Shown piece by piece: positions 1 to 64,000 of a stretch of 64,000 bases of DNA (position 1 is the stretch's first letter; each line of letters begins with the position of its first letter). A program made the translations under genes and the position numbers. Below the pieces are notes generated by a model. It was not told the DNA's origin. It worked only from the letters and a program-made list of their open reading frames with translations, and did no database searches. The stretch comes from Actinomadura sp. WMMA1423 (GTDB lineage: Bacteria; Actinomycetota; Actinomycetes; Streptosporangiales; Streptosporangiaceae), in the NCBI RefSeq assembly GCF_006547145.1, contig NZ_CP041244.1, positions 2,294,001 to 2,358,000 of the forward strand. Reading direction: 5' to 3'.

Positions 1-446
1 CACGGGCAGTACTCCTCGAGCAGCTGCTTGGTGGGAGACCGCTTGTTGCACTCGGGGCAGGTCTCCTTCGGGTCCTCGGTCTCCTTCCAGGCGGCCGTCT
101 CCAGGTTCGTCCCCGAGGGGAACTCCAGGCCGTAGCGCGCCGCGGTCTCGAAGGAGGCGAGCGCCGCCCGCAGCCGGATCCCGAGCAGTTCCACGCCGGC
201 GACCGACACCATGATGTCGGCGTTGATCACCAGCCCCTTGTCCAGCAGGACCTCCACCACGTGGGCCAGTCCGCCGTCACCGGCGCGCTGCGGCTCCATC
301 GGGCGCCGCATGCCGATCGGGCGCCCGCTCAGATCCCGTGCGGACACGGCCGAGGCGGGGCGCGCGCGCTCGACCGAGGTGGGGCGGACCACCTCGTCGC
401 CCTGGCCCGGGCGCCGCGTCTCCGCGGGCTGCCTGTCTTCGTCCAT
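1..446 (-). CDS. Gas vesicle protein, GvpA/J/M/S family, with Cys-rich tail (3' end cut off)
   Basis: The reverse strand encodes a gas vesicle core domain (roughly residues 45-95) containing DKGLVINADIMVSVAGVELL followed by a helix with IRLRAALASFETA, the pattern of small shell-associated Gvp proteins. After it comes a Cys motif CPEC and, 15 residues later, YCP at the window edge, which looks like a zinc ribbon. The N-terminal 40 residues are charged and Pro/Arg rich. I start at ATG 446, with GAGG just upstream; an in-frame ATG at 512 and GTG at 449 are also open. The gene runs off the window, so the full length and gas vesicle neighbours are not visible. Family assignment is good; the exact Gvp letter is uncertain. 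Confidence 0.75.
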   Translation of the reverse strand, partial: MDEDRQPAETRRPGQGDEVVRPTSVERARPASAVSARDLSGRPIGMRRPMEPQRAGDGGLAHVVEVLLDKGLVINADIMVSVAGVELLGIRLRAALASFETAARYGLEFPSGTNLETAAWKETEDPKETCPECNKRSPTKQLLEEYCP

Positions 447-569
447 CACGTCCTCGTCCGGTTCACGGTGCGCAGTCGTCGCACGCGGAATCTCCACGCC
501 GACACAAAACATATGCCGTCTTATCCACTGGAAAGCGGCTCAATCACCCGGACTTGGTAACGGCGTTCC

Positions 570-590
570 CCGCCCCGGTCCGCGGGGCGG
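570..590 (-). terminator. Hairpin after efeB
   Basis: Perfect 8-bp inverted repeat CCGCCCCG / CGGGGCGG with a 5-nt loop, 22 bases past the efeB stop. There is no T-run on the correct side, so it would act as a structure-only terminator, which is common in actinobacteria. Confidence 0.5.
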
Positions 591-611
591 AAAAGCGGGG
601 CCGGCGCGGGC

Positions 612-1865
612 TCAGGCCTGGCGGCCGAAGAGGGTGTCGCCCCAGTACCCGCCCTCCCGCACGCCCGGCGGGCACGCGTAGACGCCGGACCCGACGTGCT
701 GGATGTACTCGTTCAGGGCGTCGGTGGCCAGGGACTTCTGGACGCGGATGAAGCCCGTCCGCGGGTCGCGCTGGAAGGCGACGAAGAACAGGCCCGCGTC
801 CAGCCGCCCGAGGCCGTCCGACCCGTCGGTGAACGAGTAGCCGCGCCGCAGGATGCGCGTCCCCTGGTTGGAGTCGGGGTGCGCGAGCCGGACGTGCGCG
901 TCCGGCTTCATCTCGGAGAGGACGGGCTTGTCGCGCTCCTTCTTCAGCCCGGCCGGGGCGCCCTCGCCCTTGTCGCGTCCGAAGATGTCCTCCTGCTCGC
1001 GCAGCGACGTCCTGTCCCAGGTCTCGATGTGCATCCGGATGCGGCGGGCGACGAGGTAGGAGCCGCCCGCCATCCAGTCGGCGCCGTCGCCCCCGGCCGC
1101 CCACACGTGCCGGTCGAGCAGCGCCCCCTCGGTCCCGGCGATGTTCTCGGTGCCGTCCTTGAACCCGAAGAGGTTGCGCGGGGTCTGCGCGTCCGGCGTC
1201 GTCGAGGACGTCTTGCCGAACCCGAGCTGGGACCAGCGGACCGCGACCACGCCGAACCCGATGCGCGCGAGGTTGCGGATGGCGTGCACGGCCACCTGCG
1301 GGTCGTCGGCGCAGGCCTGCACGGCGATGTCGCCGCCGCTGCGGTTCGGGTCGAGGTTGTCGCCCGGGAAGTGCGGCAGGTCGACGAGGGCGGCGGGGCG
1401 GCGCGACCTGATGCCGAACCGGTCCTCGCCGTCCTTGTCGAACAGCGACGGGCCGAACCCGATCGTCAGCGTGAGCCGGGACGGCGGCAGCCCGAGCGCC
1501 TCGCCGGTGTCGTCGGGCGGCGCCACCGCGGGGCCGCCGACCGCGCCGTCGCCGACCGGCCGGCCCGCGGTCATGGCGGCCGCCGCGGCGGTCCACTCCT
1601 TCAGCATCCGCACGAGCCGCTCGCGGTCGCCCGTCGTCACGTCGAACGCCGCGAAGTGCAGCCGGTCCTGCACGGGGGTGGCGATGCCCGCCTGGTGCGC
1701 GCCGTGGAAGGCGATCGCGGCGGCCGCGCCGTCGTCCTCCTGCGCGGCGGCGACCCGGTCGATGCCGGCCCCGGCGGCGGCCCCGGCGAGCAGGCTCGCA
1801 CCCGAGAACCCGAGCATCCGCCGGCGGGACATGCCGGGCCGCTCCTGCGTTCCTTCGCCGGTCAT
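612..1865 (-). CDS. efeB: Dyp-type heme peroxidase / deferrochelatase EfeB
   Basis: A 417-residue protein of the EfeB branch of dye-decolourising peroxidases. A Tat signal is visible near the N terminus (SRRRMLGFSG around residues 13-22, then an Ala/Gly-rich hydrophobic stretch). The family's GxxDG heme-pocket motif appears as GFKDGTEN, and the C terminus has the EfeB-like stretch VAFQRDPRTGFIRVQ. EfeB proteins are exported folded with heme and help take up iron, oxidising Fe(II) or releasing iron from heme. The gene follows efeO by 36 bp on the same strand, so both are likely read from the iron box upstream of efeO. The permease EfeU is not beside them. Met12 is an alternative start. Confidence 0.92.
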   Translation of the reverse strand: MTGEGTQERPGMSRRRMLGFSGASLLAGAAAGAGIDRVAAAQEDDGAAAAIAFHGAHQAGIATPVQDRLHFAAFDVTTGDRERLVRMLKEWTAAAAAMTAGRPVGDGAVGGPAVAPPDDTGEALGLPPSRLTLTIGFGPSLFDKDGEDRFGIRSRRPAALVDLPHFPGDNLDPNRSGGDIAVQACADDPQVAVHAIRNLARIGFGVVAVRWSQLGFGKTSSTTPDAQTPRNLFGFKDGTENIAGTEGALLDRHVWAAGGDGADWMAGGSYLVARRIRMHIETWDRTSLREQEDIFGRDKGEGAPAGLKKERDKPVLSEMKPDAHVRLAHPDSNQGTRILRRGYSFTDGSDGLGRLDAGLFFVAFQRDPRTGFIRVQKSLATDALNEYIQHVGSGVYACPPGVREGGYWGDTLFGRQA

Positions 1866-1901
1866 GGCGCCACGGTTCCTCTCGTCCCGATCACTTCGCG
1901 C

Positions 1902-3035
1902 TCACTTCGCGACGGCGCCGGCGAGCTTGGACAGGGGCTCGCCCAGCGCGTTCACCGCGTCGGCCAGCTCCTTGCGCTCGCTCTCGCCCACCTTGTCGTA
2001 GGAGACGTAGCCGTCGCCCTTCTCGTGCTTCTTCAGCAGCGCCTCGACGGCGGCGAAGTTGTCGTCGAGGTCCTTCGCGAGCTGGGCGTCCCGCTCCTGG
2101 ACGACCGGCTTGAGCAGCTCGTGGATCTTCTTGGCGCCGTCCACGTTGGCCTTGAAGTCGACGAGGTCGGTGTGGCTGAACGCCTCCTCCTCGCCGGTGA
2201 CCTTGCCGGTGGCGACCTCGTCCAGAAGCTCCTTCGCGCCGCCCGCCATGTCGTTCACCGGGTCGAGGGTGAGGCCGGGCAGCCGCGACTTCAGCGTGTC
2301 GAGGTCCTTCAGGAGCTGGTCGCCGTACTTCTCCTTGCCCTTGACGGAGCCGTCCTTCCAGAGGGCCTTCTCCAGCAGGTGCCAGCCGGACCAGTCCTTC
2401 TTCTCCTCCGGCTTGAGGTCGGCCTCGCGCGCGTCGACCTTGGGGTCGAGGTCGCCGAACTTCTCGGCGACGGGCTCGATCGTCTCCCAGCCCACGCGGG
2501 ACGGCGCGTACAGCTCCTTGGCCTTGTCGACGTCGCCCGCCTTGACCGCGTCGACGAACTTCCTGGTCTTGGCGATCGTGTCGTCGGTCTGGACGATGAC
2601 GAAGGCCTTGTAGTCGGCCGCGGCCTTGTCCAGGCGCGCGTCCGCCCCGCCCGCCGCGCCGCCGCTGACCGTGACGTTCCGGGACGGGCCCTTGCCCGTC
2701 TGCCCGGCGCTGCACAGCAGCTTGTACTCGCCCGCGGGCAGGTTCACGACGAAGTCGACGCTGGTGCCGGGGCCGATGTTCTCCCGCTCGGCGAGAATCT
2801 TGCCGTCCGGCTTGAGCACCTCGAACTCGTTGACCTTCGAGCCCTTGTTGGTGACCTTGAAGGTGGTCTTGCCCGCGGGCAGGTCGGCCTTGGCGACCTC
2901 GCAGGTGTCGTCGGTGGCCGTCACGGGGATGGCGCCCGTCGCGCCCGCCTCGTCCCCGTCACCGCCGCACGCCGTCAGAAGGGACATCGACACCGCGGCG
3001 GCGCCGGCGAGCGCGAGGACGGACACAGGACGCAT
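1902..3035 (-). CDS. efeO: Iron uptake lipoprotein EfeO (cupredoxin + M75 domain)
   Basis: A 377-residue exported protein. The start is ATG 3035, which gives a signal peptide ending in the lipobox LLTACGG; the open frame extends 22 codons further up, but that extension would lie across the iron box. Residues about 40-125 form a cupredoxin-like domain and the rest is the helical EfeO/M75 (imelysin-like) domain, with the family HxxE motif visible as HLLEKALW. EfeO works with the peroxidase EfeB in the EfeUOB ferrous or ferric iron uptake system, binding metal outside the membrane. It is the promoter-proximal gene of an efeO-efeB pair. Confidence 0.92.
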   Translation of the reverse strand: MRPVSVLALAGAAAVSMSLLTACGGDGDEAGATGAIPVTATDDTCEVAKADLPAGKTTFKVTNKGSKVNEFEVLKPDGKILAERENIGPGTSVDFVVNLPAGEYKLLCSAGQTGKGPSRNVTVSGGAAGGADARLDKAAADYKAFVIVQTDDTIAKTRKFVDAVKAGDVDKAKELYAPSRVGWETIEPVAEKFGDLDPKVDAREADLKPEEKKDWSGWHLLEKALWKDGSVKGKEKYGDQLLKDLDTLKSRLPGLTLDPVNDMAGGAKELLDEVATGKVTGEEEAFSHTDLVDFKANVDGAKKIHELLKPVVQERDAQLAKDLDDNFAAVEALLKKHEKGDGYVSYDKVGESERKELADAVNALGEPLSKLAGAVAK

Positions 3036-3062
3036 CAGGGTCTCCAGAGGGCGTGCAACATG

Positions 3063-3095
3063 GTTAGGCTTTCCTAAGTTAGCGAAAGCTAACCT
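3063..3095 (-). promoter_or_regulatory. Iron box (DtxR/IdeR-type operator) upstream of efeO
   Basis: Two overlapping dyads lie 28-60 bases before the efeO start: TTAGGCTTTCCTAA and TTAGCGAAAGCTAACC. They resemble the IdeR/DtxR consensus TTAGGTTAGGCTAACCTAA (the second matches about 14 of 19 positions) and stand out as AT-rich in a GC-rich region. Iron-dependent repression of efeO-efeB is inferred. Confidence 0.7.
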
Positions 3096-3146
3096 CAGCA
3101 CGTCAAGTGGGCCCGGAGACAGTGAGTCATCCCACGCCGGGAAGCC

Positions 3147-3611
3147 TCAGCGCGGGCGGTCGTGCAGGCCCATCGTGAGGTTGCGCGCGGCCATCGGCGG
3201 GCCGCCGGCCTGCGGGTCGCCGTACGGGGGCAGCTGCCCCGGGTGCTGCGGCTGCTGCTGGTACTGCGGCGCCTGCTCGCGCTGCTTGGCGGCCGGCTCC
3301 GCCCAGACGGCCGTCCCGTAGGCGCACACCTCGACGCCGCCGCCCAGCGCGGCGGTGTCGTACCGCATGCCGACCACCGCGTTCGCCCCCTTGCGGCGGG
3401 CCTCCTCGCCGAGCCGGTCCACCGCCTCGCGGCGCGCCGCGGCCAGGCCGGCGGCCGGCCTCTCCCCCGTCACCCGGAACGTCGCGCTGCTCCCGCCCTG
3501 CCCGGGCTGGGGCACCCCGCCCTGATCGGCTTGGACGGCCGCCCCGAGGACCTCTCCGAGCACGCTCCTGATCTCGTACCCGGCCACGCCATCAGTCGTC
3601 ACGATCAGCAT
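3147..3611 (-). CDS. YbjQ/UPF0145-family heavy-metal-binding-like protein with Gln/Pro-rich tail
   Basis: A 154-residue protein. Residues 1-105 match the UPF0145 (YbjQ) fold, with the typical opening MLIVTTDGVAGYEI and RRKGANAVVGMRYDTA. Residues 106-154 form a low-complexity tail rich in Gln, Pro and Gly, absent from the compact 105-residue family members. Family members form pentamers; their function is unsettled. The start at ATG 3611 fits the family; a GTG two codons upstream is also possible. It sits alone on the minus strand between efeO and the sigma factor gene. Confidence 0.8.
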   Translation of the reverse strand: MLIVTTDGVAGYEIRSVLGEVLGAAVQADQGGVPQPGQGGSSATFRVTGERPAAGLAAARREAVDRLGEEARRKGANAVVGMRYDTAALGGGVEVCAYGTAVWAEPAAKQREQAPQYQQQPQHPGQLPPYGDPQAGGPPMAARNLTMGLHDRPR

Positions 3612-3708
3612 GGTCACCACGGTAGGACACGCTCCGGACGAAAAGCGACGTAAAAGCCGGTTCTCGACCATCTCGCCGCACCGCGCACGGACCGGCCCCG
3701 GCGCGGGC

Positions 3709-3744
3709 GGCCGTCCTCCCGGCGGACCGGCCGGGAGGACGGCC
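3709..3744 (-). terminator. Terminator of the dnaG-sigma factor operon
   Basis: Perfect 14-bp inverted repeat GGCCGTCCTCCCGG / CCGGGAGGACGGCC with an 8-nt loop, 29 bases after the sigma factor stop codon. Confidence 0.7.
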
Positions 3745-3772
3745 GGCGCTCCGCCGGCCTCTCGGGCCCGCC

Positions 3773-4948
3773 TCAGTCCAGGTACTCGCGGAGCATCTGG
3801 GCCCGGGACGGGTGGCGCAGCTTCGCCAGCGTCTTGGACTCGATCTGTCGGATCCGCTCCCTCGTCACGCCGAACTCGCGCCCCACCTCCTCCAGGGTGC
3901 GCGGGTGGCCGTCGGAGAGGCCGAAGCGCAGCTGGATGATGCGCTGCTCCCGTTCCGACAGCGTGCCGAGGATGTCCTCCAGCTGGTCCTGCAGGAGGAT
4001 GAACGCCGCGGCCTCCATCGGCACGACGGCGTCGGCGTCCTCGATGAAGTCGCCGAGGTCGGAGTCCTCCTCGCCGATCGGCGACTGCAGCGAGACCGGT
4101 TCCTGCGCGATCCGCTGGATCTCCACGACCCGGACGGGCGACAGGCCCATCTCCAGGCCGATCTCCTCGGGGCTCGGCTCCCGGCCGAGGTCCTGGTGCA
4201 TCTGGCGCTGCACGCGGACCAGCTTGTTGATCGTCTCCACCATGTGCACCGGGATGCGGATCGTCCGGGCCTGGTCGGCGATCGCCCTGGTGATCGCCTG
4301 CCGGATCCACCAGGTGGCGTAGGTCGAGAACTTGAACCCCTTGGTGTAGTCGAACTTCTCGACCGCGCGGATCAGTCCGAGATTTCCCTCCTGGATCAGG
4401 TCGAGGAACAGCATTCCCCTGCCGACATAGCGTTTGGCGATCGAGACGACCAGCCGCAGATTGGCCTCGATCAGCCGTTGCTTCGCCCGCGCCCCCTCGC
4501 GGGAGAGCAGTTCGAGGTCGAGCAGTTCGCCGCGGGTGAGGACGGCGGTGCGCGCCATCTTCTCCTCGGCGAACAGTCCCGCCTCGATCGATTTCGCGAG
4601 TTCTACCTCATCTTCTGCCGTGAGCAGCGGTACGCGACCGATCTCTCTCAGGTAGATCCGAACCAGGTCGCTCGTCGGCGCCCGCTTGCCGAGGTCTCCC
4701 TCATCCGCTCGCGTGACGTCCTCGGTCTCCTGCTGAGACTCGAGGACCTCCACCCCCTGCTCTGCGAGCATCCGGACGACCCGCTCCAGGGAGTCGTCCG
4801 GCAAGTCCGAGCGATCGAGCGCGGCAGCGACGTCCTCGACGGTCACACCGCCGCGCTCTCTGCCGCGTGCGACGAGGTCCGCCACCTGATCAACCGATGG
4901 CGCCTCGCTTGGCAGCACCGAAGGGCCCACGCAGACAGTTTGCGTCAA
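3773..4948 (-). CDS. rpoD: RNA polymerase sigma-70 factor, RpoD/SigA type
   Basis: A 391-residue group 1/2 sigma factor. Residues about 15-70 resemble region 1.1. Region 2 has [20 protein letters not shown] and [19 protein letters not shown], which recognise and melt the -10 element. Region 4 ends with the helix-turn-helix [20 protein letters not shown], which reads the -35 element, then [11 protein letters not shown]. The N-terminal extension is much shorter than in Streptomyces HrdB, so it could be a second principal-like factor instead of the housekeeping one. It follows dnaG by 42 bp on the same strand, the dnaG-rpoD arrangement of the macromolecular synthesis operon. Confidence 0.92.
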
Positions 4949-4990
4949 ATGGGGCCTAGATCACAGGACCCATTTTCGCGGAGAGGCCGC

Positions 4991-6967
4991 CTACTGCGAT
5001 CCAAGCCCTCGCTCCCGCAACACCCGTCTCTGCTGCTCAAGCGCGACAAGATCACCGAAGAGCCGGTTGTACTCCTCGGCCGCCTCGACCGGATTCAGCC
5101 GCCCGAGTTTAGATTTCACGTTCGCGATCATGCGCGTGAGCTGGCGTTCCTGGATTCTGGCCAGCAATTCCGCGGCATAACGGTCATCCGATTCCTGGGC
5201 GGAGCGGACGGGCTCCACCCCGAGCCTGGTCACCAGATCCCTGACCTGCTCGTTCGGGGCCCGCTCCAGCAGCAGCGCGACCCACTCGGCCGCGTTCCCG
5301 GCCGCCGTGACGCCGCCCGCGTCGGCGAGCACCGCCCGCACGGCCGCGTGCGGGGGCGCGATGAACGCCTCGACCGGGACCTCGTCGAACGCCGGGCCGA
5401 GCAGCGCCGGGCGCTGGACCGCCAGCTTCAGCAGCTCCCGCTCGCGCTGGACCTCGGGGTCGGCGGGGTCGAACGCGGGGCGCCGGGGCGCCTGGGCGGC
5501 CCCGTCGGCGTTCCGCCCGTTCTCCGCGCCGGTGCCGTTCGCCCGGCCGTTGCCGTCCTGCCCGCGGGCGCTCCCGTTCTGGCCCCGGTCACCGCCCCGG
5601 CCGCGGCCGTGCCCCGCCTGGGTCCGGGCGTGCGCGCGGTTGGCCAGCTCTCGGACGCGGCGCAGCACGAACTGCTCGTCCATGATCCCGAGCCAGCGGT
5701 CCAGGTTGACCGCGTACATGTGGCGGCGGGAGCGGTCCTTGATGGCGGCGACGACGGGGGCGGCCGCGTCCAGGGCGCCGAGCCGGCCCTCGACCGTGTC
5801 GAGGTCGTGCTGCTCGATCGCGCTGCGCACCGCGAACTCGAACAGCGGCAGCCGGGACGCCACGAGGTCGCGCACCGCCGCGTCGCCGTGCCGGATCCGC
5901 AGGTCGCACGGGTCGAGGCCGTCGGGCTGGACGGCGACGAACGTCTGCGAGACGAACTTCTGCTCGTCGTCGAACGCGCGCAGCGCCGCCTTGCGCCCGG
6001 CCGCGTCGCCGTCGAAGGTGAAGATCACCTCGCCGCGGAACTCGTCCTGGTCCATCAGGAGGCGGCGCAGCACCTTGATGTGCTCGTCGCCGAACGCCGT
6101 GCCGCAGGTGGCGATGGCCGTCGGGACGCCCGCCAGGTGGCAGGCCATCACGTCGGTGTAGCCCTCGACGACCACGGCCTGCCGCCGCCGCGCGATCTCC
6201 TTCTTGGCGAGGTCGGCCCCGTACAGGACCGAGCTCTTGTGGAAGAGCGGCGACTCGGGGGTGTTCAGGTACTTGGGCCCGTCGTCGTCCTCGAACAGGC
6301 GCCGGGCGCCGAACCCGATCACGTCGCCGGACAGGTCGCGGATCGGCCACATCAGCCGGCCGCGGAATCGGTCCATCGGGCCGCGGCGGCCCTCCTTGGC
6401 GAGGCCCCCGGCGACGATGTCGCGGTCGGCGAAGCCGCGCCCGCGCAGGTGCCGGACGAGGCCCTCCCACTCGCGGGGCGCGAACCCGACGCCGAAGTGC
6501 TCGGCGTCGGCGGCCTCGAAGCCGCGCTCGGACAGGAACGCGCGGCCGGGCGCGCCGGCGGCGGAGGCCAGCTGCCCGGCGTAGTACTCGGCCGCCGCCC
6601 GGTGCGCCTCGATCAGGCGGGCGCGCTGCCCGCCGTCCTGGCGGGGGCCGCGCCCGCCGCCCTCCTCGTAGCGCAGCTGGATCCCGGCCTGGGCGGCGAG
6701 CCGCTCGACCGACTCCGAGAACGTGAGGTGCTCGATCTCCTGGACGAACTTGATGACGTCGCCGCCGGCCTCGCAGCCGAAGCAGAAGTACAGCCCGCGC
6801 GAGGGCGTCACGTTGAACGACGGGGACTTCTCGTCATGGAACGGGCAGAGGCCCTTGAGGTTGCCGCCGCCCGCGTTGCGCAGCTGCAGGTACTCGCCGA
6901 TCACGTCGGCGATGGACGAGCGCTCCCGCACGAGCGCGATGTCCTCATTGCGAATCCGGCCTGCCAC
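4991..6967 (-). CDS. dnaG: DNA primase DnaG
   Basis: A 658-residue primase that makes RNA primers at the replication fork. The zinc-binding domain has Cys41, His44, Cys62 and Cys65 in CPFHDEKSPSF and YFCFGCEAGGD. The catalytic core has the TOPRIM motif VVEGYTDVMACHLAG. A Gly/Asn/Arg-rich linker of about 50 residues around residues 445-495 separates the core from the C-terminal helicase-binding domain. GTG 6967 is chosen because it opens directly onto GRIRNEDIALVRE, the usual start; no clear Shine-Dalgarno is visible. It leads the operon that ends with the sigma factor gene. Confidence 0.96.
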   Translation of the reverse strand: MAGRIRNEDIALVRERSSIADVIGEYLQLRNAGGGNLKGLCPFHDEKSPSFNVTPSRGLYFCFGCEAGGDVIKFVQEIEHLTFSESVERLAAQAGIQLRYEEGGGRGPRQDGGQRARLIEAHRAAAEYYAGQLASAAGAPGRAFLSERGFEAADAEHFGVGFAPREWEGLVRHLRGRGFADRDIVAGGLAKEGRRGPMDRFRGRLMWPIRDLSGDVIGFGARRLFEDDDGPKYLNTPESPLFHKSSVLYGADLAKKEIARRRQAVVVEGYTDVMACHLAGVPTAIATCGTAFGDEHIKVLRRLLMDQDEFRGEVIFTFDGDAAGRKAALRAFDDEQKFVSQTFVAVQPDGLDPCDLRIRHGDAAVRDLVASRLPLFEFAVRSAIEQHDLDTVEGRLGALDAAAPVVAAIKDRSRRHMYAVNLDRWLGIMDEQFVLRRVRELANRAHARTQAGHGRGRGGDRGQNGSARGQDGNGRANGTGAENGRNADGAAQAPRRPAFDPADPEVQRERELLKLAVQRPALLGPAFDEVPVEAFIAPPHAAVRAVLADAGGVTAAGNAAEWVALLLERAPNEQVRDLVTRLGVEPVRSAQESDDRYAAELLARIQERQLTRMIANVKSKLGRLNPVEAAEEYNRLFGDLVALEQQRRVLRERGLGSQ

Positions 6968-7028
6968 GAGCAAGGAGTCTACGGCGGGCCCGTGACATCG
7001 GCGGCATCGCGCCGCGACGGGCATGGGA

Positions 7029-7077
7029 GCGCCCCCGGCCCCACCGCAGGACGGTCTCGCGGCGGGGCAGGGGGCGC
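7029..7077 (-). terminator. Hairpin between M20 hydrolase and dnaG
   Basis: Inverted repeat GCGCCCCC / GGGGGCGC at 7029-7036 and 7070-7077, with further pairing of GGCCCC and GGGGC inside. It lies 7 bases after the M20 hydrolase stop and before dnaG on the same strand. Confidence 0.55.
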
Positions 7078-7083
7078 GCCGGG

Positions 7084-8619
7084 TCAGCCCACCCGGAAGC
7101 GGCCGAAGAGCCGGTACATGAACTCGGTGCCCTGCTTGAGGGCCTCGACCGTGATGCGCTCGTCGTTGCCGTGCATCGCGATCAGCTGGTCGTTGTCGAC
7201 GACGTAGGGGTAGACGCCGTAGCCGGGGACTCCCTTCGACGTCCACGGCGACAGGCTCGTCCCGGCCTCGAACAGCGCGGGGGCGAAGACGGCGTCCGGG
7301 TAGGTCTTGGCGGCGGCGTCGCCGATCGCCTCGAACAGCGGGGAGTCGAGACTGGACGGCGCCTTGCCCCAGGTCTCGTCCAGCCGCTTGAGGGCGTCCT
7401 CCTCCGACTCCCCCGGGTTGCCCGCGAGTTTCACGGCGACGTCGCGGTCCGCGAGGCGGCGCCGGATCGCGGCCAGGAAGTCGCGGGGGCGCTGGCCGCC
7501 CGGGACGCCCCGGCAGTTGACGCGCAGCGTGGCCTTGGACGGGATGACGTTCTCCTTGTAGCCCGCGTCCTCGATCACGAACGCGTGCGTCGTGCGCAGG
7601 AGGGCCTGGTGCAGCCAGGGGTACGAACTGCGCTTGACGACGAGCGCGGCGGCCCGTTCGCGGGCCTGCTGCGAGCGGGCGGACAGCAGCAGCCGCAGCG
7701 CCCGCTCGAGCGGGCGGTCGTCGGTGGCCTTCGCCAGGGCGCCGAAGTACTCCCGGGTGACGGGGGTGAGCGTGACGGGCGCGAGCCAGGTGTCGATGTC
7801 GGTGACGGCGCGGGAGAGCTTGGCGATGGCCGAGTCGGGGTTGGGCTTGGAGGAGTGGGTGGCGGTGCCGTCCGCGACGAGGTCGAGGTTGAAGTAGACC
7901 TTGTCCTGGCGCGTCACCGTGATGAGCATCGGCGTGCGGCGGTCCTTCTGCGCGAGGAACCAGCCGCCCTCGGTGAGCACCATGCCCGCGTTGATCTTGT
8001 CCCAGTGGTTCTCGGCGAGCCAGTGGGAGCCGTACTGCCCGGCCTCCTCGTCGCAGTCGGTGAGGACGATGATGTCGCGGTCGAACTTCGCGCCCTCCTT
8101 CACGTGCCGCAGCAGGGCGCTGATGTTCGCGGAGTTGGCGCCCTTCATGTCCAGGGCGCCGCGGCCGTAGACCTCGCCGTCCCGGACGACGCCGGCGAAC
8201 GGGTCGACCGACCATTTGTCACGTTCCACTGGAACGACGTCGGAATGGCCGAGCAGGAGCAGCGGGGGCGCCGCCGTGGTCCCCTCGATGCGGGCGACGA
8301 GGTGGACGTTGTCCTTCTTCGGCGTGGGGATGATCTCCGCGGGGACGCCCGCGGAGCCCCAGACGGCCTTGAGCATCTCAGCGTAGGGCCGGGTGACGCC
8401 GCCCTCCCCGAAGTTCTGGGTGTCGAACGACAGCATCTTCTTCAGCAGTGCCAGCGGGTCGAGGCCGGCGGGCGCGGGCCCGCCGGCGAGGGCGGACCGG
8501 CCGCCGGGCGCGGCGGCGGCGGTGCCGCCCGCGAGGACGCCGCCCGCGAGCAGGACGGCGCCCGCGCCGGTGCGGTGCAGGAAGGTTCGGCGGGTGACGG
8601 GGGGTGGGGAGTCGTGCAT
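7084..8619 (-). CDS. Exported M20 family metallohydrolase
   Basis: A 511-residue zinc-dependent peptidase or amidohydrolase. The N terminus carries a Tat signal (TRRTFLHRTGAGAVLLAGG). Metal ligands are visible in order: GHSDVVPV, GRGALDMKG (bridging Asp), DCDEEAGQYGS (catalytic Glu and metal Glu) and a final AMHGNDE His. The segment ATHSSKPN belongs to the dimerisation domain. Substrate is unknown; M20 members cleave peptides or acyl-amino acids. A strong Shine-Dalgarno (AAGGAGGAG) precedes ATG 8619. It is monocistronic, with a hairpin after it. Confidence 0.9.
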   Translation of the reverse strand: MHDSPPPVTRRTFLHRTGAGAVLLAGGVLAGGTAAAAPGGRSALAGGPAPAGLDPLALLKKMLSFDTQNFGEGGVTRPYAEMLKAVWGSAGVPAEIIPTPKKDNVHLVARIEGTTAAPPLLLLGHSDVVPVERDKWSVDPFAGVVRDGEVYGRGALDMKGANSANISALLRHVKEGAKFDRDIIVLTDCDEEAGQYGSHWLAENHWDKINAGMVLTEGGWFLAQKDRRTPMLITVTRQDKVYFNLDLVADGTATHSSKPNPDSAIAKLSRAVTDIDTWLAPVTLTPVTREYFGALAKATDDRPLERALRLLLSARSQQARERAAALVVKRSSYPWLHQALLRTTHAFVIEDAGYKENVIPSKATLRVNCRGVPGGQRPRDFLAAIRRRLADRDVAVKLAGNPGESEEDALKRLDETWGKAPSSLDSPLFEAIGDAAAKTYPDAVFAPALFEAGTSLSPWTSKGVPGYGVYPYVVDNDQLIAMHGNDERITVEALKQGTEFMYRLFGRFRVG

Positions 8620-8885
8620 GGGGGAGCTCCTCCTTCGAACCCGGAACGGGTTACATGATCAAAGGTGACACGGCGGCCGGCCGATCTCCAGGGCGGCGGT
8701 CCCCTGACCCGGCACGGCACCGATCAGGTCAAGGCCGGGAAAATCCAGCGATGCCCGGAATGTGCGCTCTACTGGCCGGACTCGGCCGTGTTAACGGCAG
8801 GTAACCCCGGATTCACCCTGGACAACTCGGACCGCCCCGCGATGAGATGGCCCACCGAAGATTTGCCCACCCCCAGGCGGACTCG

Positions 8886-10160
8886 ATGACGGATGTTGTG
8901 CTAGACGGCGTCGACAAGGTGTATCCCGGCGGCCAGGTGGCCGTCCGCAACGTCCGCCTGCGCATCAACGACGGGGAGCTGTTCGTCCTCCTCGGGCCGT
9001 CCGGCTGCGGCAAGTCGACCATCCTGCGCATGATCGCCGGGCTGGAGGAGATCACCTCCGGCGACCTGTGGCTGAACGGGACCGTGGCCAACGGCCTGGC
9101 GCCGCGCGAGCGGAACGTGGCGATGGTGTTCCAGGAGGGCGCGCTCTACCCGCACCGCACGGTCAAGGGGAACATGATGTTCCCGCTGGAGGTGTCCGGG
9201 GACGACCGCGCCGAGGCGTCGGCGAAGGTCGTCGAGCTGGCGCGCGCGCTCGGCATCAACACGATGATCGACCGGCTGCCCCGCACGCTGTCCGGCGGCC
9301 AGCGGCAGCGGGCCGCGATCGGGCGGGCGCTGGTGCGGGAGCCCTCGCTGTTCCTGATGGACGAGCCGCTGTCGAGCCTGGACGCGGGGCTGCGCACGGA
9401 ACTGCGCGTCGAGATCGCCGCGCTCGTCCGCTCGTCCGGCACCACCACCGTGTACGTCACGCACGACCAGGTCGAGGCCATGACGATGGCCGACCGGATG
9501 GCGGTGCTGCGCGACGGCGTCCTGGAGGACGTCGGCACCCCCGAGCAGATCTACGAGGACCCGGCGACCGTGTTCGTGGCCGCGTTCCTCAGCTCCCCGC
9601 CGATCAACCTGCTGCAGGCCACGCTGTGGGCCGTCGAGGGCCAGGGGCTGGTGCTCGACCTCGGGCCGCAGCGGCTGGCCCTGCCGTGGAACGACCCGCG
9701 GGCGTCCGCGCTCATCAGCCACCACGGCCGGCCCGTGATCGTCGGGATCCGCCCCGGCACGATGACGCCGATCGCCCCGGGCTCGCCCGCGGCCGCCGGG
9801 ACGGTCCTGTCCGGGCAGGTCCGCGCGCTGGAGTTCCACGGGCACGAGTGGCTCGCCTACGCCGAGGCGGGCATCCCCACGGTGGACGCGAGCGAGGTCG
9901 GGCGCCCCGAGCGGCCGCGGGCCGCGGCGGCGGAGCGGCCCCGGCTGGGCGAGCGGGTGCGGGCGCTGTTCGGACGGCCGGCCGAGCAGGAGGAACCGCA
10001 CGAGGAGCACGCGGGCCACCACCGGCGCTCCGACCTGGTGTTCCGCATCGGGCCCGGCGGGCGGCCGGACCGGGGCGAGCGCGTCGCGCTGGCGGTCGAC
10101 CTCGAGCGGATCCTGTTCTTCGGCGCGCACGGCCGGCGCATCACGCCCGTCCAGCGCTAG
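8886..10160 (+). CDS. ABC transporter ATP-binding protein, sugar-importer (MsmK/UgpC) type
   Basis: A 424-residue ATPase with Walker A GPSGCGKST, Q-loop FQEGALYPHRT, signature LSGGQRQR, Walker B LFLMDEPLSSLD and H-loop VTHDQVEA. The C-terminal half is the TOBE-type regulatory domain of carbohydrate importers, interrupted by a charged His/Glu/Arg-rich insertion (about residues 335-385) and closing with LERILFFGAHGRRI. ATG 8886 is chosen over an upstream in-frame ATG at 8847 because it gives the family N terminus. There is no permease or binding protein gene nearby, so this is an orphan ATPase that may serve several importers. Confidence 0.88.
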   Translation: MTDVVLDGVDKVYPGGQVAVRNVRLRINDGELFVLLGPSGCGKSTILRMIAGLEEITSGDLWLNGTVANGLAPRERNVAMVFQEGALYPHRTVKGNMMFPLEVSGDDRAEASAKVVELARALGINTMIDRLPRTLSGGQRQRAAIGRALVREPSLFLMDEPLSSLDAGLRTELRVEIAALVRSSGTTTVYVTHDQVEAMTMADRMAVLRDGVLEDVGTPEQIYEDPATVFVAAFLSSPPINLLQATLWAVEGQGLVLDLGPQRLALPWNDPRASALISHHGRPVIVGIRPGTMTPIAPGSPAAAGTVLSGQVRALEFHGHEWLAYAEAGIPTVDASEVGRPERPRAAAAERPRLGERVRALFGRPAEQEEPHEEHAGHHRRSDLVFRIGPGGRPDRGERVALAVDLERILFFGAHGRRITPVQR

Positions 10161-10275
10161 CCGGCCAGCCCCGCTCCCGGCCAGCACCGCTCCCGGCCAG
10201 CACCGCTCCCGGCCAGCACCGCTACCCGGACAGGACCGCTACCCGGACAGGACCGCTACCCGGACAGGACCGCGG
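10161..10275. repeat. Tandem repeat array, 16-bp then 17-bp units
   Basis: Four consecutive 16-bp units close to CCGGCCAGCACCGCTC (10161-10224) are followed by three 17-bp units close to CCCGGACAGGACCGCTA (10225-10275). The two units are related to each other. The array begins right after the ABC ATPase stop and runs into the last codons of the convergent MocR gene, whose TAG stop (10256-10258) is itself part of a unit. There are no spacers, so it is not a CRISPR array. Confidence 0.9.
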
Positions 10276-11668
10276 CGAGCCGCCGCATCCCCTCGTCGAT
10301 CTCGGGCTCGGCCACGGCGCCGTAGCCGAAGACCAGGCCCGTGGCCGGCGGCCCGGTCACGGCGAACTCCGAGAGCGCGAACAGCCCGACGCCCGCCGCG
10401 AGCGCCCGCGCGGCGACGGCGGCGTCGTCGGTGCCGTCCCGGAACGCGGCGCTCAGATGCAGCCCCGCCTCGGAGGGAAGGAGTTCCAGCCGCTCCCCCG
10501 CCAGCCCGGCGACCAGTTCCGCGACCCGCTCGTGCCGCGCCATGTACTCGCGGCGCGACCTGCGGATGTGCCGGGCGAGCAGGCCCTCGTCGATGAACCG
10601 GGCGAGCGCGGCCTGCGCGGGCAGTTCGGCGTGCCAGGACGAGACGTAGCGCGCCATCCGGAACGCGTGGTGCAGCGACGGCGGCGCCACCAGGAACCCC
10701 AGCCGCAGCACCGGCCGCATGATCTTGGAGAAGGTCCCCGTGTAGAGGACGCGGCCGTCCTCGTCCAGGCTCTGCAGCGGCTCGACGGGCCGCCCGCCGT
10801 AGCGGTACTCGGTGTCGTAGTCGTCCTCGACGACCACCACGTCCCGGCGCCGCGCCCAGTCGAGCAGCGCCCTGCGGCGCGGCAGCGACATCGGCATGCC
10901 CAGCGGGAACTGGTGCGACGGGGTGACGTAGACGGCCCGCGCCTCGCCGGGCAGCGCGTCCACCCGCAGGCCCTCGGCGTCGACCGGCACCCCGCGCACC
11001 CGCATCCCGGCGGCGGTGAGGAGCATCCGGACGGGCGGGTACCCGGGGTCCTCCACGGCCACCACGTCGCCCGGTTCGAGCAGCACCCGGACGATCAGGT
11101 CGAGGGCCTGCTGGACGCCGGAGGTGATGACGACGTCGGCCCCGCTCGCCCGCACCGACCGCGAGACGCCCACGTGCCTCGCGACGGACTCCCGCAGCGC
11201 GGGCAGCCCGGCCGGATCCGCCGCCGAGGCGGGATCGGCCAGCCCCGACGGCCGCAGGAGCCCCGACATGATCCGCCGCCACGCCTCGTAGGGGAACAGC
11301 CGCACGTCGGGCAGCCCGGCGCGCAGGTCCCACCGGACACCGGGCATCGGCGCCGGCCAGGCCGACACCGCCTCCCACACGCGGCGCGGCCGCAGCGGCG
11401 AGGCGTCGGGCGCGCCGCGCGCGGCCGACCCGGTCTCCCGCACGAACGTCCCCGCGCCCACCCGGCTCGTCAGGAACCCCTCGGCGGCGAGCCTGTCGTA
11501 GGCGACGCCGACCGTGTTGCGGGAGATCGCCAGGCGCCGCGCCAGCTCCCGCGTCGGCGGCAGCGCCTCCCCGGCGCGCAGCCGCCCGTCCAGGATCGCG
11601 GCGCGCAACTGGCCGTAGATCTGCCCGGCGAGGTCGCGGCGCCCCACCAGGCTCACGTGGAGATCCAC
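10256..11668 (-). CDS. MocR/PdxR-family regulator (GntR HTH + aminotransferase domain)
   Basis: A 470-residue fusion regulator. Residues about 10-75 are a GntR winged helix (RRLAISRNTVGVAYDRLAAE). The remainder is a fold-type I aminotransferase domain; the PLP lysine lies in TGTFSKIMRPVLRLGF. MocR proteins use PLP or related amines as effectors and often control the divergent gene. Here that would be the TIGR03086 gene 82 bp away. The last residues, AVLSG and stop, are encoded inside a tandem repeat array, so the C terminus may vary between strains. The regulated pathway is not evident. Confidence 0.9.
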   Translation of the reverse strand: MDLHVSLVGRRDLAGQIYGQLRAAILDGRLRAGEALPPTRELARRLAISRNTVGVAYDRLAAEGFLTSRVGAGTFVRETGSAARGAPDASPLRPRRVWEAVSAWPAPMPGVRWDLRAGLPDVRLFPYEAWRRIMSGLLRPSGLADPASAADPAGLPALRESVARHVGVSRSVRASGADVVITSGVQQALDLIVRVLLEPGDVVAVEDPGYPPVRMLLTAAGMRVRGVPVDAEGLRVDALPGEARAVYVTPSHQFPLGMPMSLPRRRALLDWARRRDVVVVEDDYDTEYRYGGRPVEPLQSLDEDGRVLYTGTFSKIMRPVLRLGFLVAPPSLHHAFRMARYVSSWHAELPAQAALARFIDEGLLARHIRRSRREYMARHERVAELVAGLAGERLELLPSEAGLHLSAAFRDGTDDAAVAARALAAGVGLFALSEFAVTGPPATGLVFGYGAVAEPEIDEGMRRLAAVLSG

Positions 11669-11738
11669 GGCGCCGACCCTAGATCGGCTCAGTCATTCTC
11701 CGCAATTTTGGACCTGTACCTGGGCCTCTGCCGCTCCC

Positions 11739-11744
11739 TAGCGT
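11739..11744 (+). promoter_or_regulatory. Candidate -10 element for a leaderless start
   Basis: TAGCGT matches the actinobacterial -10 pattern TANNNT and ends 6 bases before ATG 11751. No Shine-Dalgarno is present. Transcription from the A of the ATG, giving a leaderless mRNA, is inferred. Confidence 0.45.
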
Positions 11745-11750
11745 GGCCGC

Positions 11751-12356
11751 ATGGACCTGCTGACCGAACTGCTCACGACCGACTTCCGCCCGCTCGACCG
11801 GAAGGCGGCCGACCTCTACCTGTCCGTCGTCGCGCAGGTGAAGCCGGACGCGCTGCGCCTGCCGACGCCGTGCCCCGACTGGACGCTGCACGGCCTGCTG
11901 CGCCACCAGGTGAGCCAGGACGAGGGCTTCGCGGCCGCCGCTCGAGGCGGCGGCGCCCGGCTGTCGGCGTGGCGCGGCGGCGACCTCGGCGACGACCCCT
12001 ACGCCGCCGCGCGGGCGTCCGCCGACCTCGTGACCGGGGCCTTCGCCGAGGTGGCCCTGGACGCCGAGCTCGCCCTCCCCGAGATCCGCGACGGCGGCGC
12101 CTTCCCCGCCTCGCTGGCGATCAGCTTCCACTTCGTCGACCTCGTCGTGCACGCCTGGGACGTCGCGGCCGCGATCGGCGCCGCGTGGGAACCCACCGGC
12201 GAGCTCGTGGAGGCCTCCCTCAAGGTCGCCGCCATCGTCCCCGAGGAGGGCCGCGGGCCCGGCGACTCGTTCGCCCCGTCCGTCCCCTCCATGGACGGCG
12301 CGCGGCCGCGGGACCGCCTGCTCACCATGCTGGGCCGGAACCCGGCGTGGCGATGA
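11751..12356 (+). CDS. TIGR03086-family (maleylpyruvate isomerase/DinB-like) metal-binding protein
   Basis: A 201-residue four-helix protein of the actinobacterial TIGR03086 family, related to mycothiol-dependent maleylpyruvate isomerases and DinB-like enzymes. The family pattern is visible as LPTPCPDWTLHGLLRHQ near residue 45 and SFHFVDLVVHAWDVA near residue 125; the histidines in these are the likely metal ligands. Substrate is unknown; mycothiol-linked chemistry is the family expectation. It is divergent from the MocR gene, which probably controls it. Confidence 0.82.
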   Translation: MDLLTELLTTDFRPLDRKAADLYLSVVAQVKPDALRLPTPCPDWTLHGLLRHQVSQDEGFAAAARGGGARLSAWRGGDLGDDPYAAARASADLVTGAFAEVALDAELALPEIRDGGAFPASLAISFHFVDLVVHAWDVAAAIGAAWEPTGELVEASLKVAAIVPEEGRGPGDSFAPSVPSMDGARPRDRLLTMLGRNPAWR

Positions 12357-12383
12357 GGGCGTCCGGTCGGGCCCGGTCCCCGC

Positions 12384-12773
12384 TCAGTTCGGGGCGGGGG
12401 CCGCGTCGCAGATCGTCGCCGCCTCCCGGTAGAAGCCGATCTTCATCTTGATCTGCTCCTGCTGCGTGCGCAGCGCGGCGATCCGCTCCTCGACCCGGCG
12501 GTCGTGCGCCTCCAGCAGTTCGAGCCGCTCCTGGACGGTCTCGTCGCCGCCGCGGGCCAGCTCGGAGAAGCGCAGCATCTCGGCTATCGGCATCCCGGTG
12601 CCCCGCAGGCAGCGCAGCATCCAGAGCCACGCCAGGTCGTCGTCGCTGAACACGCGCCGTCCCGACGCGTTCCGCGCGATCCCGGCCAGCAGCCCGATCT
12701 TCTCGTAGTAACGCAGAGTGTCGATGCTGAAACCGCTCTTCTCGGCGGTCTCGGCTGGGGAGTAGGAGCTCAC
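12384..12773 (-). CDS. MerR-family transcriptional regulator
   Basis: A 129-residue regulator. The winged helix reads SPAETAEKSGFSIDTLRYYEKIGLL, followed by the usual RRVFSDDDLAWL and a coiled-coil dimerisation helix rich in Glu, Arg and Gln (about residues 75-115). There is one Cys near the end and no obvious metal-site cluster, so the effector is unlikely to be a metal. GTG 12773 is chosen; a longer frame from 12800 would extend into the operator. It is divergent from an F420-dependent oxidoreductase, with a perfect palindrome on each side of the shared promoter region. Confidence 0.88.
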   Translation of the reverse strand: MSSYSPAETAEKSGFSIDTLRYYEKIGLLAGIARNASGRRVFSDDDLAWLWMLRCLRGTGMPIAEMLRFSELARGGDETVQERLELLEAHDRRVEERIAALRTQQEQIKMKIGFYREAATICDAAPAPN

Positions 12774-12787
12774 GCCCCCAGGATCGC

Positions 12788-12807
12788 ACCTGGAGCGCAC
12801 TCCAGGT
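12788..12807 (-). promoter_or_regulatory. MerR operator/promoter of the regulator gene
   Basis: Perfect palindrome ACCTGGAGCGCACTCCAGGT. Read on the minus strand, TTGACC overlaps its left edge as a -35 box, and GATCCT follows after 19 bases, the long spacer expected for MerR-type promoters. Confidence 0.75.
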
Positions 12808-12833
12808 CAACGCCCGGCCGGGGTGCCGACTTG

Positions 12834-12853
12834 ACCTGGAGCGCACTCCAGGT
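12834..12853 (+). promoter_or_regulatory. MerR operator/promoter of the oxidoreductase gene
   Basis: A second identical copy of ACCTGGAGCGCACTCCAGGT, 26 bp from the first. TTGACC at 12831-12836 forms a -35 box facing the oxidoreductase gene, with CAAAGT 19 bases further on as a weak -10. The mirror-image layout suggests one regulator drives both genes. Confidence 0.75.
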
Positions 12854-12904
12854 CCCAAAGTGGAAGGAGAGGAACACCGCCGAGCGAGCGAACGAAGGAC
12901 CGCC

Positions 12905-13774
12905 ATGCGCATCGGACTACAGATTCCCAGCTTCACCTTCCCCGGAGGGCCCGAGGAGATAGCCCCCACGTTCGGCCGCATCGCGCGCGAGGCCGATCAG
13001 GGCGGGCTGCACTCGCTGTGGGTGATGGACCACTTCTTCCAGATCAGCATGGTGGGGCCGCCGGAGGAGCCCATGCTGGAGGGCTACTCGGCGCTCGCCT
13101 ACGCGGCGGCGCTGACCGAGCGGATCACGCTCGGGACGATGGTCACCGGCGTCACCTACCGGCACCCCGGCGTCCTGGTCAAGACCGTGACCACGCTGGA
13201 CGTCCTGTCGGGCGGCCGAGCGTGGCTCGGCATCGGCGCGGCCTGGAACGACGAGGAGTCGCGCGGCCTCGGCATCCCCTTCCCGCCGACCGCCGAGCGG
13301 TTCGAGCGGCTGGAGGACACGCTGCGCATCGCCCACCGGATGTGGGAGGGCGACGACTCGGCGTTCGAGGGCGGGCACTACGCGCTGGAGCGCCCGCTCA
13401 ACTCGCCGCCCGCGCTGAGGAGCCCGCACCCGCCGATCCTCATCGGCGGCGGCGGCGAGAAGAAGACGCTGCGGTTCGTGGCGAAGTACGCCGACGCCTG
13501 CAACCTCTTCGACGGCGACGAGCTGCCGCACAAGCTGGACGTCCTGCGGGAGCACTGCGAGCGCGAGGGCCGCGACTTCGCCGAGATCGAGAAGACGTCG
13601 CTGACCTACTTCACCGGCACCCCGTCGGTCGGCGCCGCCGTCGACACCGTCGGACGGCTCGCCGAGCGGGGCGTCGACCACGTGATCTTCTCCCAGGGCA
13701 CCGGCCAGGACCTCGCCGGGATCCTCACCGAGGCCCTGGCCCAGACCGAGAAGATCGTCCCCGCGGGCCGGTGA
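12905..13774 (+). CDS. F420-dependent LLM-class oxidoreductase
   Basis: A 289-residue luciferase-like monooxygenase-fold protein. The start MRIGLQIPSF is the typical first beta strand, followed by SLWVMDHFFQI, the region that binds the deazaflavin in F420-dependent members, then LGTMVTGVTYRHP and SGGRAWLGIGAAWNDEE. Such enzymes use reduced or oxidised F420 to act on alcohols, lactones or xenobiotics; the substrate cannot be read here. ATG 12905 is chosen over an in-frame ATG at 12860. It is divergent from the MerR gene and shares duplicated operators with it. Confidence 0.88.
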   Translation: MRIGLQIPSFTFPGGPEEIAPTFGRIAREADQGGLHSLWVMDHFFQISMVGPPEEPMLEGYSALAYAAALTERITLGTMVTGVTYRHPGVLVKTVTTLDVLSGGRAWLGIGAAWNDEESRGLGIPFPPTAERFERLEDTLRIAHRMWEGDDSAFEGGHYALERPLNSPPALRSPHPPILIGGGGEKKTLRFVAKYADACNLFDGDELPHKLDVLREHCEREGRDFAEIEKTSLTYFTGTPSVGAAVDTVGRLAERGVDHVIFSQGTGQDLAGILTEALAQTEKIVPAGR

Positions 13775-13821
13775 GCCCCGCCCCCGGACGCCGCGACGGG
13801 GCGCGGCGCGCGGGGCCCCGC

Positions 13822-14259
13822 CTAGGCCTGCGCGGGCGGCCGGAGGTGCAGCGGGACGCCGAACAGGTTCAGCGCGTTGATCAGCGAGACCAGCCCGGCG
13901 AGGTCGCCGAGCTCGCGCTCCGGGTAGTGCTCGCGGAGCGCCTCCCAGAGCTCCTCGCCCACCGGCTCCCGCCGCGTCACGGCCTCGGCGTAGCCGAGCG
14001 CCGCGCGCTCGGCGTCGCTGTAGAGCGGCGACTCGCGCCACACCGTGAGGTGGTGGATGCGGCGCTCCTCCTCCCCCGCCGCGCGGGCGTCACCGGTGTG
14101 CCGGTCCACGCAGAACGCGCAGCCGTTCAGCTGGGACGCCCTGATCTTGACCAGCTCCTGCACCCGGCGGTCCAGCGGCCCCCGGCGGATCACCGCGGCG
14201 ATCCTCATGAAGCCCGCGTGGACCTCCGGCGAGGCCTCCTGCAGCAGCATGCGCGCCAT
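13822..14259 (-). CDS. Carboxymuconolactone decarboxylase / AhpD-like protein
   Basis: A 145-residue protein with the AhpD-type redox motif in LNGCAFCVDRHTGDARAAGE: two Cys separated by two residues and a nearby His. Family members are peroxidase-like proteins or decarboxylases. It lies 61 bp downstream of an ECF41-type sigma factor gene on the same strand. Genes of this family are well-known companions and targets of ECF41 factors, and a matching promoter lies in the gap. A Shine-Dalgarno (GGGAGAGGAA) precedes ATG 14259. Confidence 0.9.
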   Translation of the reverse strand: MARMLLQEASPEVHAGFMRIAAVIRRGPLDRRVQELVKIRASQLNGCAFCVDRHTGDARAAGEEERRIHHLTVWRESPLYSDAERAALGYAEAVTRREPVGEELWEALREHYPERELGDLAGLVSLINALNLFGVPLHLRPPAQA

Positions 14260-14286
14260 GCGTTCCTCTCCCTTCGTCGCCAGGGA

Positions 14287-14313
14287 GACGACGCACCCGG
14301 GACGCGCGTGACG
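14287..14313 (-). promoter_or_regulatory. Candidate ECF41-type promoter
   Basis: On the minus strand CGTCACG is followed after exactly 16 bases by CGTC. This matches the published ECF41 promoter pattern TGTCACA-N16-CGTC at 5 of 7 upstream positions and all 4 downstream. It would give a leader of about 20 bases before the decarboxylase start. Confidence 0.65.
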
Positions 14314-14320
14314 GACCGGT

Positions 14321-15181
14321 TCAGGACCGGTGCACGGAGGTGAGCTTCTCGGGGTTGAGGACCCGGCGGATGGCGGTGATGCGGCCGCCCGCGACCTCCA
14401 CGGTGTCGACCGCGGCCGGGCGGCCGTCCCGCCGCACCAGCAGCTCGCGGCGGCCGTTGACCTCCGCGAACTCCAGCCGGAACGTGTTGCGGGCGCCGAC
14501 GCGCAGCAGCGCGGTCGCCACCCGCCCCGCCCCGGCGATGACCTTGCGGGCGGCGAACACGCGCCCGCCGCCGTCGGTGGTGTAGGTGGCGTCCGGGTCC
14601 AGCAGCGCGAGCAGCGCGGCCTCGTCGCCGCGCTCGTAGGCGGAGCGGAAGGCCTCCAGCACCCGGTCCCGCTCCCGCGCCGGGGCGGGCCGGGCCGGCA
14701 GCGCCGCGGCGATCTTGCGCCGGGCGCGGGAGGCGAGCTGCCGGCACGCGCCCGCCGACCTGCCGAGCACGTCGGCGATCTGCTCGTAGGGCACCTCGAA
14801 CGCCTGGTGCAGGACGAACGCGACGCGCTCGGGCGGCGACAGCTCCTCCATCACCACCAGCATCGCGGTGCCGGCCGTCTCGTCCACGAGCACCGGCTCG
14901 GCGGCGTCCGGCCCGGTCAGCAGGGGCTCGGGCAGCCACGGCCCGACGTAGTCGACGCGCCGCGCGCGGGCCGAGCCCAGCACGTCGTAGGCGCGTCGCG
15001 CGGCCACCGTGACCAGCCAGGCGCGCAGGTCGCGGACGTCGTCCAGCGACTCGCGCGCGGAGGCGCGCAGCCACACGTCCTGGGTGATGTCCTCGGCGTC
15101 CGCGACGCTCCCGGTGATCCGGTACGCGGCGCCGAAGACGGCGGGCCGGTGGTCGGCCCATTCCTCGTCGAGTCGGCTCAC
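14321..15181 (-). CDS. ECF41-family sigma factor (SigJ-like) with C-terminal SnoaL-like domain
   Basis: A 286-residue ECF sigma factor. Region 2 contains GSVADAEDITQDVWLRA and region 4 has LSPPERVAFVLHQAFEVPYE followed by the helix-turn-helix IADVLGRSAGACRQLASRAR. The extra C-terminal domain of about 110 residues is SnoaL/NTF2-like and carries the two ECF41 hallmarks DGGGR and NPEKL (NPDKL in most). In this group the extension replaces an anti-sigma factor and controls activity in cis. The start is GTG 15181. Its likely target is the decarboxylase gene directly downstream. Confidence 0.93.
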   Translation of the reverse strand: MSRLDEEWADHRPAVFGAAYRITGSVADAEDITQDVWLRASARESLDDVRDLRAWLVTVAARRAYDVLGSARARRVDYVGPWLPEPLLTGPDAAEPVLVDETAGTAMLVVMEELSPPERVAFVLHQAFEVPYEQIADVLGRSAGACRQLASRARRKIAAALPARPAPARERDRVLEAFRSAYERGDEAALLALLDPDATYTTDGGGRVFAARKVIAGAGRVATALLRVGARNTFRLEFAEVNGRRELLVRRDGRPAAVDTVEVAGGRITAIRRVLNPEKLTSVHRS

Positions 15182-15236
15182 ACCCGCTCCGTGCCTCGGC
15201 TTCGCTTCCGTGGGGGCGGCTCCCCCGGTCCCGGCC

Positions 15237-15689
15237 TCACGCCGCCGCGGGCGTGAACACCCACTTCTTGTACGACCAGTAGCGGAAGGCCGAGCCTAGG
15301 CCCACCCCCGCGAGGAGCCCCAGGTTGTAGGCGAGCCCGCCGTGCAGACCGAGGGTGTAGTAGGTGAAGCCGGTGCACAGCACCTGGATCAGCAGCCCGA
15401 CGCCGTTCAGCGCGAAGAAGATCGCGACCTCCCGGCCGGAGCCGTCGCTGTCGCGGTGCCGGAACGTCCAGAACCGGTTGAGCAGGTAGGAGGACAGCGT
15501 GGACACCACCGTCGGCACGACGACGCTCGTGACCGGGCTGCCGCCGAGCCACGCGCGCATCAGGTTGGCGCCGAAGATCATGATCAGCGTGCCGAGGCAT
15601 CCCACGAAACCGAAGCTGAGCAGCTCGCTCAGGAATGTCCGGAACGCCGAGGCGGGCGGGACCGTTTCGGACGGTCGCGACCGCTGCAT
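15237..15689 (-). CDS. GtrA-family membrane protein
   Basis: A 150-residue protein with four predicted membrane helices. The GtrA pattern is visible: FGFVGCLGTLIMI in helix 1, SSYLLNRFWTFRHR after helix 2, and a C-terminal FRYWSYKKWVF. GtrA proteins take part in moving polyprenyl-linked sugars across the membrane or in wall polysaccharide synthesis. ATG 15689 is chosen; GTG 15698 in the same frame is equally plausible. No glycosyltransferase gene lies next to it, so the partner is elsewhere. Confidence 0.85.
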   Translation of the reverse strand: MQRSRPSETVPPASAFRTFLSELLSFGFVGCLGTLIMIFGANLMRAWLGGSPVTSVVVPTVVSTLSSYLLNRFWTFRHRDSDGSGREVAIFFALNGVGLLIQVLCTGFTYYTLGLHGGLAYNLGLLAGVGLGSAFRYWSYKKWVFTPAAA

Positions 15690-15832
15690 GGTGCTCACTC
15701 GCCCAGACCTTACCTGAGTAGGACATATACGAAGGTCGCAACCCAAAGATCAGTGACCCACCGTTACCGTCCCGCCGCCGGCGGCCGGCCGATACCCGGC
15801 CCCGCCACCGGCCCGCCACCACCGGCCCGCCG

Positions 15833-17002
15833 TCACCGCTCGGCCGTCTCCGCCGCCGGCGCGAGCAGGACGATCAGCCCGACCAGCGCGACGGGCACCG
15901 CCAGCGCCCATGCCAGGCCCACGCCCTGAGCGACGAACCCGATGACGGGCGGGCCGCCGAGCAGGCCGAGATAGCCGACCCCGGTGACCCGGGAGATCCC
16001 GGCCGCCGCCGGGACGCCCGGGATGTTGCCCGCCGCGCTGAAGGTGACGGGCGCCACGACCGCGACGCCGAGGCCGAACAGCGTGAATCCCGCCACCGCC
16101 GCCGTGGGGTCGCCCGCGGCGAGTCCGAGGCCGAGCCCCAGCGCGGCGACCAGCGATCCGCCCCGCAGCACCGGGACGGGCCCGAAGCGGGCGACGACCT
16201 GGTCCCCGGTGAGCCGCCCCACGGTCATCGCCACCGCGCACCCGGCGTAGCCGAGGCCGGCCGCGCCGGGGCCGGTGCCGAGGTCCTCCCGCAGGTAGAT
16301 CGCGCTCCAGTCGGCCATGGCGCCCTCGCCGACGAACGAGCACAGCCCGATGACGCCGAGCATGACCAGCGGCAGGCGCGAAGACCTCGCGGGCGGCGCC
16401 GCGTCCTCGGCCGGCTCGGGCGTCTCGTCGGCGGAACGGTCCAGCAGGCCCCGGCAGCCGAGCGCCAGCAGGGCGATCAGGGCCGCCGCGGCGACCGCCA
16501 GGTGCAGCTGGACGGGGACGCCCGCGTGCGCGGCCGCCGCCCCCGCCAGCGCCGCCAGCAGCGTCCCGACGCTGTAGGAGCCGTGCAGCCCGGACATCAG
16601 CGGGCGCCCGTAGCCGCGCTCGACGGCGACGCCCTGCGCGTTCATCCCCACGTCCATCAGCCCGAGGGAGGCGCCCAGCAGCAGCAGCGCGCAGACCAGC
16701 GCGCCGAGGTTCCAGGCGAGGCCGAGCGGGACCAGCGACAGCGCCCCGGCGGCCCCGGCGGCGACCGTCGTGGCGCGGCTGCCCCACCGGCCGACGATCC
16801 GCCCGGCGAACCGGACGGCCGCGACGACGCCGACGGGCGCGCCGAGCAGCGCCACGCCCATCGTGCCCTCGCCCAGCCCGAGATGCTCCTTGATCTGCGG
16901 GATGCGGGCGACCCAGGCGGCGCCGAGCAGGCCGTGCGCGGCGAACGCCAGCGTCACCGCGACGCGGGCCCGGGGCGGAATCGCGATCTTCTCGGTGACC
17001 AC
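15833..17002 (-). CDS. Major facilitator superfamily transporter
   Basis: A 389-residue protein with about twelve hydrophobic segments. After helix 4 it has LGLMDVGMNAQGVAVERGYG and SGLHGSYSVG, a signature of a bacterial MFS subgroup related to YbjJ and sugar/proton symporters. Substrate is unknown. It lies 48 bp downstream of the FAD-dependent reductase gene on the same strand, so co-transcription is possible, though the functional link is unclear. Confidence 0.85.
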   Translation of the reverse strand: MVTEKIAIPPRARVAVTLAFAAHGLLGAAWVARIPQIKEHLGLGEGTMGVALLGAPVGVVAAVRFAGRIVGRWGSRATTVAAGAAGALSLVPLGLAWNLGALVCALLLLGASLGLMDVGMNAQGVAVERGYGRPLMSGLHGSYSVGTLLAALAGAAAAHAGVPVQLHLAVAAAALIALLALGCRGLLDRSADETPEPAEDAAPPARSSRLPLVMLGVIGLCSFVGEGAMADWSAIYLREDLGTGPGAAGLGYAGCAVAMTVGRLTGDQVVARFGPVPVLRGGSLVAALGLGLGLAAGDPTAAVAGFTLFGLGVAVVAPVTFSAAGNIPGVPAAAGISRVTGVGYLGLLGGPPVIGFVAQGVGLAWALAVPVALVGLIVLLAPAAETAER

Positions 17003-17050
17003 CGAGAAGACTCTACGTGGCCTACGCGGCGGGGCCGGGCCCCGGGCGGC

Positions 17051-18277
17051 TCACGCCAGGTCCGCGAGCGGCACCCCCGGGTCGGCGAGGCGGGCGGCGT
17101 CGACCGGGCGGCCGGAGCGGATCAGCGCCTGGACGTCCCCGGTGACGTCCCACACGTTGACGTTCATGCCGGCGACGACCCGGCCGCCGGACAGCCAGAA
17201 CGCGATGAACTCCCGTCCCGGGACGTCCCCGCGGTACACGACCTCGTCGTACTCCCCCGGCGCGGCGGCGCCCGACATCTCCATGCCGAGGTCGTACTGG
17301 TCGCTGAAGAAGTAGGGCACCCGGTCGTAGACGACGTCGCGGCCGAGCATCGCGCGGGCCGCGGCTGGCCCGCCGTTCAGCGCGTTCGCCCAGTGCTCCA
17401 CGCGGATCCGGCGGCCGAGCAGCGGGTTGTAGGCGTTGGCGACGTCCCCCGCGGCGTAGATGTCGGGGTCGGACGTGCGCAGTGACTGGTCGACGAGGAT
17501 CCCGTCGGAGACCTCCAGCCCGGCCTCCTTCGCGAGCTCGCTGTTCGGCCGCACGCCGATGCCGACGACCACGACGTCCGCGGGCACCTCGGCGCCGCCG
17601 GAGGTCACCACGGCCGACACCTGCCCGGCGCCCCAGAACCCGGCCACGCCCTCGTCCATCCGCAGGACGACGCCGTGCTCGCGGTGCAGGTCGGCGAACA
17701 TCCCGCCGAGCTCGGGCCCCATCGCGGCGTGCAGCGGCACCGGCTCCGGCTCGATGACCGTCACCTCGTTGCCGTACCCGCGGGCGGCGGCCGCCGTCTC
17801 CAGCCCGATCCAGCCCGCCCCGGCCACCACCACCCGGCGCCCGCCGGGGGCCAGCGCCTGCTTCAGCTCCGCCGAGTCGGCCATCGTCCGCAGGTAGTGG
17901 ATGCCCTGGAGCTTGGACCCCGGCACGTCCAGCCGCCGCGGGGAGGCGCCCGTCGCCAGCAGGAGCCTGTCGTAGGAGATCGGCTCCTTGGTGGACAGCC
18001 GCACCTGGTGCGCGCCCCGGTCGATGGACGCGACGGACGTGCCGACCCGCAGCTCCACGTCGTGCTTGTCGTACCAGTCCGCCTCGTGGACGTGGGCCTT
18101 CTCCCGGGGCTCCTTGTCCAGCAGGAAGCCCTTCGAGAGCGGAGGCCGCTCGTACGGCCGCTCGACCTCCTGCCCGACCAGCACCACCCTGCCCGCGAAG
18201 CCCTCCTCCCGGAGCGCCTCCGCCGCCTTGGCCCCGGCCAGACCGGCGCCGGCGATGACGAACGTCTCCTCGGGCAT
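17051..18277 (-). CDS. FAD-dependent NAD(P)H oxidoreductase, ferredoxin/rubredoxin reductase type
   Basis: A 408-residue flavoprotein. The N-terminal FAD-binding motif is FVIAGAGLAGAKAAEALRE, the NAD(P)H-binding motif is VVVAGAGWIGLETAAAARG, and the second FAD motif is DIYAAGDVAN. The C-terminal reductase domain ends near DPGVPLADLA. Such enzymes pass electrons from NAD(P)H to ferredoxins of P450s or Rieske oxygenases, but no ferredoxin gene is adjacent. A strong Shine-Dalgarno (AGGAGG) precedes ATG 18277 and overlaps a repeated CTACAG operator-like motif. Confidence 0.9.
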   Translation of the reverse strand: MPEETFVIAGAGLAGAKAAEALREEGFAGRVVLVGQEVERPYERPPLSKGFLLDKEPREKAHVHEADWYDKHDVELRVGTSVASIDRGAHQVRLSTKEPISYDRLLLATGASPRRLDVPGSKLQGIHYLRTMADSAELKQALAPGGRRVVVAGAGWIGLETAAAARGYGNEVTVIEPEPVPLHAAMGPELGGMFADLHREHGVVLRMDEGVAGFWGAGQVSAVVTSGGAEVPADVVVVGIGVRPNSELAKEAGLEVSDGILVDQSLRTSDPDIYAAGDVANAYNPLLGRRIRVEHWANALNGGPAAARAMLGRDVVYDRVPYFFSDQYDLGMEMSGAAAPGEYDEVVYRGDVPGREFIAFWLSGGRVVAGMNVNVWDVTGDVQALIRSGRPVDAARLADPGVPLADLA

Positions 18278-18286
18278 GGCGACCTC

Positions 18287-18315
18287 CTGTAGTTGACCTG
18301 TAGCTATCCCTACAG
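18287..18315 (-). promoter_or_regulatory. Operator-like repeats before the FAD oxidoreductase
   Basis: An inverted repeat CTGTAG-N6-CTACAG (18298-18315) is followed toward the gene by a further direct copy of the half-site (18287-18292) that merges with the AGGAGG ribosome site. Binding there would block translation initiation or transcription; the regulator is unknown. Confidence 0.5.
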
Positions 18316-18394
18316 CGGCCTCTGTAACGAGACAAGGGCCGCCGTCTGGCGCGTCGGAGCGGATTCCTCCCCGCGCCCAGGGCCTCGCCGCAGG

Positions 18395-19669
18395 TCAGTA
18401 GCCGCGTCCGCCCAGCATGCGGTGGCGGGCCATCGCCGAAAGGTCGGTCAGGGAGGCGATCTGGTCGATCACGGCCCGCAGCCGGGCCGCGTCGTCGGCG
18501 GCGTCGGTGAACGCGTCGCGGAACCCCGGGTCGAGGGTGCCCGGCGCGCCCGCGAGCATCATCTCCGCCAGCTCGGTGATCAGCGTCCGCTGGCGGGCCC
18601 TGATCTCCTCGTGGCTTATCCAGACGTAGTGCGCCGTGATGCCCTTGAGCAGGGCGTTCTCCAGCCGCTGCGCCCGCGGGACGATCAGCTCCGCCGCGTA
18701 GCGGGTGAGCGGTCGGTCGCCGTAGGCCTCCCGCGTGGCGTCCTCGGCGGCCAGGCAGAACCGCCCGATCAGCGTGCTGGTCAGGTTCTTGAGGGCGGCG
18801 AGGCTGCGGGGGGTGCCGTCGTAGCGGTCGGGCCAGTACGGCTCGGCGAGCAGCGCGGCGAAGCGCTCCTCGAGCTCGGCCTGCCCGGCGTCGGGGCAGT
18901 ACAGCTTGGCCGCGGTGGCGGCGACGAGGCGGCGCTCGCCGGGGTCGGCGAGCCGGCCGAAGTCGATGTGCCCGGCGACCAGCGCGTCCTCGAGGTCGTG
19001 GACGGAGTAGGCGACGTCGTCGCTCCAGTCCATGACCTGGGCCTCGAAGCAGGTGCGGCCCGGCTCGGCGCCGTCGCGCACCCAGCGCGCCACGTCGGCG
19101 TCGTCGTCGTAGACGCCGAACTTGCCGTTCACCGCCTCGGCCTGCGGCCACGGGTACTTCATCGCGGCGTCGAGCGCGGCGCGGGTCAGGTTGAGGCCGA
19201 CGCTGCGGCCGTGCAGGGGCGGGCCGTCCGCCGCGAACGACTTGGGCTCCAGCCGGGTCAGGACGCGCAGGCTCTGCGCGTTGCCCTCGAACCCGCCGCA
19301 GTCGCGCGCGACGATGTCGAGCGCGTACTCGCCGTTGTGGCCGAACGGCGGGTGCCCGATGTCGTGCGACAGGCACGCCGTCTCGACCAGGTCGGGGTCG
19401 CAGCCGAGGGCCTTGCCCAGCTCGCGGCCGACCTGCGCGCACTCCAGGGAGTGGGTGAGGCGGGTGCGCAGGCTCTGCACGGTGTCGGCCGCGGCGTCGG
19501 CGCCGGGCGAGGCCACCTGCGTCTTGGCGGCGAGGCGGCGCAGCGCCGCGCTGTGCAGGACGCGGGCCCGGTCGCGCTCGAACGCCGTGCGGTCGCGGCG
19601 CTTGGGGGGTTCGGGCGCCCAGCGCTGCCTGTCGCGGGCGTCGTAGCCCGGGGTCGTGTTGATCGTCAT
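18395..19669 (-). CDS. dgt: Deoxyguanosinetriphosphate triphosphohydrolase-like protein
   Basis: A 424-residue HD-domain hydrolase. Metal-binding residues are in THSLE and [14 protein letters not shown], with a further Asp in [17 protein letters not shown]. Dgt-type enzymes split dNTPs into nucleoside and triphosphate and influence dNTP pools and mutation. ATG 19669 ([10 protein letters not shown]) is chosen; the long upstream open frame belongs to the opposite reading of the next gene. In mycobacteria dgt and dnaG are adjacent; here they are separated by an accessory block of about 11 kb. Confidence 0.94.
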
Positions 19670-19701
19670 GTCCCTGTCCAGGGTAAAGGGCGGCCGGGGC
19701 C

Positions 19702-20604
19702 TCAGCGGCCCGGCGTCACCGAGGAAGGGGGCACCGTGGAGGGAGGCGCCGTGGAGGGAGGCGCCGAAGAGGAGGGCCCCGGCGAGGACGTCCCCGGCGA
19801 CGACGAGGCGGACCCGGACGGGTCGATGTGGATCCGCTTGATGGTCTCGTCGGGCACCTGGACGCTCTTGCCCAGCAGCACGTAGGACAGGTAGCCGCCG
19901 GTCTCGCGGACGATGTAGTGGAACTGGGTGTCGCGGGTCTGCACGCTCGGGCCGCTGCGGGTCGGCGACGCGGCGGCCTTGATGCCGCTGTCCTCGGCCA
20001 TCTTCTTGGAGCGCAGCCCGTGCCACGGGTCGGTGACGATCACGCCCGAGGACCAGTGGTGCCGGTCGAACTCCTTGCCGACGGCCTTCATGCTCTCCAG
20101 CGTGTCGCGCCCGACGGGCACCGCGAAGACCCTGGAGGCGGGGACGCCGCCCTTGTCGATCAGCCAGGTGCGGCCGGCGCCGGCCTCGGTGTAGTTGTCG
20201 CCGGGCGCCTTGCCGCCGACCGTCACGATGGCCGGCGCGACGCCGTGGCGGTAGAGGTCCAGGGCGTGCTGGAGCCGCCACTTCAGCGTCGGGGACGGCA
20301 CCCCGTTGTACTGCGCGGCGCCGAGCACGATGATCGCGTCGGAGCGGGGGCGCTCGTCCTGGCGGGCCTGGTACCAGATCCGCGCGCCGACGGTGACGGG
20401 CGTCAGCACCGCGACCGCCAGCAGCCCGACGAGGATCCCGGCGGGGATCCTGAACCAGGGCGACCTGCGCCACCGGGCGCGCCGCCGCCGCGGACCGCCC
20501 TCCCGCTCGTCGGGCCCGTCCGTCCCCTGGTCTTCCGGCTTGAACTCCGGCAACTCCGCTTCCACCGTCATCGCATCGGACACGTTAGTGAGATGGTGCG
20601 GCAC
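19702..20604 (-). CDS. YdcF/SanA-like membrane-anchored DUF218 protein with Ser/Pro tail
   Basis: A 300-residue protein: a charged cytoplasmic N terminus, one membrane helix near residues 53-75, then a DUF218 domain with [34 protein letters not shown] and [20 protein letters not shown]. SanA and YdcF proteins affect cell envelope integrity. The last 30 residues repeat [14 protein letters not shown], encoded by an imperfect 15-bp tandem repeat, and would project from the wall side. The start could also be ATG 20571 ([10 protein letters not shown]). It precedes dgt by 32 bp and may share its transcript. Confidence 0.8.
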
Positions 20605-20697
20605 GCGCCCGAGGTTCGCCAGGACGGCGTGTCATCCGTTCCGGATCGGTCCCGGCGGCCATGACGCGGGCGCGGTGGCCGGCCGCCGGGACCGGTG

Positions 20698-23397
20698 TCA
20701 GCGGCTGTCGCTCCCGCCGGAGGCGTCCCCGGCCTCGATGGCCGCGCGGCCGGCCTCCAGCCGGGCCACGGGGATGCGGAACGGGGAGCAGGACACGTAG
20801 TCCAGGCCGACCTCGTGGCAGAAGTGCACCGAGTCGGGGTCGCCGCCGTGCTCGCCGCAGATGCCGAGCTTGATGCCGGGGCGCGCCCTGCGGCCCTCCT
20901 CGGCCGCGATGCGCACCAGCCTGCCGACGCCCTCGCGGTCGAGGGTCTCGAACGGCGACACCCCGAAGATCCCGAGCTCCAGGTAGCGGGAGAAGAACGC
21001 CGCCTCGACGTCGTCCCGGGAGAAGCCCCAGGTCGTCTGGGTGAGGTCGTTGGTGCCGAAGGAGAAGAACTCCGCGGCCTCGGCGATCTGGCCGGCGGTC
21101 AGCGCGGCCCGGGGCAGCTCGATCATCGTGCCGATCAGCGCCGGGACGTCCACCCCGCTCGACTCCCTGACCGCGGCCAGGATGCCGAGCGCCTCGTCGC
21201 GGACGGCCTCCAGCTCCTGGACGGCGCCGACCAGCGGGATCATGATCTCCGGGCGCGGGTCGCCGCCCGCCCGCCTGCGGGCCGCCGCGGCCTCGGCGAT
21301 CGCGCGCACCTGCATGGCGAACAGACCGGGAATCACCAAACCGAGCCGCACTCCGCGCAGGCCCAGCATAGGGTTCTGCTCGTGCAGTCGGTTGACTGCC
21401 TCGAGCAGTCTCCGGTCCTTGGCGTCCGCTTCGTCGCCCGCGAGCGCGACCCTGACCGACAGCTCGGTGATGTCGGGGAGGAATTCGTGCAGCGGCGGGT
21501 CGATGAGCCGGATGGTGACGGGCAGCCCGTCCATGGCCTCGAAGATGCCCTCGAAGTCGCTCTTCTGGAGCGGCTCCAGGGCGTCCAGCGCGGCCTGCCG
21601 CTCGTCGTCGTCCTCGGCGAGGATGAGCTCCTCGACGAGCTGCCGCCGGTCGCCGAGGAACATGTGCTCGGTGCGGCACAGCCCGATTCCGGCCGCGCCG
21701 AACCGGCGGGCCCGGGCCGAGTCCTCCGGGTTGTCGGAGTTCGCGCGGACCTTCAGCGCGGCCCTCGCGTCGGCGTGCTCCATGAGGCGGTGCACCGCCT
21801 TGACGAGGTCGCCGCCCTCCTCGATCGACAGCTGCCCCTCGAAGTAGCGGACGACGGGCGAGTCCTCGACGGGCACCTCGCCCAGGTAGACGTCGCCGGA
21901 CGACCCGTCGATCGAGATGACGTCGCCCTCCGTGACCGTGAGGCCGCCGGGCGCGGTGAAGCGGCCCTCCTTGACGTCGACGTCGAGCTCCTCGGCGCCG
22001 CAGACGCACGTCTTGCCCATGCCTCGGGCGACGACCGCGGCGTGCGAGGTCTTGCCGCCGCGGGAGGTGAGGACGCCCCTGGCCGCGACCATGCCGGCGA
22101 GGTCGTCGGGGTTGGTCTCGCGGCGGACGAGGATCACCTCCTCGCCCCGCTCGGCCAGCTCCACGGCGCGCTCGGAGGTGAACACGGCCTTGCCGACGGC
22201 CGCGCCCGGGGAGGCGTTCATGCCCTTGGTGATCTTCTTGACCCCGTCCACCCGCTCGGTGAAGCGGGGGAACATGAGCTGGGCGAGCTGGTCGCCGGTC
22301 ACCCGGCGGGCGGCCTCGTCGAGGTCGATGAGCCCCTGGTCGAGCAGCTGGCAGGCGATCCGGAACGCCGCGCCGGCGGTCCGCTTGCCGACCCGGGTCT
22401 GCAGCATCCACAGCTTCCCGCGCTCGATCGTGAACTCGATGTCGCACATGTCGCGGTAGTGGTTCTCCAGCGTCTCCATGATCTCGAGCAGCCGGTCGTA
22501 GGACGCCTTGTCGATGTGCCCCAGCTCTTTCAGCGCGACGGTGTTGCGGATGCCCGCCACGACGTCCTCGCCCTGGGCGTTCTGCAGGTAGTCGCCGTAG
22601 ACGCCCTGCTGCCCGGACGCGGGGTCGCGGGTGAAGGCGACCCCCGTCCCCGAGTCCAGGCCCATGTTGCCGAAGACCATCGAGCAGATGTTGACGGCGG
22701 TGCCGAGGTCGACGGGGATGCGCTCCTGCCGCCGGTAGAGGATGGCGCGGGGCGCGTTCCAGGAGTCGAACACCGCCTTGACCGCCAGGTCCATCTGCTC
22801 GCGCGGGTCGGTCGGGAATTCACGGCCCGCCTTCTCCCGTACGATGCTCTTGAACCGGTCGACGAGGCCCTTGAGGTCCTCGGCGGTCAGGTCGCCGTCG
22901 CCGTCGCTGCCCCGGGCGCGCTTGGCGTCCTCGACCGCGTCCTCGAACAGGTCGCCGTCGATGTCGAGGACGGTCTTGCCGAACATCTGGATCAGCCGGC
23001 GGTAGGAGTCCCACGCGAACCGCTCGTCGCCCGCCTGCGCGGCGAGGCCGTGCACGGACTCGTCGTTCAGCCCGACGTTGAGGACGGTCTCCATCATGCC
23101 CGGCATGCTGAACTTGGCGCCGGACCGCACGCTGACCAGGAGCGGGTCGTCGCTCTGGCCGAGCTTCTTGCCCATCGCCGACTCCAGGTCGGCCAGGTGC
23201 CGGTTCACCTCGTCCGCCAGGCCCTCGGGCAGGTTCCCGTGCTCGAGGTAGTGCCGGCAGGCCTCCGCGGTGATCGTGAACCCCGGCGGCACGGGCAGCC
23301 CGAGATTGGTCATCTCGGCCAGGTTGGCGCCCTTGCCCCCCAGGAGATCCTTGAGGTCCTTGTTTCCCTCAGTGAAGTCGTACACGAACTTCGGCAC
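20698..23397 (-). CDS. ppdK: Pyruvate, phosphate dikinase
   Basis: An 899-residue enzyme interconverting pyruvate, ATP and phosphate with PEP, AMP and pyrophosphate. The N terminus MPKFVYDFTEGN leads into the ATP-grasp domain (GGKGANLAEMTNLGLPVPPG). The swivelling phosphohistidine is in GGKTSHAAVVARGMG. The C-terminal barrel binds pyruvate/PEP, with LCRTEHMFL and GICGEHGGDPDSV near the end. The length equals the usual 870-900. It lies alone between the SanA-like gene and the divergent GH15 gene and links gluconeogenesis with glycolysis. Confidence 0.97.
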   Translation of the reverse strand: MPKFVYDFTEGNKDLKDLLGGKGANLAEMTNLGLPVPPGFTITAEACRHYLEHGNLPEGLADEVNRHLADLESAMGKKLGQSDDPLLVSVRSGAKFSMPGMMETVLNVGLNDESVHGLAAQAGDERFAWDSYRRLIQMFGKTVLDIDGDLFEDAVEDAKRARGSDGDGDLTAEDLKGLVDRFKSIVREKAGREFPTDPREQMDLAVKAVFDSWNAPRAILYRRQERIPVDLGTAVNICSMVFGNMGLDSGTGVAFTRDPASGQQGVYGDYLQNAQGEDVVAGIRNTVALKELGHIDKASYDRLLEIMETLENHYRDMCDIEFTIERGKLWMLQTRVGKRTAGAAFRIACQLLDQGLIDLDEAARRVTGDQLAQLMFPRFTERVDGVKKITKGMNASPGAAVGKAVFTSERAVELAERGEEVILVRRETNPDDLAGMVAARGVLTSRGGKTSHAAVVARGMGKTCVCGAEELDVDVKEGRFTAPGGLTVTEGDVISIDGSSGDVYLGEVPVEDSPVVRYFEGQLSIEEGGDLVKAVHRLMEHADARAALKVRANSDNPEDSARARRFGAAGIGLCRTEHMFLGDRRQLVEELILAEDDDERQAALDALEPLQKSDFEGIFEAMDGLPVTIRLIDPPLHEFLPDITELSVRVALAGDEADAKDRRLLEAVNRLHEQNPMLGLRGVRLGLVIPGLFAMQVRAIAEAAAARRRAGGDPRPEIMIPLVGAVQELEAVRDEALGILAAVRESSGVDVPALIGTMIELPRAALTAGQIAEAAEFFSFGTNDLTQTTWGFSRDDVEAAFFSRYLELGIFGVSPFETLDREGVGRLVRIAAEEGRRARPGIKLGICGEHGGDPDSVHFCHEVGLDYVSCSPFRIPVARLEAGRAAIEAGDASGGSDSR

Positions 23398-23719
23398 GGG
23401 GAGCTCCTTCTCGCTCCGGTTCCACCCAGTGGCAGTTCCGGGCCCGCGCTCGCGGGGCGACGCGGCGTCGCGCCACCCCGGGCGGCGGGTCCGCTGCCCT
23501 GTTTGCCGGGACTGTACCCGCGAAGTCGGGACTTGCTCGGCGCCCGGTGCGCCGAGGAGAGTTATCCCAGCTCAGACCGCGGATAGTGGTCTATTCCAAT
23601 AGGGAGACCAGGGACACACCACCCCAAACCGCCTCGCCCGGGCACCCCTGGCGAGCGGCTCGTACCCATGACGTACCCACTGCGCGGAAGAGGGAATGAT
23701 GAATCAAGGAGGTGACGTT
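23398..23719. other. Divergent intergenic region between ppdK and the GH15 gene
   Basis: About 320 bases without a supported gene. It should contain both promoters. The stretch near 23560-23610 is relatively AT rich. I see no convincing operator or small gene apart from the ribosome site listed next. Confidence 0.6.
23706..23715 (+). promoter_or_regulatory. Perfect Shine-Dalgarno that decides the GH15 start
   Basis: AAGGAGGTGA, fully complementary to the 16S 3' end, lies 4 bases before GTG 23720. The in-frame ATG at 23696/23699 lies upstream of it and so is not the start. Confidence 0.85.
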
Positions 23720-25606
23720 GTGAGGCCGAAGGTCGCCGGCGGCCGGGCGGGAGATCCGTTCGCCCCCATCGCCGATTTCGGGTTCCTGTCCGACTGCGAG
23801 ACGACCGCCCTGGTCGCCCCCAGCGGCAACATCGAGTGGATGTGCCTGCCCCGGATGGACTCGCCGAGCGTGTTCGGCTCCATCCTGGACCGCGACGCCG
23901 GATACTTCCGGGTCGGCCCGGCGGGCGTGGAGGTGCCCGCCGCGCAGCGCTACATCCCCGGGACCATGGTGATGGAGACCACCTGGTGGGTGCACGGCGG
24001 CTGGCTCGTCGTGACCGACGCGCTCCTCATGGGGCCCTGGCACCACGAGACGGAACGTTCCCACACGCACCGCAGGGCGCCGACCGACTACGACGCCGAC
24101 CACGTCCTGCTGCGGATGGTGCGCTGCGTGAACGGGCAGGTGCAGGTCCGGCTCGACTGCATGCCGGTGTTCGACTACGGGCAGACGCCTGCGCGCTGGG
24201 AGCACACCGGCTCGGGCTACCACGAGGCCGTCGCCCGCGGCAACGGCGTCGGGCTGCGGCTCACCACCGACATGAACGTCGGGTTCGAGGGGTCGCTCGC
24301 CACGTCCAGGACGCTGCTGAAGCAGGGCGAGTCCCGGTTCGTGGCGCTGTCCTGGAGCGAGCACGCGGCGCCCTCCTCGTGGGAGGAGGCGCAGGACCGG
24401 CTCGTCTGGACGGTCCACCACTGGCAGCACTGGCTCGACCGGGGCCGCTTCCCCGACCACCCCTGGCGCAGCCATCTGCAGCGCAGCGCGCTCACTTTGA
24501 AGGGCCTGACGTTCGCCCCGTCCGGCGCGGTGGCCGCGGCGGCGACGACGTCGCTGCCGGAGGCGCCGGGCGGCGACCGGAACTGGGACTACCGCTACAC
24601 CTGGATCCGCGACTCCACGATGGCGCTGTGGGCGTTCTACACGCTCGGCTACGACTGGGAGGCCAACGACTTCTTCTACTTCATCACCGACGTCGCCGAG
24701 GCCGCCGAGGGCAAGCTCCAGATCATGTACGGGCTGGACGGGCGGGAGGAGCTGCCCGAGTCCACGCTCGACCACCTCACCGGCTACGACAACGCCCGCC
24801 CGGTCCGCATCGGCAACGAGGCGTACATGCAGGCGCAGCACGACGTGTGGGGCGCGATCATCGGCTCCATCTACCTGTTCGTCCGCAAGCGGGACCGGCT
24901 CGACGACCGGCTCTGGAAGATCGTCGTCAAGCAGGTCGAGGACGCCCTCGCCAACTGGCGGACGCCCGACTGCGGCATGTGGGAGGTGCGCGGCGAGCCG
25001 CAGCACTTCACCTCCTCCAAGGTGTTCTGCTGGGTCGCGGCCGACCGCGGGGCGCGGCTCGCGCGCATCCGCGGCGACCAGGAGCGCGCGCACCGCTGGC
25101 AGGCCGCGGCCGACGAGATCCACGCCGACGTGCTCGCCAACGCGCTGGACGAGCGCGGCGTCTTCACCGCCCACTACGGCGCGACGGCGCTGGACGCCTC
25201 GGCGCTGCTGATCCCGCTGCTGGGGTTCCTGCCCGCCGACGACAAGCGCGTCCGGGAGACCGTCCTCGCCATCGCCGACGAGCTCTCGGAGGACGACCTC
25301 GTCCTGCGCTACCGCGCGGGAGAGACCGACGACGGCTTCGAGTCGGACGAGGGCACCTTCACGATCTGCTCGTTCTGGCTGGTCAGCACCCTGGTGATGA
25401 TCGGTGAGCTGGAGCGGGCCCGCGCCCTGTGCGAGAAGCTGCTGTCCTACGCGAGCCCCCTGCAGCTGTACGCCGAGGAGATCGACCCCCACACCGGCCG
25501 CCACCTCGGCAACTTCCCCCAGGCCTTCACCCACCTGGCGCTGATCAACGCCGTCATGCAGGTGATCAGGGCCGAGAACCCCCCGGACCAGCCGCCCCTC
25601 GCCTGA
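23720..25606 (+). CDS. Glycoside hydrolase family 15 protein (trehalase/glucoamylase type)
   Basis: A 628-residue cytoplasmic enzyme. It opens with the GH15 N-terminal beta domain (IADFGFLSDCETTALVAPSG, NIEWMCLPRMDSPSVFG). The alpha/alpha barrel has DRNWDYRYTWIRDSTMALWA and later DDGFESDEGTFTICSFWLV, where the second catalytic Glu is expected. The closest described relatives by pattern are mycobacterial GH15 trehalases, so trehalose or an alpha-glucan is the likely substrate. The start is GTG 23720, set by a perfect ribosome site. A hairpin terminator follows the stop. Confidence 0.9.
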   Translation: MRPKVAGGRAGDPFAPIADFGFLSDCETTALVAPSGNIEWMCLPRMDSPSVFGSILDRDAGYFRVGPAGVEVPAAQRYIPGTMVMETTWWVHGGWLVVTDALLMGPWHHETERSHTHRRAPTDYDADHVLLRMVRCVNGQVQVRLDCMPVFDYGQTPARWEHTGSGYHEAVARGNGVGLRLTTDMNVGFEGSLATSRTLLKQGESRFVALSWSEHAAPSSWEEAQDRLVWTVHHWQHWLDRGRFPDHPWRSHLQRSALTLKGLTFAPSGAVAAAATTSLPEAPGGDRNWDYRYTWIRDSTMALWAFYTLGYDWEANDFFYFITDVAEAAEGKLQIMYGLDGREELPESTLDHLTGYDNARPVRIGNEAYMQAQHDVWGAIIGSIYLFVRKRDRLDDRLWKIVVKQVEDALANWRTPDCGMWEVRGEPQHFTSSKVFCWVAADRGARLARIRGDQERAHRWQAAADEIHADVLANALDERGVFTAHYGATALDASALLIPLLGFLPADDKRVRETVLAIADELSEDDLVLRYRAGETDDGFESDEGTFTICSFWLVSTLVMIGELERARALCEKLLSYASPLQLYAEEIDPHTGRHLGNFPQAFTHLALINAVMQVIRAENPPDQPPLA

Positions 25607-25612
25607 CCCCCA

Positions 25613-25641
25613 CCCGTGGCCGGGACCGCCCCGGCCACGGG
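25613..25641 (+). terminator. Terminator of the GH15 gene
   Basis: Perfect 11-bp inverted repeat CCCGTGGCCGG / CCGGCCACGGG with a 7-nt loop, starting 6 bases after the GH15 stop. Confidence 0.75.
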
Positions 25642-25717
25642 CCTCCCTCGATCACGACTCGGCGACGACCGCCCGAAAGGCCGGGTTTTTACCCATTGTC
25701 CGGCCTACCGTTTCGCC

Positions 25718-26896
25718 GTGACCACGCCACCGCCTCCTGACGACGTGCCGGACGACCCCGCGCCCGCCCCCGCCTCGGCACCACCCGGCGCGCCCACGTC
25801 CGACGCGGACTCCACGCCCGGCCCGGCCGACGCGGCCCCGTCGGCGGATGACGCGGACGGGACCTCGCCCACGGACGATCCGGAACCCTCGCCCATCGAG
25901 GGCGAGCGACCCGTCCGAGCGGGGACGAACGGCTTCGCCATCGCCGCCCTGGTCACCGGTGCCGTGGGCCTGGTCCTGTTCGCGATCGCCTTCGCCGTCG
26001 CCGCCCTGGTGCAGATCCGCCGCCGGGGAGGCCGCGGCAGGGGCCTCGCTCTCGGCGGGCTCGGCGCCTCGGCCGCCTGGATCGCGGCAGCGGTGATCAT
26101 CGCGGTGCTGTTCGGCGACTCGCTGTTCTCGGCCGGAGAAGGCGAGGCCGACCCGCGCCGGCGGGACGCCTACGTGCTGTCGTCGACCCTGAAGGTGGGT
26201 GACTGCTTCACGGCGCAGACCCGTGACTCGGCCGATCCGAACGTGTTCCCCAGCCCCTGCGACAGCCCCCACAACGGTGAGGTGGTCGCCAAGCCGACGC
26301 TCCCCGACGGCCCTTTCCCCGGAGCCGGACGGCTCGCCGCCCAGGCGGCGGCGCTGTGCAAGGAACGCACCCCGGACAACGTGAAGAGGGTCGTGAACGA
26401 CGATTTCGACGCGCGGGCCGAGCTTCCCAAGCGCAAGGACTGGGAGCATGGGAAGCGGACTGTGACGTGCACGCTCGTCTACGTCGGCGAGGGCAAGTAC
26501 GTCGGCGAGGGCTTGGCGCTCATCACTCCCCTCAGCCGCGCCGTGATCACTCCCCGGCACGAGGCGATGTTCGAGCAGGGCGAATGCCTGGAGAAGTGGG
26601 ACGACAGCATGACCCCTCCGGTCGTGGACTGCGATCGGCCGCACAAGTTCCAGGTACTGGCGACGTACAAGCTCCAGGGCAAGGAGTACCCGGGCGGAGA
26701 GAAACTCCAGAAGACGGCCTCGAAGGGCTGCGCGAAGCGGGCGGCGGACATCTGGGGGAGGGATTCGCCGCCCGACGGCGTCTACCGCACGTTCTCCACG
26801 CCGACCGAGCAGGAGTGGAGAATCGGCTATCGGGACGTGTACTGCCTGATCGCGGGCAACGGGCTGCTCAAGCGGTCGTTCGTGCCGAAGAAGTGA
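25718..26896 (+). CDS. DUF4190 / septum-formation domain membrane protein
   Basis: A 392-residue protein. Residues 1-65 are acidic and Pro/Ala/Asp rich. A DUF4190-like pair of membrane helices follows (NGFAIAALVTGAVGLVLFAI, then a second around residues 110-130). The exported C-terminal part holds two copies of a septum-formation-type unit with paired cysteines (LKVGDCFTAQ and PCDSPHNGEVV; GECLEKWD and VDCDRPHKFQV). GTG 25718 has no ribosome site, but TACCGT ends 6 bases before it, so the mRNA is probably leaderless. The role in septation is by family only. Confidence 0.82.
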   Translation: MTTPPPPDDVPDDPAPAPASAPPGAPTSDADSTPGPADAAPSADDADGTSPTDDPEPSPIEGERPVRAGTNGFAIAALVTGAVGLVLFAIAFAVAALVQIRRRGGRGRGLALGGLGASAAWIAAAVIIAVLFGDSLFSAGEGEADPRRRDAYVLSSTLKVGDCFTAQTRDSADPNVFPSPCDSPHNGEVVAKPTLPDGPFPGAGRLAAQAAALCKERTPDNVKRVVNDDFDARAELPKRKDWEHGKRTVTCTLVYVGEGKYVGEGLALITPLSRAVITPRHEAMFEQGECLEKWDDSMTPPVVDCDRPHKFQVLATYKLQGKEYPGGEKLQKTASKGCAKRAADIWGRDSPPDGVYRTFSTPTEQEWRIGYRDVYCLIAGNGLLKRSFVPKK

Positions 26897-26907
26897 CCTC
26901 CCCGCCC

Positions 26908-26935
26908 GGGCCGCCGCCGCAGCGGGCGGCGGCCC
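26908..26935. terminator. Bidirectional terminator between septum protein and secDF
   Basis: Perfect 11-bp inverted repeat GGGCCGCCGCC / GGCGGCGGCCC with a 6-nt loop between two convergent genes. Confidence 0.7.
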
Positions 26936-26942
26936 CGGCGGG

Positions 26943-29228
26943 TCAGACGACGGCGCCCGAGTCGTCGGGGGTGCGGCGGGCGGGCCTGGACTTCTGCTTC
27001 GGCTGGGGCGGCGGGGCCTTCGTGCGGCGCTCCAGGACGACCGCCAGCGGCGTGGCGGTGAAGACACTGGAGTAGGTGCCGACGACGATGCCGATCAGCA
27101 GCGCGATGGCGAAGTCCGTCAGGGAGTCGCCGCCGAGGACGGCCAGGGCCGCCAGGATGAACAGGGCCCCCACCCCGGTGTTGATCGTCCGCGGGACGGT
27201 CTGCAGGGTGCCCCGGTTCGCGATGTCGGCGAAGCGGCCCTTGGGGTTCGCCGTCCACATCTCCCGGACGCGGTCGAACACCACGACCGAGTCGTTCACC
27301 GAGTAGCCGATGATCGTGAGCAGCGCGGCGAGGAAGACGCCGTCGATCGGCTTGCCCAGCCACGCGAAGATCCCGGTGACGATCGTGATGTCGTGGAACA
27401 TCGCGATCACCGAGCCCGCCGCGAACGTCCAGCGGAACCGGATCGTCAGGTAGGCGAGCTGCACCAGCAGCGCCACGGCGAGGGCGATGAGGGCCTTGGT
27501 CCGCAGCTCGTCGCCGAGGCTGGGGCCGATCAGCTCGTCGCGCTGCTTGGCCGCCCCGCCGCCCTCCTTCGCGAGGGCGTCCTGGATGCGCCTCTCCTCC
27601 GCGTTGCTCAGGTCGGACGTCCGGACGGAGATGTCGTCCTCGCCCGAGGTCTGGACGACCGCGCGCGGGAACCCGGCGTCCGCGACGGCGGCGCGGGCGG
27701 TGTCGATGTCGACGTGCCTGCTCGTGGAGTACTCGACCAGGCGGCCGCCGGTGAACTCCACGCCGAAGTTCAGGCCGCGGGCGAAGATCCCCGTGACGGC
27801 GAGGACGACGGCGAGTGCGGACAGGCCGAGCCAGAGCCGGCTGCGCCTCATCAGGTCCGGTCCGCTGTTCTCCAGCCACGACCGGATGCGGCCGGCGCCG
27901 CCGAGGCCGCCCGCCCGGCCCCTGCTGAGCCTCGGCATGCGCGCGGCGGCCGCGTCGGTGAGGACCCGGCTCAGCAGCATCGCCGAGACGAGGGAGCCCA
28001 GCACGCCGATGGTGAGCGTGACGCCGAAGCCCCGCACCGGCCCGGAGGCCAGGAAGAACAGCAGCCCCCCGGCCAGCAGGGTGGTGACGGCCGAGTCGGC
28101 GATCGCCGACCAGGCCTTGTCGAACCCGACGGCCAGCGCCGCCCGCGCGCCGCGGCCGGGCGCCGCCGCCCGCTCCTCCCGCGCGCGCTCGAAGGCCAGC
28201 ACGTTGGCGTCGATCGCCATGCCGATCGCCAGCACGAACCCGGCGAGCCCCGGCAGCGTGAGGGTGGCGCCCACGGCGACGAGGGCGCCGTAGGAGATCA
28301 GCGCGTACCCGGCGAGCGCGACCGTGGCGAGCAGGCCCGCCAGCCGGTAGACCGCCACGATGAAAAGGCCGGTCAGCAGGATGCCGATGACGGCGGCGCG
28401 GGCGCTGGCGTCGATCGCCTCGTCGCCGAGCGTCGGGCCGACCACCCGCTGCTCGATGATCTTCACGGGGACGGGCAGCGAGCCGCCCTGGATGAGGGCC
28501 GCGAGGTCCTTGGCCTCGTCCGGGTCGAAGTCCCCGGTGATCTGCGTGGAGCCGCCCGTGATGCCGACGCCGCAGGCCACGCTCTCGGTGACCTGCGGCG
28601 AGGAGATCACCTTGCCGTCCAGGACGATGGCGACGCGGCGCTCGTCGCCCACCGCGCAGGCGGCCTTGGCGGTCAGCCGCTCCCAGGTGGCGCCCCCGCC
28701 GTCCTTGAACCGGACGTCGACGGCCCACCCGCCGAGGTTCTGCGGGTCGTAGGAGGCGCTCGCCGAGCCGATCCCGGCGCCGGTGAGCGCGGCGGGGCCG
28801 ACGAGGATCCGCTGCCCGCGCTCGTCGGGGATCAGCTGCTGCCCCTTCGCCGGCGTTCCGGCTCCGGCGAGCACCGGATGGGCGGTGAGCTGCGCGGTCT
28901 TGCCGATGGCCTCGGCGGCGCGGGTCGGGTCCTGGACGTCCGGGAGCTCGACGATCAACCGCCGGTCCCCGGAACGGGTGATGGACGACTCGGCGACCCC
29001 GAGCGCGTCGACGCGCCGCTGCAGCACCTCGCGGGCGCGGTCGGTGGACTCCCGGTCGGCCCTCACCGTCGGGGAGTCCTGCGTCTCCAGGACGATCTGG
29101 GTGCCGCCGCGGAGGTCGAGTCCGAGGCGGGCGGGTTTGGACCAGGCGAAGTAGAACGATGTGGCGAGCACGGCGAACGCCAGTACCGCCCGCACCACGT
29201 TGGCGCGAGTCAAGGGGAACCTCCACAC
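26943..29228 (-). CDS. secDF: SecD-SecF fusion protein-export membrane protein
   Basis: A 761-residue single polypeptide combining both halves of the Sec accessory complex, which uses the proton gradient to pull exported proteins outward. The SecD half (about residues 1-430) has GLDLRGGTQIVLE and six membrane helices including LAIGMAIDANVLAFERAREE. The SecF half starts near residue 470 with FGVEFTGGRLVEY and contains IIGYSVNDSVVVFDRVRE. The C terminus is Pro/Lys/Arg rich. Most actinobacteria have separate secD and secF beside yajC and ruvB; this gene stands alone, so it is probably a second, paralogous system. Confidence 0.93.
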   Translation of the reverse strand: MWRFPLTRANVVRAVLAFAVLATSFYFAWSKPARLGLDLRGGTQIVLETQDSPTVRADRESTDRAREVLQRRVDALGVAESSITRSGDRRLIVELPDVQDPTRAAEAIGKTAQLTAHPVLAGAGTPAKGQQLIPDERGQRILVGPAALTGAGIGSASASYDPQNLGGWAVDVRFKDGGGATWERLTAKAACAVGDERRVAIVLDGKVISSPQVTESVACGVGITGGSTQITGDFDPDEAKDLAALIQGGSLPVPVKIIEQRVVGPTLGDEAIDASARAAVIGILLTGLFIVAVYRLAGLLATVALAGYALISYGALVAVGATLTLPGLAGFVLAIGMAIDANVLAFERAREERAAAPGRGARAALAVGFDKAWSAIADSAVTTLLAGGLLFFLASGPVRGFGVTLTIGVLGSLVSAMLLSRVLTDAAAARMPRLSRGRAGGLGGAGRIRSWLENSGPDLMRRSRLWLGLSALAVVLAVTGIFARGLNFGVEFTGGRLVEYSTSRHVDIDTARAAVADAGFPRAVVQTSGEDDISVRTSDLSNAEERRIQDALAKEGGGAAKQRDELIGPSLGDELRTKALIALAVALLVQLAYLTIRFRWTFAAGSVIAMFHDITIVTGIFAWLGKPIDGVFLAALLTIIGYSVNDSVVVFDRVREMWTANPKGRFADIANRGTLQTVPRTINTGVGALFILAALAVLGGDSLTDFAIALLIGIVVGTYSSVFTATPLAVVLERRTKAPPPQPKQKSRPARRTPDDSGAVV

Positions 29229-29276
29229 AGGGGCTTCGGCGCCGCACGACGGCGTGCGGCACCGGGGACAGAGAGC

Positions 29277-29717
29277 TCAGATCCCTGTGGAGGCGGGCGG
29301 TGCGCGCCCGCGCGGCGTGCCCCTCGGGGCGACGTCGGGCGAGACGGGCGCGGCGGCGGGCCGGGCCGGGCGCCCGGACGGCGGCCGCGCTCCGGCGGCG
29401 GACGCCGGGAGCACCGCGTGCTCGGGCTGGGCGCTCGGCGCCGCCGCGCCGGCCGCGTGGAGAGCGGCGGCGATGACCGTCTGCGTGCGCCCGGCCGTGC
29501 GCGGCTTGCCGGCGGTCCGGGTTCGGGCGGGCGCCTGGTGCACCACCCCGCTCCGGACGCCGGAGACCGTCCCGGTGGAGGGCGCCCGGCCCGGCATGCC
29601 CGCGCCGACCGGGACGCTCGCCCCGGCCGGCCCGGCGACGAAGCCGAGGAGGCCGAGCACCACGACGAGCAGCCGGGCGACGGGCCGCCGGAAGGCGGGA
29701 TGGTGCGCGTCGCGCAT
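29277..29717 (-). CDS. Small exported Ala/Pro/Arg-rich protein, unknown function
   Basis: A 146-residue frame with a convincing export signal (RRPVARLLVVVLGLLGFVAG, ending AGA) and a very strong ribosome site (GGGAGGAGG) six bases before ATG 29717, which is why I accept it. The mature part is low complexity, rich in Ala, Pro, Gly and Arg, without cysteines or a recognisable domain. It reads toward secDF and its stop is 48 bp before the secDF start, so co-transcription is possible. A competing overlapping frame on the same strand (29210-29773) lacks such a start. Confidence 0.55.
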   Translation of the reverse strand: MRDAHHPAFRRPVARLLVVVLGLLGFVAGPAGASVPVGAGMPGRAPSTGTVSGVRSGVVHQAPARTRTAGKPRTAGRTQTVIAAALHAAGAAAPSAQPEHAVLPASAAGARPPSGRPARPAAAPVSPDVAPRGTPRGRAPPASTGI

Positions 29718-30017
29718 GCCGCCCTCCTCCCACCGGGTCTCCGGCGAGTCGCTCGCCCGTCCGTTCCCGCCAACCTAGCCGAGTTTCACCGGCCTATCGG
29801 CCGCCGCCCCGGACGGGTGAGAGCCGTGGAAGCGGGCCCGTCAAGGTGGTGGTGCGTGACAAAGACCTTGCCCGCCCCCGCGTCTCCGGCCTTACCAGCA
29901 GACACTGGCTGGTGTCCCGATCCGGCCAGGGAGCAGTCGGCCGCCCGCCATTGCCCGCGCCAATTATGCGAATTACTTTCGCGTATGCCCACCCCGAACC
30001 GGACAGAGGAGTCTCCG
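29718..30017. other. Divergent intergenic region with an imperfect dyad
   Basis: About 300 bases between two divergent exported-protein genes, AT richer near 29960-29990. There the imperfect dyad TTATGCGAA-N5-TTCGCGTAT could be an operator. No small gene is supported; the in-frame ATG 29985 lacks a ribosome site. Confidence 0.4.
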
Positions 30018-30695
30018 GTGGCACGAATCAGACAGACCGCGATCGTCGGGACCGCCGCACTGGCCGTCCTCGCCGCGGGGGTCGCCCCCGCGTACGCCGC
30101 GGGCACCACCATCCGCAAGGGCTCGGCCACGGCCGCCGCCTACTCCGGCAACGTGCAGGCCTCACTGCTCGGCACCGCGACGGTCAACAGCTCGCTCGGC
30201 GGCGGATCCTGCAGCCAGTCGACGATGACCGGCTCGATCAACTCCGACGGCAGCGCGCTGAACGTCGCCTCGGCCAGCTTCACCGGCGCCGGCGGCGGCC
30301 CGTGCAGCGGTACCACCAGTTCGACGATCACCACGCAGAACCTGCCGTGGACCGGCGGCAACGTCACCTACGACGCCGGCCACACCGGCGGCCGGGACGC
30401 CACCGTCACGATCGCCAACTTCAAGGTGAAGGCCGTGATCAACCTTCTCGGCGGCATCACCTGCGTGTACGGCGGCAACCTCACCGCCAACGGCTACAAC
30501 GGCAGCAACGCCTCGCGGCCCGTCACCAGCAGCAGCGAGGCCCAGGTCGGCGTGCAGAACGCCACGGTCAACAAGCAGTCGGGCAGCAGCTTCCTCTGCC
30601 CGTCCACCGCCACCGTGACCGCCACGTACGCGCTGCGCGGCGAGACCGTCGCCGGATCCGGCACCTACAACCAGTCCCTCTACGTCACCAGCTGA
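30018..30695 (+). CDS. Secreted Gly/Ser/Thr-rich beta-type protein, unknown function
   Basis: A 225-residue exported protein. GTG 30018 follows the ribosome site AGAGGAG. A classic signal peptide (TAIVGTAALAVLAAGVAPAYA) precedes a mature part beginning AGTTIRKGSA. The rest alternates small and hydrophobic residues, as in an all-beta domain, with four Cys (in GGSCSQS, GGPCSGT, GGITCVYG and SFLCPS), which could form two disulfides. No catalytic motif is recognised. It is monocistronic with a strong terminator shared with glyS. Confidence 0.8.
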   Translation: MARIRQTAIVGTAALAVLAAGVAPAYAAGTTIRKGSATAAAYSGNVQASLLGTATVNSSLGGGSCSQSTMTGSINSDGSALNVASASFTGAGGGPCSGTTSSTITTQNLPWTGGNVTYDAGHTGGRDATVTIANFKVKAVINLLGGITCVYGGNLTANGYNGSNASRPVTSSSEAQVGVQNATVNKQSGSSFLCPSTATVTATYALRGETVAGSGTYNQSLYVTS

Positions 30696-30759
30696 CGGGG
30701 GACCGGAACGGAGCTCCCGCGGAGGCGTCAAGCCCCTCCAGAACGTGCTCCCAGGAAAG

Positions 30760-30789
30760 CGGGCCGCCCCGGCACACCGGGGCGGCCCG
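30760..30789. terminator. Bidirectional terminator between secreted protein and glyS
   Basis: Perfect 13-bp inverted repeat CGGGCCGCCCCGG / CCGGGGCGGCCCG with a CACA loop, placed between convergent genes. Confidence 0.8.
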
Positions 30790-30827
30790 TCACGTTCACC
30801 ACCGGGGCTCACGGCCCCGGAGCCGGG

Positions 30828-32216
<1,389 letters not shown>

Positions 32217-32315
32217 GAAAGATTCTCCATCCGGCTGGCGGTCGGCGGGAACAGTGAGTGCGCCCCGGTCCCGCGGCGACGGCGGGCGGCGGCGAGTGTG
32301 ATCCCCGGTGATGTG

Positions 32316-32344
32316 CTCCGGCGCGGGCGCCGCCGCCGCCGGAG
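32316..32344 (-). other. Hairpin in the glyS leader region
   Basis: Inverted repeat CTCCGGCG / CGCCGGAG with a 13-nt GC-rich loop, about 100 bases before the glyS start. It could instead terminate the DUF1906 gene, whose stop is 42 bases upstream on the same strand. Confidence 0.45.
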
Positions 32345-32385
32345 AGTGTTCCCCAGCTTAGGGCACGGGGGCCGTTGGGCAGGAC

Positions 32386-33816
32386 TCAGTAAACGCGGCC
32401 GTCCGCGATGTCGCTGTCGATGTTCAGGGTGACCCCGCCGTGCGTCTCGCGGTGGTCGCCGCGGTACTGCTTGACGCGGCGGTGGGGGGACCACCAGCCG
32501 TCCGGCAGATAGGGGTCGCCGTACACCTTGGCCCGGCGGTCCCAGTTGGCGAACCAGACGCAGACGGGCTTGCTGATCGAGGACCGGCCCACGTCGCGGA
32601 TGCCGGACGTGGAGCTGCTGTAGAGGCACGGCTGGTACCCCTCGTCCTTCAGCCGGTCGACCCAGTTGTCGACGAACCGGAGGACGGCGGCCCGGCAGGT
32701 GCTCCTGCCGTGCTTGTAGGCCTCCATGTCGTAGTAGATCGGCTTGCCCTCCGGGATCCCGAGCGCCCTGGCCCTGCGGGCCGCGTCCACGGCGGCCCGG
32801 GTGCCCTGCGACTTGGCGTTCCCGGCGCTGAACCGCTGCGAGCGGCTCCCGCACGGCGCCTGGAGGCCCACGTAGGTCGCGGTGAGGCGGTAGCCCATCG
32901 CGCGCACCTGCCTCACCCAGGACGCCGTGAGGTTCGGCTGGGCGCACCCGCGCGCCGCTCCCCCGATGTAGATGTTGGTGACCTTGAAGGACGGGCGCCA
33001 GGCCCTCATCGTCGCGAGGGACGGGGCGGTGCAGGTGTCGAAGCCCTTCCCCCGCACCCAGGGGCGCTCCGCCGCATTCCCCTGGCTGGGCGCGGGGCCG
33101 CCGACGGGAGGCGGATCGTCGGTGGGCACCGGGCCTCCGCTGGGCTCCGGCTCCTCGACGGGCCCGGGGTCCTCGACGGGTCCCGGATCGTCGCCGGCGT
33201 CCGCGCCCTCGTCCGGCGGCGGGGGGACGGCGGTGCCCCCGCGGGGCGCGTCCCGTCCGTCCGGCGCGGCGGCCCCTCCTCCGGCCGGCCGGGTGCCGCG
33301 CAGGATCCGCTGGAGCGCCTCCGGGTCCCCGCCGTACACGCCGGTGATCGTCACACCGGCTTCGGGGAGGGTGAGCCGCGTCTCGTGGTCGGCGGTCCGC
33401 GGGACGGTCACCGAGGCGAGCGCGCCGGGGTGCACGACGGTCCGCGCCGCCCGCCGGTCGGCCGCGGGCTCCAGGTGGAGGGCCTCGGTGCGGCCGACGA
33501 CGCGGGCCGGGCAGTCCGGCTGCGGGCCGGGGCGGCCGAGGTAGAGCGCGTGCCGGTCGTAGCGGACGCAGCGGGACGGCTCCCGGTCGAGCCGGTGCAC
33601 CTCCCAGCCGGCCGGGACGGGGATCCGCAGCCCCCGGTACTCGACCACGCGCGGGCCGTGGCCGCTCCCCGCGCTCCCCGAGGGGCCCGAGGGGCCCGTT
33701 CGGCTGAGCGAGGCGGCCGGATGGGACGAGGGCCCCGCGGGGGCCGTCCCGGCGAAGGCGAGGGCGGCGGCGACGGCCGCCGCCGGCGACAGGCGGAACA
33801 GGACGGCACGGCGCAT
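32386..33816 (-). CDS. Secreted DUF1906 (glycoside hydrolase-like) protein
   Basis: A 476-residue exported protein with a signal peptide (LFRLSPAAAVAAALAFAG). The middle, about residues 195-260, is a Pro/Gly/Asp/Glu-rich linker of repeating PxxDPGPVEDP type. The C-terminal DUF1906 domain starts at GKGFDTCTAPSLATMRAW and contains IYIGGAARGC, GKPIYYDMEAY and a final TLNIDSDIADG. This TIM-barrel family resembles GH25-like lysozymes and mycobacterial Rv2525c, a Tat-exported wall protein. ATG 33816 is chosen for its ribosome site GGAGGAG and signal peptide. Enzymatic activity is unproven. Confidence 0.88.
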   Translation of the reverse strand: MRRAVLFRLSPAAAVAAALAFAGTAPAGPSSHPAASLSRTGPSGPSGSAGSGHGPRVVEYRGLRIPVPAGWEVHRLDREPSRCVRYDRHALYLGRPGPQPDCPARVVGRTEALHLEPAADRRAARTVVHPGALASVTVPRTADHETRLTLPEAGVTITGVYGGDPEALQRILRGTRPAGGGAAAPDGRDAPRGGTAVPPPPDEGADAGDDPGPVEDPGPVEEPEPSGGPVPTDDPPPVGGPAPSQGNAAERPWVRGKGFDTCTAPSLATMRAWRPSFKVTNIYIGGAARGCAQPNLTASWVRQVRAMGYRLTATYVGLQAPCGSRSQRFSAGNAKSQGTRAAVDAARRARALGIPEGKPIYYDMEAYKHGRSTCRAAVLRFVDNWVDRLKDEGYQPCLYSSSTSGIRDVGRSSISKPVCVWFANWDRRAKVYGDPYLPDGWWSPHRRVKQYRGDHRETHGGVTLNIDSDIADGRVY

Positions 33817-33969
33817 CACATCTCCTCCGCGGAGCGCATGATCATGTGCGGAGAGGATGACCTTGACCAGGTCTCCGAAACCGGGACGCCTCGCTTCTTG
33901 ACCAGCGGTTTCCCGCATTCTGACCATGCCCGCGGCGCGGCCCCCGGCCGGGTCGCCCGGGCGCGCCGC

Positions 33970-34254
33970 TCAGGCCGAGGAGACCACCTCGTAGGCGCCC
34001 GGCTCGTCCACGGCGAGCGCGGCGAGCGGCATGAACCGGAGCCGCACCTCGTAGGCGCCGAGGGCGCGGCGGTAGTGCCCCGCGCCGTCCCACTCGGTGA
34101 CGAGGGCCCACAGGCCGGGGTCGTCGACGGTCCGGGCGAGGCGGCCGGAGCGGAAACCGGTGCTCGCGGCCAGCGCCGCCAGGACCTCGGTCATGCTCTC
34201 GGCGAAGCCGCCGGACTCCTCCTCCGGCACCCGGTACCGGGTTATCGCGATCAT
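33970..34254 (-). CDS. Antibiotic biosynthesis monooxygenase (ABM)-like protein
   Basis: A 94-residue ferredoxin-like fold protein. The opening MIAITRYRVPEEESGGF, the middle FRSGRLARTVDDPGLWALV and TEWDGAGHYRRAL follow the ABM pattern. Members are small monooxygenases, heme-degrading enzymes or non-enzymatic; nothing here decides. It is divergent from the small membrane gene, with only 28 bp between the two starts. Confidence 0.75.
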   Translation of the reverse strand: MIAITRYRVPEEESGGFAESMTEVLAALAASTGFRSGRLARTVDDPGLWALVTEWDGAGHYRRALGAYEVRLRFMPLAALAVDEPGAYEVVSSA

Positions 34255-34282
34255 CCGTCCATCCTGGCAGTACGTTGGGCGT

Positions 34283-34591
34283 GTGGAGACGAGAGGTGAG
34301 CGCCGGACGGGGCTGCGGGCGGCGGTCGAGCGGCGCAGCGCGGCGCCGGTGGTGCTGCTGCACCGGATGCCGCGGTGGGTCCTGCTCGCCGCCGTGTTCG
34401 TGCTGCTGGTGATCGGGATGGCCGGAACCGGCTGGGTGGCCGCGGCCGGGCTGCTGGTGCTGGCCGCCGCGCTGGGCTGGTTCGCCTACCTGAACTGGCC
34501 CGCGCTGGAGGGCTCGGGAAAGGCCCTCCGGATCGTCGCGCTAGTCGTTCTAGTCGGATTCGCCCTGGGACGCGGCATCGGTCGGTTTTGA
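34283..34591 (+). CDS. Small membrane protein with two transmembrane helices
   Basis: A 102-residue protein with a basic N terminus (RGERRTGLRAAVERR) and hydrophobic segments at about residues 28-65 and 80-97, interrupted by LGWFAYLNWPALEG. It resembles short actinobacterial membrane proteins of unknown function (DUF6703-like, tentative). GTG 34283 is preceded by TACGTT six bases upstream and no ribosome site, so it is likely leaderless. Its TGA stop is the first three bases of the Zur box of the next operon. Confidence 0.7.
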   Translation: METRGERRTGLRAAVERRSAAPVVLLHRMPRWVLLAAVFVLLVIGMAGTGWVAAAGLLVLAAALGWFAYLNWPALEGSGKALRIVALVVLVGFALGRGIGRF

Positions 34592-34603
34592 CAACCGTTT
34601 TCA
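34589..34603 (+). promoter_or_regulatory. Zur box of the znu-zur operon
   Basis: TGACAACCGTTTTCA, a near-perfect dyad (TGAxAAC-N-GTTxTCA) like actinobacterial Zur sites, 20 bases before the znuA start. A second short dyad GTCAATAATGAC follows at 34609-34620. Zinc-dependent self-repression of the operon is inferred. Confidence 0.75.
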
Positions 34604-34623
34604 TCTTCGTCAATAATGACAAT

Positions 34624-35574
34624 GTGCCCCGAATCCCCGCAGTCCTGCGTACCGCGCCGGCGGCGGCCGTCGCCCTGGCGGGGCTGGCCGCGGGCCTGAC
34701 TGCCTGCACCGACGCGAGCGCGGGCGTCCCGCCGGGCAAGACCTCGGTGGTCGCGTCGTTCTACCCGATGGCCTGGCTGGCGGAGAGGGTCGGCGGCGGC
34801 GACGTCTTCGTCCGCACGCTCACCAGGCCCGGGACCGAGCCCCACGACCTGGAGCTGACGGCGCGGCAGGTCGCGAACGTGGAGGACGCCGACTACGCCG
34901 TCTACGTCAGGGGCGTCCAGCCCGCCGTGGACGACGCGGTCCGCGAGCACGCGGAGGGCAGGGCGCTCGACGCGGCGAGCCTCGTGCCGAAGCTCCCGCC
35001 GCCGGGCGAGACCGACGACGAGGAGGCCCACGACGGGCTACGGCACCGCGAGGCGTCCTACGACCCGCACATCTGGCTCGACCCGAGCCGGATGGCGACC
35101 GTGGCCACCGCGCTGGGCGAGCGCCTGGCCGCCGCCGACCCCGGCCGCGCGGCCGGCTACCGGGAGCGGGCCCGCTCCACCGCGCAGGCGCTGACCGGAC
35201 TCGACCGCGAGTTCCGGGAGGGGCTGGCCACCTGCGCGCGGCGGGAGATCGTGACCGCGCACGCCGCGTTCGGCTACCTCGCCGACCGCTACCGCCTCCG
35301 CCAGATCCCGGTCGCGGGCGTGGACCCGTCCGGCGAGCCGTCCCCGAAGCGGCTGGCCGAGCTGTCGAGGCTCGTCTCCTCCACCGGCGCGACGACGGTC
35401 TTCACCGAGACCCTGGCGAGCACGAGGGTCGCCGGCGCCCTGGCGCGCGAGGCGGGCGTGCGGACGGCCGTGCTCGACCCGGCCGAGGGCGTGGCCGACG
35501 GCGCGTCCGGCGACTACATGACGATCATGCGACAGAACCTGGGGGCCCTGCGGCCCGCGCTGGAGTGCTCATGA
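34624..35574 (+). CDS. znuA: Zinc ABC transporter substrate-binding lipoprotein
   Basis: A 316-residue cluster A-I metal-binding protein. A signal peptide ends in the lipobox LAAGLTACTD. Zinc ligands are expected from the histidine in TEPHDLEL, the histidines around DEEAHDGLRHREASYDPHIW, and ETLASTRV near the end. The His/Asp/Glu-rich loop (about residues 122-137) is the short zinc-catching loop typical of ZnuA. GTG 34624 is chosen because it leaves the Zur box upstream. First gene of znuA-znuC-znuB-zur. Confidence 0.92.
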   Translation: MPRIPAVLRTAPAAAVALAGLAAGLTACTDASAGVPPGKTSVVASFYPMAWLAERVGGGDVFVRTLTRPGTEPHDLELTARQVANVEDADYAVYVRGVQPAVDDAVREHAEGRALDAASLVPKLPPPGETDDEEAHDGLRHREASYDPHIWLDPSRMATVATALGERLAAADPGRAAGYRERARSTAQALTGLDREFREGLATCARREIVTAHAAFGYLADRYRLRQIPVAGVDPSGEPSPKRLAELSRLVSSTGATTVFTETLASTRVAGALAREAGVRTAVLDPAEGVADGASGDYMTIMRQNLGALRPALECS

Positions 35575-35587
35575 ACGGGGACCGCCG

Positions 35588-36304
35588 ATGACCGCGACCA
35601 CCGCCCCGCCGTTCGACATGGCCGGCGGCCTCGTCCGGCGGGACGGCCGCGCGGTCCTCGCCGGTGTCGACCTGCGGGTGGAGCCCGGTGACGTGCTCGC
35701 CGTCCTCGGGGCGAACGGGGCGGGCAAGTCCACCCTCGTCAAGGCGCTGCTCGGGCTCGTCCCGCTGGCCGGCGGCCGGACCGAGATCTTCGGCGAGCCG
35801 CCCGCGCGGTTCCGCGACTGGAGGCGGATCGGGTACGTGCCGCAGCGGCTGCCGATGGGCGGCGGCGTGCCGGCGACGGTCCGCGAGGTCGTGGCGTCCG
35901 GCCGGGTGGCCCGGCGCTCGCGCTGGCGGCCCGCGCCGCTCGCCGACCGGGCGGCCGACCGCGCCGCCGTCGAGCGCGCCCTGGAGACGGTGGGGCTCGC
36001 CGCGCGGGCCCGCGACTCGGCGCACCTGCTGTCGGGCGGGCAGCAGCAGCGGGTCCTCATCGCCCGCGCCCTCGCCGGCGAGCCCGACGTGTTCGTGATG
36101 GACGAGCCGACCGCCGGCGTCGACGCGGGCAGCCAGGCGGCGTTCGCGTCGGCCCTGCACGAGCTGGCCCGCGCCGGGCGCACGGTCGTCCTCGTGGCCC
36201 ACGAGCTCGGGCCGATGGCCCCGCTCGTCACCCGCACGGTCGAGCTCGGCCACGGCCGCGTCGTCCGCCAGACCGTCCGGCAGACCCTCGAAAGGCCCGC
36301 GTGA
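35588..36304 (+). CDS. znuC: Zinc ABC transporter ATP-binding protein
   Basis: A 238-residue ATPase with Walker A GANGAGKST, signature LLSGGQQQR, Walker B VFVMDEPTAGVD and H-loop VLVAHELG. It powers zinc import with ZnuA and ZnuB. The start follows znuA by 13 bp and the stop overlaps the znuB GTG, indicating translational coupling. Confidence 0.93.
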   Translation: MTATTAPPFDMAGGLVRRDGRAVLAGVDLRVEPGDVLAVLGANGAGKSTLVKALLGLVPLAGGRTEIFGEPPARFRDWRRIGYVPQRLPMGGGVPATVREVVASGRVARRSRWRPAPLADRAADRAAVERALETVGLAARARDSAHLLSGGQQQRVLIARALAGEPDVFVMDEPTAGVDAGSQAAFASALHELARAGRTVVLVAHELGPMAPLVTRTVELGHGRVVRQTVRQTLERPA

Positions 36305-37203
36305 GCGAGATGCTGCAGTACGACTTCATGCGCGTCGCCCTGGTGATGGCGGTGCTCATCGGCCTGACCGCCCCCGCGGTGGGGACGTTCGTCGTCCAGC
36401 GCAGGCTGTCCCTGCTCGGCGACGGGGTCGGCCACATCGCGCTGACCGGGATCGGCCTGGGGCTGCTCACCAGCACCTCCCCCGTCCTCGCCGCCCTGGT
36501 CGTGTCGGTGCTCGGCGCCGTCGCGATCGAGGTCCTGCGGGCGCGCAGTCGCAGCGGCGCGGACGTCGTGCTCGCCCTGCTGTTCTACGGCGGGCTGGCG
36601 GGCGGGGTGCTGCTGACGAGCGCCGCCGGCGGCGGCTCGGCGGGCCTCCAGTCCTACCTGTTCGGCTCGATCAGCAGCGTGACGGCGGACGACCTCTACG
36701 TCGTCGCGGGGCTCGCCGCGGCGGTGCTCGCGGTCATCGCGCTGTTCGGCCGCGAGCTGTTCCTGCTCTGCCAGGACGAGGAGGTCGCGCGCGCGGCCGG
36801 GCTGCCCGTGCGGTTCCTCGGCGTGCTGATCGCCGCGACCGCCGCGGTCACGGTGGTGATCTCGATGCGCGCGATCGGGCTGCTGCTCGTCAGCGCGCTG
36901 ATGGTCGTCCCGGTGGCGGCGGCGCAGCAGCTCACGAGGGGATTCTGGAGCACCATGCTGGCCGCGATGGGGATCGGTGTACTGTCGGCCGTGGCGGGTC
37001 TGGCGGGTTCCTTCCAGTACGATCTTCCCCCGGGCCCCTCGATCGTGTTGCTGGCGCTCGCGGTGTTCGTGGCCGCGGTCGCCGGGGGCTCGGTGGTGCG
37101 CCGCAGGCGCGCCCGCGCCGCGGTCGGCGCCCTCGACGGGAGGGACGCCGGGTCCGGGGTCGAGCCGCGCGTGGACGCCGAGGCGGAGGTACTACGGGGA
37201 TGA
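36301..37203 (+). CDS. znuB: Zinc ABC transporter permease
   Basis: A 300-residue membrane protein of the ABC-3 family with about eight helices. Typical motifs are QRRLSLLGDGVGHIALTGIG near the N terminus and LLLVSALMVVPVAAAQQL near the end. The C-terminal 40 residues are a charged cytoplasmic tail. GTG 36301 overlaps the znuC stop, and its own TGA overlaps the zur ATG, so the last three genes are read as a coupled unit. Confidence 0.93.
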   Translation: MSEMLQYDFMRVALVMAVLIGLTAPAVGTFVVQRRLSLLGDGVGHIALTGIGLGLLTSTSPVLAALVVSVLGAVAIEVLRARSRSGADVVLALLFYGGLAGGVLLTSAAGGGSAGLQSYLFGSISSVTADDLYVVAGLAAAVLAVIALFGRELFLLCQDEEVARAAGLPVRFLGVLIAATAAVTVVISMRAIGLLLVSALMVVPVAAAQQLTRGFWSTMLAAMGIGVLSAVAGLAGSFQYDLPPGPSIVLLALAVFVAAVAGGSVVRRRRARAAVGALDGRDAGSGVEPRVDAEAEVLRG

Positions 37204-37586
37204 CGACGGCCCGCCGGGACGCCGTGCGACAGGTGCTGGCCGGCTGCGAGGGCTTCCGCAGCGCCCAGGACATCTACGCCGACCTGCGCGCCGACGGCTC
37301 CAAGATCGGCCTCACCACCGTCTACCGGGCGCTCCAGGCGCTCAGCGACGCGGGCGAGGTCGACGTGCTGCGCACCGACGAGGGCGAGGCCGTGTACCGC
37401 GCCTGCCGCACCGAGCAGCACCACCACCACCTCGTCTGCCGCGACTGCGGCCGGACGGTCGAGGTCGAGGGCCCCGCCGTGGAGCGCTGGGCCGACACGA
37501 TCGCCGCCGAGCACGGCTTCGTCGACATCACCCACACGGTCGAGGTCTTCGGGACCTGCGCGAACTGCGCCGCGAAGCCGTCCTGA
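37200..37586 (+). CDS. zur: Zinc uptake regulator, Fur family
   Basis: A 128-residue Fur-family repressor. The winged helix reads FRSAQDIYADLRADGSKIGL and TTVYRALQALSDAGEVD. The dimer domain carries HHHHLVCRDCGRT and TCANCAAKPS, two CxxC pairs for structural zinc plus a His-rich regulatory site. Position at the end of the znu operon and the Zur box in front identify it as Zur rather than Fur. In mycobacteria the zur homologue (furB) lies in the same core neighbourhood. Confidence 0.94.
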   Translation: MTTARRDAVRQVLAGCEGFRSAQDIYADLRADGSKIGLTTVYRALQALSDAGEVDVLRTDEGEAVYRACRTEQHHHHLVCRDCGRTVEVEGPAVERWADTIAAEHGFVDITHTVEVFGTCANCAAKPS

Positions 37587-37797
37587 AGTCCGGAATCGCC
37601 CATCCCGCGCGCTTTCTGCCGAGGCGCCGCCGTGCCCTGAACTCGAACAGAGCCGGTATCTCACACGCACCGTAGGCGTTTCTTGGCAGTTTGCTACATC
37701 TACTTCCCAGTAGCCCTATGTCATAAATGTCCCGTCGCCACGGCGGGCCCGACGGAGGGCCCTCGGGGGAGCGTGGCGCCCGCACGAGAGGGCGTTC

Positions 37798-39411
37798 ATG
37801 ACAAGACGGGCGTTCACCAGCCGAAGGATCACGCTCCTGGCCTCGGCGACGCTGCTCGCGTCGGCCGCCACCGCGCTCCCCGCCTCCGCGCGGCAGCCGG
37901 CGTCCCCGCCGAGCCCGCGTGCCGCCGCCGAGCACGCGCTCGGGACGCTGGCCGGCCGCCGCGCCGAGGTGCGCGGCGGCGACGGGCAGGCGTTCCAGGT
38001 GGTCGGGGTCGGGGTCGACCGCGACGGCACCTCGCACACCCGCATGACCCGCACCTACAACGGCCTCCCCGTCCTGGGCGGCGACATCGTCGTCCACGAG
38101 TCGGCGGCCGGCGCTTGGCGCGGCACCAGCCTCACCCTCAAGAAGGCTCCGTCGGACTCCAGCCCGGAGGTCTCCGCCAAGACCGCCCAGAAGCGCGCCG
38201 TCACCAAGAGCCGCAAGGCCGACGGCTCCCCCGCGCTCGTCGTGGAGTCCCGCACCGCCGACCACGCGCCGCGCCTCGCCTGGCGCGTCCAGACCGTCGG
38301 GAAGAAGGCCGACGGGACGCCCAGCCGCGTCTTCACGTCCGTGGACGCCGCGACCGGCAAGGTGCTCCTCAGCGAGGAGACGATCCGCACCGTGGAGGGC
38401 GACGGCAGGTCGCTCTACACCGGGACGGTCCCGCTCCAGACGACGCTGTCCGGCAGCACCTACCAGCTGAAGGACCCGACGCGCGGCAACACCTACACCG
38501 GCGACGCCCAGAACGACACCGACCTCTGCTTCCTGAGCTGGTGCTTCCACAGGGCCCCCGCCACCCTGTTCACCGACGCCGACAACCACTGGGGCAGCGG
38601 CACGACGTCCGACCGCGCCACCGTCGCCGTGGACGCCCAGTTCGGCACCAACACGACCTGGGACTTCTACAAGAACGTCTTCGGCCGCACCGGCATCGCC
38701 GGCGACGGCAAGGGGTCCTACAACCGCGTCCACTACGGCAGCGGCTACGCCAACGCCTTCTGGGACGACTCGTGCTTCTGCATGACCTACGGCGACGGCG
38801 ACGGCAGCCAGCTCGGCCCGCTCACGTCGCTGGACGTGGCGGCGCACGAGATGAGCCACGGCGTCACCAGCTCCACCGCGAACCTCACCTACAGCGGTGA
38901 GTCCGGCGGGCTGAACGAGGCGACGTCCGACATCATGGCCGCCGCGGTGGAGTTCTACGCGAACAACGGCAACGACGTCGGCGACTACCTGGTGGGCGAG
39001 GAGATCGTCCTGCCCGGCTTCGGCAAGGCCGCGCTGCGCTTCATGGACAAGCCCAGCAAGGACGGCAGCTCCGCCGACTCCTGGTCGACCAGTACCAAGA
39101 ACCTCGACGTGCACTACTCCTCGGGCGTCGCCAACCACTTCTTCTACCTGCTGTCCGAGGGCAGCGGCGCGAAGACGATCAACGGCGTCTCCTACAACAG
39201 CCCGACCTCCAACGGCTCCACGGTCACCGGCATCGGCCGGGACGCCGCCACGAAGATCTGGTACCGGGCGCTGACCACGTACATGACGTCCTCGACCAAC
39301 TACGCGGGCGCGCGCACCGCGACCCTCAACGCGGCCAAGGACCTCTACGGCACGGGCAGCACCCAGTACAACACCGTCGCCGCGGCCTGGTCCGCGGTGA
39401 ACGTCAACTAG
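37798..39411 (+). CDS. Secreted M4 family (thermolysin-like) metallopeptidase
   Basis: A 537-residue prepro-protease. A signal peptide (about residues 10-32) is followed by an FTP/PepSY-type propeptide of about 170 residues. The catalytic domain has the zinc motif AAHEMSHGVTSS and the third ligand in SGGLNEATSDIMAAA; the NAFWDDSCFCMTYGDGDG stretch is typical of M4 enzymes. There is no C-terminal PPC or carbohydrate-binding domain. The ribosome site GAGAGGG precedes ATG 37798. It is likely secreted and self-processed to degrade extracellular protein. Its catalytic domain resembles that of the intracellular enzyme at 42.1 kb. Confidence 0.94.
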   Translation: MTRRAFTSRRITLLASATLLASAATALPASARQPASPPSPRAAAEHALGTLAGRRAEVRGGDGQAFQVVGVGVDRDGTSHTRMTRTYNGLPVLGGDIVVHESAAGAWRGTSLTLKKAPSDSSPEVSAKTAQKRAVTKSRKADGSPALVVESRTADHAPRLAWRVQTVGKKADGTPSRVFTSVDAATGKVLLSEETIRTVEGDGRSLYTGTVPLQTTLSGSTYQLKDPTRGNTYTGDAQNDTDLCFLSWCFHRAPATLFTDADNHWGSGTTSDRATVAVDAQFGTNTTWDFYKNVFGRTGIAGDGKGSYNRVHYGSGYANAFWDDSCFCMTYGDGDGSQLGPLTSLDVAAHEMSHGVTSSTANLTYSGESGGLNEATSDIMAAAVEFYANNGNDVGDYLVGEEIVLPGFGKAALRFMDKPSKDGSSADSWSTSTKNLDVHYSSGVANHFFYLLSEGSGAKTINGVSYNSPTSNGSTVTGIGRDAATKIWYRALTTYMTSSTNYAGARTATLNAAKDLYGTGSTQYNTVAAAWSAVNVN

Positions 39412-39429
39412 TCCGCGCTTCATCACAGG

Positions 39430-39542
39430 CCCGGCCCACTTCGCTCGCCTGGCGGCTGTGTCTTCAACAGTCCCGGCCCACTTCGCTCGCCTGGCGGCTG
39501 TGTCTTCAACAGTCCCGGCCCACTTCGCTCGCCTGGCGGCTC
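39430..39542 (+). repeat. 42-bp tandem repeat, about 2.7 copies
   Basis: The unit starts CCCGGCCCACTTCGCTCGCC and repeats exactly at 39430, 39472 and 39514. It begins just after the M4 peptidase stop. The third copy runs into a larger palindromic element. The GCCTxGCGGCTC portion also occurs in the 93-bp dispersed repeat. Confidence 0.9.
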
Positions 39543-39587
39543 GCTACGTGACCGTGCCTGGGCGAACGCGGCATCGCTTCGCGATCC

Positions 39588-39625
39588 GCCCGGTTCCGCT
39601 CGCCTGCGGCTTCACGGAACCGGGC
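39588..39625. repeat. Palindromic element after the tandem array
   Basis: Perfect 11-bp arms GCCCGGTTCCG / CGGAACCGGGC with a 16-nt loop, nested in wider pairing (GTGACC near 39548 with GGTCAC near 39628). This looks like a diverged member of the palindromic family found at 40.3 and 48.8 kb. Confidence 0.65.
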
Positions 39626-39683
39626 AGGTCACGCGTTCGCGCGCGTGGCCGAGGCCACTTCAGGACAGGCACTGATCCCGAAC

Positions 39684-39723
39684 CGGGAACGCCCCGCGCC
39701 GGCGTCGGCGCGGGGCGTTCCCG
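39684..39723. terminator. Strong hairpin between M4 peptidase and osmC
   Basis: Perfect 17-bp inverted repeat CGGGAACGCCCCGCGCC / GGCGCGGGGCGTTCCCG with a 6-nt loop, extended with one mismatch by flanking CGAAC and GTTCG. Placed 45 bases before osmC. Confidence 0.75.
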
Positions 39724-39768
39724 CGGTTCGGGTGATCCACCGGTCGCGCCATGGTGAAGAATCGGGGC

Positions 39769-40194
39769 ATGGCTACGACACGCACCGCGAACGCGCACTG
39801 GGAAGGCTCTCTGCTGGAGGGCCAGGGGAACGTCTCGCTGGACTCATCGAAGCTCGGCACCTACGACGTGACCTGGGCGTCCCGGTCCGAGGAGCCGAAC
39901 GGCCGCACGAGCCCCGAAGAGCTGATCGCCGCCGCCCACTCCACCTGCTACTCGATGGCGCTCTCGCACGGCCTGGCCGGCGCCGGGACCCCGCCGGAGA
40001 AGGTCGACACCAAGGCCGAGGTGACCTTCCAGCCTGGCGAGGGCATCACCGGCATCCACCTGACCGTCCGGGCCAGCGTCCCCGGCCTGTCCGCCGCCGA
40101 CTTCGAGAAGGCCGCCCAGACCGCCAAGGAAGGCTGCCCGGTGAGCAAGGCCCTTTCCGGCACCGAGATCACCCTAGACGCCAGCCTGGTCTGA
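39769..40194 (+). CDS. osmC: OsmC-type peroxiredoxin-like protein
   Basis: A 141-residue protein detoxifying organic hydroperoxides. The two redox cysteines are in AAAHSTCYSMAL and AKEGCPVSKAL, spaced as in OsmC. The opening RTANAHWEGSLLEGQGNVSL is typical of the subfamily. ATG 39769 is chosen over ATG 39751 by family length. It stands alone between two palindromic regions. Confidence 0.92.
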   Translation: MATTRTANAHWEGSLLEGQGNVSLDSSKLGTYDVTWASRSEEPNGRTSPEELIAAAHSTCYSMALSHGLAGAGTPPEKVDTKAEVTFQPGEGITGIHLTVRASVPGLSAADFEKAAQTAKEGCPVSKALSGTEITLDASLV

Positions 40195-40271
40195 CCCGCC
40201 TGGAGGCCGGGGAATGGACCGGGCCCACCAAGCCCAGCCACCTCCCCGGCCACGCAACGAGCTGAACGGGC

Positions 40272-40364
40272 GCGATCGCGTCCGAAGGCAGATTCGAGCG
40301 AAGCAAGAATCTGATCGCGCAGCGCGCCGCAAGGCGAGACGGAGCGATGCCAGCGATCGCCCGC
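40272..40364 (+). repeat. 93-bp dispersed palindromic repeat, copy 1
   Basis: Nearly identical to the reverse complement of 48762-48854, and the same length. It starts GCGATCGCGTCCGAAGGCAG and ends GAGCGATGCCAGCGATCGC plus CCGC. Internally CAGATTC (40289-40295) pairs with GAATCTG (40307-40313). Both copies lie downstream of or beside core genes, outside confident coding sequence. Confidence 0.9.
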
Positions 40365-40412
40365 GGTTTTCTCAGGTCAAGCGCCCCCAGGCGCTTGACC
40401 TGAGAAAACCGC
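40363..40412. terminator. 23-bp perfect hairpin over the uppS 3' end
   Basis: Arms at 40363-40385 and 40390-40412 are perfectly complementary (both contain GGTTTTCTCAGGTCAAGCGC or its complement) around a CCCA loop. The left arm abuts the 93-bp repeat. The uppS stop codon (40377-40379) lies inside the hairpin. Bidirectional termination between osmC and uppS is likely. Confidence 0.8.
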
Positions 40413-41183
40413 ATTAGGCACGGCTCCTCCGTATCTGCGGTCGCGGGAGGCGTAGATCTCGCAGGCGTGCCAGAGGTGGCGGCGGTCGAAGTCCGGCCAG
40501 AGGGTGTCGAGGAACACCATCTCCGCGTACGCCGACTGCCAGAGCAGGAAGTTGGACGTGCGCTGCTCCCCCGAGGAGCGCAGGAACAGGTCCACGTCGG
40601 GGATGCCGGGTTCGTCCAGGTAGCGGGCGAAGAGCTTCTCGTTGATCTTGCCGGGGTCGAGCCGGCCGTCGCGGACGTCCCTGGCGATCGCCGCCGCCGC
40701 GTCCGCGATCTCGGCGCGGCCGCCGTAGTTCACGCAGAACTGCAGGGTGAGGACGTCGTTGTCGCGCGTCATCTCCTCGGCCGTCTCCAGCTCCTTGATG
40801 ACGCTGCGCCAGAGCCGGGGCCGCCGGCCCGCCCACCGGACCCGCACGCCCATCGAGTGGAGCTGGTCGCGGCGGCGGCGGATCACGTCGCGGTTGAAGC
40901 CCATGAGGAAGCGCACCTCGTCGGGCGAGCGCTTCCAGTTCTCGGTGGAGAACGCGTACGCCGACAGGTACGGGACGCCGAGCTCGATCGCGCCCATGAT
41001 CACGTCGAAGAGCGAGTCCTCGCCGCGCTTGTGCCCCTCGGTGCGCGGCAGGCCGCGCTCCTTGGCCCAGCGGCCGTTGCCGTCCATGACGATGGCGATG
41101 TGCCGCGGCACCAGGTCCGCGGGGATCGGGGGCGGGGTGGCGCCGTCCCGGTGCGGTTCCGGAGGCGATACGGCCCTGCTCAA
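40377..41183 (-). CDS. uppS: Isoprenyl transferase (undecaprenyl/decaprenyl diphosphate synthase)
   Basis: A 268-residue cis-prenyltransferase making the lipid carrier for cell wall synthesis. Signature segments are [31 protein letters not shown] and [20 protein letters not shown]. The normal family end is about RDRRYGGA; the last 12-15 residues here ([13 protein letters not shown]) are encoded by the palindromic hairpin, suggesting the element changed the C terminus. The start overlaps the recO stop. Confidence 0.95.
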
Positions 41184-41944
41184 ACTCTCTCCCTATCGGT
41201 GTCGTCGTCGCGCGTCTCGCGCTCCACGTGGCGCAGGGAACGGATCCCGTGCTCCAGATGCCACTGCAGGTAGGCGGCCACCAGGCCGCTGGTCTCCATC
41301 CGGTGGCGCTGCTCGCTGCCGTCGGCGTACTCCCAGTCGCCGCGCAGCAGCGCCAGCATCAGCGCGAACGTCGGCGGCGCCGGGGTCGCGGCGCCCGGCT
41401 GGCGGCAGTTCGCGCACACCGCGCCGCCCGCCGCGATCGCGAACCCGCGCAGGCCGCCCCGGTTGCCGCACCGGCAGCACTCGTCGAGCGCGGGCGCCCA
41501 GCCGGCGACCGACAGCGAGCGCAGCAGGTAGGCGTCCAGGACGAGCCGGGGGTCGTGGGCGCGCTCGGCGAGCGTGCGCAGCCCGCCGACCAGCAGCAGG
41601 AACTGCCGCAGCGCGGGCTCGCCCTCCTCGCTGGTGAGCTTCTCCGCGGTCTCCAGCATCGCCGTCCCCGCCGTGTAGCGGGGGTAGTCGCTGACGAGCG
41701 CCTCCCCGTACGGGCGCAGCGTCTCGGCCTGCGTGATCAGGTCGAGCGAGCGCCGCTCGTACAGCTGCAGGTCCACGTGCGTGAACGGCTCGAGCCGGGC
41801 GCCGAACCGGGACCTGGTCTTGCGGACCCCCTTCGCCGCGGCGCGGATCCGGCCGGTCCGCCGGGTCAGCACCGTCACGATGCGATCGGCCTCGCCCAGC
41901 TTCTGGGTGCGCAGGACGATGCCTTCGTCGCGGTACAGGGTCAC
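41180..41944 (-). CDS. recO: DNA repair protein RecO
   Basis: A 254-residue protein of the RecFOR recombination pathway. The OB-fold N terminus reads [20 protein letters not shown], and the zinc site is formed by [10 protein letters not shown] and [14 protein letters not shown] 41944 fits the family start; upstream frame belongs to the divergent intergenic region. recO and uppS overlap by 4 bases and are co-transcribed, as in many actinobacteria. Confidence 0.95.
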
Positions 41945-42126
41945 CCGTTCATTCTGACGTACGCCGCCCGGTGCCTCGGTGCGCCGGCACCATTTCCCCA
42001 GGATCTCCACAAGTCCCACCATGACCCCGCAGCGCTTTATTACGAACACGCAACGTGACCGGATTCGGCCGTAGCGGTCCCCCGAAAGTCATGGCCGGAG
42101 CCGCGGGTTGCTGGCAGCGTTGTGGC

Positions 42127-43173
42127 ATGAGATGCCACATCGTGCCACCGCACATGCTGGAACGGATCGCCCGCGAAGCCGATGATCCGGCCATACGCGG
42201 CCGGGCCCGCCGTACGCTGGCGCTCACCTCCGCCCAGTTCGCCGAGCGCCGGACGGCCGCGGCCGCCGCCCCCTCCCCGTCCGAGGACTTCGTCCCCAAG
42301 CGGACGATCAACGACGCTGGGCACCTCGAGACCCTGCCCGGCCGCACCGTGCGGGCCGAGGGAGCCCCGGCCACCGGCGACGCGACCGCCGACCGGGCCT
42401 ACGACTGGCTGGGCGCGACCTTCGACTTCTTCGAGGCCGTGTACCGGCGCGACTCGATCGACGGCGCGGGCCTGCCGATGATCTCGACCGTCCACTACGG
42501 CGCGGGCTACGACAACGCCTTCTGGAACGGCGAGCAGATGGTCTACGGAGACGGTGACGGCGTCCTGTTCACCGACTTCACCGGCCCCCTCGACGTCACC
42601 GGGCACGAGCTCGTCCACGGCGTCACCCAGTACGCCGCCAACCTGGAGTACTACGGCCAGTCCGGCGCCCTGAACGAGTCCGTGTCCGACGTGTTCGGCT
42701 CGCTGGTGAAGCAGTGGCACCTCGGCCACGGCGCCGACCAGGCCGACTGGCTCATCGGGGAGGGCCTGCTCGCCTCCGGCGTCAACGGCGTCGCGCTCCG
42801 CTCGATGAAGGAGCCCGGCACCGCCTATGACGACCCGCAGCTCGGCAAGGACCCGCAGCCGGCCCACATGGACCACTATGTCGACACCTATCGCGACAAC
42901 GGCGGCGTCCACATCAACTCGGGCATCCCGAACCGCGCCTTCTTCCTCGCCGCCACCGCCATCGGCGGCAACGCCTGGCAGAAGGCCGGCCTCATCTGGT
43001 ACGACACGCTCACCGCCGGTTCCCTGGCCGCCGACGTCGACTTCGCCGGCTTCGCCGCCGCGACCGTCACGGCCGCGACCGCGCGCTACGGGGCCGGCTC
43101 CGCGGAGGCCGAGGCGGTGAGCCGGGCCTGGACGGGGGTAGGAGTCTCCTTGGGGGCGAACGAGACGCAGTGA
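42127..43173 (+). CDS. Intracellular protealysin-like M4 metallopeptidase
   Basis: A 348-residue M4 peptidase without signal peptide. The N terminus MRCHIVPPHMLERIARE carries the PPxL-type motif of the short protealysin/griselysin propeptide. The zinc motif is VTGHELVHGVTQYAAN and the third ligand lies in QSGALNESVSDVFGSL; the active-site His is in NGGVHINSGIPN. ATG 42127 is chosen to start at this motif. It is coupled by a 4-base overlap to an emfourin-like inhibitor gene, as in Serratia protealysin. Function is probably cytoplasmic or released on lysis. Confidence 0.93.
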   Translation: MRCHIVPPHMLERIAREADDPAIRGRARRTLALTSAQFAERRTAAAAAPSPSEDFVPKRTINDAGHLETLPGRTVRAEGAPATGDATADRAYDWLGATFDFFEAVYRRDSIDGAGLPMISTVHYGAGYDNAFWNGEQMVYGDGDGVLFTDFTGPLDVTGHELVHGVTQYAANLEYYGQSGALNESVSDVFGSLVKQWHLGHGADQADWLIGEGLLASGVNGVALRSMKEPGTAYDDPQLGKDPQPAHMDHYVDTYRDNGGVHINSGIPNRAFFLAATAIGGNAWQKAGLIWYDTLTAGSLAADVDFAGFAAATVTAATARYGAGSAEAEAVSRAWTGVGVSLGANETQ

Positions 43174-43421
43174 AGGTGACAGTCATCCGCAGTGGGGGGT
43201 TCGCGGGGATCGAACGGCGCGGCGAGTCCGACAGCGCCAGCGATCCGATGCTGTCGAGACTCGTCGGCCGCGTCGATCTGAAAAGCGTGCCGCCGCCGGG
43301 CCGAATCCCCGACCAGTTCCTCTACGAGATCGACATCGACGGCGACCGGACCACCGTCGGCGAGGCCCAGCTCCACGGCCCCCTCCGGGAACTGGTCCAC
43401 CACGTCCTCGGTCGTATCTGA
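43170..43421 (+). CDS. Emfourin-like protealysin inhibitor
   Basis: An 83-residue protein beginning VKVTVIRSGGFAGIERRGES and ending HGPLRELVHHVLGRI, the pattern of the emfourin family. Emfourin binds and inhibits the protealysin encoded next to it. GTG 43170 overlaps the protease stop (GTGA), giving coupled synthesis of enzyme and inhibitor. No cysteines, no signal peptide. A 12-bp hairpin follows. Confidence 0.87.
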   Translation: MKVTVIRSGGFAGIERRGESDSASDPMLSRLVGRVDLKSVPPPGRIPDQFLYEIDIDGDRTTVGEAQLHGPLRELVHHVLGRI

Positions 43422-43441
43422 CCGGCCTGTTCCAGGCCTCA

Positions 43442-43478
43442 CTCGGGTTCAGGCGCCTTGGGGGGACCTGAACCCGAG
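43442..43478. terminator. Bidirectional terminator between emfourin gene and leuA
   Basis: Perfect 12-bp inverted repeat CTCGGGTTCAGG / CCTGAACCCGAG with a 13-nt loop between convergent genes. Confidence 0.75.
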
Positions 43479-43492
43479 ACGGCCGCCACCAG

Positions 43493-45366
<1,874 letters not shown>

Positions 45367-45430
45367 CCGTGTTACGGAAACGAGCGTCCGGATGCTGAGA
45401 CGCGGTGTCTTCCCCGGCGCCCCGGCCCGG

Positions 45431-46201
45431 TCAGGGGACGAGGACGGACAGGCAGGTCACGCAGCCGTCGAGCGCCTCGAACTCGCTGATGTCGACGCTC
45501 GTGACGCGCAGGCCGTCCGCCGCCAGCCGGGCGGCGGTGCGCGGCGCGGACGCCGCCATGAGGACGTGGTCGGGACCCAGCACCACCACGTGGGCGCCCT
45601 CCGGTTCCCGTGCTACCCGCAGGCAGGGCAGCACCGCCGTGTCCACCATCTCGGGGACGCCGATCAGACCGCCGTCCGGCAGCGCGGTCATCGCCGACTT
45701 CAGGTGCAGGCAGCCGCGGACGTCCACCGGGACGACCTTCCGCCCGCCCAGCAGGTGCGCGAGCTGGCAGATGCCCTCCTCGTTCGTCCGTTCGCCGCGG
45801 CCCACGTAGACGGTGCCGCCGACCTGCAGGACGTCCCCGCCGTCCAGCGTGCCCGGCTCCTTGATCCGCTCGATCCGCAGGCCGAGCTCCCGCGCGGCCC
45901 GCTCCGCGCCCGCGGTCTCGCCGCGGCGGCCCGGCGCGCCGGACCGGCCCACGATGGCCAGGTCGCCGCAGACGACCAGGGCGTCCTCGACGAAGACGGC
46001 GTCGGGCTGGTCGTCGGCGGGCGGGACGGCCCGGACGCGCCAGCCCGCGGCCCGCAGCGCCGCGATGTACGCCTCGTGCTGGCGCGCCGCGAGCTCCACG
46101 TCCACGGGGCGGCGGGCCGCGTGGGTGACGATCGCCTCGGCGAGACGCGGGCCGGGCGCTCTGACCAGTGCCCTGCCCGGGGGGCAGGCGGCGGAGTCCA
46201 T
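45431..46201 (-). CDS. ddaH: Dimethylargininase / amidinotransferase-family hydrolase
   Basis: A 256-residue guanidine-modifying enzyme. Substrate-site motifs are PDAVFVEDALVV and EPGTLDGGDVLQV; the catalytic His is in GCLHLKSAMTAL and the nucleophilic Cys in LDGCVTCLSV at the C terminus. DDAHs hydrolyse methylated arginines to citrulline. Arginine deiminase activity is an alternative but the length and C-terminal Cys favour DDAH. The start lies one base after the stop of the TerB-like gene, so the two form a transcription unit. Confidence 0.9.
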   Translation of the reverse strand: MDSAACPPGRALVRAPGPRLAEAIVTHAARRPVDVELAARQHEAYIAALRAAGWRVRAVPPADDQPDAVFVEDALVVCGDLAIVGRSGAPGRRGETAGAERAARELGLRIERIKEPGTLDGGDVLQVGGTVYVGRGERTNEEGICQLAHLLGGRKVVPVDVRGCLHLKSAMTALPDGGLIGVPEMVDTAVLPCLRVAREPEGAHVVVLGPDHVLMAASAPRTAARLAADGLRVTSVDISEFEALDGCVTCLSVLVP

Positions 46202-46202
46202 G

Positions 46203-46814
46203 TCAGCGAGCCGCCCCCTCAGTGGTCACGATGACGCCGAGCGCGTAGGCGCGGGACATGCCGAGCAGGTCGGCGATGCCGTGCAGGGCGGACCGCTCCC
46301 CCTCGCCGAGCGGGCCGTCCGCCAGCCCGATCCGGACGGCCTGCGCGAGGAACCACTCCTTGGCCTCCACGGCGAGGTGCGCTCCGGCCTGGACGACCTC
46401 CTGCTCGAGGAACGTCCGGCGCAGGACGAGGTCGGCGTCCACGGCGGCCGCGTCGTAGGCGGGCTCGCCGTACCCGGTGACCGTGGCGATCGCGCGGGCG
46501 CGGGCCGCGGCGTCGGCGGGGTCGCCGGAGCGCAGCACCAGGGCGGCGGCCGCCCGCATCCCGGCGGCGAGGGCCTCGGCCATCTGCTGCGCGGTCGGGA
46601 TCCGCAGGGTGGAGACGGGGAGGCGGGCGCGGCACGTGCGGCACTCCACGGCCTGCCCGAGGCGCCACAGCGGCACCGTCGGGACGAAGAACACCGAGAA
46701 CCAGCGGCGTCCGGTGCGCCTGCGGTAGGCGCGGTCACCCCCGCACTGCGGGCAGTGGAACGTCCCCTCGCTGACCGTACGGAACACCGCCGTCAGGCCA
46801 AAAACGAGCAACAC
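46203..46814 (-). CDS. Zinc-ribbon TerB-like protein
   Basis: A 203-residue protein. The N terminus has a hydrophobic stretch (LLVFGLTAVFRTV) and a Cys4 ribbon formed by FHCPQCGGD and ECRTCRARL, separated by a RRWFSVFFVPTVPLW segment. The C-terminal 110 residues are an all-helical TerB-like domain (EEQVVQ/EWFLAQAVRIGLADG, GEGERSALHGIADLLGM). Related proteins are linked to tellurite or general envelope stress; function here is unknown. It is followed at once by the dimethylargininase gene. Confidence 0.75.
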   Translation of the reverse strand: MLLVFGLTAVFRTVSEGTFHCPQCGGDRAYRRRTGRRWFSVFFVPTVPLWRLGQAVECRTCRARLPVSTLRIPTAQQMAEALAAGMRAAAALVLRSGDPADAAARARAIATVTGYGEPAYDAAAVDADLVLRRTFLEQEVVQAGAHLAVEAKEWFLAQAVRIGLADGPLGEGERSALHGIADLLGMSRAYALGVIVTTEGAAR

Positions 46815-46915
46815 CGGCGCTCTCCTCCCATAACGGACTTCGTTCCAACCTACAGATCCGCGCGCGCCGAGGTGGCCGTCCCGGGCAATGCCCTTCTTAC
46901 GTTTACGCTGGGTTC

Positions 46916-47743
46916 ATGACCGGTGACCTGGGCTCCGACGCGGGACGCGCGCGGCCGCGCCCGTCCTTCCTGCCGCCCGTCGACGGCTACCCGCCGACCC
47001 ACGACGACCAGGCCGAGACCGTCCCCGCCGTGCCCGGCCCGTACCCGCGCCGAGGGGGCGCCGCGTGGATCGCCGCCCTGATCACCGCCGCGTCCGGGCT
47101 GCTGGTGTCGGCGTTCCTGCCGTGGGCGCGCGCCGAGGTCGTCGTCGACCTGTTCGGCCGCTCGCTGAGCCGCGACCTCGGCAGCATCGCGGGCATCGAC
47201 GCCGACGACATCGTCCTCGCCGTCCCGGTCCTCGCCGTGATCGCGATCGCGCTGGCCGCCTGGGACCTGATCGGGCGGGACGCCCGGATCGGCGGCCTCG
47301 CCGCGGTGCCCGGCATGCTCGCCCTGCTGGTGTGCGGGATCTTCGTGCTGCGGCTCGGCGACGTCCGCGACGACCTGCCCCAGACCGGCCTCGACCTCGG
47401 CTACCAGATCACCGTCCGGTTCGGCTGGTACCTCGCGGTCATCACGTCCCTGCTCGTGGTCGGCTTCAGCCTCGCCCGCCCGGTCAGCGACCGCGTCGCG
47501 AGGTCGCAGCAGCGGGAAGACCAGGAAGACCCGCAGTACCCCTACGCCGACCAGCAGTACACCGGCGAGCAGTACGCAGACCAGCAGCACGCGTCCGGGG
47601 AGTACGCCGCCTGGCCGTCGGAGCGGCAGGCGTGGGCCCGCCAGGGGCAGCCGCAAGAGGAACCGCGGCACCCCGACGGCGAGCCCGGCAAGGAGGACCA
47701 GCCCGGCGCCGGCGGGAAGGCGCCCCGGCAGGACGCGGACTGA
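46916..47743 (+). CDS. Membrane protein with four helices and Gln/Tyr-rich tail, unknown function
   Basis: A 275-residue protein: a Pro-rich cytoplasmic N terminus, about four membrane helices between residues 48 and 185 (for example AAWIAALITAASGLLVSAFL), and a hydrophilic C-terminal 85 residues with repeated ADQQYTGEQYADQQHASGEY. I recognise no domain. It is divergent from the TerB-like gene and convergent with era, with only 10 bp to the era stop and no clear terminator there. Confidence 0.75.
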   Translation: MTGDLGSDAGRARPRPSFLPPVDGYPPTHDDQAETVPAVPGPYPRRGGAAWIAALITAASGLLVSAFLPWARAEVVVDLFGRSLSRDLGSIAGIDADDIVLAVPVLAVIAIALAAWDLIGRDARIGGLAAVPGMLALLVCGIFVLRLGDVRDDLPQTGLDLGYQITVRFGWYLAVITSLLVVGFSLARPVSDRVARSQQREDQEDPQYPYADQQYTGEQYADQQHASGEYAAWPSERQAWARQGQPQEEPRHPDGEPGKEDQPGAGGKAPRQDAD

Positions 47744-47753
47744 CGCCGCCCCC

Positions 47754-48644
47754 TCAGTCGTAGAAGCCGAGCCTGCGGAGCTGCTTGGGGTCGCGCTGCC
47801 AGTCCTTGAGGACGCTGACGCGCAGGTCGAGGAACACCTTCGTGCCGAGCAGCGCCTCGATCTGCCGGCGCGCCGCCGCGCCGACCTCCCGCAGCCGCGA
47901 ACCCTTGTGGCCGATGATGATCCCCTTCTGGCTGGACCGCTCGACGAACAGGTGGGCGTAGACGTCCACGAGGTCGTCGCGGCCCTCGCGGGGCGCCATC
48001 TCGTCCACGACCACGGCGATCGAGTGGGGCAGCTCGTCGCGGACGCCCTCCAGCGCCGCCTCGCGGATCAGCTCGCCGACCAGGACCTGCTCGGGCTCGT
48101 CGGTGAGATCGCCCTCCGGGTACAGCGGCATGCCCTCCGGCAGGTGCGAGATCAGCAGGTCGGCGACGAGGCCGACCTGGTAGCCGCTCTCGGCCGAGCA
48201 CGGCACGATGTCGGCGAACTCGCCGAGCCGCCCGACCGCGAGCAGCTGCTCGGCGACCCGCTCGGGGGCGGCGAGGTCGGTCTTGGTGACGATCGCGACC
48301 ACGGGGGTCTTCTTCACCCCCGCCAGCTCTCGCGCGATGTACTTGTCGCCGGGCCCGACCGGCTGGTCGGCGGGCACGCAGAACCCGATCACGTCGACCT
48401 CGGTCAGTGTGGACCGGACGAGGCTGTCGAGCCGCTCCCCGAGCAGCGTCCGGGGCTTGTGCAGGCCGGGGGTGTCGACGACGACGAGCTGCGCGTCCGG
48501 ACGGTGCACGATTCCCCGGATGGCGCGCCGCGTCGTCTGCGGGCGGCTGCTGGTGATCGCCACCTTCGTCCCGACCAGCGCGTTCATCAGCGTCGACTTG
48601 CCCACATTGGGCCGCCCAACAAAACAGGCGAAACCGGTATTCAT
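47754..48644 (-). CDS. era: GTPase Era
   Basis: A 296-residue ribosome-assembly GTPase. G1 is GRPNVGKST, G3 VDTPGLH, G4 TKTD and the effector region SRPQTTRRAIRGI; the C-terminal KH domain has KGIIIGHKGSRLREVG. ATG 48644 (MNTGFACFVGRPN) is chosen; the open frame extends 45 codons further but these would translate palindromic leader elements. The ribosome site AAGGAGGAG lies inside hairpin element A of the leader. Confidence 0.96.
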   Translation of the reverse strand: MNTGFACFVGRPNVGKSTLMNALVGTKVAITSSRPQTTRRAIRGIVHRPDAQLVVVDTPGLHKPRTLLGERLDSLVRSTLTEVDVIGFCVPADQPVGPGDKYIARELAGVKKTPVVAIVTKTDLAAPERVAEQLLAVGRLGEFADIVPCSAESGYQVGLVADLLISHLPEGMPLYPEGDLTDEPEQVLVGELIREAALEGVRDELPHSIAVVVDEMAPREGRDDLVDVYAHLFVERSSQKGIIIGHKGSRLREVGAAARRQIEALLGTKVFLDLRVSVLKDWQRDPKQLRRLGFYD

Positions 48645-48645
48645 T

Positions 48646-48695
48646 GCGTTTCTCTCCTCCTTCGGGCCTGGCGGCCCTCCATCGTCGAGAAACGC
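48646..48695 (-). repeat. era leader hairpin element A
   Basis: Outer arms GCGTTTCTC / GAGAAACGC (perfect 9 bp) flank a core CTCCTTCGGGCCTGGCGGCC, whose GGGCC/GGCCC form an inner stem. On the era transcript the element contains the AAGGAGGAG ribosome site and ends directly before the ATG. Confidence 0.8.
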
Positions 48696-48713
48696 GGGCG
48701 ATCTGTGCTTATC

Positions 48714-48763
48714 GCAGTGCACTCCTCCTTCGGGCCTTGCGGCCCTCCATCGTCGGGCACTGC
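48714..48763 (-). repeat. era leader hairpin element B
   Basis: Same core as element A, 68 bp away, with a GCAA loop on the inner stem. The outer arms have changed to GCAGTGC / GCACTGC but stay perfectly complementary. On the minus strand the position of the ATG is occupied by ATA. Confidence 0.8.
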
Positions 48764-48854
48764 GGGCGATCGCTGGCATCGCTCCGTCTCGCCTTGGCGG
48801 CTCGCTACGCGATCAGGTTCTCGCAGGCTCGAACCTGCCTTCGGACGCGATCGC
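48762..48854 (-). repeat. 93-bp dispersed palindromic repeat, copy 2
   Basis: Reverse-complement partner of 40272-40364. Stem CAGGTTC (48814-48820) with GAACCTG (48831-48837): compared with copy 1 one A-T pair is replaced by G-C on both sides. Apart from the loop the copies differ by two substitutions and one indel. Confidence 0.9.
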
Positions 48855-48929
48855 AACCATTGGGGTCGTCGCGTGGTTGCGCCGGTGGCCGGGGTCGACG
48901 CACCTTCGAAACCGGCGTGCGCGTTCATG

Positions 48930-48977
48930 GCAGTGTCCCTCCTCAGGCCTTGGTGGCCCTTCGTCGACGGGCACTGC
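48930..48977 (-). repeat. era leader hairpin element C
   Basis: Diverged third copy of the element: outer arms GCAGTG / CACTGC, inner GGCC/GGCC, core CTCCTCAGGCCTTGGTGGCC. On the minus strand it too has a GGAGG-type site followed by an ATG (ATGAACGCG), as if a start region had been duplicated. Confidence 0.7.
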
Positions 48978-49039
48978 GGGCTGTCGCCGTGTGGGCGGTC
49001 GGTGTGGCGCCAGTCTAGTCGGGTTCGGGGTGGGGGCGG

Positions 49040-52000
49040 TCACGCCGCGGTGCCGAGGGACTTGAGGGCCGCGGTGGCCTTCTCGGTCCAGAAGGGGGCG
49101 TCCAGGCGGGCGGAGACCTCGGCGGCCCTGCGGTAGTGGGCGGCGGCCGTGTCGGCGGGGCGCTCCAGGAAGCGGGCGAGGTCGCCGAGGACCTGGGCGA
49201 CGGGGCCGACCGTGGCGACGGCGGTCGCCCCGCCGGTGAAGTGGTCCTCGTAGGGCAGCAGCGCCGCGTAGGCCTCCTCGGCCAGGGGGCGGTCTCCGAG
49301 GGCGACGGCGCGCAGGCCGCGGACCGCCATCGTCAGGTCGAAGAAGTAGTCGCGGCGGACCGGCCCGGCTCCGGCGACGATCCGGCGGGCCTCGGCGGCG
49401 CGGCCGGCGGCGGCCAGGGTGAGGGCGTAGATGTCCGCGGTGGCCGCGACGTGCCCCCACTGCTCGTGCAGCCAGGCGGCCTCGTCCATGGCGTCCTGCG
49501 CCCGCCCCTGGACGAGCCGCAGGCAGAACGGGCCGAGGAGCGCCATTCCGCGCTCGCTGAACCAGATGCGGGTCCGCCCGATGGAGCCGCCAACCTCGGC
49601 GAACGCGCGTTCCGCCTCGTCCGGCCGGGCGGCGAAGGCGCGCACCAGCGCCGTGTACCAGTCCGCGATGCGGGCGAGCAGCGGCAGCCCGTACTGCTCG
49701 GCCAGGCGGCGGCCCTCGGCGCGGTGCCCGTGCGCGGCGGGCAGGTCGAGCGCGGCGACGCTCGTCTGCTGGAGTTGCAGGTGCGCGAGGACGCGGTAGG
49801 TGCCGAGGTCGTGCTCGGTGGCGAGGTCGAGCAGCTCGGAGGCGAACCGGTGCCGCTCGGCGAGCCCTTCCGCGCCCCGGTAGGAGTTGATGTAGGAGCC
49901 GTTGAGCGCGAGGGCGATCAGCTCGGGCGCGCCCAGCGCGCGGGCCAGGCGGAGCGCCCCGGCGGCGGCCGCGGCGCCCCGGTCGTCCTGCTCGCCCTCC
50001 AGCTCGATCGCGAGCGTGGTCAGCAGCCTGACCCGCAGCTCCGGCTCGTCCTCGGGCAGGCGCAGCAGAGCCTCGTCGGTGGCCTCCACGACGGCGAGGT
50101 CGAGGCTCCCGTACTCGCGGCTCGTCCACAGCGTCGGGACGTCGAAGCAGACGATGACCCGGGCGAGGAGCCGCATGTCGCCGAACGCGCGGGCGTCGGC
50201 GATGGCGGCGATCCGCCGGATCCTGGCGTCGACGACCTGTCCGGCGAGGGCGCTGGACCGGATCGCGGCGACCTCCGCCTCCAGCCGGTCGCGGGTCGCC
50301 TCGGGCCCCCGGGCGCGGAGCGTCTCGACGGCGCGGACCCACAGGTCGGCCGCGGCGCCGTGCGCGAACCGCATCTCGGCGGCCGCGGCGGCACGCCGCG
50401 CGTACCGGACCGCCTTGTCGGGGTCTGTGCCGGATTCGAGGTAGTGGTGCGCGATCGCGGCGACCTCACCCGGAAGGTGCCGTTCGAGCGCGGCGGCGAC
50501 CCGGCCGTGCACGCGGGTGCGGCGGGCCCGGGACAGGCCCGCGTAGAGGGTGTCGCGGACGAGGGCGTGCGCGAAGCGGATCCGGCCGGGTGCGGGCTCG
50601 GTGACGAGGCCCGCGGCCAGGCCCGCCTCCACGGCGTCGATCACCGTCTCCTCGTCCCCGGCCAGGTCGGCCAGGACGCGCAGGTCGGCGTCCCGGCCGG
50701 CGACGGCGGCGTCCCGCAGCACGGTCTGGACCGGTCCCGGCAGCCGCGCGATGCGGCGCCGCAGCACGTCGCCGACGCCGGCCGGGACCCGGCGCGTGGC
50801 GGCGGGCAGCCCCTCGGCGTCCAGGAGCCGGGCCGTCTCCCGGGTGAAGAACGGGTTGCCGCCCGTGCGCTCGGCGATCGCCGACAGCTCCGCGTCGTCC
50901 ACGCCGGCGGCGCAGGTGCCCCGGACGAGGGCCGCGACCTCCGCCGGCGACAGCCCGGCCAGCTCGATCCGCGCGGGCTCGTGCCGGGCGAGGGCGGCCA
51001 GCGCGGCGGCGAGGCCGTCCGGAATCTCGGTCTGCCGGAACGTGGCCAGCAGCAGGACGGGACGGTCCCGCAGCCGCCCGGCGAGCCGGATGAGCAGGGC
51101 GAGGGTCTCCTCGTCGGCCCAGTGGAGATCGTCCAGAACGAGCAGGAGCGGCGCGGTGGCCGCGAACTCGGCGAGGTAGTCCCCGACCGCCAGGTGGAGG
51201 CGGAAGCGGCCCGTGACGACGTCTGCGTCGTCGTGCTCGATGACGGCGTCGTCCAGCAGCGGCCCGAGCCGTCCGGCCAGGCTCGGGCCGGGCGGGGCGG
51301 CGGCCGCCAGACCGCGCAGCAGTTCGGCCCAGGGCCAGGCCGCGGGTGCTCCCCCGGTCTCCGGCGCCGTCCCCCATCCGCACGTCCAGCCCCGTCCGGC
51401 CAGGTGGCGCGAGAACCTCTCGGCGAGGGCGGTCTTGCCCATCCCGGCGTCGCCGCAGAGCACCACGGCGCCGCCGCGGCCCGCGGCCGCGCTGCGGGCG
51501 GCCTCCTCCAGCCGCTCCAGTTCCTGGACGCGTCCCACGAAGACGGGCCCGTCCCCGGCTCGGGGCTCCGGCGCGAGCCGCAGCACGGGGCGCGGCGCCG
51601 CCGGCCGTTCCGGCTCCCCCAGGGCGGGGTCCTGCGCCAGGATGTCGCCTTCCAGGCGGCGCAGTGCCGGGCCTGGATCGACGCCGAGTTCCTCGGTGAG
51701 AGCCGTGCGGGCGCGCCGCAGCGCGCCGAGCGCGTCGCCCTGCCGCCCGGCGCGGTAGAGGGCGAGGGCCAGCAGCCGCCACGCCTCCTCGCGCAGCGGG
51801 TTGGCGGCGGCATGGGTCTCCAGGTCGGGGACGGCCTCGGCGGCGGCTCCGAGCAGCAGCATGGCCCCGGCGCGGCGCTCGACCGCGAGCCGGCGCCGCT
51901 CGTCCAGGCGGGCGGCCTCGGCCGCGGCCCACGGCAGGTCGCCGAACTCGGCGTAGGCGGGCCCGCGCCACTCGGCGAGCGCCGCCTCCGCGCGGCGGCG

Positions 52001-52381
52001 GGCCTCCACCGGGTCGCCGGCGGCCAGTTCGGCGGCCTGGTCGATCAGCGCGTCGAACCGCCAGGCGTCGACGGCGCCGTCCGGCAGCCGCAGCGCGTAC
52101 CCGGGCGGCTCGGTGACCAGGACCCGCGCGGGCGTGCGAGGCGGACGGCCGGGCTCCAGCGCGCGGCGCAGGTGGGACACGAACGACTGGAGGCCGGCGG
52201 CGGCGCGCGGCGGGGCCGTGCCCGCCCACAGGTCGTCGACGAGCCTGTCCGCGGGCACCATCCGGCCCCGCGCGGCGACGAGGCGGGCGAGCACGGAGCG
52301 CTGCCGGTGACCGCCGAGGTCGGCGGAGGCCCCCGCCACCTCGGCTCCGAAGGCCCCGAGAACGCGTACGACAGGCGACAT
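49040..52381 (-). CDS. SARP/AfsR-type regulator with ATPase and TPR-like domains
   Basis: An 1113-residue signal-transducing regulator. Residues 1-90 form an OmpR-type winged helix, about 95-245 the bacterial transcriptional activation domain (LREEAWRLLALALYRAGRQG, DALGALRRARTALTEELGVD). From about residue 285 follows an AAA/NACHT-like ATPase with Walker A GDAGMGKTAL and Walker B LLLVLDDLHWADEETL. The C-terminal 500 residues are helical repeats of TPR type; there is no LuxR domain. Such proteins activate secondary metabolism or stress genes. The ATG sits within a 9-bp inverted repeat. It follows the MMPL gene by 52 bp. Confidence 0.9.
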   Translation of the reverse strand: MSPVVRVLGAFGAEVAGASADLGGHRQRSVLARLVAARGRMVPADRLVDDLWAGTAPPRAAAGLQSFVSHLRRALEPGRPPRTPARVLVTEPPGYALRLPDGAVDAWRFDALIDQAAELAAGDPVEARRRAEAALAEWRGPAYAEFGDLPWAAAEAARLDERRRLAVERRAGAMLLLGAAAEAVPDLETHAAANPLREEAWRLLALALYRAGRQGDALGALRRARTALTEELGVDPGPALRRLEGDILAQDPALGEPERPAAPRPVLRLAPEPRAGDGPVFVGRVQELERLEEAARSAAAGRGGAVVLCGDAGMGKTALAERFSRHLAGRGWTCGWGTAPETGGAPAAWPWAELLRGLAAAAPPGPSLAGRLGPLLDDAVIEHDDADVVTGRFRLHLAVGDYLAEFAATAPLLLVLDDLHWADEETLALLIRLAGRLRDRPVLLLATFRQTEIPDGLAAALAALARHEPARIELAGLSPAEVAALVRGTCAAGVDDAELSAIAERTGGNPFFTRETARLLDAEGLPAATRRVPAGVGDVLRRRIARLPGPVQTVLRDAAVAGRDADLRVLADLAGDEETVIDAVEAGLAAGLVTEPAPGRIRFAHALVRDTLYAGLSRARRTRVHGRVAAALERHLPGEVAAIAHHYLESGTDPDKAVRYARRAAAAAEMRFAHGAAADLWVRAVETLRARGPEATRDRLEAEVAAIRSSALAGQVVDARIRRIAAIADARAFGDMRLLARVIVCFDVPTLWTSREYGSLDLAVVEATDEALLRLPEDEPELRVRLLTTLAIELEGEQDDRGAAAAAGALRLARALGAPELIALALNGSYINSYRGAEGLAERHRFASELLDLATEHDLGTYRVLAHLQLQQTSVAALDLPAAHGHRAEGRRLAEQYGLPLLARIADWYTALVRAFAARPDEAERAFAEVGGSIGRTRIWFSERGMALLGPFCLRLVQGRAQDAMDEAAWLHEQWGHVAATADIYALTLAAAGRAAEARRIVAGAGPVRRDYFFDLTMAVRGLRAVALGDRPLAEEAYAALLPYEDHFTGGATAVATVGPVAQVLGDLARFLERPADTAAAHYRRAAEVSARLDAPFWTEKATAALKSLGTAA

Positions 52382-52407
52382 GTCCCGCTCAGCCTAACCG
52401 GGACATG
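52379..52407 (-). promoter_or_regulatory. Inverted repeat overlapping the SARP start codon
   Basis: Perfect arms CATGTCCCG (52379-52387) and CGGGACATG (52399-52407), 11 bases apart. The ATG is in one arm and the weak ribosome site in the loop/arm region. It could be an operator for self-control or an RNA hairpin hiding the start. Confidence 0.6.
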
Positions 52408-52433
52408 CCGCACCATCGTGATCACTCCCCCGG

Positions 52434-54566
52434 TTACGCGCGGCTGGGCTCGGGCCGCCGCTCGGCCGCCGGGGCGGGCGCCGAGCCGCCGTGCAGATCG
52501 ATCTCGGGCAGCACCCGGGCCAGCGGCCCCGGCAGCCACCAGTTCGCCCGTCCGAGCAGCGACATCGTGGCGGGCACCAGGACCAGCCGGACGACCGTGG
52601 CGTCCAGCGCCACCGCCACCGCGAGCCCGACCCCCATCTGCTTGATCACCAGGCCGGGGTCGGCGGCGAAGCCGAGGAACACCGCCACCATGATCAGCGC
52701 CGCGCTGCTGATCACCCGGCCGGTCGCGGCGAGCCCGGTGGACACCGAGCCGCGCGCGTCGCCGTGCAGCAGCCACTCCTCCCGGACCCGCGAGAGCAGG
52801 AAGACCTCGTAGTCCATGGACACGCCGAACAGGACGGCGAACATCAGCAGCAGGATGAACGACGACACCGGGACGCTGTGCGGCAGGCCGAGCAGTTCGG
52901 CGCCCCAGCCCCACTGGAACACCGCCGTGAGCACCCCGTACGCGGCGCCGATCGACAGCAGGTTCATCGCCGCTGCCTTCAGCGGCGCCAGCAGCGACCG
53001 GAACACGATCATCAGCATGACGAACGACGTCGCCACCACCACGCCGATCACCGGCCACAGCCGGTCCGACAGCATCCGGGACAGGTCCACGTAGGCGGCG
53101 GTCAGCCCGGTGATCTCGGTGTCCGGCGGCAGCACGTCCGCGCGGATCCGGTCGACGAGGCCGGTCACGCGCTCGTCCTGCGGCCCGTAGTCCGGGGTGA
53201 CCATGATCACCGCGGCGTCGCCGCGCGGGGAGGCCACCGGGGGCGCCACGGACGCGACGCCCTCGGTGGCCTCGAGCCGGTCCCGCAGCCCCGGCAGGGC
53301 GACCTTGTCGGTCCTGGTGAGATCGACGGCGACGACGAGCGGGCCGTTGGCGCCCGGGCCGAACCCCTCGGCGACGAGGTCGTAGGCCTTGCGGACGGTG
53401 TTGGACGTCGGCTCGCTGCTGGCGTCGCTCGGCCACGTCCGCATGCCGAGCGCGGGCGCGGCGAGGGTGAGCATCAGCACGGCGGCGGCGAGCAGCCACG
53501 GCCAGGGGTGCCGCCCGACGTGCACGGCCCACCGCCGGACCCGCGGCGAATGCACGGAGATCCGCGCGCCCGCGGCCCGGTCGCGGCGGCGCAGCACCCG
53601 GCGGCCGGCGAGGCCGAGCACGGCGGGCAGCAGCGTGACGGCGCTCAGCACGGTCGCCGCGACGACGAGGCCGGTGGTGAACCCCATCGTCATGAACACC
53701 GGGATCCGCGACAGCACCAGCCCGCACAGCGCCAGCAGCACCGTGAACCCCGCGAAGATCACCGACAGGCCCGCGGTCGCGATGGCGCGCCCGACCGACT
53801 CGGGGACGTCGAGGCCCTCCGCGAGCCCCTCCCGGTGCCGGGTCAGCACGAACAGCGCGTAGTCGATGCCGACCCCGAGCCCGACCATGGTGGCGAGCGT
53901 CGGCGCGGTGGTCGCCACGTCGGTGAACGCCGCCACCAGCGTGATCCCCGACACGCCGACGCCGAGCCCGGCCAGCGCGACGGCGAGCGGCAGCCCGGCC
54001 GCCACCACCGACCCGAACGCCAGCAGCAGGATGACGAGGGCGGCCACGATCCCGATGGCCTCGGCGACGCCGCCGGGCGCCGTCACGTTCTCGGGGACCT
54101 GGCCGCCGAACTCGACCTGGTAGCCGGCGGCGTCCAGGTTCCGCGTGGCCGACCGCAGCAGGTCGAGGGTCTCCTTGGGCTTGAGGTCGGTGACCGGCAC
54201 CGAGTACCGGACGGTCATCAGCGCGGTCGCGCCGCCCTTGCCGAGCTCCGCCGGGTCGACGCCGCTGACGTGCGGCAGCTTGCGCAGCTCTCCCGCCGCC
54301 GCGGTGAGCTTCACCGGGTCGACCTTTCCGGACTTCGCGTGCACCACGACGCGGGCGTCGGCTCCCGACAGCGCGGGGAACCTGGCCTCCAGCAGGTCCG
54401 TGGCCTTCTGCGAGCCCGTCCCGGACATCGTGTAGTTGTCGTGCAGTGTCCCCCCGGCGACGCCGGAGAGCCCGGCCATCGCGGCGACGAGCACCAGCCA
54501 CACGACGATGAACCGCCAGGGCCGCACGGCGGCGGCCCTCCCCAGGCGGTAGAGCAGACGGGACAT
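52434..54566 (-). CDS. MMPL/RND-family transporter
   Basis: A 710-residue membrane protein with the duplicated MMPL layout: helix 1 (WRFIVVWLVLVAAMAGLSG), a large extracellular loop, five helices with VGLGVGIDYALFVLTRHREG, then a second half with MFAVLFGVSMDYEVFLLSRVRE. The paired Asp-Tyr motifs in each half are the proton relay of this family. Homologues export lipids, pigments or antibiotics. ATG 54566 with ribosome site GGGGGAGAAG is chosen. The downstream SARP gene may be co-transcribed and may regulate the same process. Confidence 0.92.
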   Translation of the reverse strand: MSRLLYRLGRAAAVRPWRFIVVWLVLVAAMAGLSGVAGGTLHDNYTMSGTGSQKATDLLEARFPALSGADARVVVHAKSGKVDPVKLTAAAGELRKLPHVSGVDPAELGKGGATALMTVRYSVPVTDLKPKETLDLLRSATRNLDAAGYQVEFGGQVPENVTAPGGVAEAIGIVAALVILLLAFGSVVAAGLPLAVALAGLGVGVSGITLVAAFTDVATTAPTLATMVGLGVGIDYALFVLTRHREGLAEGLDVPESVGRAIATAGLSVIFAGFTVLLALCGLVLSRIPVFMTMGFTTGLVVAATVLSAVTLLPAVLGLAGRRVLRRRDRAAGARISVHSPRVRRWAVHVGRHPWPWLLAAAVLMLTLAAPALGMRTWPSDASSEPTSNTVRKAYDLVAEGFGPGANGPLVVAVDLTRTDKVALPGLRDRLEATEGVASVAPPVASPRGDAAVIMVTPDYGPQDERVTGLVDRIRADVLPPDTEITGLTAAYVDLSRMLSDRLWPVIGVVVATSFVMLMIVFRSLLAPLKAAAMNLLSIGAAYGVLTAVFQWGWGAELLGLPHSVPVSSFILLLMFAVLFGVSMDYEVFLLSRVREEWLLHGDARGSVSTGLAATGRVISSAALIMVAVFLGFAADPGLVIKQMGVGLAVAVALDATVVRLVLVPATMSLLGRANWWLPGPLARVLPEIDLHGGSAPAPAAERRPEPSRA

Positions 54567-54746
54567 CACTTCTCCCCCAGAACGGCATTGTCCGACGGCA
54601 TACAGGCTCACGTGCGGCCCTTGCCGTCCACTTGCAGCCGACTTGCGGACCGCCGACCAGGCCGCCCGGCCCGGCCTCGCGGGCCGGGCTCGGGAGCCGC
54701 CGAGCCGCCCGCCCCGCCCGTCCGCGATGCCCGTACGCTTGGGTGC

Positions 54747-55085
54747 GTGAGCGAGCTGAACGCCGAGGACGCGAAGATCATCACCCTGGCCAGGTCGGCG
54801 CGCGCCCGCACGGGCGCCGCCGAGGGCGCCGCCGTGCGCGACGAGACGGGCCGCACCTACTCCGCCACGAGCGTGGACCTGCCGTCCCTCAAGCTCTCGG
54901 CGCTCAAGGTCGCCGTCGCGATGGCCGTCTCCAGCGGCGCCGAGGACCTGGAGGCCGCCGCCGTCGTCACCGCCGCCGAGGCCGCCGACCCCGCCGACAT
55001 CGCCGCCGTCCGCGACCTCGGCCCGAAGGCCCCGGTCCTGCTCGCCGCCCCCGACGGAAGCGTCCGCGACACGGTCGGCCCCTGA
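54747..55085 (+). CDS. Cytidine deaminase-like protein lacking the zinc site
   Basis: A 112-residue protein in the place held by Rv2365c in the mycobacterial era cluster. The stretch TGAAEGAAVRDETGRTYSAT and SLKLSALKVAVAMAVSSGAE follows the cytidine deaminase fold, but the catalytic (H/C)AE and PCxxC motifs are absent, so it is probably not a deaminase. GTG 54747 has TACGCT eight bases upstream and no ribosome site; leaderless translation is likely. Confidence 0.75.
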   Translation: MSELNAEDAKIITLARSARARTGAAEGAAVRDETGRTYSATSVDLPSLKLSALKVAVAMAVSSGAEDLEAAAVVTAAEAADPADIAAVRDLGPKAPVLLAAPDGSVRDTVGP

Positions 55086-55167
55086 GACCGCCCGCCACCG
55101 CCCCCGCGCGACGGCGAAACGCGCTCATCGGCCTCCCCCGGCGGACGTGATCCGGCCGCCTCTGCAT

Positions 55168-55200
55168 GTCCGCCGACGGGTGGGGCCTCGGCGGGCGGAC
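55168..55200. terminator. Hairpin between deaminase-like gene and CNNM gene
   Basis: Arms GTCCGCC / GGCGGAC plus overlapping CCGCCGA / TCGGCGG pairing, between convergent genes and 2 bases from the CNNM stop. Confidence 0.5.
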
Positions 55201-55202
55201 GG

Positions 55203-56549
55203 TCAGCGGGAGTGGTCGGAGGCCGCGCGGTTCTCGGCGCCCTCGACCGGGGCGCCGAGGCGGCGCACCAGGACGGTGCCGACCCGGTTGCGGCGGCCGG
55301 CGATGGTCTCGGCCTTGAGCGACAGCGCGGGGCCGGTCTCGCCGGTCCCGGCGTCGCTGGTGGCGACCTCGGCGGTGGAGCCCTCGATGGGGACGCGGCC
55401 GAGCGCGTGGGCGAGCAGCCCGCCGACGGTCTCGACGTCCTCGGCGTCGATCTCCACGTCGAACAGCTCGGCGAGGTCCTCCACGGGAAGGCGGGCGGTG
55501 ACCCGGACCGCGTCGTCGGACAGCCACGTCACCGGCGGGGTCTCCACGTCGTACTCGTCGGTGATCTCCCCGACGATCTCCTCCAGGATGTCCTCGATGG
55601 TGACCAGGCCCGCGGTGCCGCCGTACTCGTCGATCACGATCGCGACGTGGATCTGCCGGGCCTGCATCTCGCGCAGCAGCTCGTCGATCGGCTTGCTGTC
55701 GGGGACGTAGGTCGCCGGCCGCATGACCGAGTCGACCGTCTCGACCGACTCGCCCTCGCGGTGCTCCTGGCTGCGCCGGACGACGTCCTTGAGGTAGGCG
55801 ATGCCGACGACGTCGTCCTCGTTCTCGCCGACGACGGGGATGCGGGAGAAGCCGCTGCGCAGCGCCAGCGACATCGCCTGCCGCAGCGTCTTGGTGCGCT
55901 CGACGAACACGATGTCGGTGCGCGGCACCATCACCTCGCGGACGAGGGTGTCGCCCAGCTCGAACACCGAGTGGATCATCTCCCGCTCGACCGGCTCGAT
56001 CAGGCTGCGCTGCTCGGCGAGGTCGACCAGGTCGCGCAGCTCCGCCTCGGAGGCGAACGGGCCCTCCCGGAAGCCCTTGCCGGGCGTGAGGGCGTTGCCG
56101 AGGAGGATGAGCAGCCGGGGCAGCGGCCCGAACACCCGCGTCACCGGGTGGATCACGGCGGCGCCCGCCAGCGCGATCCGGTCGGCGTGCTGGATGCCGA
56201 GGGTGCGCGGCCCCACGCCGATCACCACGTAGCTGACGAGGATCATGACGGCGGCGGCGGTGACGTAGGCGCGCCAGGTCTCGTCCAGCCAGGAGATGCA
56301 CAGGTCCGCGACGATCACGGTGGCGACCAGCTCGCAGCCGATCCGCAGCAGCAGGACCATGTTGACGTAGCGGGCCGGGTCGGCGACGACCTCGGCCAGC
56401 CGCCTGGCGCCGCGGCGCCCCTCGCGGACGGCCTCCTCGACGGTGACGCGCGACACCCGGGCGAGCGCGGTCTCGGTGCCGGCCAGCAGGCCCGCCAGGA
56501 AGACCAGGCCCACCGCCAGGGCGGACAGCCACGCTTGCGCGGTGCTCAT
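55203..56549 (-). CDS. CNNM/CorC-HlyC family membrane protein with CBS domains
   Basis: A 448-residue protein: three to four N-terminal helices of the DUF21/CNNM domain (TETALARVSRVTVEEAV), a CBS pair with VREVMVPRTDIVFVE, SGFSRIPVVGENEDDVVGI and HVAIVIDEYGGTAGLVTIED, and a C-terminal CorC_HlyC domain (ARLPVEDLAELFDVEI). Relatives act in magnesium transport; old 'hemolysin' names are misleading. The start overlaps the ybeY stop by one base. Last gene of the phoH-ybeY unit. Confidence 0.92.
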   Translation of the reverse strand: MSTAQAWLSALAVGLVFLAGLLAGTETALARVSRVTVEEAVREGRRGARRLAEVVADPARYVNMVLLLRIGCELVATVIVADLCISWLDETWRAYVTAAAVMILVSYVVIGVGPRTLGIQHADRIALAGAAVIHPVTRVFGPLPRLLILLGNALTPGKGFREGPFASEAELRDLVDLAEQRSLIEPVEREMIHSVFELGDTLVREVMVPRTDIVFVERTKTLRQAMSLALRSGFSRIPVVGENEDDVVGIAYLKDVVRRSQEHREGESVETVDSVMRPATYVPDSKPIDELLREMQARQIHVAIVIDEYGGTAGLVTIEDILEEIVGEITDEYDVETPPVTWLSDDAVRVTARLPVEDLAELFDVEIDAEDVETVGGLLAHALGRVPIEGSTAEVATSDAGTGETGPALSLKAETIAGRRNRVGTVLVRRLGAPVEGAENRAASDHSR

Positions 56550-57025
56550 CAACCGCCGCGCTTCTCCCGCCAGGAGCCGAGGAGCCCGGCCTGCAGGCCG
56601 AACATCTCCTTGTGCTCCTCCGGCTCGGCGTGGTCGTAGCCCAGGAGGTGCAGGATGCCGTGCGTGCACAGCAGTTCCAGCTCCTCGGCGGTGCTGTGCC
56701 CGGCGTCCCGCGCCTGCTTCTCGGCGACGGCGGGGCACAGCACGACGTCGCCGAGCAGCCCGGGATCGGTCTCGCCGTCCTCGTCGGCGCCGCCGGACAT
56801 GTGCCCGGGACGGAGCTCGTCCATGGGGAAGGACAGCACGTCGGTCGGGCCCGGCTCGTCCATCCACTTCTCGTGCAGCTCGGTCATCGCGGCCTCGTCG
56901 ACCAGCAGGACCGACAGCTCCGCCAGCGGGTGGACGCGCATCCCGTCGAGGACGTGCCGGGACAGGTCGGCGATGCCCTGCTCGTCGACCTGGACGCCCG
57001 ACTCGTTCAGCACCTCGACGCTCAC
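56549..57025 (-). CDS. ybeY: Endoribonuclease YbeY (rRNA maturation factor)
   Basis: A 158-residue zinc-dependent RNase for 16S rRNA 3'-end processing and ribosome quality control. The metal motif [16 protein letters not shown] is complete. The start overlaps the phoH stop by 4 bases (ATGA) and the stop overlaps the CNNM start, so phoH, ybeY and the CNNM gene are translationally coupled. Confidence 0.95.
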
Positions 57026-58086
57026 TGCCGCCCCCGCTTGCGGGGGCCGCCGCCCGCGCCCTGCTTGAACGGCGGCACCTGCTTCTCGTCGTAGCGGTTG
57101 TAGGCGTCGACGATGTCGGTGACGAGCTTGTGCCGCACGACGTCGCGGCTGTCGAGCCGGCAGAAGTGGATGTCGCCGACGCCGTCCAGGATCTCCTGGA
57201 CGACGCGCAGCCCGCTCATCTGCCCGTTCGGCAGGTCGACCTGGGTGACGTCGCCGGTCACCACGACCTTCGACCCGAACCCGAGCCGGGTGAGGAACAT
57301 CTTCATCTGCTCGGGCGAGGTGTTCTGCGCCTCGTCCAGGATGATGAAGGAGTCATTGAGGGTTCTACCACGCATGTAGGCCAGAGGGGCGACCTCGATG
57401 GTGCCGGCGGCCATCAGGCGCGGGATCGAGTCGGGGTCGACCATGTCGTGCAGCGCGTCGTACAGCGGGCGCAGGTACGGGTCGATCTTCTCGTAGAGCG
57501 TTCCCGGCAGGAAGCCGAGCCGCTCGCCCGCCTCGACGGCGGGGCGCGTCAGGATGATCCGGTTGACCTGCTTGTCCTGCAGCGCGCGGACGGCCTTGGC
57601 CATGGCCAGGTACGTCTTGCCGGTGCCCGCGGGCCCGATGCCGAACACGATCGTGTGCTTGTCGATCGCGTCGACGTAGCGCCGCTGGTTCAGCGTCTTC
57701 GGGCGGATGGTCCGGCCACGGCTGGACAGCACGTCCAGGGTGAGGACCTCCGCGGGGCGCGCGCCGCTCTCGCCGCGCAGCATCGCGAGGCTGCGCTCGA
57801 CGGCGTCGGGGGTGAGCTGGGTCCCGCCCTTGAGCAGCTCGAGCATCTCGGTGAAGAGCCGGGAGACGAGGTCGGTCTCACCTTCCGGGCCGGTCACGGT
57901 GATCTCGTTGCCGCGGACGTGGATGTCGATGTCGGCGCCGAACGCGTGCTCGATCGCGTGGAGCAACTCGTCGCGGGAGCCCAGCAGGCTCACCATCGAA
58001 TGCTCGTCCGGCACCACGATCTTGATCTGCGAGCGCGAGCCTGTCCGGTCGTCGCGCGTCGGCCTCGCGTGAGTTGATTCGACCAT
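57022..58086 (-). CDS. phoH: PhoH-family ATPase
   Basis: A 354-residue protein with an N-terminal KH-like domain (about residues 15-85, [16 protein letters not shown]) and a P-loop ATPase domain with [16 protein letters not shown] and [19 protein letters not shown]. PhoH proteins are RNA-linked ATPases acting with YbeY. ATG 58086 ([10 protein letters not shown]) is chosen; in-frame ATG 58155 would add 23 residues, including one encoded by a GGCC-GCAA-GGCC palindrome. Confidence 0.93.
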
Positions 58087-58221
58087 CAGCCGGGCCTTGC
58101 GGCCTTTCGGACCTGCCTTCTGTCTGCTCCGGGTGTCAAGGTGTACCGGTTCCATCGTACTGGCGACCCCCGACACGCCGCCGCCGCATTTCCCGCGCGG
58201 CGGGCGGCCCTGCCCGGCGGC

Positions 58222-58566
58222 TCAGCCGGGCGGCCAGTTGAGGCCGCGCCCGCCCAGCACGTGGGCGTGCACGTGGAACACCGTCTGGCCCGCTCCGGGG
58301 CCGGTGTTGAACACGACCCGGTAGCCGGTCTCGGCGATGCCCTCGTCGGCGGCGACCTGGTGGGCCTCGCGCACCAGCTCGGCGAGCAGCTCGGCGTCGG
58401 CCGCGGCCAGCTCGGCCGCCGTCGGGTGGTGGTCGCGCGGAATGACCAGGACGTGCGTGGGCGCCTGCGGGTTGATGTCGCGGAACGCGACCGTCCCCGC
58501 CGACTCGCGGACGATCGTGGCGGGGACGTCCCCGGAAACGATCTTGCAGAACAGGCAGTCGGTCAT
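58222..58566 (-). CDS. HIT family (HINT-like) hydrolase
   Basis: A 114-residue histidine triad protein. It opens DCLFCKIVSGDVPATIV with the HINT zinc Cys pair and ends with the catalytic triad TVFHVHAHVLGGRGLNWPPG. Such enzymes hydrolyse nucleoside phosphoramidates such as AMP-lysine. It precedes phoH on the same strand with 135 bp between and is divergent from the ECF sigma gene. Confidence 0.94.
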   Translation of the reverse strand: MTDCLFCKIVSGDVPATIVRESAGTVAFRDINPQAPTHVLVIPRDHHPTAAELAAADAELLAELVREAHQVAADEGIAETGYRVVFNTGPGAGQTVFHVHAHVLGGRGLNWPPG

Positions 58567-58846
58567 CTGTCTCCCCTCGCGGGCGGTCCGTGACCGCTCG
58601 AAAATCCTATCGGGACCGGCAGAGTCATGGATCACGATCGGCCGTGGCGGATAGGGTTTCACCGAGTCGACTCCCGGTGGCCGTCGGCATTGCGACCGGC
58701 CACTGGCTATGGTTGTCGGCTCAAGGCGTGACCCCCCGGTCCACAAGGCGTTGCGGCGCACCTCGCCCGGCGGGAACGCCCGTTAGATGCCGGTCGGACG
58801 CGTTCGTCCGAATGGACGGCGAGGGGCCGGCAAAGGCGGCGGATAG

Positions 58847-59455
58847 GTGACCGAGGCAAACCAGGACATGCCCTTTCGTAAACCGAACGACGAGGGTGCG
58901 CGTCCAACTGACGTGACCGAGACCCTCGTGGCCAGGGGCACGGCGGGAGCGGTGGCCGCCGCCTGGGACGCCGATCAGGCGGTGACCGCCCTCTACAGCG
59001 CCAACTACCGTTCGCTGGTGCGCCTGGCGGCGATGCTCGTCCGGGACGCGGGGACGGCCGAGGAGGTCGTGCAGGACGCGTTCGTCGCGATGCACGGCGG
59101 CTGGCGCCGGCTGCGCGACCCGGACAAGGCCCTGTCGTACCTGCGGCAGTCGGTGGTCAACCGGTCGCGATCGGTGCTCCGGCACCGCGCCGTCGTCGAG
59201 AAGTACGCCCCCAAGGGCCTGCCCGACGCGCCGAGCGCGGAAGCCGGCGCCATCGGGGAGCTGGAGCGCTCGGCGGTGATCGACGCGCTCTCCCGGCTCC
59301 CCGCCCGCCAGCGGGAGGCGCTCGTCCTTCGCTACTACGGCGATCTGTCCGAAGCGGAGATCGCCGGTGCGATGGGCATCTCCCGCGGCGCCGTGAAGAG
59401 TCATACGGCGCGGGGCATGACCGCGCTACGCAACGTCCTGGAGCAGTTCTCATGA
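58847..59455 (+). CDS. ECF sigma factor, SigE-family (SigE/ECF subgroup of actinobacteria)
   Basis: A 202-residue ECF sigma factor with an unusual 45-residue N-terminal extension. Region 2 is ALYSANYRSLVRLAAMLVRD and TAEEVVQDAFVAMHGGWRRL. Region 4 is LPARQREALVLRYYGDLSEA with the helix-turn-helix EIAGAMGISRGAVKSHTARG. No C-terminal extension is present. The start is GTG 58847. The stop overlaps the ATG of a membrane protein gene (ATGA), which is the likely partner. The pair points against its neighbours, between HIT and rsmE, in an otherwise minus-strand core cluster. Confidence 0.92.
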   Translation: MTEANQDMPFRKPNDEGARPTDVTETLVARGTAGAVAAAWDADQAVTALYSANYRSLVRLAAMLVRDAGTAEEVVQDAFVAMHGGWRRLRDPDKALSYLRQSVVNRSRSVLRHRAVVEKYAPKGLPDAPSAEAGAIGELERSAVIDALSRLPARQREALVLRYYGDLSEAEIAGAMGISRGAVKSHTARGMTALRNVLEQFS

Positions 59456-60138
59456 CCACCGACCACCACGACGAGCACGGCGAGATCCTCCGCCGCGCCC
59501 TGCACGCGGAGGCGGACTCGGTCAATCCCGCGGGCGACGGCCTGGAGCGCATCCGGGCCCGGATCGAGGGCGGCCAGGGCCGCCGGTTCGGTCTCGGACG
59601 CTTCGGCCCGGCGCGCTTCGGGTTCGACCGGTTCACCGTGAACTGGGCGCGGCCCGCCCTCGCCGTGGCCGCCGCCGTGGTGATCGCCGGACTGGGCGTG
59701 ACGGCACCGCAGACGATCGACCTGATCCAGCAGTCGGTCGGCAACAGCAGCCAGGCCGGCCACGGCGGCGGCGACGCCACCGGGGACCAGACCGGCCAGG
59801 GGAACGGGCCCGAGTTCCCCGGCCCCTCGTCGCCCGGCGGCAGCGAGGCGGGCGAGCCGAGCGACTCGCAGTCCCCGAGCCCCAGTTCCTCGCCGGGGCT
59901 CTCGTCCTGCCGCATCCCCTCGCCGGGGACCTCGGCCGGCACGTCCCCCGCGCCGACGCCGGCGACCACGCCGTGCCCGAGCGAGACGCCGACGCAGACG
60001 CCGAGCACGCCGCCCTCGTCACCGCCCCCCAGCACCACGCCCGAGCCGCCGACCAAGCCGAGCGAGCAGCCGACGCCGCCGACCGAGTCGAGCACGCCCT
60101 CGAACATCACCGAGCAGGGCGCCTCCACGACGCCCTGA
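59452..60138 (+). CDS. Single-pass membrane protein with Ser/Pro/Thr-rich outer domain, candidate anti-sigma or sensor partner
   Basis: A 228-residue protein. A cytoplasmic N terminus of about 65 residues (HDEHGEILRRALHAEADSVN and LERIRARIEGG) resembles the short heads paired with SigE-type factors, but no HxxxCxxC zinc anti-sigma motif is seen. One membrane helix lies near residues 68-88 (PALAVAAAVVIAGLGV). The outer 135 residues are Ser/Pro/Thr/Gly rich with two Cys (SSCRIPSPG and TTPCPSET). It is translationally coupled to the ECF sigma gene. Control of that sigma factor is inferred from context only. Confidence 0.75.
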   Translation: MTTDHHDEHGEILRRALHAEADSVNPAGDGLERIRARIEGGQGRRFGLGRFGPARFGFDRFTVNWARPALAVAAAVVIAGLGVTAPQTIDLIQQSVGNSSQAGHGGGDATGDQTGQGNGPEFPGPSSPGGSEAGEPSDSQSPSPSSSPGLSSCRIPSPGTSAGTSPAPTPATTPCPSETPTQTPSTPPSSPPPSTTPEPPTKPSEQPTPPTESSTPSNITEQGASTTP

Positions 60139-60144
60139 CCGGCG

Positions 60145-60876
60145 CTACCAGCGGCCGGTGGCGGCCAGCAGCACGCTGGCCGCCGCGACGCCCGCCGTCG
60201 AGGTGCGCAGGACGGTAGGGCCGAGCCGCGCGGCGCGGCCGCCCGCGGCGGCGAAGCGCTCCAGCTCGTCCTCGCTGATCCCGCCCTCGGGGCCGACCAC
60301 GAGGACGATCTCGCCCTCCGCCGGCGGCTCCACGGCGCTCAGCGGCGCATCGGCCTCCTCGTGCAGGACCAGGGCCAGGGCCGCGGCGGCGATCCGCTCC
60401 GCGACGTCATCGGTGGAGGCGAGCTCCGGCACCGCGGGGAACCGGCTCCGCCGGGCCTGCTTGCCGGCCTCGCGCGCGGTCGCGCGCCAGCGCCCGAGGG
60501 CCTTCTCTCGGCGCTCCGGGCGCCAGCGGGTGACGCACCGGGACGCCGACCACGGGACGATCTCGTCGACGCCGACCTCGGTCATGGTCTCGACCGCAAG
60601 TTCGCCCCGGTCGCCCTTCGGGAGGGCCTGGACGACCACGAGGCGCGGCGAGGGCGGGGGTTCCCGGTGCCGGGCCAGCACGTCCAGCGTGAGGGAGGCC
60701 CGGTCGGCGGCGGTGACCGCGCACTCGGCCAGGAGGCCCTCGCCGTCGGTGAGGTCGACCCGCTCCCCCGGCCGCAGCCGCCGCACGGCCGCGGCGTGCC
60801 GGCCCTCGGGCCCGTCCAGCAGGACGCGGTCGCGCTCCAGCGCGTCCGTCCCGGCGAGGAAGACCGGCGGGCTCAT
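60145..60876 (-). CDS. rsmE: 16S rRNA (uracil-1498-N3)-methyltransferase RsmE
   Basis: A 243-residue SPOUT methyltransferase. The N-terminal PUA-like part reads VFLAGTDALERDRVLLDGPE, and the knotted AdoMet site is LVVGPEGGISEDELERF followed by LGPTVLRTSTAGVAA. It acts on the assembled small subunit. It follows dnaJ by 148 bp with a hairpin between, and its stop is 6 bp from the convergent membrane protein gene. Confidence 0.95.
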   Translation of the reverse strand: MSPPVFLAGTDALERDRVLLDGPEGRHAAAVRRLRPGERVDLTDGEGLLAECAVTAADRASLTLDVLARHREPPPSPRLVVVQALPKGDRGELAVETMTEVGVDEIVPWSASRCVTRWRPERREKALGRWRATAREAGKQARRSRFPAVPELASTDDVAERIAAAALALVLHEEADAPLSAVEPPAEGEIVLVVGPEGGISEDELERFAAAGGRAARLGPTVLRTSTAGVAAASVLLAATGRW

Positions 60877-60939
60877 CCGAGGCGCCCGCGGGGCGCGGGC
60901 CCCCGGTCAGCTGAACACATCACTGCTCTCCGTAGGGCC

Positions 60940-60966
60940 GGGCCCCGCGCCGTTCGCGCGGGGCCC
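60940..60966 (-). terminator. Terminator after dnaJ
   Basis: Perfect 11-bp inverted repeat GGGCCCCGCGC / GCGCGGGGCCC with a 5-nt loop, about 60 bases after the dnaJ stop. rsmE probably has its own promoter or is read through. Confidence 0.75.
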
Positions 60967-61024
60967 CACCACCATGCTCCTAGTCGCCGCGGAGGCCTTC
61001 CCGGTAGGCCTCCGCCACTGCGCT

Positions 61025-62158
61025 TCAGTGCTGGTTGAAGACGTCCTTGAGCCGGGAGAACATGCCGCGCTGCCCGGGGGCGAACCTGCCGGGCGGGCGC
61101 TCCTCCCCGCGCAGCGTCGCGAGCCGCCGCAGCAGCTCCTCCTGCTCCTCGTCGAGCCTGTGCGGCGTCTCCACGTTGACGTGGATCATCAGGTCGCCGC
61201 GGCCGCTCTCGTTGAGGTGCCGGACGCCCCGGTTGTAGAGCGTGATGACCTGCCCCGACTGCGTGCCGGGCTTGATGTCGACGCTCTCGGCGGCGTCCAG
61301 CGTCTCGATGGTGACGCTGGTGCCGAGGGCCGCCGCCGTCATCGGGATCTCGACCGTGCAGTGCAGGTCGTCGCCCTCCCGCTCGAAGATGGGGTGCGGC
61401 TTCTCCACGATCTCCAGGAACAGGTCGCCGGGCGGGCCGCCGCCCGGGCCGACCTCGCCCTCGCCGGCGAGCTGGATGTGGATGCCGTTCTCCACCCCGG
61501 CCGGGATCTTGACCTTGACGGTCCGCCGGGTGCGGACCCGGCCGTCGCCGGAGCACTCGGTGCACGGGTTGCGGATCACCGACCCGAAGCCGCCGCACGC
61601 CGGGCACGGACGGGCCGTCATGACCTGGCCGAGGAACGAGCGCTGGACCTGCTGCACCTCGCCGCGCCCGTGGCACGTCTCACACGTCTCCGGGTGGGTG
61701 CCGGGCGCGCAGCCCGACCCCTCGCAGGTCGTGCAGGCGACCGCGGTGTCGATGGACAGCTCCCGCGTCGTGCCGAACGCGGTCTCGGCGAGGTCGAGCT
61801 CGACCCGCAGCGTCGCGTTCCGGCCGCGCCGCGCGCGCGAGCGCGGGCCCCGCGAGGTCGCGGTGCCGAAGAAGGCGTCCATGATGTCGCTGAAGGGGAA
61901 CCCGGCGCCGCCGAACCCCCCGGCGCCCCCGGCCCCCGCCGACGCGAACGGGTCGGCTCCGAGGTCGTACATCTCGCGCTTCTTGGGGTCCGAGAGCACC
62001 TCGTAGGCCTGGGTGATCTCCTTGAACCGCTCCTGGGTCTCCGGATCCGGGTTGACGTCCGGGTGGAGCTCCCGCGCGAGCCGGCGGTAGGCCTTCTTGA
62101 CCTCGTCGGCGCTGGCGTCCCGCCGGACGCCCAGGGTCGCGTAGTAGTCGTTCGCCAC
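61025..62158 (-). CDS. dnaJ: Chaperone DnaJ (DnaJ2 type)
   Basis: A 377-residue Hsp40 that stimulates DnaK. The J domain has HPD at residues 32-34, followed by a Gly/Phe-rich linker ([17 protein letters not shown]). Four zinc repeats are visible: [24 protein letters not shown] and CTECSGDG. The C terminus ends LKDVFNQH. The start abuts the hrcA stop, so hrcA-dnaJ form an operon under CIRCE control. This is the dnaJ copy outside the dnaK operon. Confidence 0.96.
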
Positions 62159-63169
62159 TTACGACCCCGCCAGGATCTGTCCCACGTAGCGTGCCACTGC
62201 CCGTACCGCTCCCATCGTGCTGGGGTAATCCATGCGTGTCGGCCCGAGCACTCCCAGCCGGGCCAGAGTGAGGTCGCCCACCCCGTAGTCGGCGGCGACG
62301 ACCGAGGTCGACTTGAGCCCCTGGTCGGGGTTCTCGGTGCCGATCCGCACCGTAACTGTAGAGGAGTCGCCGGTCTCGCCGAGCAGCCGCATGAGGACGA
62401 CCTGCTCCTCCAGCGCCACCAGCACCTCCCGCAGGCTCTGCGAGAAGTCCACGGCGGCGAGGTTGGCCGCCCCCGCGAAGACGATCTTCTCCTCGTGCTT
62501 CTCGACGAGCGTCTCCAGCAGCACCGACAGCACCGCCGCCGCGACCGGCCGCTCGTCCGGGCCCACCTTGTCGGGCAGGTCCGCCACCGCGGCCGGGACC
62601 TCGCCGAAGCCGAGCCCGTCCAGGCACGTGTTGAGCAACGCCCGGAGGTGGCCGATCGATTCCTCGGAGATCGGGCCGGTCTCGATGACGCGCTGCTCCA
62701 CCCGCCCGGTGTTGGTGATCAGGACGAGCAGCAGCCGCCCCTCCGCCACCGGGACCAGCTCCACGTGCCGCACCGCCGAGCGGGTCAGCGACGGGTACTG
62801 CACCACCGCGACCTGCCGGGTGAGCTGCGCGAGCAGCCGCACCGTCCGGCCGACGACGTCGTCGAGGTCGTACGCGCCGGACAGGAACGTCTCGATGGCG
62901 CGGCGCTCGGCGACCGACAGCGGCTTGATGGTGGACAGCCGGTCGACGAACAGCCGGTATCCCTTGTCGGTGGGGACGCGCCCCGCGCTGGTGTGGGGCT
63001 GGGCGATGTAGCCCTGCTCCTCCAGCACCGCCATGTCGTTGCGGATGGTCGCGGGCGACACCCCGAGGTTGTGCCGGTCGGCCAGCGCCTTGGACCCCAC
63101 CGGCTCGTTGGTGGAGACGAAGTCCTCGACGATGGCGCGCAGGACCGCTAGCTTCCGGTCGTCCAGCAC
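62159..63169 (-). CDS. hrcA: Heat-inducible transcription repressor HrcA
   Basis: A 336-residue repressor. The winged helix covers residues 1-75 ([33 protein letters not shown]), followed by the GAF-like and dimerisation domains with [14 protein letters not shown]. HrcA binds CIRCE and is folded by GroEL. The operator lies 35-61 bases upstream, so the hrcA-dnaJ operon is self-regulated. Confidence 0.96.
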
Positions 63170-63203
63170 GTTGTCACCTCCTTCGTCCGGCCGGGCCGTG
63201 CTC

Positions 63204-63230
63204 CTGGCACTCCTTGCTTTCGAGTGCCAA
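63204..63230 (-). promoter_or_regulatory. CIRCE operator
   Basis: Inverted repeat CTGGCACTC-N9-GAGTGCCAA; the consensus is TTAGCACTC-N9-GAGTGCTAA. Each arm differs at one or two positions. It is the binding site of HrcA. Confidence 0.9.
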
Positions 63231-63373
63231 GTCTACGGCCCGGAAGGCTCGGCTGGAGCGCCCCCGCACTCTCCGCATGGCTGCGTGATCCTATCCGGCC
63301 CCGGAGCGGACGCCACGCCGAGGAACCCGGGGCGGCGGGGCACGGGCGGCCCGGCGGGTTAATGTGCGGACCC

Positions 63374-64000
63374 GTGCGGAGTAAGAAGTACGGAAACGAC
63401 GTGCTGGCGGGCGACTGGCGCAGGCCGCGCAAGGGCCAGATCCCGGAGGTCCCCGCGGAGCCGGGGCTCGTCGCGGAGGACCCGGGCAGCGGTTTCTGCG
63501 GCGCCGTGGTCGGCTGCGACAAGTTCGGGGTCACCCTGGAGGACCGGTTCGGCAAGCGCCGGGTCTTCCCCCTGACCAAGTCCGGGTTCCTCATCGACGG
63601 CGAGCCGGTCACCCTCGTCCGGCCGGGCGCCGCGCCGAAGGGCCGCGCCCGGTCCGCCTCCGGCTCCATCGCCGTCCAGGGCCTGCGGGCGCAGGTCGCC
63701 AAGGAGAGCCGCATCTACGTGGAGGGCCTCCACGACGCCGAGCTGGTCGAGAAGATATGGGGCCACGACCTCCGCGTCGAGGGCGTCGTCGTCGAGTACC
63801 TCGAAGGCGTGGACGACCTCCCCTCCATCGTCGAGGAGTTCGCACCGGACGAGGGCCGGCGCCTCGGCGTCCTGGTCGACCACCTCGTGGAGGGCTCCAA
63901 GGAGTCCCGGATCGCCGCCCAGGTCACCTCGCCCTACGTCCTCGTCACCGGCCACCCGTTCATCGACATCTGGGAGGCCGTCAAGCCCGCGGCCGTGGGC
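63374..64000 (+). CDS. DUF3097-family protein (3' end cut off)
   Basis: The first 209 codons of a protein usually found beside hrcA in actinobacteria. It opens VRSKKYGNDVLAGDWRRPRKG and contains a TOPRIM-like stretch with IYVEGLHDAELVEKIWG and VVVEYLEGVDDLPSIV, then VLVDHLVEGSKES. A nucleic-acid role is suggested only by the fold. GTG 63374 or the in-frame ATG 63362 is the start; TAATGT at 63360-63365 could be a -10 for a leaderless message from the GTG. It is divergent from hrcA. Confidence 0.82.
   Translation, partial: MRSKKYGNDVLAGDWRRPRKGQIPEVPAEPGLVAEDPGSGFCGAVVGCDKFGVTLEDRFGKRRVFPLTKSGFLIDGEPVTLVRPGAAPKGRARSASGSIAVQGLRAQVAKESRIYVEGLHDAELVEKIWGHDLRVEGVVVEYLEGVDDLPSIVEEFAPDEGRRLGVLVDHLVEGSKESRIAAQVTSPYVLVTGHPFIDIWEAVKPAAVG

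Follow-up and report, generated by a model that had tools for sequence, protein, structure and literature searches.

The window analysed here, a stretch of 64,000 nucleotides from Actinomadura sp. WMMA1423, holds two similar 93-nt segments in opposite orientations whose inner stem differs by the same base-pair on both arms. This locus raises the question of whether such paired changes reflect selection on a folded element or the way in which copies of a repeat are rewritten, and of what kind of element is involved. Copy A (40272-40364, + strand) and copy B (48762-48854, - strand) are both 93 nt long. An earlier note, made from the letters alone, had described them as inverted repeats with a compensatory change, and coordinates, alignment and stem letters bear this out: the inner stem reads CAGATTC/GAATCTG in copy A and CAGGTTC/GAACCTG in copy B, a paired change from A-T to G-C. 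The same note called them almost identical; the family identity stands (90.4% over 94 columns in a gapped BLASTN within the window, E 8.6e-31) and the wording is slightly generous, with 65 of the 93 positions identical in the ungapped comparison because two 1-nt indels offset each other. A short open frame running through copy B (48641-48928) was set aside, as the copies differ by 1-nt indels. According to Pfam, osmC and uppS flank copy A, and copy B is situated upstream of era (a call based on MMR_HSR1 and KH_2). The copies are therefore flanked by different core genes, as had been stated, and no transposase was found among the ten neighbouring proteins scanned around them, again in agreement with the note.

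The element is larger than the 93 bp first recognised: a hairpin adjoins each copy (40363-40412; 48714-48763), and on the 5' side the similarity continues, more loosely, for about 30-45 nt. The features of the two loci are listed below.

40241..40271, + strand: 5' stretch of copy A, loosely conserved (alignment A1, upstream profile)
40272..40362, + strand: 91-nt core of copy A, with GCGATCGC ends, the inner hairpin CAGATTC/GAATCTG and a second hairpin with a GCAA loop (118.8 bits, covariance model)
40363..40412, + strand: adjoining hairpin of copy A, long-palindrome type, with 23 paired positions in the predicted fold (sequence identical to L087)
48855..48885, - strand: 5' stretch of copy B (alignment A1)
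48764..48854, - strand: 91-nt core of copy B, with the CAGGTTC/GAACCTG stem (106.4 bits, covariance model)
48714..48763, - strand: adjoining hairpin of copy B, loop type, with GCAGTGC outer arms and a GACGATGG.../...GAAGGAGGA internal loop
48646..48695, - strand: further loop-type hairpin with GCGTTTCTC arms, belonging to a 5'-truncated unit
48696..48703, - strand: probable remnant of a core 3' end (GATCGCCC) ahead of the preceding hairpin, judged from sequence
48930..48977, - strand: diverged third hairpin copy in the same era leader region (78% identity)

Elsewhere in the window, at 10161-10273, tandem repeats with units of 16-17 bp were noticed (CCGGCCAGCACCGCTC, then CCCGGACAGGACCGCTA).

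The search of the organism's own and related genomes that the note had proposed returned dozens of copies, genus-wide. In the own genome (G000, 9.53 Mb), BLASTN with the 93-mer gave at least 41 near-full-length copies (40 of the 89 first-look candidates were scored, and copy B is not among the matches listed), and R1, a covariance model made from 30 copies of the 91-nt core, gave 53 matches at E < 1e-7; such numbers put the resemblance of the two segments well outside what chance would produce. The own-genome matches at 18798 and 9501946 (L020 and L021) have identical surroundings over 3,093 nt in the same orientation, and this sequence suggests a single place carried by contig ends that would overlap by about 45 kb, not a true second copy. 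The nearest relative (G065, which together with G005 forms the two nearest relatives) has 60 matches at E <= 0.001. At least one match was found in 24 of the 35 other genomes of the genus Actinomadura, with 1 to at least 73 copies each, these counts being lower bounds (73 candidates scored per genome in the genus scan and 28 in the order scan, with stricter filters in both), and none in the 23 genomes taken from other genera. When 150 genomes of the order were scanned, a match at E <= 1e-5 turned up in 10, all within one of the 39 genera. A degenerate DNA pattern found at least 107 stretches in species-representative genomes; among the 80 matches listed, 79 are from Actinomadura and one is from Spirillospora albida. 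A plasmid or phage origin was rejected, as a 221-nt query matched no such record. The dispersed intergenic family that had been predicted thus exists. No description of an intergenic structured repeat in Actinomadura was found in the literature searched, which covers part of the literature. We conclude that this is a real, sizeable and structured repeat family, undescribed within that literature and, in the genus and order scans, restricted to Actinomadura.

A complete unit measures about 190 nt. It begins with a loose 5' stretch (about 30-45 nt), continues with the 91-nt core and, usually 1-3 bases further on, a hairpin some 50 nt long, and ends in an A-rich border (AATAA). The consensus fold of the core comprises an outer helix made by two GCGATCGC octamers, an inner hairpin (commonest loop type GAGCGAAGC) and a second hairpin (commonest loop type GNNA). 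The adjoining hairpin has highly variable outer arms and an inner stem, and its commonest form carries the purine-rich internal loops seen in copy B. Units were compared over BLASTN matches at E <= 1e-10 that reached the core end with at least 160 nt beyond and at least 60 nt before it (265 rows, 264 unique), 126 of the 264 coming from loci of the species-representative pattern scan or later. In 18 of the 264 copies, a long near-perfect palindrome stands in place of the loop-type hairpin. Copy A is of this kind, and the stability of its core and hairpin relative to shuffles (z -8.6 for one strand and -7.5 for the other) is driven by the palindrome; for copy B the values are just -2.7 and -1.6, and DNA parameters give -9.3, -8.6, -2.3 and -2.0 for the same four strands. 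When copy B is folded by itself as RNA, the inner hairpin does not appear in the predicted structure. Over the family, ten versions of the inner stem are fully paired, eight-pair forms among them, and imperfect ones occur as well (the pattern used was matched by 167 of 232 distinct cores). The 143 GNNA loops within the 15 commonest loop types split into 66 GNRA and 77 GNYA. An RNA GNRA loop is therefore not under strict selection, and selection at the RNA level is not clear-cut.

Covariation extends well beyond the single pair first noticed. In alignment A1 (30 copies, MAFFT, with an RNAalifold structure derived from the same alignment), double changes occur in 12 of 40 pairs against 5.0 in shuffles and the covariation score is 0.138 against 0.050; none of 500 shuffles reaches any of five measures, and slid versions of the structure score lower. 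Most core pairs are invariant in A1, so that the core signal comes from a few pairs and most of the signal from the adjoining hairpin. Two alignments fitted to the model gave eight pairs with double changes (A3, 46 rows from many species) and five (A4, 81 distinct rows). The 223 hairpins retained out of 264 after a filter on start and length display 74 distinct seven-base arms, and their seven variable pairs are 89.8% Watson-Crick, against 50.2% after re-dealing the arms among copies, many of the copies being orthologous and hence not independent. All nine outer pairs are Watson-Crick in just 85 of the 223. Because many copies and further covariation were found, neither of the two outcomes that the note had set against its own reading (no further copies, no covariation beyond one pair) holds.

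The note had also read the paired change as selection on a hairpin and not as simple copying. The covariation is accepted, but selection as its only cause is not, since whole-pair changes without intermediates fit gene conversion or template switching equally well. At 12 sites orthologous between G000, G065 and G005, the inner stem allowed 24 comparisons, of which 16 are the same, eight differ on both sides and none differs on one side only, although the 1-kb flanks are mostly 90-97% identical (lower at a few sites). The both-side changes are located at five of the 12 sites; at the 2092k site the three genomes have A-T, T-A and G-C, respectively. One of the 31 chosen stems was unread (G065 at 1976k, where the loop has an insertion), and the 1930k site, where the copies lie at different gene ends, was omitted. 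Pairing of copies is uncertain at 2620k (G005) and at 1821k, with tandem or nearby copies, which concerns five comparisons, all scored as the same; without them, 11 are the same, eight differ on both sides and none on one side.

These double changes without half-changed forms argue for the strongest alternative, in which the paired changes are mainly mutational, through template switching in quasi-palindromes and gene conversion between copies, and the repeat is a passive parasite. The long palindromes point the same way: in L322 (G065), the left arm mirrors the right arm, itself two bases off the usual GGCCCGAAGGAGGAGAGCACTGC. Template switching in replication is moreover documented to yield compensatory changes in one event, in the part of the source available (PMC8794818). 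This explanation is plausible without being the one that we would choose, and three observations speak against it. Firstly, read on the strand that runs 5' stretch, core, hairpin, the hairpin arms contain 73 G-U against 22 A-C cells, which would not be expected from a strand-symmetric mutational process, these cells being counted per copy, hence not independent, and open to skew by strand-biased mutation. Secondly, unpaired cells stay at 0.7 to 2.2% in A3, A4 and A1 (A3 and A4 being fitted to the structure). Thirdly, the internal loop of the usual hairpin recurs across many copies while the arms differ. Unless strand-biased mutation is responsible, the G-U excess points to folding of this one strand, be it as RNA or as single-stranded DNA, more than to symmetric cruciforms. 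The inner stem leans in the same direction (G-U 11, A-C 5). No strand bias is seen in the outer GCGATCGC helix (10 against 14), where A3 and A4 have mismatches that tend towards A-C; we therefore gave up the comparison of G-U with A-C as a proof of an RNA strand, as it is clear for the hairpin but not for the outer helix.

Presence and completeness of the element differ between close species at the same site: orthologous sites in G000, G065 and G005 are occupied, empty, tandem-duplicated or truncated. Over 13 comparisons, hairpins are 90% alike at orthologous sites against 74-79% between random copies, and the difference is slight for the cores (94% against 92-93%). Three occupied and empty sites were read. 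At the first (L188 in the own genome, at about 2.639 Mb, compared with L206 and L227), G000 has the element and a tRNA-Tyr gene, and G065 and G005 have tRNA-Tyr and two tRNA-Leu genes; these tRNA-Leu genes (anticodons gag and cag) are missing at the L188 place in the own genome. At the second, G000 has an ordinary hairpin in the place taken by the element in G065 and G005, and at the third G005 carries the second repeat family described below. The whole intergenic stretch differs at all three, and nothing there looks like a simple insertion flanked by a target duplication. As regards features of a MITE, the GCGATCGC repeats lie inside the unit and not at its border, and the orthologous empty sites differ as just described. 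An inversion of the element (L183 in G000 against L200 in G065 and L220 in G005) was considered and rejected, the sequence fitting better with an element that is missing through loss from one gene end and stands at the opposite one.

How copies are dispersed bears on a further possibility, namely that folded single-stranded DNA is recognised in trans by a transposase (IS200/IS605-like or other), the hairpin being a transposition end beside a T-rich site, TTTATT^GC in gene sense. The hairpin has a fixed end followed by about six conserved A/T-rich bases, T-rich-arm copies being little conserved further out, and several of the truncated units lack the 5' part but still possess the 3' hairpin end. 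GNA and GNNA loops, both present here, are typical of stable DNA mini-hairpins. We nevertheless regard this as unlikely. The Y1_Tnp domain of RAYT proteins occurs in 13 of 45 genus genomes without following copy number: at E <= 1e-5 none was found in G005, G008, G021 and G029, which have 46 to at least 73 copies each, and G028 has seven Y1_Tnp matches and no element. None of the three occupied-empty comparisons gives a clean insertion. A mobiliser gene beside the copies was also discarded, no transposase-like protein being seen among the 25 largest clusters of neighbouring proteins, as judged by length, position and first residues. RAYT was rejected as the mobiliser because Y1_Tnp does not follow copy number, and mobilisation in trans by a RAYT is not supported.

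The surroundings of the copies were described by means of a simple gene finder that relies on codon composition and had been checked against the window. This left 235 of the 264 copies usable (29 were dropped for an edge, an overlap or the lack of a neighbour), of which 94 lie between convergent, 128 between tandem and 13 between divergent genes. By comparison, the length-weighted intergenic space of 61 stretches is 16.6% convergent, 59.6% tandem and 23.7% divergent. The deficit of divergent sites is marked over all copies (p 8e-14), which are not independent, and can be seen in the own genome alone (3 of 36, p 0.03). The gene on the hairpin side points its 3' end at the element in 167 of the 235 copies (25 of 36 in the own genome, p 0.03), and in 71 of these 167 the stop codon falls between -20 and +15 nt from the hairpin end. 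Within tandem pairs the orientation bias is weak (73 against 55, p 0.13). A canonical intrinsic terminator, with a GC-rich hairpin and a U-tract, was ruled out: beyond the hairpin, the + strand continues with AATAA.. and the other strand with a few nt and GCGATCGC, neither having a U-tract.

The repeat can become part of its neighbours. The uppS reading frame, on the opposite strand, enters the hairpin of copy A and stops at 40377-40379, so the repeat encodes the last uppS residues. The frame crosses 36 nt of the 50-nt palindrome (40363-40412) and ends inside it. By eye, the C-terminal end of uppS differs in relatives without the element, and at this site the core is present in some species and the palindrome alone in others. 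In the era leader (window 48646-48977), three hairpin units stand in tandem. GAAGGAGGAG of the hairpin at 48646..48695 (- strand) stands just ahead of the era start codon at 48644, and ATGAACGCGCACGCCGGTTTCG, after the first hairpin unit of the leader, resembles the era start, which suggests from the letters a duplication that included the gene start.

The era locus also raises the possibility that the element is a cis-acting regulatory RNA, a leader or riboswitch-like structure with a Shine-Dalgarno-like sequence in its hairpin. Consistent with this, GAAGGAGGA of the hairpin occupies the expected Shine-Dalgarno position shortly before the era ATG in G000, G065 and G005, and likewise before an MFS_1 gene in G000. 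The bulk of the family makes it improbable as a general explanation: the 167 copies facing a gene 3' end on the hairpin side speak against it, and in 52 of the 68 cases with a right-hand gene on the same strand the predicted start is more than 50 nt away. No Rfam family matched the window at gathering score, and E-value searches of both loci gave only sub-gathering matches. A retro-element, whose RNA would be copied at the 3' end to leave the fixed A-rich 3' border (AATAA) and the 5'-truncated copies, is the least probable of all, since reverse transcriptase (RVT_1, in 13 of 45 genus genomes) was not found in the copy-rich own genome (G000), its nearest relatives G005 and G065, or G008 and G021, and was rejected as the mobiliser.

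A second dispersed family (AGCGAGCCNNNNGGCGAGCGAAGTGGGC, on one strand) was observed in the window at 39425-39660, a short way past an M4 peptidase stop codon. It has 57 matches in the own genome with up to three mismatches, and has in common with the core a hairpin of the form GCGAGCC-loop-GGCGAG. At seven of the eight loci checked it is turned the same way, towards the 3' end of a gene.

Judged by analogy of behaviour, the Actinomadura repeat appears closest to the REP/BIME and ERIC repeats. REP/BIME are described, in the parts of the sources at hand, as palindromic, composite and lineage-specific, with many extragenic copies mostly downstream of genes (PMC2817692; PMC3733652). The likeness proposed by the note therefore stands for behaviour (intergenic, biased to 3' ends, with tandem and truncated units, lineage-specific), and fails for mobilisation in trans by RAYT. 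Many extragenic copies that avoid promoter regions were indeed found (53 matches; 13 of 235 at divergent sites). However, REP is a palindrome of 20-40 nt with GTAG at one end, whereas the Actinomadura unit is about 190 nt long, has hypervariable arms and occurs in several copy-rich genomes without a RAYT domain; neither GTAG nor CTAC is present in the A1 consensus, and beside the hairpin one or the other occurs in 6 of the 264 copies. ERIC (IRU) is likewise intergenic and longer than 100 nt, and is thought, in the portion of the source available, to act on mRNA stability with orientation mattering (PMC2229807). By description and unaligned, ERIC differs in being 127 bp long with TA termini and target duplication; the Actinomadura consensus has another length and no TA termini, the unit carries a separate hairpin beside the core, and no target duplication was seen at the three site comparisons. 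As the repeat fails the REP tag, size and RAYT and the ERIC length and ends, we filed it under neither. CGTC-tagged palindromic repeats are similar in being palindromic and, in the part of the source available, without a dedicated transposase (PMC3733652). In the Actinomadura repeat, in contrast, CGTC lies within the hairpin (3' side, gene-sense strand) instead of tagging an end, and the unit is far longer. The pneumococcal BOX element resembles it by description in its stem-forming, tandem modules, but belongs to a different phylum and has a different anatomy.

Considering both structure and position, we favour the following explanation, which we hold to be probable: a structured, non-autonomous repeat of intergenic regions, confined to the genus Actinomadura, about 190 nt long in its complete form and REP/BIME- and ERIC-like, is retained at gene 3' ends as an mRNA boundary, with its arms rewritten in single events. 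The element would be dispersed by some activity, and would then be tolerated and partly retained at gene 3' ends. There, the folded module may act as a boundary of the mRNA 3' end, by termination, stabilisation or insulation between convergent genes. Occasional co-option is conceivable, as at era, where the repeat appears to supply the ribosome-binding site. Paired changes would persist because unpaired forms are disfavoured; each rewriting of the arms is probably one event, due to gene conversion between copies or to template switching. A bolder proposal, which we consider doubtful, is that of a mobile 3'-end cassette: a folded unit placed beside stop codons with its hairpin towards the gene would itself become the gene 3' end (the last codons at uppS, the ribosome site of the next gene at era), its arms being rewritten whole by template switching or conversion. 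If this is true, the present repeat and the AGCGAGCCNNNNGGCGAGCGAAG family would share one system.

Since no such Actinomadura repeat was found in the literature searched, the family would offer new material on gene 3' ends in a high-GC genus. Its interest lies in this tie to gene 3' ends and in the contrast between selection and copying as causes of covariation. Each genome offers the same stem at dozens of paralogous sites, to which close species add orthologous ones, and this makes the repeat a clean test case for asking whether covariation, by which functional RNAs are usually recognised, can also result from copying at the DNA level.
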